This document shows positions 1-64,000 of a DNA stretch of 64,000 nucleotides, one piece after another. The stretch is from contig CM067356.1 of the NCBI GenBank assembly GCA_034190875.2, positions 51,137,263 to 51,201,262 of the forward strand. The letters are read 5' to 3'. The first letter of the stretch is position 1, and the number at the start of each line of letters is the position of its first letter. The notes under the pieces are model-generated. The model saw nothing but the letters and a program-made list of their open reading frames with translations. It was not told where the DNA came from and did not search any database. The stretch is from Urechis unicinctus (Eukaryota; Annelida; Polychaeta; Xenopneusta; Urechidae). A program made the position numbers and the translations under genes.

Positions 1-314
1 TGCAGTGTGCAATTAACGATAAGCCCACCAACAGTTGTGTGACTTACGTAACGCGCGTGGCATGTTTTCTTTAAGTGTTTCGTGCGAGTTGATTTCCTAG
101 CCGTCGGTAAGCAAACCTATATATGGGCAGTACACAATTTCTGAAGATGTTGATGTGGCGTTATGTTCACGGTTCTAAAACGCAAATTTGAAGAGAACAA
201 AAAAGCTCAGAGAGCACTGTATGAAAAAGAGAAGCGCTGCAGTAAATATGACCGTGTCATGTTCTGATTCAGTCAGTTCACCCTTTAAATTGGTTAATTA
301 GTAAATTATTTGGT

Positions 315-360
315 ATTTCCATGATGAAGGCTTGATCAGTTCTGATGCTGACACAGATCT
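315..360 (+). ncRNA. degraded box C/D snoRNA relic (family B)
   Basis: A shortened copy of the family B snoRNA. It keeps the C box (ATGATGA) and the following TTGATCAGTTCTG, then jumps to GATGCTGACA and AGATCT. The D-proximal guide (CTTACCTACA) and the D box are lost, so it should be inactive. Its left flank matches the spacer before the intact copies at 3516 and 6050, so it comes from the same duplicated block. Confidence 0.6.
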
Positions 361-858
361 TTGGTGATATACTGAATTGCGCACGCCTATTATACAATAA
401 AGTTGTGGCAGATTTATGTAAAATTGAAGCTTATTGATGGTTGTTATCTCTTATCTTGCCAAGCTGTCATCAAGCCATTGCGTTTTACAACTTGGATACT
501 GTAACAAACCAATTAAATCATAATGGATCAAATGTAACAAACCAATTAAATCATAATGGATCATTGTGTTGTGCGTGTCAATATATAGCTGCATCTTGAA
601 TGTAGGGTTGCGATAGCTGTACGTGCTTCTTGAATTTTCATTGGATTGAGTATTTATATATAAGGATGCAGCACGTGTGGGGAGACAAAGCTGATGACGT
701 TTCGACTTTAAAAAGTATGATCTAACAGTTGGTAATAAAGAAGATTGTGGTACTCAACAAACGAAGCCTGTGTCAGATACATTAAAATTTTCATCCTGTG
801 TAGCTGTCTTGACGTAACCTTTATTGTTAGATGAATAATATAGCGTGTTGTTATATTT

Positions 859-929
859 GCTGTGATGATACTGTGACGGGCGGACTGACTTCTCTGTTGG
901 AGGTCGTGGTGAAGGTCACATTTCTGAGC
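859..929 (+). ncRNA. SNORD43: box C/D snoRNA, SNORD43-like (family A copy 1)
   Basis: Seen: C box GTGATGA, guide TGACGGGCGG directly before a D' box (CTGA), C'-like GTGGTGA, D box CTGA and a short GCT/AGC terminal stem. The guide pairs with the conserved 18S rRNA 3' stretch CCGCCCGTCGC over about 11 bp (one G-U). By the D'+5 rule it would direct 2'-O-methylation of a C there. From memory, human SNORD43 carries the same GACGGGCGGA element and targets the equivalent C, but its human host is RPL3. This copy lies upstream of RANBP1 exon 2 on the sense strand. Confidence 0.88.
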
Positions 930-1106
930 CTTGTGGTGTAACGACATTCGTCTCTGTATAAATCGTACTTGACTAACTGTAGGCATTTGTTAAATTGAAC
1001 CCTAATGCCCACCACAGTTGGTGCTTCAACAATAAAACACTCATCATCACTATCTATTACCACCTTGATGTAACTTCATTGATGAAAACAGCCTGTAGTT
1101 TTTTTT

Positions 1107-1177
1107 GCTGTGATGATACTGTGACGGGCGGACTGACTTCTCTATTGGAGGTCGTGGTGAAGGTCACAGCTCTGAGC
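1107..1177 (+). ncRNA. SNORD43: box C/D snoRNA, SNORD43-like (family A copy 2)
   Basis: Near-identical to the copy at 859-929, with the same C, D' and D boxes and the same 18S guide. It differs at a few bases around C' and before D (GTCACAGCT against GTCACATTT). The two copies are 248 bp apart start to start, which points to local tandem duplication. It ends about 600 nt before the exon 2 acceptor. Confidence 0.88.
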
Positions 1178-1784
1178 CTCATGACACAAGTTGGAGATAA
1201 TAAATATTTCTGAACCTTAGAATTCTATATAATCGTTTTGAAGAGCCTGATGTTAGCAATATTTTTGCCATACAATTTGACGAGTAATGAAGCTAACTTT
1301 TCCATATAGATCTTTGAGTTGGTTGTGGGTTATGACTCATGTCAGTAGGCAGTGGGATCCAGATGGTTGACTGGAGGTGGTCCTTGCGAAGGCTATATCT
1401 GCCACACACCACTTAGGCCCTGATTTGTCCAGGCAAAAGGTCTGGTCAAGTCAATTGGCTGGATGGTGGTGACAAGTGCTTTTCTCATTTTTCACCTTCT
1501 TGTTTAAGTTCAGCATCAATTTCCCTTTCTTTCCCTCCAGTTGTCCTAGACAGCCACTGCTCAATTGGGGCAACTTCATCATAACTATGTAGGCTTCATC
1601 CTTCACATTGGTGTTGGTGTATCGTTTAACTGTATTCTTACTTTGAGAAACTTAGTTCTGGGTCATTTGATCAAAGCATGGTCTACCCACATTAGGGCCT
1701 GGCTTTACTGTTTGGGTTGAAGCTTATAAACTAGTTCTTTTGGACCAGCGTCACCACTTGCTCATGTGACTGTTTGTGTTACAG

Positions 1785-4700
1785 GAGGAAGTTGCCCACA
1801 GTCCAGACGTTCACTTTGAGCCCATAGTGAGTCTGCCTAAGGTGGATATCATTACGATGGAAGAAGATGAGCAGGAGATGCTGAAATTGTAACTAGGCTT
1901 TCTGAAAACTTTCATGTCATTATTCCTTAACGAGGAGTCATTCTTAGACAAATCATGCCTTCCAGCAATTCTCACTAATATTGTGCATTGAAGTGGTATC
2001 CAAATAGACCCCCATGATTAAGTATTTTGCTTGGTAGCCATTGAAATTTAAGGGGCCAGAGATTCTTTTACGAGCCAATGCTACCTTTCATTTCCAGTTA
2101 TTAACATGTTATACTGTCATCCGGCCAAAGTAGTTTACTTATTCATATATAAGTTAATCAGGATCAGCATTTAAAGGACCATTGTTATGTTTAGCTAGCT
2201 GCTTTGTCCCCCGTACATTCACATTGCGAGTAATCATAGTGTGGAGCTTTTGCGTCAAGTTATCATGTTGTGATTACTCGTGTTCAGAATCATTTGACCA
2301 ACGGCGATCATGACGTAAATTTGAGCAGTCAAAGTAGTGACTGAGTTGCTATGAAAGCATACGTTCGCCCAAGCACAAATCAATGATTCGCCATTGGCTC
2401 CTGTTCATTAAAAATAAGTTGCACCAATACAAATTTACTCGCATATGGCATCCATTTACTCGCAATTTTATGCCCTGCCATGCAATAGTGAGTGTGGTGA
2501 ATTCTTGTGACAGGCCAACTGATGTTACTCTCGCCAGGGAGCTATGTAGTCTCATTTTTGACTGCCTCTGTCAGATGCGCTGCAGCTGTTTACCTTCTCA
2601 TTGATTGATTACTGACCGAAAAATGCCTGTGTGTGTGCATGTAGAAGGGCTAAGTTGTTCCGGTATGATAGCGAGAGTGACCCCGCCGAGTGGAAGGAGC
2701 GAGGTGTCGGCGACATGAAGATTTTGCGACACAAACACGAGGGAACATGTAGGGTCCTCATGCGACGAGACAAGACTCACAAAGTCTGTGCCAACCACCA
2801 CAGTAAGTCGTCACTACCATGTACCCATTTCAGAACCTGCCTCTCCCATTACATACATGATCTAGCCCTCATATGACCTCATATGTCATGGGGGATCATT
2901 ACCCTTGCAGGCCACATTTTTCTTGTCCTTATCTTTGTTGTGTCTTAAACATGTCTTTCTTCTTTTGCACTACACATCCTCTCCCATCTGTGATGGTTAC
3001 TTTACAACCGGTCTTCGACTAGCTGTTTTCTCTGTGTATGATGGTGTATGCTGTGGCTGTGTCTAGTCCTACCTGAGATGACGCTGCGACCCAACTGTGG
3101 CAGCGACCGAGCCTGGGTGTGGAGTACACTGGCTGACTTCGCTGATGAAGAGCCAAAAACAGAAATGCTGGCAGTCCGCTTCAACAATGCAGACAGTAAG
3201 ACTAGCATTTCATCTCGATTTTTGGCATCAACTCGTGCTGTCATGCAAAAGACATGTAAAGATTTATCTGATCTCTATGATGAAGACAAGATCAGTTCTG
3301 CTACTGAAGCTGATGCTGACATCTCCTTACCTACACTGAGAGATCTTCACTTGTCGACCTCTTTCATCAGAATACCCCTATAAAACATGCCAGATAGTTA
3401 TCTCAAAGTGAGATGGGTTATGAGATGGTTGTTATGTGATAACATAGTCAGTAAATACGACCGTGTAATGTACTGATTCTGTCAGTTCACCCATTAAATT
3501 ATGTTAATTATTTGGGATCTCGATGATGAAAACTTGATCAGTTCTGCTTCTGAAGCTGATGCTGACATCACCTTACCTACACTGAGAGATCTTGAATTTT
3601 ATATGGGCACCTGGCAAATATCTTTCAACTTGGCTTGTTGTGTCTACCAACATATATACATACATACATATATATGTGTATGTATAATACAATGTCGTGT
3701 TGTTGATACAGATGCTGGAAAATTCAAAGAAAAGTTCGAAGAAGCACAGAAAATCATGGCAGATAAATTGAAGGACAGATTAGACTCATCGGGTGAGTTT
3801 GACATTTGACTAATCTCGTCAGTCTCATCAAAATGATACTGATTAGTTTTTCAATGCAGAAATAGATATTGTGAATTATCTCTATGATGAAGACTTGATC
3901 AGTTCTGCTACTGAAGCTGATGCTGACATCTTCTTACCTACACTGAGAGATCTATTTTTTATATGATTATGCCAAGCATATCTACCTGTATAAATATATC
4001 TGTATATTGGATATTCTGATAATGTGTGTTTGTTTGCTGGAATGTACGGTTCACTGGTTAGGGCTTGCATGCCCATGTTCGTTATATATATTTTCAGCAT
4101 TAATGTCCAGTAGAATAAGTATGTCACAGTCTTGTTAGAGGTCATGGAGATGGTTAGGAGGTCAGATGGGTTGCATTCAACGAATTCACTCAGTATTTTC
4201 TTCTAGGGTACCAATACAGAATAAATGAGCCATCCAATATTTTAAAGAGACAGGTGACGTTCTAAGTTATAATTGCCACGTGTTGTGTTATGGGCTTGGA
4301 TTAAGTAGGTTTGAATCTGTGTTCTGTCCCGCGTCATATTATCCATTGCCATCATACAATGCAACATTATTTGGTGTTGCTGTATCCATTGCCATCATAC
4401 AATGCAACATTATTTGGTGTTGCTGTATCCATTGCCATCATACAATGCAATTGCATCATACAATTTATTTGGTGTTGCTGTATCCATTGCCATCATACAA
4501 TGCAACATTATTTGGTGTTGCTGTATCCATTGCCATCATACAATGCAACATTATTTGGTGTTGCTGTATCCATTGCCATCATACAATGCAACATTATTTG
4601 GTGTTGCTGTATCCATTGCCATCATACAATGCAACATTATTTGGTGTTGCTGTATCCATTGCCATCATACAATGCAACATTATTTGGTGTTGTTGCCATC

Positions 4701-7312
4701 ATACAATGCAACATTATTTGGTGTTGTTGTATCCATTGCCATCATACAATGCAACATTATTTGGTGTTGTTGTATCCATTGCCATCATACAATGCAACAT
4801 TATTTGGTGTTGTTATCCATTGCCATCATACAATGCAACATTATTTGGTGTTGTTGTATCCATTGCCATCATACAATGCAACATTATTTGGTGTTGCTGT
4901 ATTATTTGGTGTTGTGTGTATCCATTGCCATCATACAATGCAACATTATTTGGTGTTGTTGTATCCATTGCCATCATACAATGCAACATTATTTGGTGTT
5001 GCTGTATCCATTGCCATCATACAATGCAACATTATTTGGTGTTGTTGTATCCATTGCCATCATACAATGCAACATTATTTGGTGTTGCTGTATCCATTGC
5101 CATCATACAATGCAACATTATTTGGTGTTGCTGTATCCTGCATTGTTAGATCTCGATGATGAAGACATGATCAGTTCTGCTACTGAAGCTGATGCTGACA
5201 TCTCCTTACCTACACTGAGAGATCAAGTTAATATTCTCAAGAGCTTATTTAGTGTATATGATGGTGAAGTTTGGCACGCTTTTGATCAACAATCATCTCT
5301 GATGGAGCTGGGTGGGAAGGAATTACTACTTAGTTTCCATCTGCAGTATTCAATGGTTTGTGTTGCACTGCAGTGTGTTAATGCTGTGAGATGATGACAC
5401 AGACCTCAGCACCATGTAGGGTAGAGCAAGCTACTATATGGTTGTGGTCTGTTGAGTGGCTATTGAAGATAGGTATATGATAACTCAGTTCCATTCCAAT
5501 CAACTTGAGGTATTATCCCCCTTGTTGAGTTTCTTATTAAATACCTAGGTATCATTTAATCATTGAATTCATCAATGATGTAAGAGTATTCGTAGGTAAT
5601 TTAGTAATTAAATGATCGCCAAATGGACTACTGGCTAAAACCTGGTTATGTGCAAATTAAAAAAAAACTACAATCTGAACTTTGGGCTTGTCAGGATTAA
5701 TTATTTGTCATCCCGAAACTTAAGTGGTCTGAGAGTAACAGTTTTACGTAATGAATATACAACTCAGATCAACGCTGATGGCGCCATTTTTGTTTACTCG
5801 AGGAATCTCTATGATGAAGACATGATCAGTTCTGCTACTGAAGCTGATGCTGACATCACCTTACCTACACTGAGAGATCTTCACTTGTCGACCTCTTTCA
5901 TCAGAATACCCCTATAAAACATGCCAGATAGTTATCTCAAAGTGACATGGGTTATGAGATGGTTGTTAAGTGATAATGTAGTCAGTAAATATGACCGTGT
6001 AATGTACTGATTCTGTCAGTTCACCCATTAAATTATGTAAATTATTTGGGATCTCAATGATGAAGACAAGATCAGTTCTGCTACTGAAGCTGATGCTGAC
6101 ATCTCCTTACCTACACTGAGAGATCTATGGACCATATAGATGTAGTTGCAGGGAATTTATTGGTATTATAGAAAAAAGTTGAATTTGAATTAGAAGGTCA
6201 GTGACACACACCTTTATGTAACAGCCCAAAGCCATAGTTGTTAATGCAACAAGGTCTAGTACCGCTGATCTTTCTTATGTCATTGTGAATCACAGCAATG
6301 TGGCTGAGCTTCAAGAACAATAGACCTCTTGTTTAATCAACAAGTGTATATCTGGTTGCTTGTTTGTTTCCATGACTAATACTACAACTAGATAATTAAT
6401 CCCATATGTCAACTTTGTTTCACAGTGTGACCCACATGTGTTGAATAAGTCACTACCAGCTTTTTACTGGTCAAATAAAGGATTGATTATTAGCTGCTGT
6501 GATGATACTGTGACGGGCGGACTGACTACTCTTTCAAAGGTCATGGTGAAGGTCACTGTTCTGAGCTCTAAGACAAGTTGAAACAGTAATCTGATCATTG
6601 TGGCCATTGCTGTGTCTGTGGACTATTTCAGAGCCGTAATGACTACATTCATTTGTTGAATTTGTTACATAAAATTTGATTTATCTGATCTCTATGATGA
6701 AGACTTGATCAGTTCTGCTACTGAAGCTGATGCTGACATCTCCTTACCTACACTGAGAGATCTATGAACCATATAGATGTAGTTGCAGGAAATTAATTGG
6801 TATAATAGACAAAAGTTGATAGAACCATTTGAAGTTACCGTCAATGTTTGTCCCCTTTGTTTATTATAACTGAGCCGGGATGGAATGTATTTAATTGTTG
6901 CTGCTGTGATGATACTGTGACGGGCGGACTGACTACTCTTTCAAAGGTCATGGTGAAGGTCACTGTTCTGAGCTCCACAACTGACATGCTGTCTTGGTTG
7001 TGGACAGTCATGTTAGAGCTATTCTCTTGGCAAGAGGGTTGCTGCTGCAGTTTCCCTCCTTTTTACTCATTGAGCCTGTCGCTGTTGTAGATATTGGCTG
7101 GATTAGTTGTTCATTGGTTGGTGTGTGCTTTTTCAGCAGCATCTGGAGATACAGAAGATACAGACGAGAAAACGGAAAGCAAAACCACAGATGAAGTCAG
7201 TGATAAACTAGGTGAACTCTCTGTGAAAGACAAAACTACTGACGAGTCCAAAGCAGAAGATTCCAAACAGTCAAGTCAACCTCCTGATGACAAAGACCAA
7301 GCCGGGCGATAG
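1785..7312 (+). CDS. RANBP1: RANBP1, Ran-specific GTPase-activating co-factor (5' partial)
   Basis: Exons: 1785-1888, 2645-2802, 3067-3195, 3712-3792, 7137-7312; phases agree at every junction and the stop is TAG at 7310-7312. The protein holds [50 protein letters not shown] and GSDRAWVW, the core of the Ran-binding (RanBD1) domain, then an acidic/lysine-rich tail with [14 protein letters not shown], like the end of vertebrate RANBP1. In this family the domain grips Ran-GTP, stimulates RanGAP and releases Ran from karyopherins in the cytoplasm. About 215 residues are visible. Exon 1 with the initiator methionine is missing. The introns are a snoRNA host, with two family A copies upstream of exon 2, two family B copies in the intron before 3712, and seven units in the 3.3-kb last intron. 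Confidence 0.93.
3270..3345 (+). ncRNA. box C/D snoRNA, family B copy 1
   Basis: Terminal stem GATCTCT/AGAGATC, C box ATGATGA, D' CTGA, C' CTGATG and D box CTGA are all visible in 76 nt. The guide before box D (CCTTACCTACA) is complementary to TGTAGGTAAGG, part of a conserved 28S rRNA core stretch as I recall it (TGTAGGTAAGGGAAG). The D+5 rule selects the G of TGTAG. I do not know the vertebrate name of this guide. It sits in the RANBP1 intron 3196-3711 and forms the left end of a 322-bp block repeated at 5804-6125. Confidence 0.85.
3516..3591 (+). ncRNA. box C/D snoRNA, family B copy 2
   Basis: Same boxes and stem as copy 1. It differs by GATGATGAAAAC after the stem, a CTTCTGA around D', and ACC in place of TCC before the invariant CTTACCTACA guide. 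It ends about 120 nt before the acceptor at 3710-3711, a spacing compatible with efficient intronic release. It shares its intron with copy 1. Confidence 0.85.
3878..3951 (+). ncRNA. box C/D snoRNA, family B copy 3
   Basis: C box ATGATGA, D', C' and D boxes are intact, with an ATCTCT/AGAGAT stem. The guide reads TTCTTACCTACA, keeping the 10-nt core. It lies about 85 nt after the start of the long last intron of RANBP1. Confidence 0.83.
4340..5139 (+). repeat. 43-bp minisatellite, about 19 copies
   Basis: The unit reads TATCCATTGCCATCATACAA followed by TGCAACATTATTTGGTGTTGCTG. Most copies are near-identical, with GCTG/GTTG variation and a few shortened or merged units. Because 43 is not a multiple of 3 and the unit has no stop on this strand, all three plus-strand frames stay open and give long but meaningless ORFs. 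The array lies in the last RANBP1 intron and ends about 10 bp before a family B snoRNA. Confidence 0.95.
5149..5224 (+). ncRNA. box C/D snoRNA, family B copy 4
   Basis: All boxes are intact, with stem GATCTC/GAGATC, D' CTGA, C' CTGATG and guide TCCTTACCTACA before box D. It directly follows the 43-bp minisatellite, so the array edge coincides with the snoRNA's 5' flank. Confidence 0.85.
5804..5879 (+). ncRNA. box C/D snoRNA, family B copy 5
   Basis: Intact boxes with guide ACCTTACCTACA. The 5' stem strand is AATCTCT, one base short of perfect pairing. It forms the left end of the block 5804-6125 that repeats 3270-3591. Confidence 0.85.
6050..6125 (+). ncRNA. box C/D snoRNA, family B copy 6
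   Basis: Intact boxes and guide TCCTTACCTACA, with stem GATCTC/GAGATC. Its 3' flank (TATGGACCATATAGATGTAG) recurs after copy 7, so a second duplication links copies 6 and 7 to the SNORD43-like copies that follow each of them. Confidence 0.85.
6496..6566 (+). ncRNA. SNORD43: box C/D snoRNA, SNORD43-like (family A copy 3)
   Basis: C box GTGATGA, guide TGACGGGCGG, D' CTGA, C' ATGGTGA and D CTGA. The middle segment (ACTCTTTCAAAGGTCATGG) differs from the upstream pair but matches copy 4. The segment before D reads GTCACTGTT, close to GTCACGTT that I recall in human SNORD43. Confidence 0.88.
6687..6762 (+). ncRNA. box C/D snoRNA, family B copy 7
   Basis: Intact boxes, a perfect GATCTCT/AGAGATC stem and guide TCCTTACCTACA. 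It lies between the third and fourth SNORD43-like copies in the last intron of RANBP1. Confidence 0.85.
6903..6973 (+). ncRNA. SNORD43: box C/D snoRNA, SNORD43-like (family A copy 4)
   Basis: Almost identical to copy 3 and carries the same 18S guide. It ends about 160 nt before the last RANBP1 acceptor (7135-7136), so it is the snoRNA closest to the 3' splice site in this intron. Confidence 0.88.
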
Positions 7313-8086
7313 GAAACACGGGACCATTTTCTACTAGGATCTATTTTATATTCAACTGTCCTTATTTAAAGCAGGGTGGCGTCGGCTAATATTACCTTTA
7401 ATAGAAAGCCTTAGGCCTCTGTAAACTTGCTGATGCACCCTATGATCTATCTGCATTTGTCTGCCGAAAGTGTTTAAACATACAAACTACGAAATGATGA
7501 CTGAGTTCGCTGCCTGTTTACGTCCAGGCTTTTCATCCCAAACACTTGTTGCTGTGGTCGAGTGGGTAACGTTAGTGAAAGAGGGAAACTGCCTGCTGCT
7601 AGTCACTGGGGTGGCCAGTATTTACCACACCGCCGCCTTATGTACTGTGTACACTTCCTGTATTTTACAGCCATACTACTGAGCTTTGCATTGTTTTACA
7701 ATCACCCTTCACCTGCTTCGGTTAATATTTATTCAAGTTTATGTGTCCTACACTGCCCCTTCTGTATTGAATTGGTTCTAGTTGCATGGCATTATATAAT
7801 ATATGACTGGTAAAGAGTTTACAGCTACAACCGGGATCTACCTTAGTTTACAGACTGATGTTGTATTCTTCTGGTTTCATAACAATTGCTGTATTGCCAA
7901 GTTCAGCTGCTGAAGCTGTTAATGGATGCATCACTTCAACAAGACAAGTTTTTTTTCTGCAGAAAATAGCACACTTTATTTGATGGGATCTGATCAGGTG
8001 AAATAACTCATTTTCACCTCTACTTTTATGTTGGTGAGGTCTCTTTGGACCAACTTGCCTTGTGTATTTCTGACTTGATCAATGTA

Positions 8087-8092
8087 AATAAA
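8087..8092 (+). terminator. candidate polyadenylation signal of RANBP1
   Basis: AATAAA about 780 nt after the RANBP1 stop, in sequence without other gene signals. It would give a plausible 3' UTR ending just before the 37-bp minisatellite. Confidence 0.5.
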
Positions 8093-8147
8093 CCGAACAA
8101 AACTGATGCTTTTTCAATTGATACCCAAACTAATGTAAAATCAATAA

Positions 8148-8618
8148 TAGTAGGGTTCTGTGGGTAGATGCTCCCTGTGATCTCTAGTAGGATTCTGTGG
8201 GTAGATGCTCCCTGTGATCTCTAGTAGGATTCTGTGGGTGGATGCTCCCTGTGATCTCTAGTAGGATTCTGTGGGTAGATGCTCCCTGTGATCTCTAGTA
8301 GGATTCTGTGGGTAGATGCTCCCTGTGATCTCTAGTAGGGTTCTGTGGGTAGATGCTCCCTGTGATCTCTAGTAGGATTCTGTGGGTAGATGCTCCCTGT
8401 GATCTCTAGTAGGATTCTGTGGGTAGATGCTCCCTGTGATCTCTAGTAGGATTCTGTGGGTAGATGCTCCCTGTGTATCTCTAGTAGGGTGATCTCTGTG
8501 GGGTAGATGCTCCCTGTGATCTCTAGATGCTCCCTGTGATCTCTAGTAGGGTTCTGTGGGTAGATGCTCCCTGTGATCTCTAGTAGGGTTCTGTGGGTAG
8601 ATGCTCCCTGTGATCTCT
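8148..8618. repeat. 37-bp minisatellite, about 12-13 copies
   Basis: The unit reads TAGTAGGATTCTGTGGGTAG followed by ATGCTCCCTGTGATCTC. Copies differ mainly by GGATT/GGGTT. There is one disordered stretch near 8475-8535 where units are truncated. It is intergenic, just after the RANBP1 3' UTR. Confidence 0.95.
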
Positions 8619-10490
8619 ATGCTGGATGTAGTTTATTTAAGGTGGGCTGTTCTTCATCAGGTTTGTAATGATGTATATTTACTACTTGAAGGTCACTGGT
8701 TCGAATCCCATATGATTTGAGGTGACAGATAGGTCAATGATGTCAATTCTACCAGCCGCCTGCCAATGATGATATATGCAATCATGTGCTAATAGTGTCG
8801 CCAGTTGAGAATATTGATTACATCAGCATGATGTGGATATGGCGCGACGGTTAAACGAGTCTTCTGCCTTCGTTATCAAGACACCATTTAACACATTAGG
8901 GTTTAACGACATACCAACTCTATTGTATACTTATATGGCTTCCTTATCTATGGCTGGCTCTCGCGATTACGGGCAGGGATCCCGTTACTTCTCGCACGCT
9001 TGAGTCGACAAACAAATGCTATAACACTCATTTCTTTACTTGAGAATAAGAGGGTAGGCCTGGTATCCAATGAAGCCCGATCGTCCAACGCGGCGCACTA
9101 TTCTGAAATGTTATCTCATTCGCCAAAAATAACTAGTTGCGCAACATCATTTTTGGAGGTGCATAGATGAAGGACTAGATATATGAATAGCTCTTGTTTA
9201 TATCGTATGCGGGTCATTGACCCTTTGGCGAGAACCTTTTTGAAATGCACACCGCCCGCTGATGAATTCTTACAGCGCTTCCTGGAACGGTCGCGTGTCG
9301 TTTTGTGTGGCCGATGCGTCAGTCTTCAAAGATGCATTTTTAAGAATATTTTTACCAAAGTTGGTTTGGAATCTGTAATCGAAGAGTTTTTTTCACTGCT
9401 GAATTTTGACGGAATGCCTGTTTATTGACATATACTTATATATCTTTCATCGTCTGAATGGCGAGTGAACTCGTTTCCCGGAATATGAGATGGTGCGGAA
9501 GTGATATGATAAATTATAATCTTCAAGAACCTAATTCAACAAACATTAAACAATTGGTTAAGAATAATGATTCCTTGCACGCTCGGAGGGTAGTTAATGC
9601 GTAGCGTGGTCAATTTCTCCATGGAGTAATTGAGGAATACCTTACTACTCCACGGTTTCTCGCTCATTGCTCCTAAAGGTTCCACAATCAGACTGCAGCT
9701 GGTTTCTCGCTCATGTTTTCACCCTGGTGTTATATCAGAGAGCATCGACTTGACTGGCGATTCCTCTGATGGGACCTTATCACAAACAAGCACGCAGCAG
9801 GGGAGGAACCGCAGCGCATGCGCAAACGCGCGCCAAACGCCACCTCAAATTAATCAATTCTGGTTAACTGAAAGAAGCATATACACCATAGTAATATTTG
9901 GTAACACGTTATCATACTATTATTCAGAGAGGTCATTTTAGAAAGGGCGAACGTGCAAATCGGAGCCGCAACTGACTTCATATTGCGGTTTGGTGTCAGG
10001 CGCTTGCTCCTGGGTGAACCTACGGTGGAAATTAGGTAACGAGGCAGTTGTATTAGGTAGGTATTGGATGCGGATGCCAGGTTGTCTGATTGATCTGCTT
10101 ATGGCAAAGGTCCGTCCCTTAAATTGTCCTACGTCCCCAGAAATGTCAGCGTTTGTCATGGGCTTCTTCGGCACAGCGTGCTCAGTGAGGGAGGGGAATT
10201 TCGTGTGCAAGAGGTGTTGGGAAGGTTGGCATCGCTAATGTGAATGAGGCAGTGGTTCAATGAGCCGCGCATCGTCGTCTAAGATAGCTGTGTTGGCATG
10301 GGAACCGCGCGGTAAAATGGCGACTTAAGTGTTGCTGGGAAAATAAAAAGCGGTTTCACGAGATGTCAGTGGCGGAATAAATCGAATCGCGCAATGCCCG
10401 AACAAACATGGGTGACTCGAACCCTCCGATTAACGAATTTTATTGTCCCATTAACATATTTATCTGGTTCAACAAACGATATGCCAAGGA
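8619..10490. other. intergenic region, no gene recognised
   Basis: No protein family, RNA gene or complete transposon was recognised. GGTTCGAATCC at 8698-8708 is a perfect Pol III B box, but no clear A box or tRNA fold surrounds it, so a worn tRNA-derived SINE is the most I would suggest. A short plus-strand open stretch near 9740-9790 encodes ESIDLTGDSSDG, which resembles a SUMO-interacting motif, without further support. Confidence 0.4.
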
Positions 10491-10749
10491 GTAGTATTCT
10501 CTTTGGAAAAAACAACAACAACAGTAGTTAGACGGTGTATAGCTGGGGTCTGTACAGAGTACAACAGGAAGTGGTGGAGATGAACAGAGGGTCGATGAAA
10601 ATCACTACAAAGGCAACAACAAAGCTATTTTTAGAAATCCATTTCATATTATTGCAGATCAATTATATATTGACGGTACACAATAAGTTCTAGGAAATAA
10701 TCATCTATTGGTGAAGCTATTTTTCTATCAATAAGCTGTTTGTTAGAAG

Positions 10750-11250
10750 TCTATTAGCTATTGTTAGATATCAACATTTTGTTGACGGAGATCAATAAGC
10801 TATTGACAGATACCAATAAGTTGATGTTAGATGTCAATCAGCTGTCTTTAGAGATCAATCTACTGTTTGTAAGATATCTATCAGCTATTTTTAGAGATCA
10901 ATCATTTGCATTAAGGAATCAACCAGCTATTATTATGGATCAACCAGATACTGTTTGGGATCAACCAGATAATGTTAGGGATCAACTAGCTACTGTTTGG
11001 GATCAGCCAGCTACTGTATGGGATCAGCCAGCTACTGTTTGGGATCAAGCAGCTACTGTTTGGGATCAGCCAGCTACTGGTTGGGATCAAGCAGCTACTG
11101 TTTGGGATCAAGCAGCTACTGGTTGGGATCAAGCAGCTACTGTTTGGGATCAAGCAGCTACTGTTTTGGAGCAGCCAACTACTGTTTGGGATCAACCAGC
11201 TACTGTTTGGGATCAGCCAGCTACTGTTAGGGATAAATCGGCTGTTGTTA
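10750..11250. repeat. 21-bp tandem repeat with graded divergence
   Basis: A 21-bp unit (CTACTGTTTGGGATCAGCCAG) runs from about 10925 to 11235 with high similarity. It decays toward the left into a diverged form near 10750-10920 (GCTATTGTTAGATATCAA-like). The period of 21 keeps a 7-residue repeat (WDQPATV) open in one frame for 189 codons, and other frames on both strands are open too. There are no flanking splice signals or homology, so I treat it as a minisatellite and not a gene. Confidence 0.85.
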
Positions 11251-11639
11251 AAGATCGAGTAGCTGTGTGTGTGAGGGGTCAATTTGTTGTGACAGGACAC
11301 AGGTTTCTTCTTAAATATATGACCTCCTAACACCTAGATGAGCCAACCATTACCTAGAGCAAGTGGTTCATGGTCATGGATGATATATACCAGAGAAATG
11401 TTGAAAGGTTGTCGATCCCGTTGATGCACCCAAGCATTTTGATCAGGATGAAGTGTGTGCTTTGATCCTTCCGGCGCCCAAGCATTATGTATATCACCTG
11501 TTTCACAGGCGTCATCAGTGCACCCATCGCCGTGAATGTCACATACAATGAGATATTGTTGGATCGTTCCATTTGAATCACATTCAGAAGAGCCACTGGG
11601 TACCAATAAATTTATATATTATTCCTGTGCTTTTGTAGG

Positions 11640-12040
11640 AATAAAGATAGCCCTTCAGCATCCCGGCCATATCTGGTGTCTGATACCCTTCAAGCAGCCT
11701 CGTGTAGGACACTTTTGAGCCGCTTTACTGCAGGCATCCATAAAACAGCCTGGTGACATCACGGCCCTTGCAAGAGGCAGCGTATAACCAAAACATTCTA
11801 ACAGTAGGCATCCTATAGACACCATGCAAGAACCTTAAAAGATGCACACTTATAAGCAACCTTACACGAGGCTCGCAAAAAGCAGCCTTAAAAAGCAGCT
11901 CTTTATAAACAGTTTTACAATAGGCTCGCTATTAGCAGCCTTACAAGACACACCATGTAAGCCGCCTAACAAGAGGCACCCTGCCCTATAGGCCTATAGG
12001 GCAGGGTGCCTCTTTCTGCCTAACATGAAGCACAATATTA
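11640..12040. repeat. degenerate short repeats around a 44-bp palindrome
   Basis: Variants of GCAGCCTTACAAGAGGCA recur at irregular spacing (for example AAGCAGCCTTA, TTAGCAGCCTTACAAG, CCGCCTAACAAGAGGCA). The run ends in a perfect inverted duplication at 11971-12014. The origin is unknown; it could be a decayed satellite. Confidence 0.55.
11971..12014. repeat. perfect 44-bp palindrome
   Basis: The left arm AAGAGGCACCCTGCCCTATA continues into GG. The right arm is its exact complement, with no spacer. It would extrude as a 22-bp-arm cruciform or form a hairpin in RNA. Confidence 0.95.
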
Positions 12041-14284
12041 GCAACCGGGTGAAAGGCTTTCGGGAGATTTCTTTCGGGCTGGTGTGCAATCTCGTGTGTA
12101 GCTCAAGCTGTGTATATATATTTTTGTGTCCTTGTGTTCACCTGAATGTGTGTGTTTTTACGTATCTAAAATCATGCATGTACAACTATACGGTCACATT
12201 CGTTGTTCTGAGTTCGCCATGTAACCTTTTATATGCCACTACTTGCGAGGAGCTTTCCGGGTTTGAACACAGCGCTTGGAATTTCCACTTAAAGCCATGC
12301 TTGTCTGCAGCCAGTGATGAACTGATGCCAATCATCAGAATCCCATCGTTCTGTTGTATCAAATTCCTCAACTTAATCTTATTTTGGGGAAACATGACTT
12401 CACATACAATGATTCAGCCTGTTAAAGCATTCTGTGTGACATGACACACGTCGGACTGCGAAGATAATGCCAGTTTGGCGAACACAAAATCAGCCGACGA
12501 TCCGGAACCACATATCTGCAGGCCTATCATTACCGGGGAATATTATATACAGCTTCCGGACTGTTGTTACCGGACACTGCATAACTGTCCGCCTTCAACT
12601 GTCGTTTCGACAGAATCTGGTAATAGATTTTTATGCGGATGTCGACAGCGTACTTGGAAAAGTTGAAAGATGATATTGACAAAAATAGCGCCAACCGCCT
12701 TTCTCGGTAAACGATTGCAATTTGCTTCGCAATTAAACCTGGTTGTTACTGCGTGCACGCTGCAATGTGTCCTGTCATACACGCTACATGTGTTGTTATT
12801 ATTGTTTACGATCGCTCTTCCGAATCGTGCAGGTACACCCTCTGCTACCGCTGTCAATGAGGTCGTTATAATCCACTGCTCATAATTATAATTATCTCCG
12901 AATCTTCATTTGAAGAAAGTCGTACCTTTGGAGTGTTCTTATCAACTTCCCTCCACGAAGCACTCATCACGAGGACCATCGGAAACTGTCCTGCATCGAG
13001 ATCGGATAAATGGTGTCACGGATTTGTTTTTGTTGTCACACTCGTCGATGTTTTGTGACATCATCAATAAATATGATTAGCTTTCTTTTCGTCCACCTTC
13101 GCCGGAAATGCACTTCGTCCGCATCGACAGAGCCAAATGAATGCGTGCCATCAAGCTTCCGGGAAAATAATATTCCGGACTGACAACGATGATTCATTGC
13201 ATTCCTCTGCGTTCTATTCCGCTGATGCAAGCTGTCGTTTTCAAGACTGATGAATATGATATATCAATTACTGTACCTACGAGAGAAACTTTAGATGTTG
13301 TTCAATATGTTATAATTGCTACCCGACAGTCGGATGCTAGATATCTCTGTAACCATTGGACTGATGAACTTAATTCATTGTGAAAATGAAGCCGCATATG
13401 GCCTGCGTATAGGATGTCGTTGTGGAGCTTGCTCAGCTAATAAATCTCCCTGGCTACATTCCACTCAGTAAGTGATACGTCGTCATGAGTGCATCTCACC
13501 TACAAAGGCTTGTACAACATTGTACTCCGCACTCACACTGAGAGCAGCTCGACTGTTATGAGCCTCGTTGACTGTGACTTGGTTAACACACTCCATTATT
13601 TGCTTCTCCTACATCTAACTAACAATCGTATTCTGTTGTCTGCTCGATTGTTACTTCACCCCCGCATCTAAGCGAAGTGCTTCCCTTGATGACATCATTT
13701 GCGAATAATAACCAAGATACGTCATGGGAGGTTCCGCTTTATGTTAGCAGATGTACGGTTGAGTACGAATATTCACAATCATCCCCATAACATCATACAT
13801 CGCCATAATCATATACACTGTTAATAAATAGAAGGAACAGCAATGATAAATATGCATGGAAATGCCTCGTCGGAGGTAAATTAAAAATATATACACGAGT
13901 AAATGACTGGTCATGTTTGTTCGATGCACTTGGAAGTCATTATGGTATAAACCACGCTCATAAATATTGATAACGAGGATTTATGACCAGGCTTATTCGA
14001 CCACGAACAGCCCCATGCATGGCGCGTTCTTATAAAGGCGTCGGTGAGAACCCGGATATCAATGCTGGACTCAACATTCATTAAACCCAATAATGAAGGC
14101 CTTGTCCGCCTTTTTCTTGTTCCATCGTAATATAGTGAAGACGAGTTGATGGCAGTCATGGAATGACGAGGGATAATGAGCAGAGTGAGAGTTCATCCAT
14201 CACAACGCGAGATCACAAGAGAGGGGTTGGATCGGGGTAGGGTAGGGGGGCTGTGACGAGACGGACGCCAGGTAATGACAAGGC
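12041..14284. other. intergenic region with unassigned open stretches
   Basis: No gene could be assigned. Several open stretches of 60-95 codons occur on both strands (for example about 12470-12666 and 13189-13383 on plus, 12186-12395 on minus), some Cys-containing and with splice-like borders. No family was recognised and they do not join in one consistent frame. Some may be exons of an unrecognised gene. Confidence 0.3.
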
Positions 14285-15751
14285 TTACACCCCAGATGAA
14301 TTGAGATCTAGAGATGAGGCTGTATCATTAGTATCCGGCCGACACAGAGCCTCTCTCATGGCTTCTTCCTGGCTCCCATTACGGCACGGTCGGCCTCGCA
14401 GACGCGAGAGGCGCACGCGTACCAACAAACGCTTGCCATCGTTAGCAATGAAAAATGCGGATGTAATGATGAATATTATCACGAGACAAGCACCAATGAC
14501 GATCATGACTTGTTTGTGTCGCGTCAAGGCCAGTGCTTGTTGCGTCACTGACGCGATATTGGTGACGTTGACGACGCGTTTGCTAGCGTTCCTTGTCATC
14601 TCGTCATCAGCGGTGGATTCTTTTATTGCGGTCGAACCACGAGGCGTTGTTTCAACTTCGCTCATATCATTTGTACCAGATGGGTTTTCAGTGATGTCTG
14701 CAAAAGATATCGAATAGTCACTACCCATTTGATCAAAGCTGTCATCGAAACCCTCACCATAATCATGTGACTTGGCTCCCCCAGCATAGTCTCCCAGATA
14801 AGAATCCAGGAAGTTGCCTTCCAATATATCGCCATCATCGTCCGTTTGTAGTTCTTCCGATGTTTTCGACATACTAAAGCACATGTTATAAACGCGATTT
14901 TGATCGCACATCAGCCAATCTGAAGAAGGGGTGTCATATTGCTGTAGGCAGCCTTCAGTCACCGGAAACTCGACAATCGTTAAGTTATTGTTATTTATGG
15001 TGCAGTTATCATAGTTAAACACACACAGGCAATTTTTGTATTGCCTTAGCCACGCCAGATCGCAGTCACAGGCAAAGCTGTTTCCAACAACAGTCAACAT
15101 AGCCAAATTTCTGAGGGGTTGAAAACTCACAGGTGATAGTCGTTCAAGTTTATTAAAACTCAAATCCAGCGAACGCAGATTTGTCATTTTGATGAATGCT
15201 TCGTCTTCTACTGAAGGTATTTTGTTAGCCATCAAGTTGATAGCCGTCAATTGTGGTGCATTCGACAACGCAGGCGTAGGTATCAACGCAAAGTGATTCA
15301 TACTTAATCGAACATCAACCAAACTTATGAAGTTATGAAATAGTCCATCGGGGAGGGAGGTGAGTGAATTCTCGCTGAGATCCAGAGTTTGAAGGATTGA
15401 AGCGGAAGCGTAGAAAGCGTCCTCGGCGATAACTTGCAAGTTCAAGTTGATAAGTGAGAGAGCTTTAGTCGTAACCAAATCACGACGCGTCAGAGTACTG
15501 ACTCCGGCATCTTCACCGGTCCCGTGGATGAGAAATCTGTAGAAGACATTCCTGTTGTCCTCGTCACTAGGACACGGCTCACGACTGACATCGGACGAAG
15601 CATCAGGCTGCGCATTGCACGATAGCATTAGTTTACTATCTGCTTCCTGACAAAGTGATAACAAACATGTTTGAGTCATTTTCATTTGACACAATGATAC
15701 AAACAGTTGTAAAATCCACACGTGTTTTGATTTCAACTCCATCTTTTTCAT
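14285..15751 (-). CDS. single-exon leucine-rich-repeat transmembrane protein
   Basis: An intronless 488-codon ORF. The N-terminus has a hydrophobic stretch (residues about 10-22) that may be a signal peptide; Met4 is an alternative start. Leucine-rich repeats of about 24 residues run from about 96 to 214, with LxxLDLSxNxL-type lines such as LQTLDLSENSL and LRSLDLSFNKL. They are followed by a cysteine-bearing LRR C-terminal cap beginning near 224 (NSFACDCDLAWL). An acidic, Asp/Tyr/Ser-rich stalk (about 300-410) leads to one membrane segment (about 415-436) and a short basic tail of about 50 residues. The layout predicts a type I cell-surface receptor or adhesion protein with extracellular repeats. 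The ligand and exact family are not recognisable. Its GC content is higher than its surroundings, and it has no close neighbour. Confidence 0.88.
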   Translation of the reverse strand: MKKMELKSKHVWILQLFVSLCQMKMTQTCLLSLCQEADSKLMLSCNAQPDASSDVSREPCPSDEDNRNVFYRFLIHGTGEDAGVSTLTRRDLVTTKALSLINLNLQVIAEDAFYASASILQTLDLSENSLTSLPDGLFHNFISLVDVRLSMNHFALIPTPALSNAPQLTAINLMANKIPSVEDEAFIKMTNLRSLDLSFNKLERLSPVSFQPLRNLAMLTVVGNSFACDCDLAWLRQYKNCLCVFNYDNCTINNNNLTIVEFPVTEGCLQQYDTPSSDWLMCDQNRVYNMCFSMSKTSEELQTDDDGDILEGNFLDSYLGDYAGGAKSHDYGEGFDDSFDQMGSDYSISFADITENPSGTNDMSEVETTPRGSTAIKESTADDEMTRNASKRVVNVTNIASVTQQALALTRHKQVMIVIGACLVIIFIITSAFFIANDGKRLLVRVRLSRLRGRPCRNGSQEEAMREALCRPDTNDTASSLDLNSSGV

Positions 15752-15899
15752 CCTTGTTTAATATTAGATTCTATATCACCGGGCAAGTGGATCAAGCCGA
15801 CTTGTCCAATTTGTTCGGCTTTCTAATTGATCGGATACTTCTATACAGTCGTACTTATAGCATGGGCGGCGTCGAGCTTAGGACTGTGAGCAACTGAGC

Positions 15900-17400
<1,501 letters not shown>

Positions 17401-17859
17401 TTGTAAATGAATTTATGCCTAAGATATCTTATGCAATTAGCTCTTGCGAACTAAATACGGGAGATGCTGCTGCACTTCCTCTTCAACAAGGTAATATAAC
17501 ACCTGTCGTTGGTCTGGTGGGCTATATACAATAGCCCTTTCTCGTAGTTGTTGACCGGGTCTATTTTACGGTGTTGCTCGTTTCATGGAGTTATATCAAA
17601 TCTTTCGCCATGCTCAAACTGAATGTCCTTTTGCCCATCAAAAGCGTTTGCACTTAATTGATCTGGATCTTTCAAACAGCCGCCCACTGGTACTAGAAGC
17701 TCGTAGGCCCCCAGGTTTTTTGTGCTGAATTGTAGTTCCAATATGAGTAATTAAAATCCAAGCATATTTGAATTTTGACCTGACGTCATGGCGTACTCAC
17801 GCTACCATTATATCAATCATAATGTAGTCGTATCTTGCTGAGCCGGCATGTTTGGCCTT

Positions 17860-18290
17860 ATCCTGTATAGGGGTGTGCCGCGGGACCGCGAAAACCCGTG
17901 CCCGTCGCACAAGGTGAAAATGGCGACAAGCATTCCCCGTCGTATACGGTATTATGCAAATGTATAACCCGTCTTACGTTGTAGGCAGGATAAAAGTGTC
18001 GGACAAATCTCAAAATCTGATCAGCTGATTTCTAATTACATGCAGTAACAACTTGCACTGTCGAGCGTGTGATTCTCAGCGCGTCACCCACGGACCATTC
18101 ATTGTATTTGCCTTGTGAACGATCGGTGGTAATTCCCTGTAGAAGATCTCGACATACCGAAATAAAATTTATATTAAACCCGCTGTACAGATGGGAAGAG
18201 AAAAACATACTCCGTCGTACAAAACGAAGACCCCAAAAAACAGTCGCTGTGAAAGTATATGGCATGTTATATGACAAGCTTAGCTAAACA
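17860..18290 (+). mobile_element. dispersed repeat, copy 1 (unclassified)
   Basis: About 400 bp are clearly related to 38180-38640. Shared blocks include TATTATGCAAATGTATAACC, CATGCAGTAACAACTT and CCGTACAGATGGGAAGAGAA (with one or two substitutions here). Both copies carry irregular internal echoes of CCCGTCGTACAAGGT. No terminal inverted repeats or coding capacity were found, so the class is unknown. Confidence 0.75.
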
Positions 18291-20218
18291 GCAGATCTAC
18301 AAACGTGCCATCAGTATCATTCCCAAGATTTATTCATTCTCTTATAACTCAGTAGTTGAAGGTTAAGGTTGATTAAGTTTGCAAGGAACCATCCACATCA
18401 GAGAGGGCTCTATGCGTAATTTCAGGCAGCTATCATTCTCCATAAGTAAACGTACAATTAATGACTAGTTATGAGCTGCGATCATAACGCAATTTATGAG
18501 AAGGGCGAACCATTTTCGCCCGAAATGTGGCGCGCTTTCTCGCACTCACCTTTCGCATAACTCGTTCATGGGATTGAGTCGAAAGTAGTTCCAGCAAGAT
18601 GGCAGCGTCTGTCAATGTTTGCGGTGTTTCTGATCGGGAAAATAGCCTGCGTTGTTAAGCAATTGTCAACCTTAATGTAGCGGCCCGTTGCGGGAGAAAA
18701 TGAAGGGCGAACCTAATCATATTGCTTCCCACTGTCCATGGCAGATATGTTTGACGCAATGCTAACATAACATCTCTGCAATAGTTCACGGAGCAGCATG
18801 CGATTTGACCCGGTTGTTACGCGTGACCGGGCGATAACAAGCAGCGCGCGTCAAACATAAACAAACAAGAATGGTCAACATGAATGGAGCTTATCGGGGA
18901 AGCCCTTCAGTAAATAAAGCTGTGTTTACTGTCCACAAAGGCCGCATTTTGATGTCTTTGATTATGAACTTGAGCTTACTTTATACGCTGAGAGTTATTT
19001 TGGTTATACAACCAAGGCCCTGCAGTCACAAGTATTAAATTTTGTCAAATCGATTCTAACTTTAGCAGTCCAAGTTTTTTTTTTGGGTGTCTTTTTTTTC
19101 ACCAAACTTGTGAACTCACATCGGGGGGCGGGGGACGGCAAATCTGGCAGCAATGGTATATCAGGCTTTATTACCCCGTTGGTAGATTAGCAACAACGTC
19201 TTTCTCAAGAACAACTTCTCCAAACACTCTCGCTGCTTGTCTGTCATTTCCCCATCCCACGGCGCCATGCTTTTTTCAGTCGATTTTCGTTCACAAATTC
19301 TTCTTTTCATCTGACTGCCGCCATTTTTAGAAACGCTTGACGGCCATGAAACGTTTTATATACTTTTTTTCGATAAATGCCTCATATTGGGCCTATAAAA
19401 AGGTTTTCCATAACAAATGATTATTATTATTCTAATCATCACATGCAAGAATGTTTTTGTATGAATCATTAAATGGCTGTCATATTTTATATAGGTTTTT
19501 TGTATATTTAAAAAAATAAATTATTATCTTAGTTCAATTTTATGTATGCAACTTTGTCATATTATGTTAAGAGTTTTAATGTGTATATATATGGTCTAGT
19601 GACATAGTTGATATCTTCAGCATATGTATGCTTCTTCAGAAGAAGAATGACCATTATTTGGCAGCCAGCCTTATGTTACCTATTGTTGGCAGCGACGAGC
19701 TGCATGATCCTCTGTTACTATATTAGAAGTGCAAAGCGTGGCAGCAAGCCCTGATCATAAAAGTTATTCTCTTTTGTGTTTATGTAACAGTTTTTCTCTA
19801 ATTATTCATAAAGGGGCTTATTTTCAGATGGAAAGCGCCATTAACACCAGACATGCTTGCTCGCTTTGTGAGGAAATGTGAAGTCAAAAGTTATTCCTCA
19901 TTGATTTAACATAGTGCAAGTTTTTCTCATATATTTAAAGGGTCAAAGGTCATGTGGGCCTGATTGTTTCTTTGCAAGGAGCCGTCACAATCAGAGGGTC
20001 CATGTTTCTCTGGGGGATGGTAGCTTGCTTCTAAGAAAATGTGCCACCAAAAGTTTACAAACGGACAAACAACAGAGCAAAGGAATGTTAGCTCTTGATC
20101 ATCACTATCTGTCAGTGAGGTAGGAATTACCAAGGCTATATCCAGTATGTCATTACTAACAAATTCACGTGAACAACAATAAAAACAAATATCAAGATAA
20201 CTCGTTCTAGTATAGCAA

Positions 20219-20224
20219 TTTATT
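20219..20224 (-). terminator. candidate polyadenylation signal of the TTD14-like gene
   Basis: AATAAA on the minus strand (TTTATT on plus), about 1.95 kb past the stop at 22176. No nearer canonical signal was noticed, so a long 3' UTR is inferred. Confidence 0.35.
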
Positions 20225-21997
20225 GGGAACAATCTGCAAAAATGCACAAGCAAAACAAACCATGAAAAAACTGCAAGAAAGAGAGCTAAATCTGACATAA
20301 ACAGCAGTCACAATAAAACAGGGATAGAGAAAACACACACCATGTGTTAACATAATCGCATCCACCCTTCAGGATGATCTATGAGGAGAGGCCATGATTT
20401 TATGTAGAAGGGGTCAACAGAGACTAAACAAGAACTCATCAGCTTGAGGAGAGCCATGAATAACCCATGTAATGTTCTTAACTTTAAGTCTTAGACATTA
20501 AATATTACATTAATTATATCTGACTAAGTCTAAAACTGGTATTGCTGGATGTAATGTCATAAATCATATATATTACTGGTATCAAATATAGAATAAATTT
20601 TTCAAATATCTCAGATAAATAAAATATGATTAGGTAATTTTATCCTTTTACAAAACCTACTTCCATATGATCCCAGCCTTGTGTGAAAATATCCTTCTAA
20701 CAGTCGAGTACAAGATAATATGGTTTTAAAATACAGAAAGGGTGGAATGTAGGAACAAAATGGGGTGGCCACAGATCGTTCAATTACACATGGAGGGAAA
20801 ACTCAAGAAACAAATAAACCTTACAAAAAGTAAGAATGGGACACTCAGTAGGTTTCTTTTTGTTTGATCAAAACAGTTGAGAACTTTATCATATGGATTC
20901 ACTTTTTACAAGTTTCCCAAATATAACAACTACAAAAACCAAAAGTAACAAAAATCCCTAATAAATTGCCATACTTGATTTCCTACTGATTTCCTACAGG
21001 GACTAACAGTCTTTTGTAAGTCGACCAGTTTGACTGAGACCCACTTGTCGTGGGGGTGTCCAGGTCTTCAACAAGGTGAAACAGCGCAATCCTTCACTAT
21101 AGTTGAGCCATTACCTCTCCGGTAAAGGTTCAGGATATGTAGTTGAATTCAACATGAGTTTGAACAACCAAATAATTTCATCTAGGTTCTAGGTAATCTT
21201 AGAGTGAAAACTGAGAGGATAGGGAAAAGCTGAATGAAAGGAAAATCAAGTCCAAACCACCAAGAGCTCTATAGGATATGACGGACACATACCAAGTGCT
21301 GACGAATCAATCCTGATGTTATCGCAGAGTATCACTGAGACACAAACCTAGCTGATGACTTTCTATATCTGGCATGGTGTCAACTGATTCACATCATATC
21401 TATATGAATACATCAAACAAGCCATGACTACTGTCATCCGACAACATCCATCATTACTTTCGTGCTGAATAGGGTACAACATGTCTTTATATGTTTATAC
21501 CTTCTGAAATGAGATGACAAGAGGTTATTTTCAGTTTTGAAATACAGCCATGGCTTAAGCAACACATGTATATATCAATCCAGACAAAAAACACTTGAGA
21601 AAAAAAACTTAACTTGTTGAAAACAGATAGACCACAGCTCATTTAAAGTATACAATTATAAAAATAGTCACATCAAATTCAAGATCAGAAAGAATTGAAA
21701 TTGATAGATCGTTTTCTAAAAAGAGGACTTAGCCCTATCACTAACAAATGCACTTATTTGTGCTTCAAGATCAGCTTCTCTAAACAGCTTGAGATTCTCA
21801 AGGGTTAAATGCCTGAATAACATATATTGGTGGTAAAACATGACTCCACTATGTAGGTCCCAACAAGTGCACTTTTGTCCAAGACAAGTTGTGTCCTTCA
21901 AGTGTGCTAATTGTCTCACCTCAAGACATAAATATTTAAACCCAGTGTTAACAAAACACAAATATGCAAGCATAAATATTGGCACAACCAATTGACA

Positions 21998-22007
21998 CCC
22001 CCCCCCC

Positions 22008-22038
<31 letters not shown>

Positions 22039-22040
22039 AG
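21998..22040. repeat. poly-C tract followed by (CA)n
   Basis: About 27 consecutive C then CA repeats, in the presumed 3' UTR of the TTD14-like gene (poly-G on the transcript). Confidence 0.95.
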
Positions 22041-22175
22041 AAGGGAGATTAAGTGAGATATATAGGTGACTTAAGCATGCCATACTGGGTGCTTTCAGAA
22101 ACAGCCACTCCACCATACTGCTTTCAGTCTATATATTGCTGCCTGCCATGACCCATTAACACCGGAAGGTGAGGA

Positions 22176-25100
22176 TCACTTCTCAGCCTCACTCAGCATG
22201 TCAGAGTCTAAAGGATCCACACCATTACAGATACCAGGGGGATGGTTCATATCATCTTCAGCTGCTTCTTCACAATGAGCCACGCCATTGGTGAGTTGTT
22301 GGAGCTTGTGCTGGCGACGATCCCCCGCCTCCTCTATACGTGCCAAGTTGTACATAGAGTAGTACGAGTCCTTGGTAACCTCACGGAGGATGTTGAGGAA
22401 CGATGGAAGCTTGAGGTCTTCTCCCTTTAAGGTTGTATAAGTCTCCAAAATGATCAAGTTACGGCACCTGGAGAGAAATTAAAACAAATTACAACCACAC
22501 TTTATATATTTTGGGACTTTTAAAGCAAGCAGTCGCAAAATAGAAGAGCCGTTGATGGAGGTATGAGAGTAATAACCCGACCTGTCATGGCAGGGTTCCT
22601 GGTAGATGTCCATTTGGAAGTACTGGTTGTTCCAAAGAAAGCAGCGCCGCTTTTTGTACACAGTGTAACGCTTGACGTCTTTCTGGGCCACCAGCAGCTA
22701 TTACAAACCACCACATATAGTTATACTACCACATAACCACTTACTACAAACACACTGCTTGTTACATTAAGTTCACTCTAAATAACCTCATACTACCCAA
22801 CCATTATTCATAGGAAGTTTGTGTCCTCCAAATAACCCCAAGCTCATTCCCAAACACTGATCCAACCATAAACCAATCCACTGAATTTCATGTGACCTTG
22901 TACTTATGATATACATATCTGATTGGTAACAGACCTCAAACCAACAAAAGGGACACAGATGTGACATCTAACTTCAGTAACTATGTGACTGACATATGTA
23001 ACCTGAGCCATCCCACTTGATATACTCTCCATTTATGACTCATTCGTAATAACTCTGAACTGACCCTGTACAAGTATAGATCAACTATCAACAGACCTCA
23101 TACTCTCTGACACTGATCTGCATCTTGAGTTCGGGGCTTTCCTGGTTGATCTCGGGTCGACGTATGGTATGTGTGTAGGTCCAGTTACCTGTACACAACA
23201 AAACCAGCTGATTACTGACACACATAGTCAACATAAATAGGAATGAGAGAATATCAAAGTGGAGGAATAACAGTCATATCTACAGGACCACTCAAACTTG
23301 ATAGGATGCAAGCTGCATTCCTCTAGTATCCTATAAGTATAGGTAGAAACAGGTAGGATTAGTTATGACCAAGCAGGGCACTGCCTCATCACATGTTGTA
23401 TGAGGAAACTTGTGACAAGATGAGCTTGTTGGTTGGTTGGTATTCTAACGGAATGGGGTGGTGTGTCAGTAGGAGTTATATTGAAGATAGGGCACATCGG
23501 TCAAATGTCATGAGGGACTCATTAATGGTTAGCAGGGAGCCATTAACACCAGAAGGATGCAGCCAGTTACGGCTATGAATGGAAACAAGAGCAGAGCTAA
23601 AAAGGTAGCAGCTTTATTACAAACACTTGAATGGTTGGAACAGATAATGGGAGGGATAAGGGTCAACAGTTGCCCGTAGAGCTGGTAAGTCACTTGTTAT
23701 TACACAACAAGCGATTGCTCACTTTATATACAGACAGTGCAGGCCATTTTAAGCACATTAAGTGCTAGCCACTTCTCGACAGGAAGTGCTAGTCACTTTA
23801 TGTACAGAGAGCGCTTGGATTGGTAGTACTTAAGCAAGCGGCCAACGTGTATGGTACGTGATAGCTGAGTGCAAATATAACTATTGATGTTATTTTCAAA
23901 GCAACATTTGGAATGCAAAAATATTGAGGGATCAAGTGTTGAAGTCGGTTTGCAAGTTGTCAAGGAGAAGTAGGAGGATGCACAGGGATTATTACCATTG
24001 TGAGCAGGATAACACTCTGTCATGCACAGCTACACCACAATCAGGGGGTCAACACACCCGAGCATGCACAACAAAGCATTGTTTGAAGGCATGACAATAA
24101 GTGTCCATAGCAACCGAGCAGATTGGTTGGGAGGTAAAAGAGACACTGGTGAGCGTTCCTACTAATGTCATCATTGGTTCCATAGAGGAAGAATTGAGGC
24201 CCATATTTCTCTGGCATGGACACGGTGGTGAGGATGACCTGGTCCTGGGACATAGGGTCGTGGGAGTTCCCTATGTGGAAGTCCACTGCCACCAAACATA
24301 ACAGCTTCAGTATAGCGTGCCCACCTTACTTCTCCCCCACTCCCCCCACCCACAATAAACACTGAATGTACGACTAGCCCACAACCCTCCTGGACATATA
24401 TGGAATAAACGAGGGGGTCAGGTTGTAAGATTTGAGATGCATCGACAACAATGAGATGATGTGAAGGATGGTGGAGAAATACTGAGAGATGACCTACCAT
24501 TTTGGCCCCTGCGTCGAATCCGCGCCTGCATGCGCTGGTTTGGGGTGACGAGGTAGTCATGTACTACGATGAAGTCCTGGAACTGGGGATATGACTGAAA
24601 CACCATGGTACGCTCATTAAGTCGCCAGTTACATAGATGAAAATAAATAGAATGTTATGAGAAGTTACCATGAATCTATAAGTGCATGATTGTGGAAGAC
24701 ACACAACTAGTATGTGAGGAGAAAACACTAAAAACAAAACGGCCACTATATCAAACAAAGCACAGCTTCATCAAGGGTAGCATAACCTCAGACGTTACAT
24801 TTTCTATGGGGATTCCTGCTTCATCGATCAATTCCGTGTGACACTCCGTCTGCTGTAGTTCAATAGCTTGCTCCTAGGGGGCCATAATATATATATGAGT
24901 AAACTATAAGCCGACAGTCATCAGTCCATGTCTGACTAGGACATGGGAGGGTTCGGTGAGAACCCCACGCCCTTAGTGAGAGAAATACAAGTGCAGCATA
25001 CGACACAAGTGTAGTGTAGTAAAAGCAACAACGAAAATATCCAAGCGAACTCACAGTGACACACAGCCTGGGCAGGGCAACAATAAGCAATATGCAAATC

Positions 25101-28100
25101 CAAGTCCATGCAATACCAATGCACCCATCACGGGTAGTTTAGATCTTTACAAATCTCATGATCAAAATCTTCAACAGAACAATTTGGTTTTGCAAGTCAG
25201 AGGTTGGTAATGCCCAGGCTCTGTAGTAAAGTAAATACCAGGCAGGCATTAAACACCAAGACATCAGTAATATACCAAAATGAGCTTATTAACCACCATC
25301 ATGTCCATGGAAACAGATTCTAGGGTGGGTTTTAAAATGCATTATTCCCCAATCAATAAGCATATATTTCACAGTTACGATTTGTGATAGTTGCATAACA
25401 AGTGGGATAGTCCACAGTTAATTGATTAGTGTGACAGCTGGAAGGTAGGAAGATCCACGTGGCATTTTTCTATGTGACAGTGTTATCAAAACCCCTTCCA
25501 CACTATTGACCAGAGAGCGGTGGAAACCGCGTTCTAACATCTAACACAGCTAGTTTATCAAATGAACACTGAACAGACAGCCACTGTAATATGTAACAAG
25601 AAGGGAGGGGGTGGTAGGAACAGCACACACAGGGGTGAGGAGGTTTATATAGAACAGAAAGAAGTTACTGTCAACATGGAATCCCCACCGAGGGTAAAGC
25701 TTGACAGGACCACAGAGCACCTGCTATAGCTTACTCACCACCTCATCTGGAAGCTCGGCCACGAGGAACTTGCGTTTCTTGCTGTCCAGTGACAGTCGGT
25801 CGCCAGCGTCAATATTGAGGCGGTTACACACAGCCTGCAACCAACCAACCATTCAACCCAGTTATCAAATATCATATCTTCAGAGCATCTCAGGGGCAGT
25901 TGATTGAGAAGCGAGGAGCAGTATGTTGTCAGGACAGCTTACCGCGATCATCCGCACCACTTTACGCTCAAAGTCTGTGCTGTTGTCGATAACATCAAAG
26001 TAAGGATGTCCCACCCACGCCTGAAACAGTGGGCCAATGAAAACAAACTGTCAACAAAGTCTGATGACAGCTAATATAGTTCAACAAATCTTCAATACCA
26101 CGATTAAAATTTTAAGAGTAAGTTTCAAGCTGTGGTCAATGAAGTAAATTGAAGTTAAAGACATTGAAACAGTGAGGAGATATTGGTTTGCAGTGTGTGC
26201 AGGGAATGAGGTTACCTGAGAGGTGACTTTGTCGAGGTTGCGGGCCAGTTCTACGCCCTCATACCGCGTGGTGTGGTCGTCCGTGCCATAGAAAGCCTCG
26301 GCACCATACGCAGCAGAAACGAGGTGTAGCACCTGGTTGTAGCGGTTATCGCGCAGGTCCACCTCATTCCACCCATTCTCTTGCTTCATCTTCTCCCACA
26401 GATGAGGCTTCAGGTCTGTCATACACACAACAAGCGAGTCCCCAGCGTGAGACAAGACAATAGGGATTGCCAGACAACGGTTGCCCGGTTAACTGATGGT
26501 TAGCTACTTGGCACATGGGTTTTGTGGTGGTTGAGCTAGCAGGATTTCACCAGCCTCTATCTACCTAATGCTGTAAACAAATGGAACTACCAGACATGTG
26601 GTAACAATATACCACCAGGAGGGATATAACCATCACACCGGTCATATAACCATATCTTAACCACACTCACACAACATGACAAACATACCATGATCAGATC
26701 TTTCAACTGAACATTCCATGGTGAGATCCAGCTTACCCGACCAGGTTTTCAACATGCATGTCTTTATATTTAAGTTAATCTAGCAAATTCTTGAAAAATT
26801 TGTAGGATGGTAAAAGTTTGGATATGAATACAATATTGATTTGACATTATTATCCACTTTAGGTGAATTAACTGGGTCATTGACAATGCACGGACAACAC
26901 CAACATCAGGTTTACATCACCAACCCTAGAGTCAACTCAGACCTGCTTCCACTCCATCAGGGATTATTAATAGGTTAACAATACAATAATATTACTGAAT
27001 AAACTGATATATATTAGTTTGAATGGGTTCTTCACTCTGATCCTTTGATAACTTTCCTCTCAAGAATGCCACAGTGCATGTATATGTCTGTTTGGGGAGG
27101 GGTGCTACAACTAATCTGCTAGTAAAATAAACATTGAGTGAAACTAGTCATTGTTTCTCCAAGCCAGTATCAAGACATCCACACGTCTTCAGCACGGTAC
27201 AACTCAGGCATGATCTATGACGAGGTGTAGTAGGGGCTGAACCAGTCGACAGTGTTAATGTTCTACAGGCTAAGTAGCCCAAGCAACATATCAAGCCAAC
27301 CAACATCATGTCGACAATCCAACAACAGGTGCTTGATACAAAGAGGTGGGAAGAGAATTATCAGGGGTCAATAGCTGAGAAATTCAATGCTTCAACCCGT
27401 CTTACAACAATAGGCTGATAGCATTGGGCGATTGGAGACAAAGAAGAGCCTGTTGAATAGTGCATACTCTTTGTGCCAACAGGGTGTGAACTATAACATA
27501 CAACAATACACATTGGCTGCCCTCAAAGCACAGAGCTAAGTACTGGCTGATCCTGAAGAGCAGGTGGCTTCCGATGCATTGAATGGAATAAGTTGAGTCA
27601 AGGCAATGAATACTTGCAAATAATGCTGATAAGCCAAATGAATGAATTAATGGCTTACTACAGAACATCCAGAATATATGTCAGTTTATCAGTGTGAGGA
27701 GAATAGATGTTATTTGAAAACTTGGAAATATGTTAATCGTTATGTGTGAAGAGCAGAACGCTGCATGAGGTCTGATATCACAATGCAACATGCAATCTCT
27801 TCTGGGCTTTGTCCTGATCAGTGCGGATGAATATGACCGGAGCGCCTCCCCACTCGGTGCTAGCTGCAAGGTGAGAAGGGTTACGAATGACCCCCTTAAT
27901 GATACACAAGCCTGTGTTTCCCAGTCTGCCTTCTTCAATCCCCATTAACAGAAGATGGCATTTCTCTTCAAGTGACAAAACCCCTGGGCTGTAGTAGATG
28001 TGCAGCTGTGCTGAAGGTGCTGGTATACACTAAGATCCTTATGTGTCTTACCGTGAACTGGCAGTCTGAAAACAGAAAGTTGAAAAAAGGAAGAATTAGA

Positions 28101-31100
28101 GAATTGTTCGGAGAGTTAGGGACAGAGAGAGAAGATATCAATATATCTCCATATAAATCTACCAAGATAACCTATGAATTTAACCAACCACACTTATACA
28201 TACTGCAACAAAGAGCCTTCCCCAAAGTTGCGGATTGGTGTCCACTGGAGAGTGAATAAAGTGTAGTGATGGACCAAAGTGACAAATTCACTTGGTAAGA
28301 GTAGATATGACAGAAAGCAGGTGAGACACAGCATGCGATATGAAGGACTACCGCTGTGATCTAACAAGAGTCATAGACAAACAGAGTGTGTCCCAGGGAA
28401 CTCCCAAGAAACACGGTCTGGTCATTCCCTACACTCAACTAGTTCAAATCTTTGCAAGACTAAAACCCAACCAGTGACCCATATCATAGGTTGCCTCGTG
28501 GTGTTTGACAAAAAAATTACCTTTGAGGTCTCACAGGGCTTGGATGCAGAAAGGAGGCTTTCACAACCCACCCTGCCATAAGGCTTGCTACCAGCGGCGT
28601 TTGCTTTCACAAAATCAATTTCGGGCACGCTGACTGAAATAACAGCAGAGATTGAGGTGCCAACCCAGAAAATGGTGGCATGATTTCAGACACCTGTAAT
28701 ATTACCTGTGTGAGGGGATCACTGAAGTCTCTGGAAGAGAAAGAAAGAATGCTGCTGATGAGAGTGGGGAGGTGGCATGCGGTTGATAGATAGAGGTTTC
28801 CATGACTACTTACAGGCTGATGCGTCCATGGCACCTCGATCACAGATGACGAGGCAGTTCTGCTTGCAGGACGCTGCCAGGTCAAAGAAAGTATCCTCAA
28901 TCTGGATCATTGTTCGGATGAGATTCTCTTGAAACCGATAGGCTGCCACACAGACAGTGTTACTGGTCAGTATCCACAGAGACAACCAAGCTGGGTCATG
29001 TGCCACACGCGTCGACAAAATCACAATCAATAACAGAACAGAAAGTGTAACTGTCATTTAGTGCACATCACCAAAAGAAGTAATATCCAGACACAGCCAA
29101 CAATAAATAAATACCAGCTAGCCAGTGATTGGTTGAAACAATTATATAAATTTGATGTCAAAATTTCAAAATGTATTTTTCCGCGATATGAAGAAAAAGA
29201 GATACGATGTGGCCGATCCCTCTGTGCGGCTTCACTCACCCCCCCCCCCCACCACCCAACCGACACACACACACACACACACACACACACAAGAAGCTTA
29301 GCACATGAGGACAGTACGCTGAGCTTGGGGTAGATCACCATCTCTGAGAGTCCACAAGGAAGGACGTTTATACTGAGCCTAGTGGAAATGTGACAGTGGC
29401 TCATGTAATAATATGGCACGTCTGTCTAACTCGGCTATAAGTTATACTGAGTATAAGTAAGACTTGACAAAGAAAAGGAGATTTTTCAAAACGACCCCTA
29501 AAGGCACATGACTAACATATTACATGATTAAATACGACAACAGCAGTCTTTCGGGGGCTGTGGACATGGCTGAAATAATTTGTGACCGCATCCTGTTGCA
29601 AAATCTCCTCATCCGTCAAAAACAAATCATTTTCCGAAAGACTGCCATCACTGCCAATTGTTGTGTGGTGTCTAGTCTTTGTATGAGAGGAACAGGATAC
29701 AAAGATCTACACACAAAATACAGTGGCTTGTCTTATTTTGTCTCTCTCAAAAATCCACCTCTTGTATACCGGCCAAGTGATCCCGACATTGTCAGCACAT
29801 TCTAACACAACATATATATGGTCTTCTCTCTCAGGCTGTGATGATACTCATAGAATTGAGAAGAGGTATTTTCCTGTTACACTCGCTAATAACAAGGGCA
29901 TGACCTTAAGGCATAATATTTATAACACGGAAACAGCCTGACATGATGCTCAATAGTGACATGTCCGAAAGCATACAACTAATCTAAGGTGGATAGCAAA
30001 TCCCGACATGGACCAGACACCAATGTGATACCTTTAGTTGAACGAGGGCCAAAAGCACGAATAAATCTATGTTTTTATTATGAAGTCTTTACTAGACTGT
30101 TTCGTAATCTTACTGTCAGGGGTAGACACGAGGGTCCATCCATCACTGCAGTAAGCACTGAATGAGGACAGAAGAATATGCACCCTGATGGTTGGATGAC
30201 AAGTCTTAACCAGGACAGGAAGGGGGGGGGGGGGGGCGGATGATTTGAGGACAGGGAGATCAATTAACCGTTAGACCAACGACCACCACCTCATAATGCT
30301 TTCATACTTGAAGCCATCCTCAAACACAGACCAACCCGACAAGCATCCAGACAGATAATTAATTGTAAATGAGAGCAATGGCAAGCAAAGAAGTTCACGG
30401 AACGGCCGATTTTCTACAATATATCAAGGTTATATCTACTTGCATTGTCGGTTTGCCCTAACCACTACTCATAAGAATCTCGCCACGGGCTATATTTAGC
30501 TGACTCAGCACCAAGAACGATAACGCAGTTTGCCCTTCTGATGCATTAGAAGCAATACTCGAGCCTGCCGACAACCAGACAGCCACTGACGATATCCAGT
30601 TGCTGAACGGTGTAATGGCAGGTATCGTTCCCGGCCAGACAGCAAAACGGCAGATTTGAGGGCGCGCTTTGGAATAACCACCCAGTGTGAAATTCTGATG
30701 ATGCAATATAAGCCTCGTGTAATCAGGTACATGACAATGATGTCCAAGGAGAAGTAAATGAGGGTTTCCAAGTGAAAACGTTATGCATGTGTCGACGTGA
30801 CCAAACTGCAGACATGGTATAATAATCACAAAATATGGGGCGCTGCGCACATGACTTAACAATTGCGTAAGTATAATTGGATCTCGCTTTACAACAGTTT
30901 GCCAAGTAGCAAGGTGGATGGGCGTGGGCGAACAAGTGACCTCGATCAAGGTGGCCCACATGACTGACTGGCGTGGGAGGCTGAGGGCTGCGTCGTCGGC
31001 CAGACGACCAAACTGTATGTTATGAGGGCATACACAACAGAAACGAATAGCTTTATGCACAGCCGATAGAATAGGCACGCGTATGAGGTTAAATAGGGGT

Positions 31101-34100
31101 CGAGTGCAACCTGGCGCCTTGTGAGAAAGTCAAAACATATTCATAGACCAGAAGTAGAAACAAATGCTGCATAACCATCAATTTTAGACTGAGCAACAAT
31201 AATACGGAAATTAAAATACAACGAACAGTATTCACAAGAGCAGTATATGCCAATGGGAACAGACGATAAGTAGTCTATCGTGTCGTCGAATATTTGAACC
31301 TATCAAGGCTTCATCCAATTTAACTTGTTTCAGTCGTTTCTCTTAAGAAAATATCACTAAAACATGTTGAAAGAAAAACGAAAAGCAAGCAATTACACAG
31401 TCCCCGCCCGCCTGCGCAAATTATCATGTAATTCAATAATGTTCCCGCCAAAGAACGTGTCGAGCAATCAGTTATGGATAAAAGACCTTGACCTTATTGG
31501 GAAAACAACACGATCAAGCCATGGCATTTCCGTGAAACGTATGTATGCAAATGCTTTGCTGTGCTTTGAAGCGGGAGTTAATCGACACTCGGGGGGGGGG
31601 GGGGGGGGGGGGGGGGGTGGTAGACGTGGGGTGGTAGACGTACGGGGTCGATAGCAATGGTAATATTGGGGGTTTACGCCACTTCCAACAACGTGGCGAT
31701 ATCGCGACAGTCGTGTATACAACATTTACTAGGCGGAGGCGGGTTGTGATGCGATGATATAAGTAATGGAGTGACTATATAAAGACGCTATTTAGGAGAT
31801 AGTAGACGCATTTGGACGTATTGGAATCATGCCCATTGACGCCAGCACGAGGCAGGCGGTACATTTGGGGCAAGAAACGGAGACAGATAACCATGATCGT
31901 ATGGAAACTTGTTAGCTTGCCAGTGCTAGCAAATGGCTGGATAAACCAATTGATGATTTGGCAAAGAGACAGGACTAAGCAGGAGTGCTAGCGCTATGCC
32001 CGTATGTTAAGGGGGCAAAAATATATAGCCTCCCAACAAGAAAAGAAATGCGCAAATTCTGGTCACAATTAGAACTTGAACAGTAAAACAACCGGGCTGG
32101 CTTGACTGGGAGAACCTACAACACATAAAGAGCAAGAATTCTGCCTTCCAACTGCGTCGCTCCATCCAAACCATGAATCACGGGTGTCAGATAAATCTCG
32201 TAACGTTGAGGATGCCAAGAGCAGAAGGGATTCAGTAACACTCACATGGACCCTGCCCCCACGAGCACGAAAGTAACTAATAACATCAGCCTATTTTTAC
32301 AGCATGTTTTTTTCTCATTGGGTAGACCTCCTCACGCACGGCCAGAGCTCACCTGTATTTACCTGTATAAGATGTTACGTCACAATCAAGCACCTGTCGT
32401 GACATCATAGAAGCTATCGGGTATCAGCATGCGAAGTGTGGCTTGATTAATTGGGTCGTGATCGATACATGAAGACTTGGTACTAATGAGATATGCGTGA
32501 TCATTCAGGACAATTATGCTCAAATTTGGGCGTACAAGGTATTGTATATTGAGGTTGCGAGCGGGGCGGGTCGATGAAGGTGGGTGGCGGTGGGGGTGGG
32601 GGAAGATGGAGAGCGAACTGCAGGTACGAATTGTGGGCCCATAGCGTGGTCAGCTTTATAATTTATGCCTCAATGTATCTTTATCGGAGAAAACTGATCG
32701 CTCGTACAAAAACAATAAGGCCTTACGAAAGACTTATAGGCATTTTGGAAGTTTATATGGATTCGAGATAGAATTCTAGACAATTAAAAATCCCTTGATG
32801 CAAGCTAATGGTTGGGTGTCATGAATGAGGGTGCTGGGATCGTCTGTAGCAGCTTGTTAACAGAAGAAAGGGAGACAAGTAGGCCTAAAAATTGCCTGTG
32901 TTTGACATGATCGCGCGACACACAGCACCTGGTGGGCGCGGGCCAGACGCACAGATACGGTACTAATAACAATATATATCATTGGCTGGTCGCTGAATCA
33001 ACATATCATTCAGGTCAGCAACTACAAAATACTGCGATTGATCCTGTGGTAATCATCGAAAAACACTAACAAGGGCGTCCATCCACCCCTATCACAGTCA
33101 CAAAACGACCTATCCCCTCGTGGGTTTGAATCAATTTATAGCGCCAAGTTATTGAAGGAGATCTACAAAAAGAAGGTTCATGATGATAAAATCGACGTCC
33201 CAAAAATTAGTTTTAAATTTTTTTACTAAGGCTACTGGAATAAGTTTAAGGGGTCGCTTTACTATGGGTCGCCTGGGGGTCTCTGTAAGAGGAACACATT
33301 AACCACAGGGTCCGCGCTGGTCGTAGGGAACACCCAATTATAATTGGCACGGAAGTATCGAAGTATCGTAGACACCTCACGCCGCATCACAACATCAGGG
33401 CCCTACACCACACAGTAAAAGGGCACCATTTCTTACTGGGCAAAAGCAACTCCATAATTTCCCGGCAGGCTCGAGGCAGAACGGGACGGTGCAACCAGTT
33501 ACGAGAGAGATAAAAGAGAACAGCACCTTGAGTGGCGCACGGCTACTACCAATGTAATCGGCCTGAGCTCAATCCAGTAGAGTAGGGATTAGCGCAGCGC
33601 ATGAGATAAGTCTGGTTTGCCACCCACTTGCAAGACCGGTGTCCATGCCAATATGACAAAACTGAGCTCACAAGTAATAAAGCAGAGCTGCTGAGTATAA
33701 TTTCATACAATTACCATCATTGGCGAAGGCAAATCTGAATTTCGACAACATTTCTCGTTTACTTCCAGGAAGGGTGCTGAAAGGTTAATGGCATCACTTT
33801 GAAACCTACATAAGGAAATCTACGAAATAGGTCCACACCTGAGTCAGCTTACAAACCCCAAATCACAGACTTGTCTTTCATTCTAGGAAAACTCATAAAA
33901 ATAGTCAACTTGAACATCTTGTTGATGGGGTAGCATGTTGATTTTGCCTTGCAAAGATGATGTGCTTAATACTATGAAGTATTAAGTTGACCAACCGCTA
34001 TCTAATCGACATTAACATATAGTAAATCATCAGGCAAACATGCTAAATGACTACCAGCAGGTTCTATAAAGAGAACTAGCTTGGTAACAAAGCAGCCTTG

Positions 34101-37100
34101 GCAAGTGGTTGTAAAACATTTAACTAGGTGAGCTATACATAACATGGACCACAGAAGGTTGGGTAAGCCCTGGGAGTGGCGATTGCAGAATAGAGTTAAC
34201 CATTCTGCAATTCTTATACTGACAGGGTTATGGTAAGAGGAATTTACAGGCAAGCATTTCACCACAAATAATAAACACGTGGTCATTTTTTGTCATAACC
34301 TCTTGTACACATCAGCAATGCTATACAGACACATGTTAATCACAATGAGACAGAACCATTTTTCTGAAACTTTGACACATAGTATAATTATCACAACAGC
34401 AAATTATTTTTTCCTGGCCTTGAAAAGAGTAAATCAACTCACTCTCAGCTTCAGACAGGTCGGTCCATTTGACTCCACCACTGAAAGAGCACAGAACACA
34501 ACATCTCATATGAACACATCACCTGCAACAACAGCTGGGCAACCTAAATCATGTCCTTAAAAAACCATTCAAATCACATAAATATTGTAGATAGATGGTG
34601 TATTTTCAGACTGGTTTATTACAATAGGAATGCCAGATGCAGTGTATACATGGGACAGCTGCATTAGGCTTTTATCTGTTTGAAGTCAATTCATATACCA
34701 ACCTGATCAAGACTGTGGCTGTTTCTGGCACACGGTACACCTGCAAACACATTGCACATCTCAACATATATGGGCAGCTGGCTAGCTTGATACCAGTCTA
34801 ATGCGTGGAGAAAACTAATAACGGTAATAATGGGAAGCCACCAATCGTAGAACAAAGACTCTTAACATAACTGATGGCCAAGAGAACACAATAAAGACCC
34901 TAATTTATGGCAGCAAAGCCAACAACACGTATACAATGAACTGAAGAGGACCTAAACCTAGTGAAGTGACCACTAACTAGTTATGCATATATACACAACA
35001 TTTCTGGGGTAAGGTAAGGAAGCTACCTTGACCTCATATAAACTGGGACCTAACCGCAAACAGGAAGCAGGGGTCACTTACTAAGTTAAGGACAGGCCTC
35101 TCAAACAAGCACTCAAAGTCAATTCAATGAACGTGTTTGGTTATATACATATTATACATGTCACTTAGAATCACCATCTAACACTGATAACTAACACAGG
35201 ATAAAAGTCTGTTATCTACACTGGCTTCCGTGCTTAATACAACACTGTATAACTGACAGAACAACTTGGGGGCAGGAAATGGATTACTGATAAGCCATGG
35301 TTCTTTCGACAGAATTTAACATTTGGTGTTATGACACACGTGGTAACTACTTACGAGGAAGCAGGCCAATGACTTACAACTGAAAACACAGCGTGATGAG
35401 CAAGAATTTAGCTACCACGAAAAATTCTGACAGTTTCCTGGTATTTGAGAAACAACTGATGTTAAGAACTGTTCAGAATTGTCTGGTTAAGATCAACAAG
35501 AGAGTTGGGGAAATCTTAGATATTCTGTAATACATCAGGTCAGATCATTCATTATTTTTATCAACATTACATATTCACCAGGATATTTGAATTGAAAATT
35601 GATATCTGTTTTGGTTTTGGGTTGCATGCTGGCTACTATTGCTGTTCACGATGAACAACTACTAATGATACCATATATTTATGTGTAAAACTCGGCAGGA
35701 AGTTGTTTACCTTCCATCCAAGATTCTCAAAGAATGTGCAAAGTCGAGATTGGCCCGTAGTCTTCCCACCACATGGTCCTGTTAAAACACAAACAAAATG
35801 CAAGCAGTACTGCAACACTTGAACAACATCACAACTGATACAGGACGAGTTCTATCCATGATTAGGCTATCCACCTGGTGATGAAACTGGAGGCCAGTAG
35901 GCCTAGAAGCCTTCAAATCATGGCACATTCGCCTAGCAATTGAAGCATATGCTAAGATGTGTTGGTAAACATTTTGCAAAATTCCACATGCTATATTGAC
36001 AAAATATGCCACCTAAATGTGTCAGATGTTTCTTATTTGATGGAGTCACTTTGAGAATGATGTCGAATCACAGATGACTTCTCTAATCTAAGATCCCTAC
36101 CAATTTTATTTTGGCTTGATGGAAATTACAAGAGGTTTTCTGATTGCTTAAAAACAGCAGTTCAAATTCCCTGTTGGGTTTACTTCGAACAGGAGATTTT
36201 TCTTTAACAATCTAGTCATGTAAGGCTGATTTTGTTAACTTCAAGGCCATCAATATAAGAGGGGTCTATGTATAATTTAGGGTAGCTAGCATTAGCCATA
36301 AATCCCACCCCCCCACATTGGGTTTACACAGTACAAAATATTCAAAAGTCAAGGTCTTGCAAGGAGCCATATAAGAGAGATCCATGTATGATTTCAGGAT
36401 GCTTGCTGGATTTGTTACAAAATGTGCCATCAAATTTTACAAACAGATGGAAGGAGGGACCTAGGCTGGAGCAATGGTATATGATAAGCTCTGCTGAACA
36501 GCTGAAACATAAAGCAAGAAGTCAAATATTTAATGATTAAGACTTGGACAAAGCAGGGTGAATCATGGAATAAAAAAAAAAAGTAAGGTAACAATAGTGT
36601 CCAATGGCACACCAATCCTTATGTGTTATATGTTGAATAGATAAGATTGAACTTATTAAGCAGCCGCCTTCTAGAATAAATGGAAAAAGAGGAAACACCA
36701 TTGACTGGAGATGAATACAAACAATTATCCACCAGTCCATTGACTAGACCAGGCCTTTCCAGCCTCTCGTCTAGGTGAAAGTGTCATGCTGCAGGTATGA
36801 CCCTTGCAATGACCTCTCCACTTAACTACCAGGATCCCATTGTCCACCTACATGAGTCGCAACCCTCGGCCAACAGGGCATAGGTGTTAGGGAAGGTGTT
36901 AGCCAGAGACCCGTCGACTGGACAGGTGATCTTTGGATTGGGCGGGCTGAAATGTACTCGAAAGACCTTCAACCTGTCTGTCCGTGCCTCCAAGGCCTGA
37001 TGCAAAAAAATAGCCTAGTCCATGTAAACAGCTCATTCAAAGACAAAGTGCGACGCAGCGTCAATGATCAAGCTAAATACTGCTCTGTAGTATAAAGTTT

Positions 37101-37986
37101 TTATGGTGCCTGAGGGTTTAATCATTATACTTTAATGATGGTGCATGGAATGACGACCAACTTCTTCGCCTCGCAAAACAAGGCCCCAGACCAGGTCGAT
37201 TTTATACCTTCCTTTAAGTGATACACAATATGTTAGAGGCAGAGTTTCCTACACTGTGCTCGGAGGATTGGAGCATCATTCAGAAATGTCTGCCTCACGG
37301 TATTGCTTGAGTTTATAGCCATGATCTGATAAACTTATGGTCTGCACTGTTAGCAGGTTAGCTCGCACATGAAGATCACAAATTACAATTTGGTAAATCA
37401 TCTGAGTCTTTGACTGTTTTGATTTCGCAGAATGTGCCAAAAGATATTGCAGCGATCGCGCGTAGGCTTGTGCCACAATCGTGATAAGAATTTTGTGAAA
37501 GGAAAGCGCCACAATCAGGCTTCAACTAAAAACAATCATTTAACGTCAGAAGAAATTACAAGACAAATCAATTACAACATGTGCCATTCACATTGAATTG
37601 ATTGATAACTGGCATTCTGCCAGATACTGCATGCGCGCCATGCGGATTGGAGTTGCGCCAAAAATATCTTTCTCCCTTTTCCTCCCAAGTTAATTCCTCC
37701 ATTTATACAATTAGCCAGGTCATGCAACTAAACACTTTGTCGATGAATAATGCGTCTCGAGCCAGGCAGATTCAGATTCAGATTCAGATTCATATTGTTA
37801 AGTTCGAATCAAGAACATGAAATTGAAAAACAAACCCGACTAATGATGTTCTTTTTTTTTTCGACAGCCAGTTTCAGCAAGCGTTATGCACTGATCAAAT
37901 GAAAGACAACAAGTGAAGTAGAACTTACCCCCGGATAAAACTAGCCTGTACACCTTGTTGTTATTTTTTCCACACTTCTGCGACAT
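22176..37986 (-). CDS. TTD14: TTD14-like P-loop protein (TRPL translocation defect 14 homologue)
   Basis: Complete, 13 exons: 37929-37986, 35711-35778, 34703-34740, 34443-34480, 28814-28942, 26216-26415, 25943-26020, 25739-25834, 24787-24873, 24498-24594, 23097-23188, 22582-22697, 22176-22467. All phases agree and give 462 residues, close to the roughly 475 I recall for the fly protein. Residues 19-27 (GGPCGGKTT) are a Walker A loop and 98-104 (LVICDRG) a Walker B-like strand. Later come [26 protein letters not shown]-like and YTHTIRRPE, suggesting a CYTH-like tunnel fold in the C-terminal half (inference). In Drosophila, TTD14 binds GTP and phosphoinositide and is needed for light-driven movement of the TRPL channel. 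Weak points are the exon 9 donor (24787, or GTAACG giving 24799, both in frame) and the non-standard GTCTGT donor after 23097. Confidence 0.9.
24163..24285 (-). CDS. candidate in-frame cassette exon of the TTD14-like gene
   Basis: A 123-nt open segment (41 codons) between exons 10 and 11. It has an AG (GGTGGCAG) before it and a GTAGGA donor after it, and enters and leaves in phase 1 like the flanking exons. It would insert [11 protein letters not shown]...[15 protein letters not shown] between RIRRRGQN and NWTYTHT. The family does not normally have this insert as far as I recall. Codon choice and composition look protein-like, but the acceptor's pyrimidine tract is poor. Confidence 0.3.
29238..29292. 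repeat. poly-C / (CA)n tract in a TTD14 intron
   Basis: A run of C, a CCACC interruption, then about 15 CA units. Simple sequence inside the 28942-34443 intron. Confidence 0.9.
30222..30236. repeat. poly-G tract
   Basis: About 15 G on plus inside the large TTD14 intron 4. Confidence 0.9.
30458..31078 (-). CDS. ankyrin-repeat-like ORF nested in TTD14 intron 4 (exon or pseudogene)
   Basis: An open frame of 206 codons, the longest unassigned ORF in the window outside repeats, lying wholly within a 5.5-kb intron on the same strand as its host. Two stretches resemble ankyrin repeats: [10 protein letters not shown]...ILTQLLSHV near the middle, and ITPFSNW...[24 protein letters not shown] near the end. 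The frame is open leftward beyond the first base given, without an ATG (position 31078 begins with GTG). A stop follows MSSG. It could be one exon of an unseen gene, a decayed copy, or chance. I do not assign a function. Confidence 0.35.
   Translation of the reverse strand: MPILSAVHKAIRFCCVCPHNIQFGRLADDAALSLPRQSVMWATLIEVTCSPTPIHLATWQTVVKRDPIILTQLLSHVRSAPYFVIIIPCLQFGHVDTCITFSLGNPHLLLLGHHCHVPDYTRLILHHQNFTLGGYSKARPQICRFAVWPGTIPAITPFSNWISSVAVWLSAGSSIASNASEGQTALSFLVLSQLNIARGEILMSSG
31591..31617. repeat. poly-G tract with GGTAGACGTG echoes
   Basis: 27 consecutive G, followed by two copies of GGGGTGGTAGACGT-like sequence. Intronic simple sequence. Confidence 0.95.
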
Positions 37987-39505
37987 TTTGGGGCGGTTAA
38001 TGGTTTGATGTCACCTCACAAATGACTCAGACATGTCGATAACAAACAAGCGTGGTTGACAAGTAGGAATGAAAGGCACGGCGCATGCGCAAAGGCGTAC
38101 ATGTTAGGTAATTATACATGTGGGTAGCATGAAATGCGTCATATGGGTTCCGCCCGGGGGTTGGGGGGAGGGGCACTTGGCCTAATCCCGGATAGGGGTG
38201 TGCTGCGGGACCTCGAAAACCCGTACTCGTCGTACAAGGTGAAAATGGCACAAAAGCGTACCCCGTCGTACAAGGTATTATGCAAATGTATAACCCGTCG
38301 TACGTCGTAGGTCGGAAAAATCTCAAAATCTGGTCAACTGATCTCAGATAACATGCAGTAACAACTTTGTGCGCTCGCACACATAAAAACACCAGGGGCG
38401 AGTTCCTTGTGATTCTCGGCGCGTCACACAGGGACCATTCATTGCATTAGCATTGTCAACGATCGTTGAGAAATCCCGGCAGAAAATCTCGACATACTGA
38501 AACAAATTATATATTAAACCCGCCGTACAGATGGGAAGAGAAAAACCATACCCTGTCAAACAAAACGAAGCCCCCAAAAAACCCAACGCACAGATTGCAG
38601 CTAAAAAACATACCTCGTCGTATAACTATATATAAGTACGAGGCCCAACAAAACCCGTCGCACAAGTCGAGAGGCCGTGAAAACATACCCCGTCGCGCGG
38701 CAGATGTATACTGCCTCTATACACTTAACTTCCCCCCCACCCCCGGGCTGCAGCCATATTATAGAGGCTAAATGTTTCCATTGGGACCTTTCGGTTATGC
38801 AAAGAGATAGTTATGCCGACCTAAGAAAAATATCAAAATAGAATATTTAGCACATTTACATTATAATTATCGTTGTATTCAAACATGGCTGTGTTAGTGT
38901 TTAATCTAAAGCTTTTGACAAGATTGAGCAGATATTCAATGCCCATGGGGTAATTGATGTGCTATAACCGTTTGGTAGGAATTCACAGCATATTCTGCGG
39001 GCCCAAAAAATTATCACACCATGATATATAAATATTGATCTTGAATATGTCTATTTAAAACGGATATTAACAACGCATCGAAACCTCAGTGATGTGGCTA
39101 ATCTTCTCTGCGTAAATTATTCTTTACCCTTATAATTTATTATTCTTTGTCTCAAATACCAGGAAACTGTCAGAATTTTTCCCGGTAGCCAACGATTCAT
39201 ATTATTAAGCAATATTACATTTTGTAAAGTGGAATAATCTGAAGCAGAAACAAGCACTCTTAATTTGCATTACTGTGGAATCATCCACTTAGAAATAGTT
39301 TGCTCTGTTACTGCGCTACTAATATTGTACGTATAGCTGTATAATGAATGATCGTGTGCTCATGCTAAGTTTAATATGCTATATGTGGTTGGGCGACTTT
39401 CGTCGAATCAGTGACGCCGTAACAAATGCTGATGCGACCAACAACAACATCGGACATCGTGATGTTTTAACACCAAGGGAGAAAATTATAAATAAATTTG
39501 TCAAG
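37987..39505. promoter_or_regulatory. head-to-head interval between TTD14-like gene and TRIM37
   Basis: The two start codons face away from each other across 1.5 kb, so both promoters should lie here. Most of the TTD14-proximal half is occupied by the dispersed repeat (38180-38740) and a C/G-rich stretch. I see no convincing TATA or CpG-island core, so the assignment rests on gene orientation only. In frame with the TRIM37 start, the sequence is open back to an ATG at 39344, so a longer N-terminus cannot be excluded. Confidence 0.5.
38180..38740 (+). mobile_element. dispersed repeat, copy 2 (unclassified)
   Basis: The longer copy of the element at 17860-18290. It adds an insert near 38365-38410 (ACACCAGGGGCGAGT) that also occurs alone near 57915-57935, and a tail with several ACCCGTCG-type echoes to about 38700. 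It ends in a C-rich tract near 38730-38745. No coding capacity. Confidence 0.75.
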
Positions 39506-47947
<8,442 letters not shown>

Positions 47948-48106
47948 ACACAACCCTAAACCTGACAGGTAATGTACGATGAGCACATTGATTTCAAATT
48001 GATGCATCATCATCTCTGAGTTGTTGAAAACCAGTTATGGATGAAGAAGAGGATGGTGGTGTGGATTTGCTGGTGTAATAGACATGCTTGTGTTTGTGTG
48101 GTACAG

Positions 48107-48140
48107 ACCTAGTGATGATGACGACTCCTCCCTCGTCTGA
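48107..48140 (+). CDS. possible alternative last exon of TRIM37
   Basis: An acceptor (GTGGTACAG) is followed by a short open stretch encoding PSDDDDSSLV and a TGA. It pairs in phase with a GTAATG donor after 47968 and a preceding frame reading VEFKHNPKPDR. That frame differs by one step from the main exon 21 frame, so it needs either a small internal intron or a frameshift in exon 21. Unproven. Confidence 0.3.
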
Positions 48141-49526
48141 TGATGGCTTTGTGATACTTCATTCAGCTGTGATACCTCTTACCCTATCTGAATGCTTCTG
48201 AGCACCAACTGGATCTGTTCTGCCAGTCTCCTTCTCAAGGACACACGGTGACCACGGGGGTAGGCCTGCTTTACACAAAAGCTTCCAGCCCTCTGGATTA
48301 CTCTGTTTGTAGAATAGTTGGATATATTTAGGTATAAGTACCGAGTTGGAGAGATAATTTGCCGGCTCTGTGGTTATGCTTTTCACTGTGTTGCCTTACA
48401 TTGCATTTGAGATTACAGGCTGGCCATCACAGTCTGGTAAATTAAAACTATGTAGAAGTCTGAGATTCCCTCCATTTGTGGCATGGCTTTAAACTTCTTT
48501 ATAATGCTGATAGTGATAATGGCTGTATGAACTGTTTAACCACATTAATGAATGTTGATTTTTTTTTTCTGACCAATGTTATCTCATGTTTGCTATTTGC
48601 AAAGAAAGATTGTGTCCAAAGTTGAATCCATTGTGTTGCAGTGCAAACATTTGATATGGAAACCAAATATATCTATATTACAAATGCATGTATAGAGGTT
48701 GTGTATTGAGGGGATTTTTTATTTATCAGTTCATTGTGAAATACTACGCTATGTTGCTTGTTGTTTCGAATAACTCTTTAAAATTATCACTATGCTACAG
48801 AAATACAAATTGTTTTTGTTAATTGCTGAAAATATGTAAGGAGGTCAGTACGTAAATAATGCTTGTGTACCGATTGCTATATGGAGTGTATGTGGTCTTT
48901 GTCCTGCGATAGTCCCTCCATTTATGACCAATTATTGTGACATTAACACTGTATGTAGTTGGTACAAGAACAAAGACACCATGGGAGCAACAATCTAATA
49001 ACCTACATTCCTTTCACTAGTATAAGGTCATGATATATGTGTGGATGTTTTCATTGTACTAATATCGTGTATTCTTGCTTGTTGCATAAGGTTGTATTAC
49101 ATACTTCCATGTTACTTTGGAATGCTTCTGTCTTCTCATTTGTGTTGGCATAACCTTGTGTGGTGCATCAAGGTTCAGCTGTACTTGATGGTTGTGAGGT
49201 GCCAACATGGAGCTAGTTGTTGAGATGCACCATGGAAACAGTGGTGTGGCTTGCCATGTACAATCCATGCTGTCAGTCATTTAAGTGGTGTCTAAGATGT
49301 GTTGTACACAAGTGACATTCATTAGAAGTCTGTTGACAAATATCTCAGGACCGCCTCCAAGTGCAATACAAAGACAGCCCACAATAATGAGTGCTAGCAT
49401 TTCATTTATGGACAGACCAGGTAAGTCGGAACGTTATGGCAATGTTTATCCATTACCCTACAGAGATACAATCTTACATTGACATTCTATGAGATAAAGA
49501 GTCACATATTTTCTTGATTAAATACT

Positions 49527-49532
49527 TTTATT
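49527..49532 (-). terminator. candidate polyadenylation signal of the PPM1E-like gene
   Basis: AATAAA on minus (TTTATT on plus), 1.65 kb beyond the PPM1E-like stop. It lies only about 55 bp from a plus-strand AATAAA, so the convergent transcripts may meet or overlap here. Confidence 0.4.
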
Positions 49533-49585
49533 GACAGCTCAATTTATAACTAGCACCAAACATGTCTAAATACGTAACCAAGCAA

Positions 49586-49591
49586 AATAAA
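49586..49591 (+). terminator. candidate polyadenylation signal of TRIM37
   Basis: The first canonical AATAAA I see on plus after the TRIM37 stop (1.6 kb away). An ATTAAA near 48440 is a nearer alternative. Confidence 0.4.
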
Positions 49592-49599
49592 AACCAATT

Positions 49600-51182
49600 C
49601 AAGGTGTTGTAAAAATCATGCTTTTCCTGCCTGGTAGCTAGGGGCCTGGGGAGGAGGTAGCATTCACTTAAATCTGCTACACAAATCTAGATTTCTGATA
49701 CATATGTAAACATACAAACACAAAATATAAACAAGCTGTACATTGGCAGCAATCACTGGATCAGCTGTTTAGGGAGTGATCCTATCAAAACTACTCACAT
49801 CTGGATATTCAGCCAAACTTCATATAAAAATATTGTTGTCATACTATGTGTTGATATTTGCTTATAATGTCAGAGCTTCCATTGAGAGTCACGGCCTGTT
49901 AACAACACTTTTCTCTCGAATGACACATGAATAGATATATTTCAGTAATTTTTTTTATATTAAAGCTTATATACAGACCCACTTCTATGAGCTTCTTAGG
50001 TAAAGAACTTACTTTACACACTTCTATAAATGAACAACTGGATTTCCCTAACAGTAATTCGTTCAGCCTAATGTGTAGTTTTCTGGTGTTCAACATAAAC
50101 AGGTAGAACAGATTATTACCATAACATATGGCACCAAAACAACATGTGCTCACTCAATACATTTCACTTTGCAAAACCAGAGGCTGTATATTGCTGCTTG
50201 GGTAGTAATTGAAAGACACCAGACAATACAAGGTTTTAATATTGATATGAAATAATCAAGAGATTAGTTATAACAAGGCAGGGGTGAGATCTGTGTGTAG
50301 CCAGGAGCTTCAGTTACCTGATCTAGGCCGCCAGCCAGCTGTGACCTGATCTAGGCTGCCAGCCAGCTGTAACCTGATCTAGGCTGCCAGCCAGCTGTAA
50401 CCTGACCTAGGCTGCCAGCCAGCTGTGACCTGACCTAGGCAGCCAGCCATCTGTAACCTGACCTAGGCTGCCAGCCATCTGTGACCTGACCTAGGCTGCC
50501 AGCCAGCTGCAGAACGCTACAGTGACCTGTTCTAGGCTGCCAGCCAGCTGCAGAACGCTACAGTGACCTGTTCTAGGCTGCCAGCCAGCTGCAGAACGCT
50601 ACACAAGTTGCATAAAAATAAAGCCTTATTGTACAACCAAATGTCATAGACAAGTATTGATTGTACATGTTCAACCACATGTTCTGAGCAATTCCAATTA
50701 TTACACTCCGAGAAATGCTGAAAAGTAAGAGTCCCCGAGAGGACAAGAAGAACACACTATGCACAATCCAATTTAGACAGGAACAGAAAACTGTTGACTA
50801 TGACTGCAAGGTGTATGGCACTAGTGCAAAAAGAACAAACTGGTGTTCTTAGTAACAAATGCAAGGGTGATGTACCTAAAAAAAAGCTGGGCAAGAAAGT
50901 TCTGTTTCAGAACTTCATAATTGGTCCCGGAAGTTGACTGAGATATACACAAGAACCATGTTTAAATAAGCTTCATTCACCCACACCCCCATCCCCACCA
51001 AGAGACCTCTATGTTTCACCTCAGACATTTACCTGCATCAATGTTGGTGGCCTAAAAAGATTTGAAAGAAGCTAGAATCAATGACAGTTCATCAGAACCA
51101 CATTCATAGTGGTTTCTTATAATAAAACTAATAGTAATAATAATCAATAACTTAAATAATGATCCAAATTCTTGATCCCTCA
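49600..51182. other. 3' UTR of the PPM1E-like gene / intergenic tail-to-tail zone
   Basis: No separate gene is seen. It is most likely the minus-strand 3' UTR. It contains the 28-bp minisatellite at 50317-50604 and scattered A/T-rich tracts. Confidence 0.5.
50317..50604. repeat. 28-bp minisatellite with a longer 3' variant
   Basis: About seven copies of CTGACCTAGGCTGCCAGCCA plus GCTGTAAC, then two to three longer units of about 53 bp that add GCAGAACGCTACAGTGACCTG. On minus it lies in the probable PPM1E-like 3' UTR. Confidence 0.92.
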
Positions 51183-54100
51183 TCAGTACTTTCTACCATG
51201 CTTTATATTTTGTAAATTTTCCAGCTGTAAGATTTCATTGGCATCTATTTCAACTGCTACAGTCCACTGGCCCCGATTTGCTTTGAAGCGAGGTCTGTAT
51301 GTATTATGTTGACCCAGTCCAGTCAACATCCCCACTAACTCAGTGCCTGAGTACTTGCGTTGCTGGTTGGCCCTACGGGATGCTGTACTGCTGCTGTTCC
51401 TTGAGTTGTGGCGTTTGGTGCCCGTTGGAGTTGTCTGGGTGGTGACCGTGGCTTTGTCACGTCCAGGTCGACAATCGTCTTTGTTGTTCCTACGATGAGC
51501 GTTACGGGCCCGTTTTGAGCGACGAGCACTGAGGCATCGGTTGGCTGTTTGAGCCATCAAAGCAAGGCCATCCTGACTCAGACTGCTTCTGCTCTCACTG
51601 CCTTCCAGTGGGGTCGAAGCATCCGACTGTATGGGCTCAGCCGACGTTTTTTCCCCAGACTCAATCGTCAGACCCATAGCACTGCTGATGCTATCCCCCG
51701 AGCCGAGGCCTGTAGTGGCCGGCACATTGACAGGGCTATCCGTCTCACTGCTTTCCTCTAATATCAAAGGACCACATATTGAATCAATAGCTATTTCTTC
51801 TTTCTTCACCTGATCTGCACCAACATTACATACAGCTAGAGTCCTGGCATCATGCATGCCTTGTTCTCCGGAACATGCACTTTCCTCATCGGTTTCATCA
51901 ATGAACTTGATATCCTCAACTAGTCTGTGCAAAAATCCCCCACTCTTGGATCATGAGTGACACACTCCTCTGACTGCTCGCTGATAGTTTGGAGACATGA
52001 ACCTCTTTGCTGACTATAGTCACCTTGATCTGACCCTCCATGTCCCGGACTCCCTCCACTTCCACCTTGACCCTCTTGAGTACTACTGAAATTCCTGCAG
52101 CCAGGATTTCCCTGACCAGATTTACCCCCCATTGGAGACTGACCCCCATGACCCTTGTCATCATCATCATCTCTATGACGACCTTTGTTCACCCCAGCAT
52201 CACCTCCATCCATTAATTCATCTTTATCTTTCTTCTCTTCTTCTTTCTCACTTTCAGACTCCTCCTCTTTCACGGTTGGTTCTTTTTCTGGCTCATCTTC
52301 TTTTTCAATACCTTCTGAAGCATCTTCGGTTGCTTTCTCTTCGGGTGGAAGATTAGGGGGGCTGATTTGATCCTTCAGAAAGACTACCATCACGGTGATG
52401 TTGTCAGAGGAACCATTATCTCGTGCAAGCTCAATGAGAGCCATAGCAAGCTGCTTACGGTCACTTCTCTGCACGTAGTCGTAGACATGGGTGACGAGTT
52501 CGCGTGGGGTGACTGTATCCCAGAGTCCATCACAAGCCAGAACCATGTACTCCTCATCACCCTGTAGGTCTATAGTAGTGATGTCTGGCTCAGCAGACAC
52601 ATATGGCTTGTACATAGCATCACCTGTAACAGAAACAGTTACACCTGTCTCACAACAGTCCTGATTGGACAGGTAACACTTACCATAGCATGGAAAGGAA
52701 GATGAGTATTTACCTATAGCTCTTGAGACAGAGAGTGTTCCATTGACTCGCCACACACCAAACCACACCACACAGCCTCCTAGATCCTCTATTCGCTTCT
52801 TCTCATCCTGTAAATAACGCCAAGATACAACATTTCATTACCTCAGGGTTACTGTAATAATGTTATGAAAACTAATTGTGGCCAAATGAAAGCCTGGTCA
52901 AATGGCTTATATTTCTGGCATTCTGCTCAGCTTCACATTCTGCCAACCTTGACCTTCCTCCAGCTTGTTTTCTACTGACCCTCCACCCCCCATCCCCCTT
53001 CTCTCTCACTCACTCTCTCATCCTATTATATATAAGTAGAGAAAAACAAGGCGAGAATGCTATATCGGTTCATTGTATGTGAATATGCAATTTTCTATGG
53101 ATAGCTGAGCATTAAACAATATACCTGCACGAAAAGTATAATATCAGCTTCAGGGCTAGAAATTAGCCAGATTCTTTACCGGCCAGGCGGGCCGGTAACC
53201 TTGAAATTCTACCGGCCCTACAAATTTTCTACCGGCCCTACAAATTTTCTACCGGCGCTACATTTTAATTTATAAATAATGGTAAAAAATAAAAATGTAC
53301 GAGTTTTTAATGTTTTTTAATATTTCTCTCGTTGAAAAAGGGTTGGGGTGTGCCGGCATGGGAAACAAAAAACAGTCTATATCTATACCAAGCCAAAGTG
53401 AGTAAAGGGAACCATTTACATACCAAATCTTCTGAAAAAAGACCCATTCATATACAATTTTTTTAAAAGGGTCACCAATACATATACCAAAATTTAATGA
53501 TCCCAAATCATATCTAGACTACCTCGAGGAGCTACAAGGGACCCATCCATATACCGAACTAACGATTCAGAATGAAAAAGTACGTTTATTAAGGCTGCCA
53601 ATTGTGCATACACGATCGCACTGGGATTCTCACACCGTTCCCACGCTCGACGACGTTATCAACTGGGCAACTTTGATAATGTCAAGGTGCTGACAGCAAT
53701 TAGGCAATTCTCTTGGGGATGGATGGTTACCGGCTTGGGCTAGAGGGGTAGGCAAACGGAAATCCTTCCTTGTCGCATCCGGGGGGAATCGCTGGTCCCG
53801 GAAAGGGAAGGAGAATGTATGGACCTGACCTTTCTGTTTGCTTATCATGCCATAAAACTTGTCTCTGAAAAAACACGACCCTGACGGCAGCTGGGGTTGG
53901 CCACCATTGACCCAGGGGACCCGAGCAAACACGCAATATTGAGGCTCATACGTTAATTAAAGACATCTTGCTATTCCTGTTTGTCATAATACTGATCCAT
54001 TTGTATACCCATTGCAAAACAATGACCCATTGCTATACCTCGCTGTCAAAAATACGGACCCATTGGTATACAAGGTCATTGCAAAAAACCGACCCATTGC

Positions 54101-57100
54101 TAGCCCTGGCTTTAAGAAATAACGAACCATTTGTATACCAAAATGGCAGAAAACCGATAATCATTGCAAATGTTCTTGGATGCATGAGTTCAGCTTTTCT
54201 GCATAACCTGGCTTTTATCTCAATTTTTATGAATACCATTCACAGATGATACATGGTAAATCAAATTAATGAATTCAAATAAAAAATGCCTTTATGCGAT
54301 GGAAAAGCAGGTCAATAAAATTTGTCAACAGACAAGAAATTGCGAGATTCGTTGTTGCCAAGTAAGCGTTCAGTAGGTGCATGTTGTATTTAAATATGAT
54401 AGGCTGCCATTAGATAGCTTGGGAGGGAGTGGGGTTGGCTATTGTTTATGTTCTTGTCTTCACACCAGATATCGTGATGGGTCCATAATTTAACACCGAC
54501 TGCAGCCAGCTGATCCCTGATCTATGGATTATTAAGTCTTCACAAACAATCGAGACACATTAGTAGTATAACTTTTTGTGTGAGCCTATCTATGTCATCG
54601 GTTTATTCAACAGTGTACATACTATGGGTTAATAAAGTACACAAGACATGATAGTATACAGCCGAGAAGTTTCTTATTTCATGTGTTTGTCGGGTTTATG
54701 GTTCAAGCGGCGCTTAATCACACAAGCCCCGCTGCTGTTGTATTGAACTGTGCGCGTCGTGCTAGCGCGGAAAAAATCTGCCCGCAAGCCGGGCGGCTAG
54801 TTGTGATTATTTACCCGCCCGAATTGAATTTCATCCGCCATTGGCGGGCGGGCGGGTGTTAATTTCGAGCCCTGAGCTTCATCCGAAGTAATCATCTTAG
54901 TAACGATCACAAGATGGCACTCTACATGCACTGAAAATGTCACAAGTAAACACAGGGTGACCAGCTGGTACGTGGCGTGCACTTCTCATTTGTAGTCTAC
55001 TGACCTCATTCTCTCATTCATAGTCTTCTGACCTCATTCTCTCACTCACAGTCTTCTGACCTCATTCTCTCACTCAGTCTACTGACCTCATTCTAACTCA
55101 TAGTCTACTGACCTCATTCTCTCATTTGTAGTCTACTGACCTCATTCTCTCATTCATAGTCTACTGACCTCATTTCTCTCATTTGTAGTCTACTGACCTC
55201 ATTCACTCATTCATAGTCTACTGACCTCATTCTCTCATTCATAGTCTACTGACCTCATTCTCTCATTCATAGTCTACTGACCTCATTCTCTCATTTGTAG
55301 TCTACTGACCTCATTCTCTTATTCACGGTCTACTGACCTCATTCTCTTATTCACGGTCTACTGACCTCATTCTCTTATTCATAGTCTACTGACCTCATTT
55401 CTCTCATTTGTAGTCTACTGACCTCATTCACTCATTCATAGTCTACTGACCTCATTCTCTCATTCATAGTCTACTGACCTCATTTCTCTCATTTGTAGTC
55501 TACTGACCTCATTCTCTCATTTGTAGTCTACTGACCTCATTCTCTCATTTGTAGTCTACTGACCTCATTCTCTCATTCATAGTCTACTGAACTCATTCTC
55601 TCATTCATAGTCTACTGACCTCATTCTCTCATTCATAGTCTACAGACCTCATTTCTCTCATTTGTAGTCTACTGACCTCATTCACTCATTCATAGTCTAC
55701 TGACCTCATTCTCTCATTCATAGTCTACTGACCTCATTCTCTCATTTGTAGTCTACTGACCTCATTCTCTCATTTGTAGTCTACTGACCTCATTCTCTCA
55801 TTTGTAGTCTACTGACCTCATTATCTTATTCACGGTCTACTGACCTCATTCTCTTATTCATAGTCTACTGACCTCTCTCTCTGGCTTGTGAGGCTCCATC
55901 ACCTCTTGGTAGCAGCCAGACTTTACCAGCAGTGCCTGGGAGTCTCCACACCAGGCTACATGTAAACGCTTGCCCTCCAGCGTCATGATGAGGGCTGTAC
56001 AACCACTGCGCAGCTTCTACACGCCACAACAGTCATTCTTCACCCATGCATGTATTGAAATCAAGTTTATGTACTATTTTAAATACAAAATCAAATACTC
56101 TGATATATGAGGTAAATCAAAGAAGAATAAGCATTATATGATCCATAAGCATACAAACCTCATGCTGACTTTTAACAACAAAGCCTTGGTCTGTTTTTTC
56201 AAAGGCTCGCTTGATAGCTGCTGGTCTATCTGTGAAGAACTCTCGGTCCTGAGCTAGGTTAACATGGAGGTTAGCAGCAGAGTAGATGGCGGCCTCCACA
56301 CCACCATGTCCATCAAAGACACCGTAGTAGTGAACAGTTTTCTCTGGTGCGTCTGGGTTCTTCTGAAATCATACAACATTCTCAATCTCTCTTCCAGGAT
56401 AGGACAGAAACAGGAGAGATTTAATATCACCACGGTACTGTCATATTGCACGGAGCTCAGTATTCAAATGCCTTGTCAAAGGTCTTCTATTGCCCAATGA
56501 GAATAATGAACATTGGTTGATGAAGGAATGTCTATGAAAAAACAACCACATAAGCGGGCTGTCTGGGTGAAGAGAGCGGGAGGGAGGAGCTTACAGGAGC
56601 CAGGTAGTCATCCAGGTGAGTCACTGTGATGTGTCTGTCCTCCATCTTACGCCGGGTGTTTCTGACACCATGAGCAGTCATCTCAGGGACTCCAGCCACG
56701 CCATGTTCGCTGACATCGCTGGGCAGCTCCTGGCCCCATGTCCTACAGATGTCATAGAGCTGCCGTAAAACATCAAACATGAACTTCTCCATCCTGAGTA
56801 CTACAAAATAAACAAAAGCAAAACACGGCATTAGTAACCATTGACTCAATTCATCTCACCATTACAATAGTCTTTAACAAAAGTTAATGGTCAACAAGTT
56901 ATTTTCATGCATTGTTGATTATTGTCAAATATTTGTGGATTAGAATTTTTATTTCAGCATGGATTTATCATTTCATTGTAATGCACATATTGTATAACTT
57001 CCAAGAAGCAATGATGGTGGGAAACTAAGAGGAGCAACTGACATCGGGGTGACGGGGCTGGGGTGGTGGTGACGCTGGTGTCATCACCGATATTCACCGT

Positions 57101-58710
57101 GTCACTGCTGCTCTCATCATCACAGAACTCCTCTTCTGCTATAGGAGCACATAGCCATGGCTTAATGCCATGTTTTTGTATCCGATCTAACGTAGCCCAG
57201 CTGACACGCCTGGCTAACTCTTGTGGGAACTCCCTGCACAGCAATGATGAGCATTCATGCTAATGAGGGACATTACAATGGGTTGGAATAACAACCAGGA
57301 AGTGGGAATCAATTCAAGGGACAGACTGCTTTTGCCCACCTGCCTTCCAAGAAACATATTTGAACTGGTGACTTGGCAAGAACACAAGTCAATAAAAGTC
57401 TGAGGATTCATGACTGCAATAATGTGTGAACACTCAGGCATTTATAGCCTAGTACAGAGAGAACATATCAGCTTAAGAGTTACCCTGCACCAATCAGTGA
57501 CATCACAACTTTCATAATGTTGGCCACATGTATAAAACCTGAATTATAATCACTAGTTCAGTCAAAATAATCATTTTAAAGAAATCTGGATACATGCTTA
57601 TACTGTTAAACAGCGACATTTTGACCAATCGTAAAAAGTCAGTTACCATTTAACCCTACAGAAAGTAAATGTTCTTGAGTGAGCTATAAATAATTTATAG
57701 CTCACTCAAGAACATTTGCTTTCTGTAGGGTTTTATCCCACTTTTCCATCACAGAGTTTGTATTAATATTTTTTGCACTGTTATGGCAGAAGTGACTTAA
57801 AACGTTGCAGTAGTGAAGTAAGGCAAAGAAACTCTTCCTCTGACAGTGTCCGCCCTATTTACTACTTTTGATCTCTCACATCTGTGCTGTAGAAGTTGGC
57901 ATCAGATTATCAAAACACCAGGGGCGAGTGCCTTGCCAATAGTGATGTCCTGCAGTGTTCAAAACTAATCATACACAATGCCAACACTCAACATACATAT
58001 GAAGAATGACGGGCTATGCTGGAGGGCAAACAAGGTGTAGAGATTTTCCCTTCAGAACGGTTCAGTTTGCAAAAATTCTGGATTATTATTCATAGGGTGG
58101 TCGAACGACGCGCCGATTTTGTTTGGACAAGCCGTTTTGGTGCCATTTGGTGCTCTGGTGGAACTGGCAGCCGACAGCAAACCATCAAATGGCAGACATT
58201 GCTGTTTAGATATGTTGTGAATAAAGATAAGTTCTTTCATATGATATCAAAATCAATCATATAGGCGAATGGGAATAATGCGTTAATATTACCCATAATA
58301 TTGTGGCGGTATTTATGTGGTTGACAGAAACTTGTCGCACGGGTTGAATATTCATAAGAATTACATTTGAATGACAGAATATTAAAGAAAAATGAAAACG
58401 ACATCCTAATCTGAGTGAATGGCATTTAAATCGATATTTAAAAGATGTAAAATGTGATTTTCTGCCTTACACCCAGATGACTCGCAGGTGTTATAACCAA
58501 TTCACCCCATTCACTCGGCTTCGGGAACATGATACTGTCCCGACCGGTCAAATATTCAGCCCATAGCCCTCCGACAAACCAACCATATCACAAGCAGCTG
58601 AAAACAAGCCCGCACGAAAATTCCTTTCCGCGTGGACTTTGGTAAAGCACGCTGTCGTCAGCCAGAATTTCAGCGAGTAACAACTCGTTAAGGTACTCTG
58701 AATTAGTCAT
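51183..58710 (-). CDS. PPM1E: PPM1E/PPM1F-type PP2C serine/threonine phosphatase
   Basis: Exons: 58592-58710 (tentative, MTNSEYLNELLLAEIL), 57043-57233, 56595-56800, 56159-56362, 55873-56016, 52714-52807, then 52623 leftward. Phases agree. PP2C motifs in order: VRNTRRKMEDRH, YYGVFDGHGGVEAA (metal-binding Asp), RSGCTALI, VAWCGDSQALL, RVNGTLSVSRAIG, LACDGLWD and DNITVMVVFL. A long acidic/basic tail follows. The family (POPX phosphatases) dephosphorylates PAK kinases and CaMKs. The tail frame stops at 51920, but a second open frame covers 51183-51932. Joining them through a 110-nt intron (51925-52034) or a one-base change in a G5T5 run would give about 762 residues, near the length I recall for human PPM1E; without it, 553. 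The last 750 bp are included on that inference. Tail-to-tail with TRIM37. Confidence 0.88.
53151..54874. mobile_element. non-autonomous hAT-like element in a PPM1E intron
   Basis: The ends are inverted: the left begins CAGGGCTAGAAATTA and the right reads TAATTTCGAGCCCTG, a match of 14 of 15. AGCTTCA occurs across the left boundary and directly after the right one, so a target duplication of about 8 bp is possible, though not perfect. CAGGG termini are typical of hAT elements. Sub-terminal CCGGCC and CGGGCGGG blocks and internal echoes of GACCCATTGGTATACC are seen. No transposase ORF. Confidence 0.6.
54987..55872. repeat. 28-bp minisatellite abutting the PPM1E exon 5 splice donor
   Basis: About 31 copies of TAGTCTACTGACCTCATTCT plus CTCATTCA. 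On the gene's strand each unit reads ...ATGAG|GTCAGTAGACTA, and the unit bordering the exon contains the real donor (GAG|GTCAGT at 55873/55872). The array therefore repeats the gene's own 5' splice site. Variants include TTTG, ACGG and an extra T; one copy has GAACTC in place of GACCTC. Confidence 0.93.
57652..57732. repeat. 81-bp near-perfect hairpin
   Basis: 40-bp arms around a single central A at 57692, with one G-T mismatch (57666/57718). The left arm starts AACCCTACAGAAAGTAAATG. It lies in the first intron of the PPM1E-like gene. It may be a tiny palindromic transposon or an inverted duplication; no target duplication was recognised. Confidence 0.92.
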
Positions 58711-58799
58711 GGCTATTGCAGCAAGTGTGCAAGTTTCTAATGATGAGTTATTTATATAATTCTGGAATGAAATAAGTTGGGGTGCATGTGTCAATACTT

Positions 58800-60430
58800 A
58801 TCCCAATGCATGACATAGTCCCAAAAGCAGGGATATCAATATCTATTAAATGTGGCACTTCAAGAATAAGTCCATTATGTTGTCAAATATTAACGTTGCT
58901 ATAATTATGTGTGCTTCATTCTAATTTTGTACATATCAGGTCAGGTCAGGTCAAAGACATATTCATTGGTAGATTTGCAGATAGTGATAATAGTTTAAAA
59001 ACAGTACAAAGACTGAACATTCTGTTCCATGTTGCATTCTATTGATCCTAATCTTGACTCAAGTTAAAGAAGTTTATAAATATAATGGTATATTTGTTTC
59101 TCCGGTGAAAAGAGTGCTGAAATTTTGCTCTATGTTACATTCTGTTGACATTAACATATTTGCAATATTTTAACTCATTTTATGATTTCCACCCTTCGTT
59201 CAATATTTCTCATCAAATTGTATTTATTGCCAAAATATATGCCCTATATATATTAGGAAATAACTATATTTTGAGAACCAAAGCTCAATATTAAACATAC
59301 CCATTTCTTTTCTGTACTAGTCTGTGGTAAGTGATTATATGTTGCGGGATATGAAGTTGGTCGAGCATTCACATTTAACACAAAGGGATTGGGATTTTCC
59401 TGACTCTCTTCAAAGCACCAATTTCTCTTTAACTCACAAAGCCATGGAAGATAATTAGTGCTGATTTGTGCTTAGACTTCATTTTTTCAAAAAATAAACT
59501 TTTGATTTTATGTAATTTGGGTTCTCTGAGCATTACCTGGAGCTACGGTTATCCCAGGTAGTTACCTCGACTCACTCTTTTTTCCATTTTTGTTTCAGTC
59601 ATAACCCACAACAGATAACTACTTATCTAAGAGGTAAAGAGTCTGCCCGAATAGTCAAGTTTTCAACAAGTGCTGCAGTTATGTTGTATTGTTTGCTGTT
59701 TGTTAAATAAAGGTGTTTCATATATTTGCTTACAATTGTTTCAGTTAATGACCTTAATGTTGGCTAAGTGTTAATATAGTAAAGATGGGGTGGAATAATT
59801 GCTCATCATCAAATACAACCAGTCTATCTGTTAGCGCTTACAGCTAACAATAAACAAATATCAATAATACATAGTATGTTAGCAAACAGAAACACAACCA
59901 ATAGTTGACTGCTATGGCCATTTCATCCCTATAGTTAAGTACCCTGGCTTGAGTACCTACCTTGACATGGTGCCAGGACTCAACTTGCTGTGAAAAGGAA
60001 CCCTTATATTTTTTTCACCCATTTTCCCATAATGTGGTTTATAATTTGAGCATAACATCACTTGAGAGTACATTATACGTGATTTATAGGATAAAGGTAG
60101 GGTAAGATCAATCAGAAAGTAATATTTTTTATATTTACAGGCACTAAGTTTCAAATTAAGGGGGTAGGTGAGGCAAAGGGATGATAAATAATACTTAATG
60201 CTTTAAAGGTCATGTTTTAGATAGTTTGGTGTATAGGAGACATGTAGGTCCTAATTATTACCAAGTTTCAGACACGTAAGACAATTATCAGGCAAGCTAG
60301 CAAATATCAAGTTATAAATTGCCCATAATAAATATACAGGTTCCTCACAATATGCTAAAAGCTTACATCTATGTAGTAATAAGGTGTTCGAAAGATAACT
60401 AATGGTGAATGAGAGCATTAATGATTATGT
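58800..60430. other. upstream region of the PPM1E-like gene, no gene recognised
   Basis: AT-rich sequence with no convincing exon. A short AGGTC tandem (about 58938-58957) is the only local repeat noticed. The PPM1E promoter should lie at its left edge. Confidence 0.4.
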
Positions 60431-60439
60431 AGCATAAAC

Positions 60440-60540
60440 ATGACCTTTTTTATCAGGCCAAGCAGCTCAATGAAATCACATTTAAACTGCATGACCTTTT
60501 TTATCAGGCCAAGCAGCTCAATGAAATCACATTTAAACTG
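60440..60540. repeat. perfect tandem duplication, 51-bp period
   Basis: Two adjacent copies of a segment starting ATGACCTTTTTTATCAGGCC and ending CACATTTAAACTG, identical over about 50 bp. The identity implies a recent duplication. Confidence 0.9.
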
Positions 60541-60601
60541 TTACAAAGGCCATTTAGAGTCTAAATAATATATAACAGCTGTTTGAAAATACTTCATACA
60601 G

Positions 60602-60786
60602 GAAAGTGGAAGTTTTTGAGGCAGATGTACAAAGACGACCCCTTTTCGTGGACATACAATCTGCCATGGCAGCGCTTAATAACGGATGGTCCCACAACAA
60701 AACTGGATACAGTTTTGGAATGCTTACAAAGATACCTTCCCTGGGGTATCTACTTTGAAAAATTGATTGACCACCCTATTTTTTAG
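60602..60786 (+). CDS. candidate last exon, function unknown
   Basis: An acceptor-like ATACAG is followed by a 61-codon open stretch ending at TAG. It encodes KWKFLRQMYKDDPFSW and LQRYLPWGIYFEKLIDHP, with protein-like composition. I could not place it in a family. A loose likeness to the MYKDPKKW region of insect deoxynucleoside kinases is too weak to name. No upstream exon was linked to it. Confidence 0.25.
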
Positions 60787-61023
60787 TATTTGATTACAAT
60801 GAAACAAGCCGAAACTTAAACTGTTAAACCCAGATATGAAAATGAAACTAAACCAACGCTGTTGTATTGTTGATGGCTGAAATTAGCTCTTTTGAACCAA
60901 GTGGAGTTTGTGCTCCCTCTTGACACAACAAGGTAGTACCCGATCGACTGTTGGTCTGTTGCAGTGTTGCCTGTTGAGTGTTGGGCTAATTGAAATTATG
61001 AACAGATGAACCAGAGAACATAC

Positions 61024-61196
61024 TTCAGTTCCTGTTGACAAATGGCTAAGCATTCTCCAATGACATCATCTTCGTTCAAAGTATAATACTCGAGCTTGAA
61101 CAGAAGATCATCGGGAGCTGACTCAGGGGTGGTTTTATTAATATAATCCAACAAATATTTCTTATATTGCCTTTGGCTGTCATTCTTGGCGTCCAT
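61024..61196 (-). CDS. candidate first coding exon, function unknown
   Basis: CAAGATGG-context ATG, then 57 codons (MDAKNDSQRQYKKYLLDY... EDDVIGECLAICQQEL), then a GTATGT donor in phase 2. The composition looks protein-like and helical. No family was recognised, and no continuing exon was found downstream on minus. Confidence 0.28.
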
Positions 61197-61199
61197 CTT

Positions 61200-64000
61200 G
61201 AGAAACTGAGTGTTTATGGTTATATATCCACAGTTATTTCTTTTCAAGTACATCAAGAGTGATAGACATTATGATTACAATATTTATTCATTTTTTAACT
61301 TCTTCTGCGTGGACTGACATGTGGAAGATAAGTCGTTTTAAACTATATAGCCCGAGACAACACGTAAAGTTTCACTGGAATTACAAAGAAAATACTAAAA
61401 TGGGTAAAAAAATTGATAGCATCTCGTATGTGCATTAGTGGATCGATAAAACTGCGACAAATGTATTTTTGATAACCCGCTGACCATATGAATAATGTAA
61501 TTAAATTTTAACAGTTCAGCTAATTGGCGTTTTGAAATCAAGAAAGGTAAACAGAACATTTTTGGTGGTATAGTGTTGCAAATCTTACGTCGGAACCAAA
61601 GAAATCTTAAGTAGCAGATCGTCAATTGTTATAAAGAACCAAGGAGTTATAACCTTTAGTTAGGTCACTCCTTGAAAGAACGTAGTAAAATTGGACGATA
61701 AAGTGCCCTTCACAATCAACCGCTCAACTCCAGCAGTTTTATAGCCATTGGCCCTTGGGATTCTGATACACCGTGGACACGAAAGACAAATCCAAATTCT
61801 ATGTATTACAGTTAGCTTGATATAACCTTATGATTTGGTTATATTTAATCAATTGAACAATATTGACATTTTTTCCAAACAAGTTGAATATAATAATATA
61901 CTCAATTACTTATTATGTCATTACGGAAACTGTTAAGCAGCAACAATATGTATCTATGAAAGTAACAAAGGCAACACATTTATCACATTCGGCGAAATGG
62001 GCCCACACACAAAATGAGAGTGCCTCCTCCCTACATAAGCGCACACCATTTTGATGACTTCCGGTAAACCGAACTTGTGTGTATCTCGCATTCATATATA
62101 ATTTCAGGATAATTTGCGTCGCAAAGTTCCTGGTGAGAATTGTAAGTTAAGCTTGTATTTTGAGAATAGATCTTAATCAAAATACATATGTAGCTAACTC
62201 ATAAGTATTGAATAAATTCATCAAACTATTATTAAACGTTTACTAGACCAACTGCAACACCGCCAGTGCCTAGCCCAAAAGACCAACGTCAGGTTCTATT
62301 TATCACCTTGTCGGTCCAACAGATAGAGCTAAATTTTTTGGTCGATGCATTCGATCAACCCAGAACTCACCACTTTTTTCACGAAATATGCATGTTCTGA
62401 CGAGTTTCGGGCGATCAGTGTCGAAAGTTATTATCTAATTCGGTTCGAGATAATGTTTCATATTCCTATCGTCTGCGGAAAACTATATTTTCGATAACTT
62501 TCCAAGTTTACCGGTGATATTTTCTTCCGAAATACAAGCGCGGAGGACGATATCCCAGACAGCCCCAGAAACTTCCGATGTAAATAAGGCGGTGAGAACA
62601 TAGGCAAAAACTATTGCTGATAATTCCTGTCGCCTTTTCCCCAGGTTTTCGTTGCTTTCTTCGTGATTCGGCGACAGTGAATGTTAATGGCCTTTTCTAC
62701 ATGTTAGACAAGGTCATTTTAGCTTTTAGCTTCGTGCCACAAATGGTCCCCGTGAACCCGCGTCTTGTGAGCTGTCTCGCCTATGTTCCAATTGGTGTAT
62801 CCTCCCGCTGGTTAGTTTCCGCCGCCATGTTGCCAAGTCGGGCTCAGATATTACCGTTTGGTGTGTTTTAGGCCAAAATACTAATTCACAGGATACTGTT
62901 GTTGCTGAAATTCAGCTTCTGTTCCTATAAATGTTTGGTGAGTTGATTTTATTAGCTAAAACTAGGTAAAGCAGCGGAACTCTTGATAATTCCGTTGACT
63001 TATGTCGGGAATTACCGTTGGACGCCAGAACTAAGAGGGAGTGCATACTCCCGTACTTAGTTCGAAAGAGCTACCAGTGCCACACACAACAGCCTTCCTA
63101 CCACAGGCACAGGACGTTCACAGGTCAGGGATCACCGCTGACAAGATCAGTTCAGCCATTCAGAGGGTGCTTCAGTAACTCTCTCATATTTTTTCTTACA
63201 GCATATTTGATTGGTCAACCGTTATTGTGACCCTGTTCATGACACATTTAGCTATATTTAGAATGCTAAATTCCCTACCCGCGTCATTTTGGGAGTCTCC
63301 ATCAGCTGACTGTATGTCAACGCATGCGATCTTTTCCAGATTGTCGTGTCTTTGTTTCATCGTATCTTCTTTTAATTAAACAGTAGGGTATTAATTCTCC
63401 TTTCTCCCGATAAAATATTCATTCCTCTAGTCTTTTTAAGTAATTTTAATCAAATTGTATGTCCGCAACTTCAGGTATTGTGGAAATTATAAGTGTACCC
63501 GAGGTGCAAAGGTCGCCGTACGTCAAACGAAGGACGATGGCGTACTTAAATCGAGGTCTGGTTTAACAAATGAGAGTCTCAAGACAGTATTTGCTTCTTT
63601 TTAGTTTTTTGTTTACCAAATTCACAAAGGAGAATAGTCCTGTGGAATTATGAATAATATTAGCAGCCAGTAAAAATGCTACCAACACTGAAATGCTCTC
63701 TCAAAATGTTTCCATTTGTGTTCCTGTGAATTATCAAAATATGTTATTTTACTTGACTCAACTCGCACCTTAATTGACTTTGATTTCATCAACAACAATA
63801 TAAAGCATTTGATTCAAGTTATGTAACCATCATGTTTAGAAACGTAGAAAGTTATTTCTGTGTTGGATACAAAAAATCTATAAATGTATAATCCCACTTT
63901 CTAACGCTTTAAAATGTTTGATTGAAGATTAGGTACTGAACTGAATTCAGTTAATGAAATGAAAGCATGCAGATTAATGATCATTGTCTACAAAATGTGG
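61200..64000. other. AT-rich region, no gene recognised
   Basis: Scattered short ORFs only (for example 63018-63230 on plus, starting MDARTKRECILPY), without splice-consistent partners or known domains. I see no RNA gene or element with defined ends. Confidence 0.4.

Follow-up and report, generated by a model that had tools for sequence, protein, structure and literature searches.

Seven intact units of 76 nt, all on the + strand of the 64-kb window (the whole stretch of DNA analysed), are very probably U38/snR61-type box C/D snoRNA genes. They lie in a RANBP1-type gene, within two of its introns, and splicing would release them to guide methylation of LSU rRNA. The locus is real and of a known kind; modestly new is that a U38-like snoRNA stands here in seven copies and may have a second guide. 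We infer expression, processing and methylation from the sequence of the units. Splicing of the host transcript would release the introns, with C/D proteins protecting the units as mature RNAs, and in the resulting complex with the usual C/D proteins fibrillarin would place a 2'-O-methyl group on the LSU rRNA base that faces the fifth guide position, counted upstream from a D-type box, the position which decides where C/D guides direct methylation. Recombination between units would have raised the copy number within the gene, and one upstream copy has decayed. The exons and units lie as follows.

3067 to 3195, + strand: RANBP1 exon upstream of the intron with u1 and u2
3270 to 3345, + strand: unit u1, intact U38-like C/D, in intron 3196-3711
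3516 to 3591, + strand: unit u2, intact, in intron 3196-3711; a T precedes its D' box
3712 to 3792, + strand: RANBP1 exon separating intron 3196-3711 from intron 3793-7136
3877 to 3952, + strand: unit u3, intact, in intron 3793-7136
5149 to 5224, + strand: unit u4, intact, in intron 3793-7136
5804 to 5879, + strand: unit u5, intact, in intron 3793-7136
6050 to 6125, + strand: unit u6, intact, in intron 3793-7136
6687 to 6762, + strand: unit u7, intact, in intron 3793-7136
7137 to 7312, + strand: last coding exon, with acidic tail and stop, read directly and outside the searched translation

A joined translation of the exons that flank the units matches RANBP1 chains over almost the full length, with E 1.5e-60 for 1k5d_B; the multi-domain chains of RanBP2/Nup358, each contributing four domains, have higher scores. 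On this match we take the host to be a RANBP1-type gene (Ran-specific GTPase-activating protein), as had been proposed from sequence alone; judged by the splice signals, intron 3196-3711 holds two of the units and intron 3793-7136 the other five. Chicken RANBP1 is recorded as a snoRNA host, for an H/ACA RNA (PMC2653536). The larger intron is filled between u3 and u4 (about 4330-5140) by a minisatellite of ~43 bp (TGTATCCATTGCCATCATACAATGCAACATTATTTGGTGTTGC). The window also holds an inverted pair, 1318-1462 and 36732-36874, ~69% alike over 147 aligned columns and perhaps a dispersed repeat.

The anatomy of the units can be followed in u1, whose boxes and guides occupy the same columns as in the other six.

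3277 to 3283, + strand: C box ATGATGA, unit columns 8-14
3293 to 3302, + strand: D' guide CAGTTCTGCT, columns 24-33, the U38/snR61 guide; its complement is LSU AGCAGAACTG
3304 to 3307, + strand: D' box CTGA, columns 35-38
3310 to 3316, + strand: C' box CTGATGC, imperfect, columns 41-47
3325 to 3335, + strand: D guide CCTTACCTACA, columns 56-66 (TCTTACCTACA in u3); its complement is LSU TGTAGGTAAGG
3336 to 3339, + strand: D box CTGA, columns 67-70

All seven units have the C box ATGATGA and the D box CTGA beside a short stem, and all seven have the internal D' (CTGA) and C' (CTGATGC) boxes. The sequence-only reading had claimed all four boxes, and they are there, with the qualification that CTGATGC is imperfect against the C' consensus. 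The terminal stem (columns 1-6 and 71-76), which it gave as GATCTCT/AGAGATC, is invariant in its inner 5 bp (ATCTC/GAGAT, 7 of 7), but the outer G-C pair is kept in five units and broken in two, and the seventh base varies (T, G or A); no compensatory change in the stem was found across the seven units. That the family is real is borne out by the intact boxes and by CTTACCTACACTGA, which with up to two mismatches allowed occurs seven times in the window, each time exactly, against a mean of 0.54 occurrences in dinucleotide shuffles, none of 100 reaching seven. One of the seven starts first given, 3878, was a base off (3877), and the other six were right. A covariance model built from the units and run over the whole window with filters off, a search the sequence-only reading had itself suggested, gave 24 matches up to E 10. 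It recovered the seven units at 107.2-112.5 bits (high by construction, the model being built from them) and a decayed copy at 314-371; the other 16 matches are all at E 2.5 or worse, and beyond 314-6762 the 64-kb window showed no further copy of the unit. Whole units fold slightly better than shuffles (z -1.4 for u1, -1.6 for u7), which brings no added support.

The box C/D reading was thus sound as far as it went, though it had missed the D' guide, the decayed eighth copy and a second C/D-like family. On sequence, we regard the D' guide as the stronger identification of the units, ahead of the D guide. It equals the U38/snR61 guide letter for letter in Rfam RF00476, human RNU38B and Plasmodium PFS6, and CAGUUCUGCU[A/U], the guide for LSU Am1871/Am1133, adjoins the D' box. 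It pairs over 10 nt (positions 2-11) in all seven units with the LSU of contig L004; in u2 the T before the D' box adds one base to the pairing. Of contigs L001-L005, L004 alone has the D' target unaltered; L002 has it with one change, and the LSU of L005 gave no match within one change. The predicted target would be the A of GTAAGC[A]GAACTGG, equivalent to human Am1871, yeast Am1133 and Arabidopsis Am1143. Against RF00476 the seven units score 37.4-41.8 bits, below the gathering cut-off of 45 bits, which is a curation threshold and not a biological trait; we therefore term them U38-like by their guide, not Rfam members. At gathering scores Rfam found nothing in the window. An assignment of the D' guide to SNORD51/Am1524 is ruled out by the Rfam, RNU38B and PFS6 sequences, which are those of U38/snR61. 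Two viral contigs (L006, L007) with a U38-like pattern look chance-like, with no D guide or D box context by eye and no Rfam match at gathering scores, and a search of the viral contigs collection for relatives of the whole unit gave 0 loci. Weak Rfam matches to miRNA families in 3638-3713, far under cut-off, fall in AT-rich repeat DNA and were set aside.

The D guide is a different matter. CCTTACCTACA adjoins box D and is contained in the 28S primer rD7.b1, and its 28S complement, put forward earlier, is genuine: TGTAGGTAAGG occurs in eukaryotic LSU sequence. Pairing with the LSU of L004 extends over 10 nt in all seven units; at 11 nt it is Watson-Crick in six and ends in a G-U pair in u3, column 56 varying between C and T and pairing with G either way. 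The same 11 nt are complementary to both L004 and L005. The earlier description of an "invariant 28S guide" thus stands as to the complement, but this is the less certain of the two guides, and it reads TCTTACCTACA in u3. The reference rRNA was that of contigs L001-L005, which were fetched for containing the D-target stretch, whose presence in all five is therefore not independent. Rfam recognised LSU rRNA in all four of the contigs scanned (L003 was left out), with the stretch inside each LSU match; the same stretch had 0 loci in the viral contigs collection. All five contigs are filed under bacterial MAGs yet contain a eukaryotic 28S stretch, two of them with SSU and 5.8S as well. Since L001 is filed under a tubeworm endosymbiont, the 28S in it may come from the host.

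Under the +5 rule, the first G of TGTA[G]GTAAGG would be the target of the D guide. We take Um2837, the neighbouring site, to be the U facing guide position 1, with the D-target G four bases 3' of it, and the antisense of U34 presumably covers the ACCTACA stretch common to the units' D guide. Position 5 of the units' guide faces the G of TGTA[G]G and not, as in the U34/snR62 register with Um2837 so placed, the U of AATGTAGG. The units thus resemble U34/SNORD34 and snR62 in addressing the same 28S neighbourhood, but with a shifted register, and the D guide therefore has a different predicted site and is not a U34 copy. Guidance of Um2837/Um1888 by U34/SNORD34 and snR62 in this neighbourhood is given in PMC8817022 and PMC11542601. 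No Gm at the D-guide target was found listed in a search of full-text literature, whose one hit was a ciliate genome paper, or in the partial site tables of those two papers; the guide-plus-box string likewise had no match in a literature search. These negatives do not prove the site unreported.

Functional use of the D guide is in our judgement evenly balanced, and its activity is the least certain step of the explanation. It is a serious possibility, somewhat short of even, that only the D' guide works and that CCTTACCTACA is a chance complement, identical throughout since the copies are young and homogenised. Chance complements of this kind do occur: 10 nt beside other CTGA are complementary to L004 rRNA in 8 of 636 cases and to that of L005 in 2 of 636 (3 and 1 of 636, respectively, at 11 nt), so that some 0.5-1.3% of CTGA would have a 10-11 nt match, not negligible for the D guide alone. 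The absence of a listed Gm in the search made for it points the same way, as does the D region, which differs in the RF00476 consensus and, in the partial human RNU38B record, has a different stretch before the D box. Against this, the 11-nt complement to L004 and L005 adjoins box D exactly where a guide must lie, the C/T variation in column 56 keeps the pairing, and none of the 636 background CTGA matches an 11-mer common to both contigs, a shared set that contains the D-target stretch by construction, the loci having been chosen for it.

Variation among the copies bears on the same choice. Of the 76 columns 68 are invariant, and pairs of units differ by 1 to 6 bases. None of the 8 variable columns falls in the 32 of stem and boxes (P 0.0094) and one falls in the 52 of stem, boxes and guides (P 0.001), but this one lies in the guides, and the 20 guide columns alone (P 0.32) are not less variable than expected, a result that favours the chance complement; the copies in these tests are not independent of each other. 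In the recently duplicated block there are 6 differences over 170 positions of spacer, against 3 of 76 between u1 and u5 and 6 of 76 between u2 and u6; units here are no better conserved than spacer, and the comparison does not point to constraint on them. Among older copies the units stay 92-99% identical although their flanks are unrelated, which fits selection and gene conversion alike. The sequence-only reading had boxes and guide constant amid drift elsewhere; this is borne out for stem and boxes but not for the guides by themselves, and as evidence of selection it was overstated.

The flanks suggest how the array grew. The stretches u1-spacer-u2 and u5-spacer-u6 are one duplicated block of 322 nt, 95.7% identical. 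Over 60-nt flanks, u1 and u5 share the downstream side (1.00) and not the upstream (0.22), u2 and u6 the upstream (0.97) and not the downstream (0.23), and u6 and u7 the downstream (0.87) and not the upstream (0.40). The breakpoints lie at the units or within them, which is consistent with units having recombined with each other, a proposed route for C/D copies within one host gene (PMC8178906). The eighth copy belongs to the same history.

314 to 371, + strand: eighth, decayed unit; covariance model 38.7 bits, E 9.7e-9

Its C box and the first part of its D' guide survive, whereas the region of the D' box, the D guide and the D box are gone; its upstream flank is related to the spacers of u1-u2 and u5-u6, with 82-83% identity across 112 nt that take in part of the unit. 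Near-identical copies with flanks unrelated in most pairs could also be those of a mobile or satellite-like repeat that resembles a snoRNA by chance and spread without function. We consider this highly improbable, given a D' guide common to human and Plasmodium U38, copies confined to 314-6762 within the window, flank mosaics that fit recombination between units, and flanks that, read by eye, showed neither poly(A) tails nor target-site duplications.

A second C/D-like family, of 72 nt, lies in the same gene, two of its members in the 3.3-kb intron that carries u3-u7.

858 to 929, + strand: v1, with D' guide GACGGGCGG (18S, U43 type)
1106 to 1177, + strand: v2
6495 to 6566, + strand: v3, in the intron of u3-u7
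6902 to 6973, + strand: v4, in the intron of u3-u7

All four share GTGATGA, GACGGGCGGACTGA and CTGAGC. The stretch GACGGGCGG is invariant in the four, precedes D' as the U43/snR70 guide does for the 18S C in CCG[C]CCGTC, and, as checked on v1, has 9 nt complementary to the SSU of L004 and L005. By the +5 rule the predicted target would be the U43/snR70 site, a C that corresponds to Cm1703 in human and Cm1402 in E. coli. The human U43/snR70 site is given as Cm1703 in PMC11542601. Rfam snoU43 scores of the family are non-significant (14.6-16.7 bits, where the cut-off is 45, and E 4-9), and v3 is not among the snoU43 matches up to E 10 in a scan of the larger region. No 9-nt complement was found before the D box of any of the four.

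With two units in one intron and five, plus v3 and v4, in the other, several of the seven might not be expressed. On that account multi-copy introns break the rule of one snoRNA per intron, and only the outer units, or sno-lncRNAs capped by two snoRNPs, would therefore survive trimming; PMC11028025 describes both the animal rule of a single snoRNA per intron and sno-lncRNAs arising where an intron has two snoRNAs. We think this unlikely: the boxes are intact in all seven units, and plants and Plasmodium are reported to have clusters inside a single intron (PMC2656528), so that separate release of the units is possible. The likeness to sno-lncRNAs, several C/D units in a single intron, has its limits, there being two snoRNAs in those and five U38-like plus two U43-like units in the larger intron here.

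Taking all seven units again as U38/snR61-type genes, we tentatively suggest, with rather more doubt than belief, that U38 in this lineage has become a two-site guide, adding to the ancient Am1871-type site a 28S Gm at TGTA[G]GTAAGG beside the U34/snR62 site, that it was amplified together with U43-type genes in RANBP1, and that single introns release at least five guides or two-capped long RNAs. The locus would then be a case of an ancient guide RNA acquiring a further target while multiplying within a single host gene. Its decayed copy and recombinant flanks record the amplification, and its crowded introns bear on how animal-type snoRNA processing deals with more than one guide in an intron. 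Should the extra G prove unmethylated, this is an ordinary snoRNA cluster.

The closest known relatives are U38/SNORD38 of human and chicken, yeast snR61, AtU38 and Plasmodium PFS6, with which the units share the D' guide, the C/D architecture and the expected target, 28S Am1871/Am1133; vertebrate U38 is likewise intronic. They differ in host, RANBP1 here as against introns 4 and 5 of RPS8 for the chicken copies (PMC2653536), in number, with seven copies in two introns, and in the extra guide before box D, which the RF00476 consensus and the RNU38B fragment are without. A parallel for a second target is Neurospora CD38, a U38/snR61 homologue with a second predicted rRNA target (PMC2780460); that target is 26S Am2858, reached via D' as well, and not the TGTAGG site that the D guide of the present units would address.
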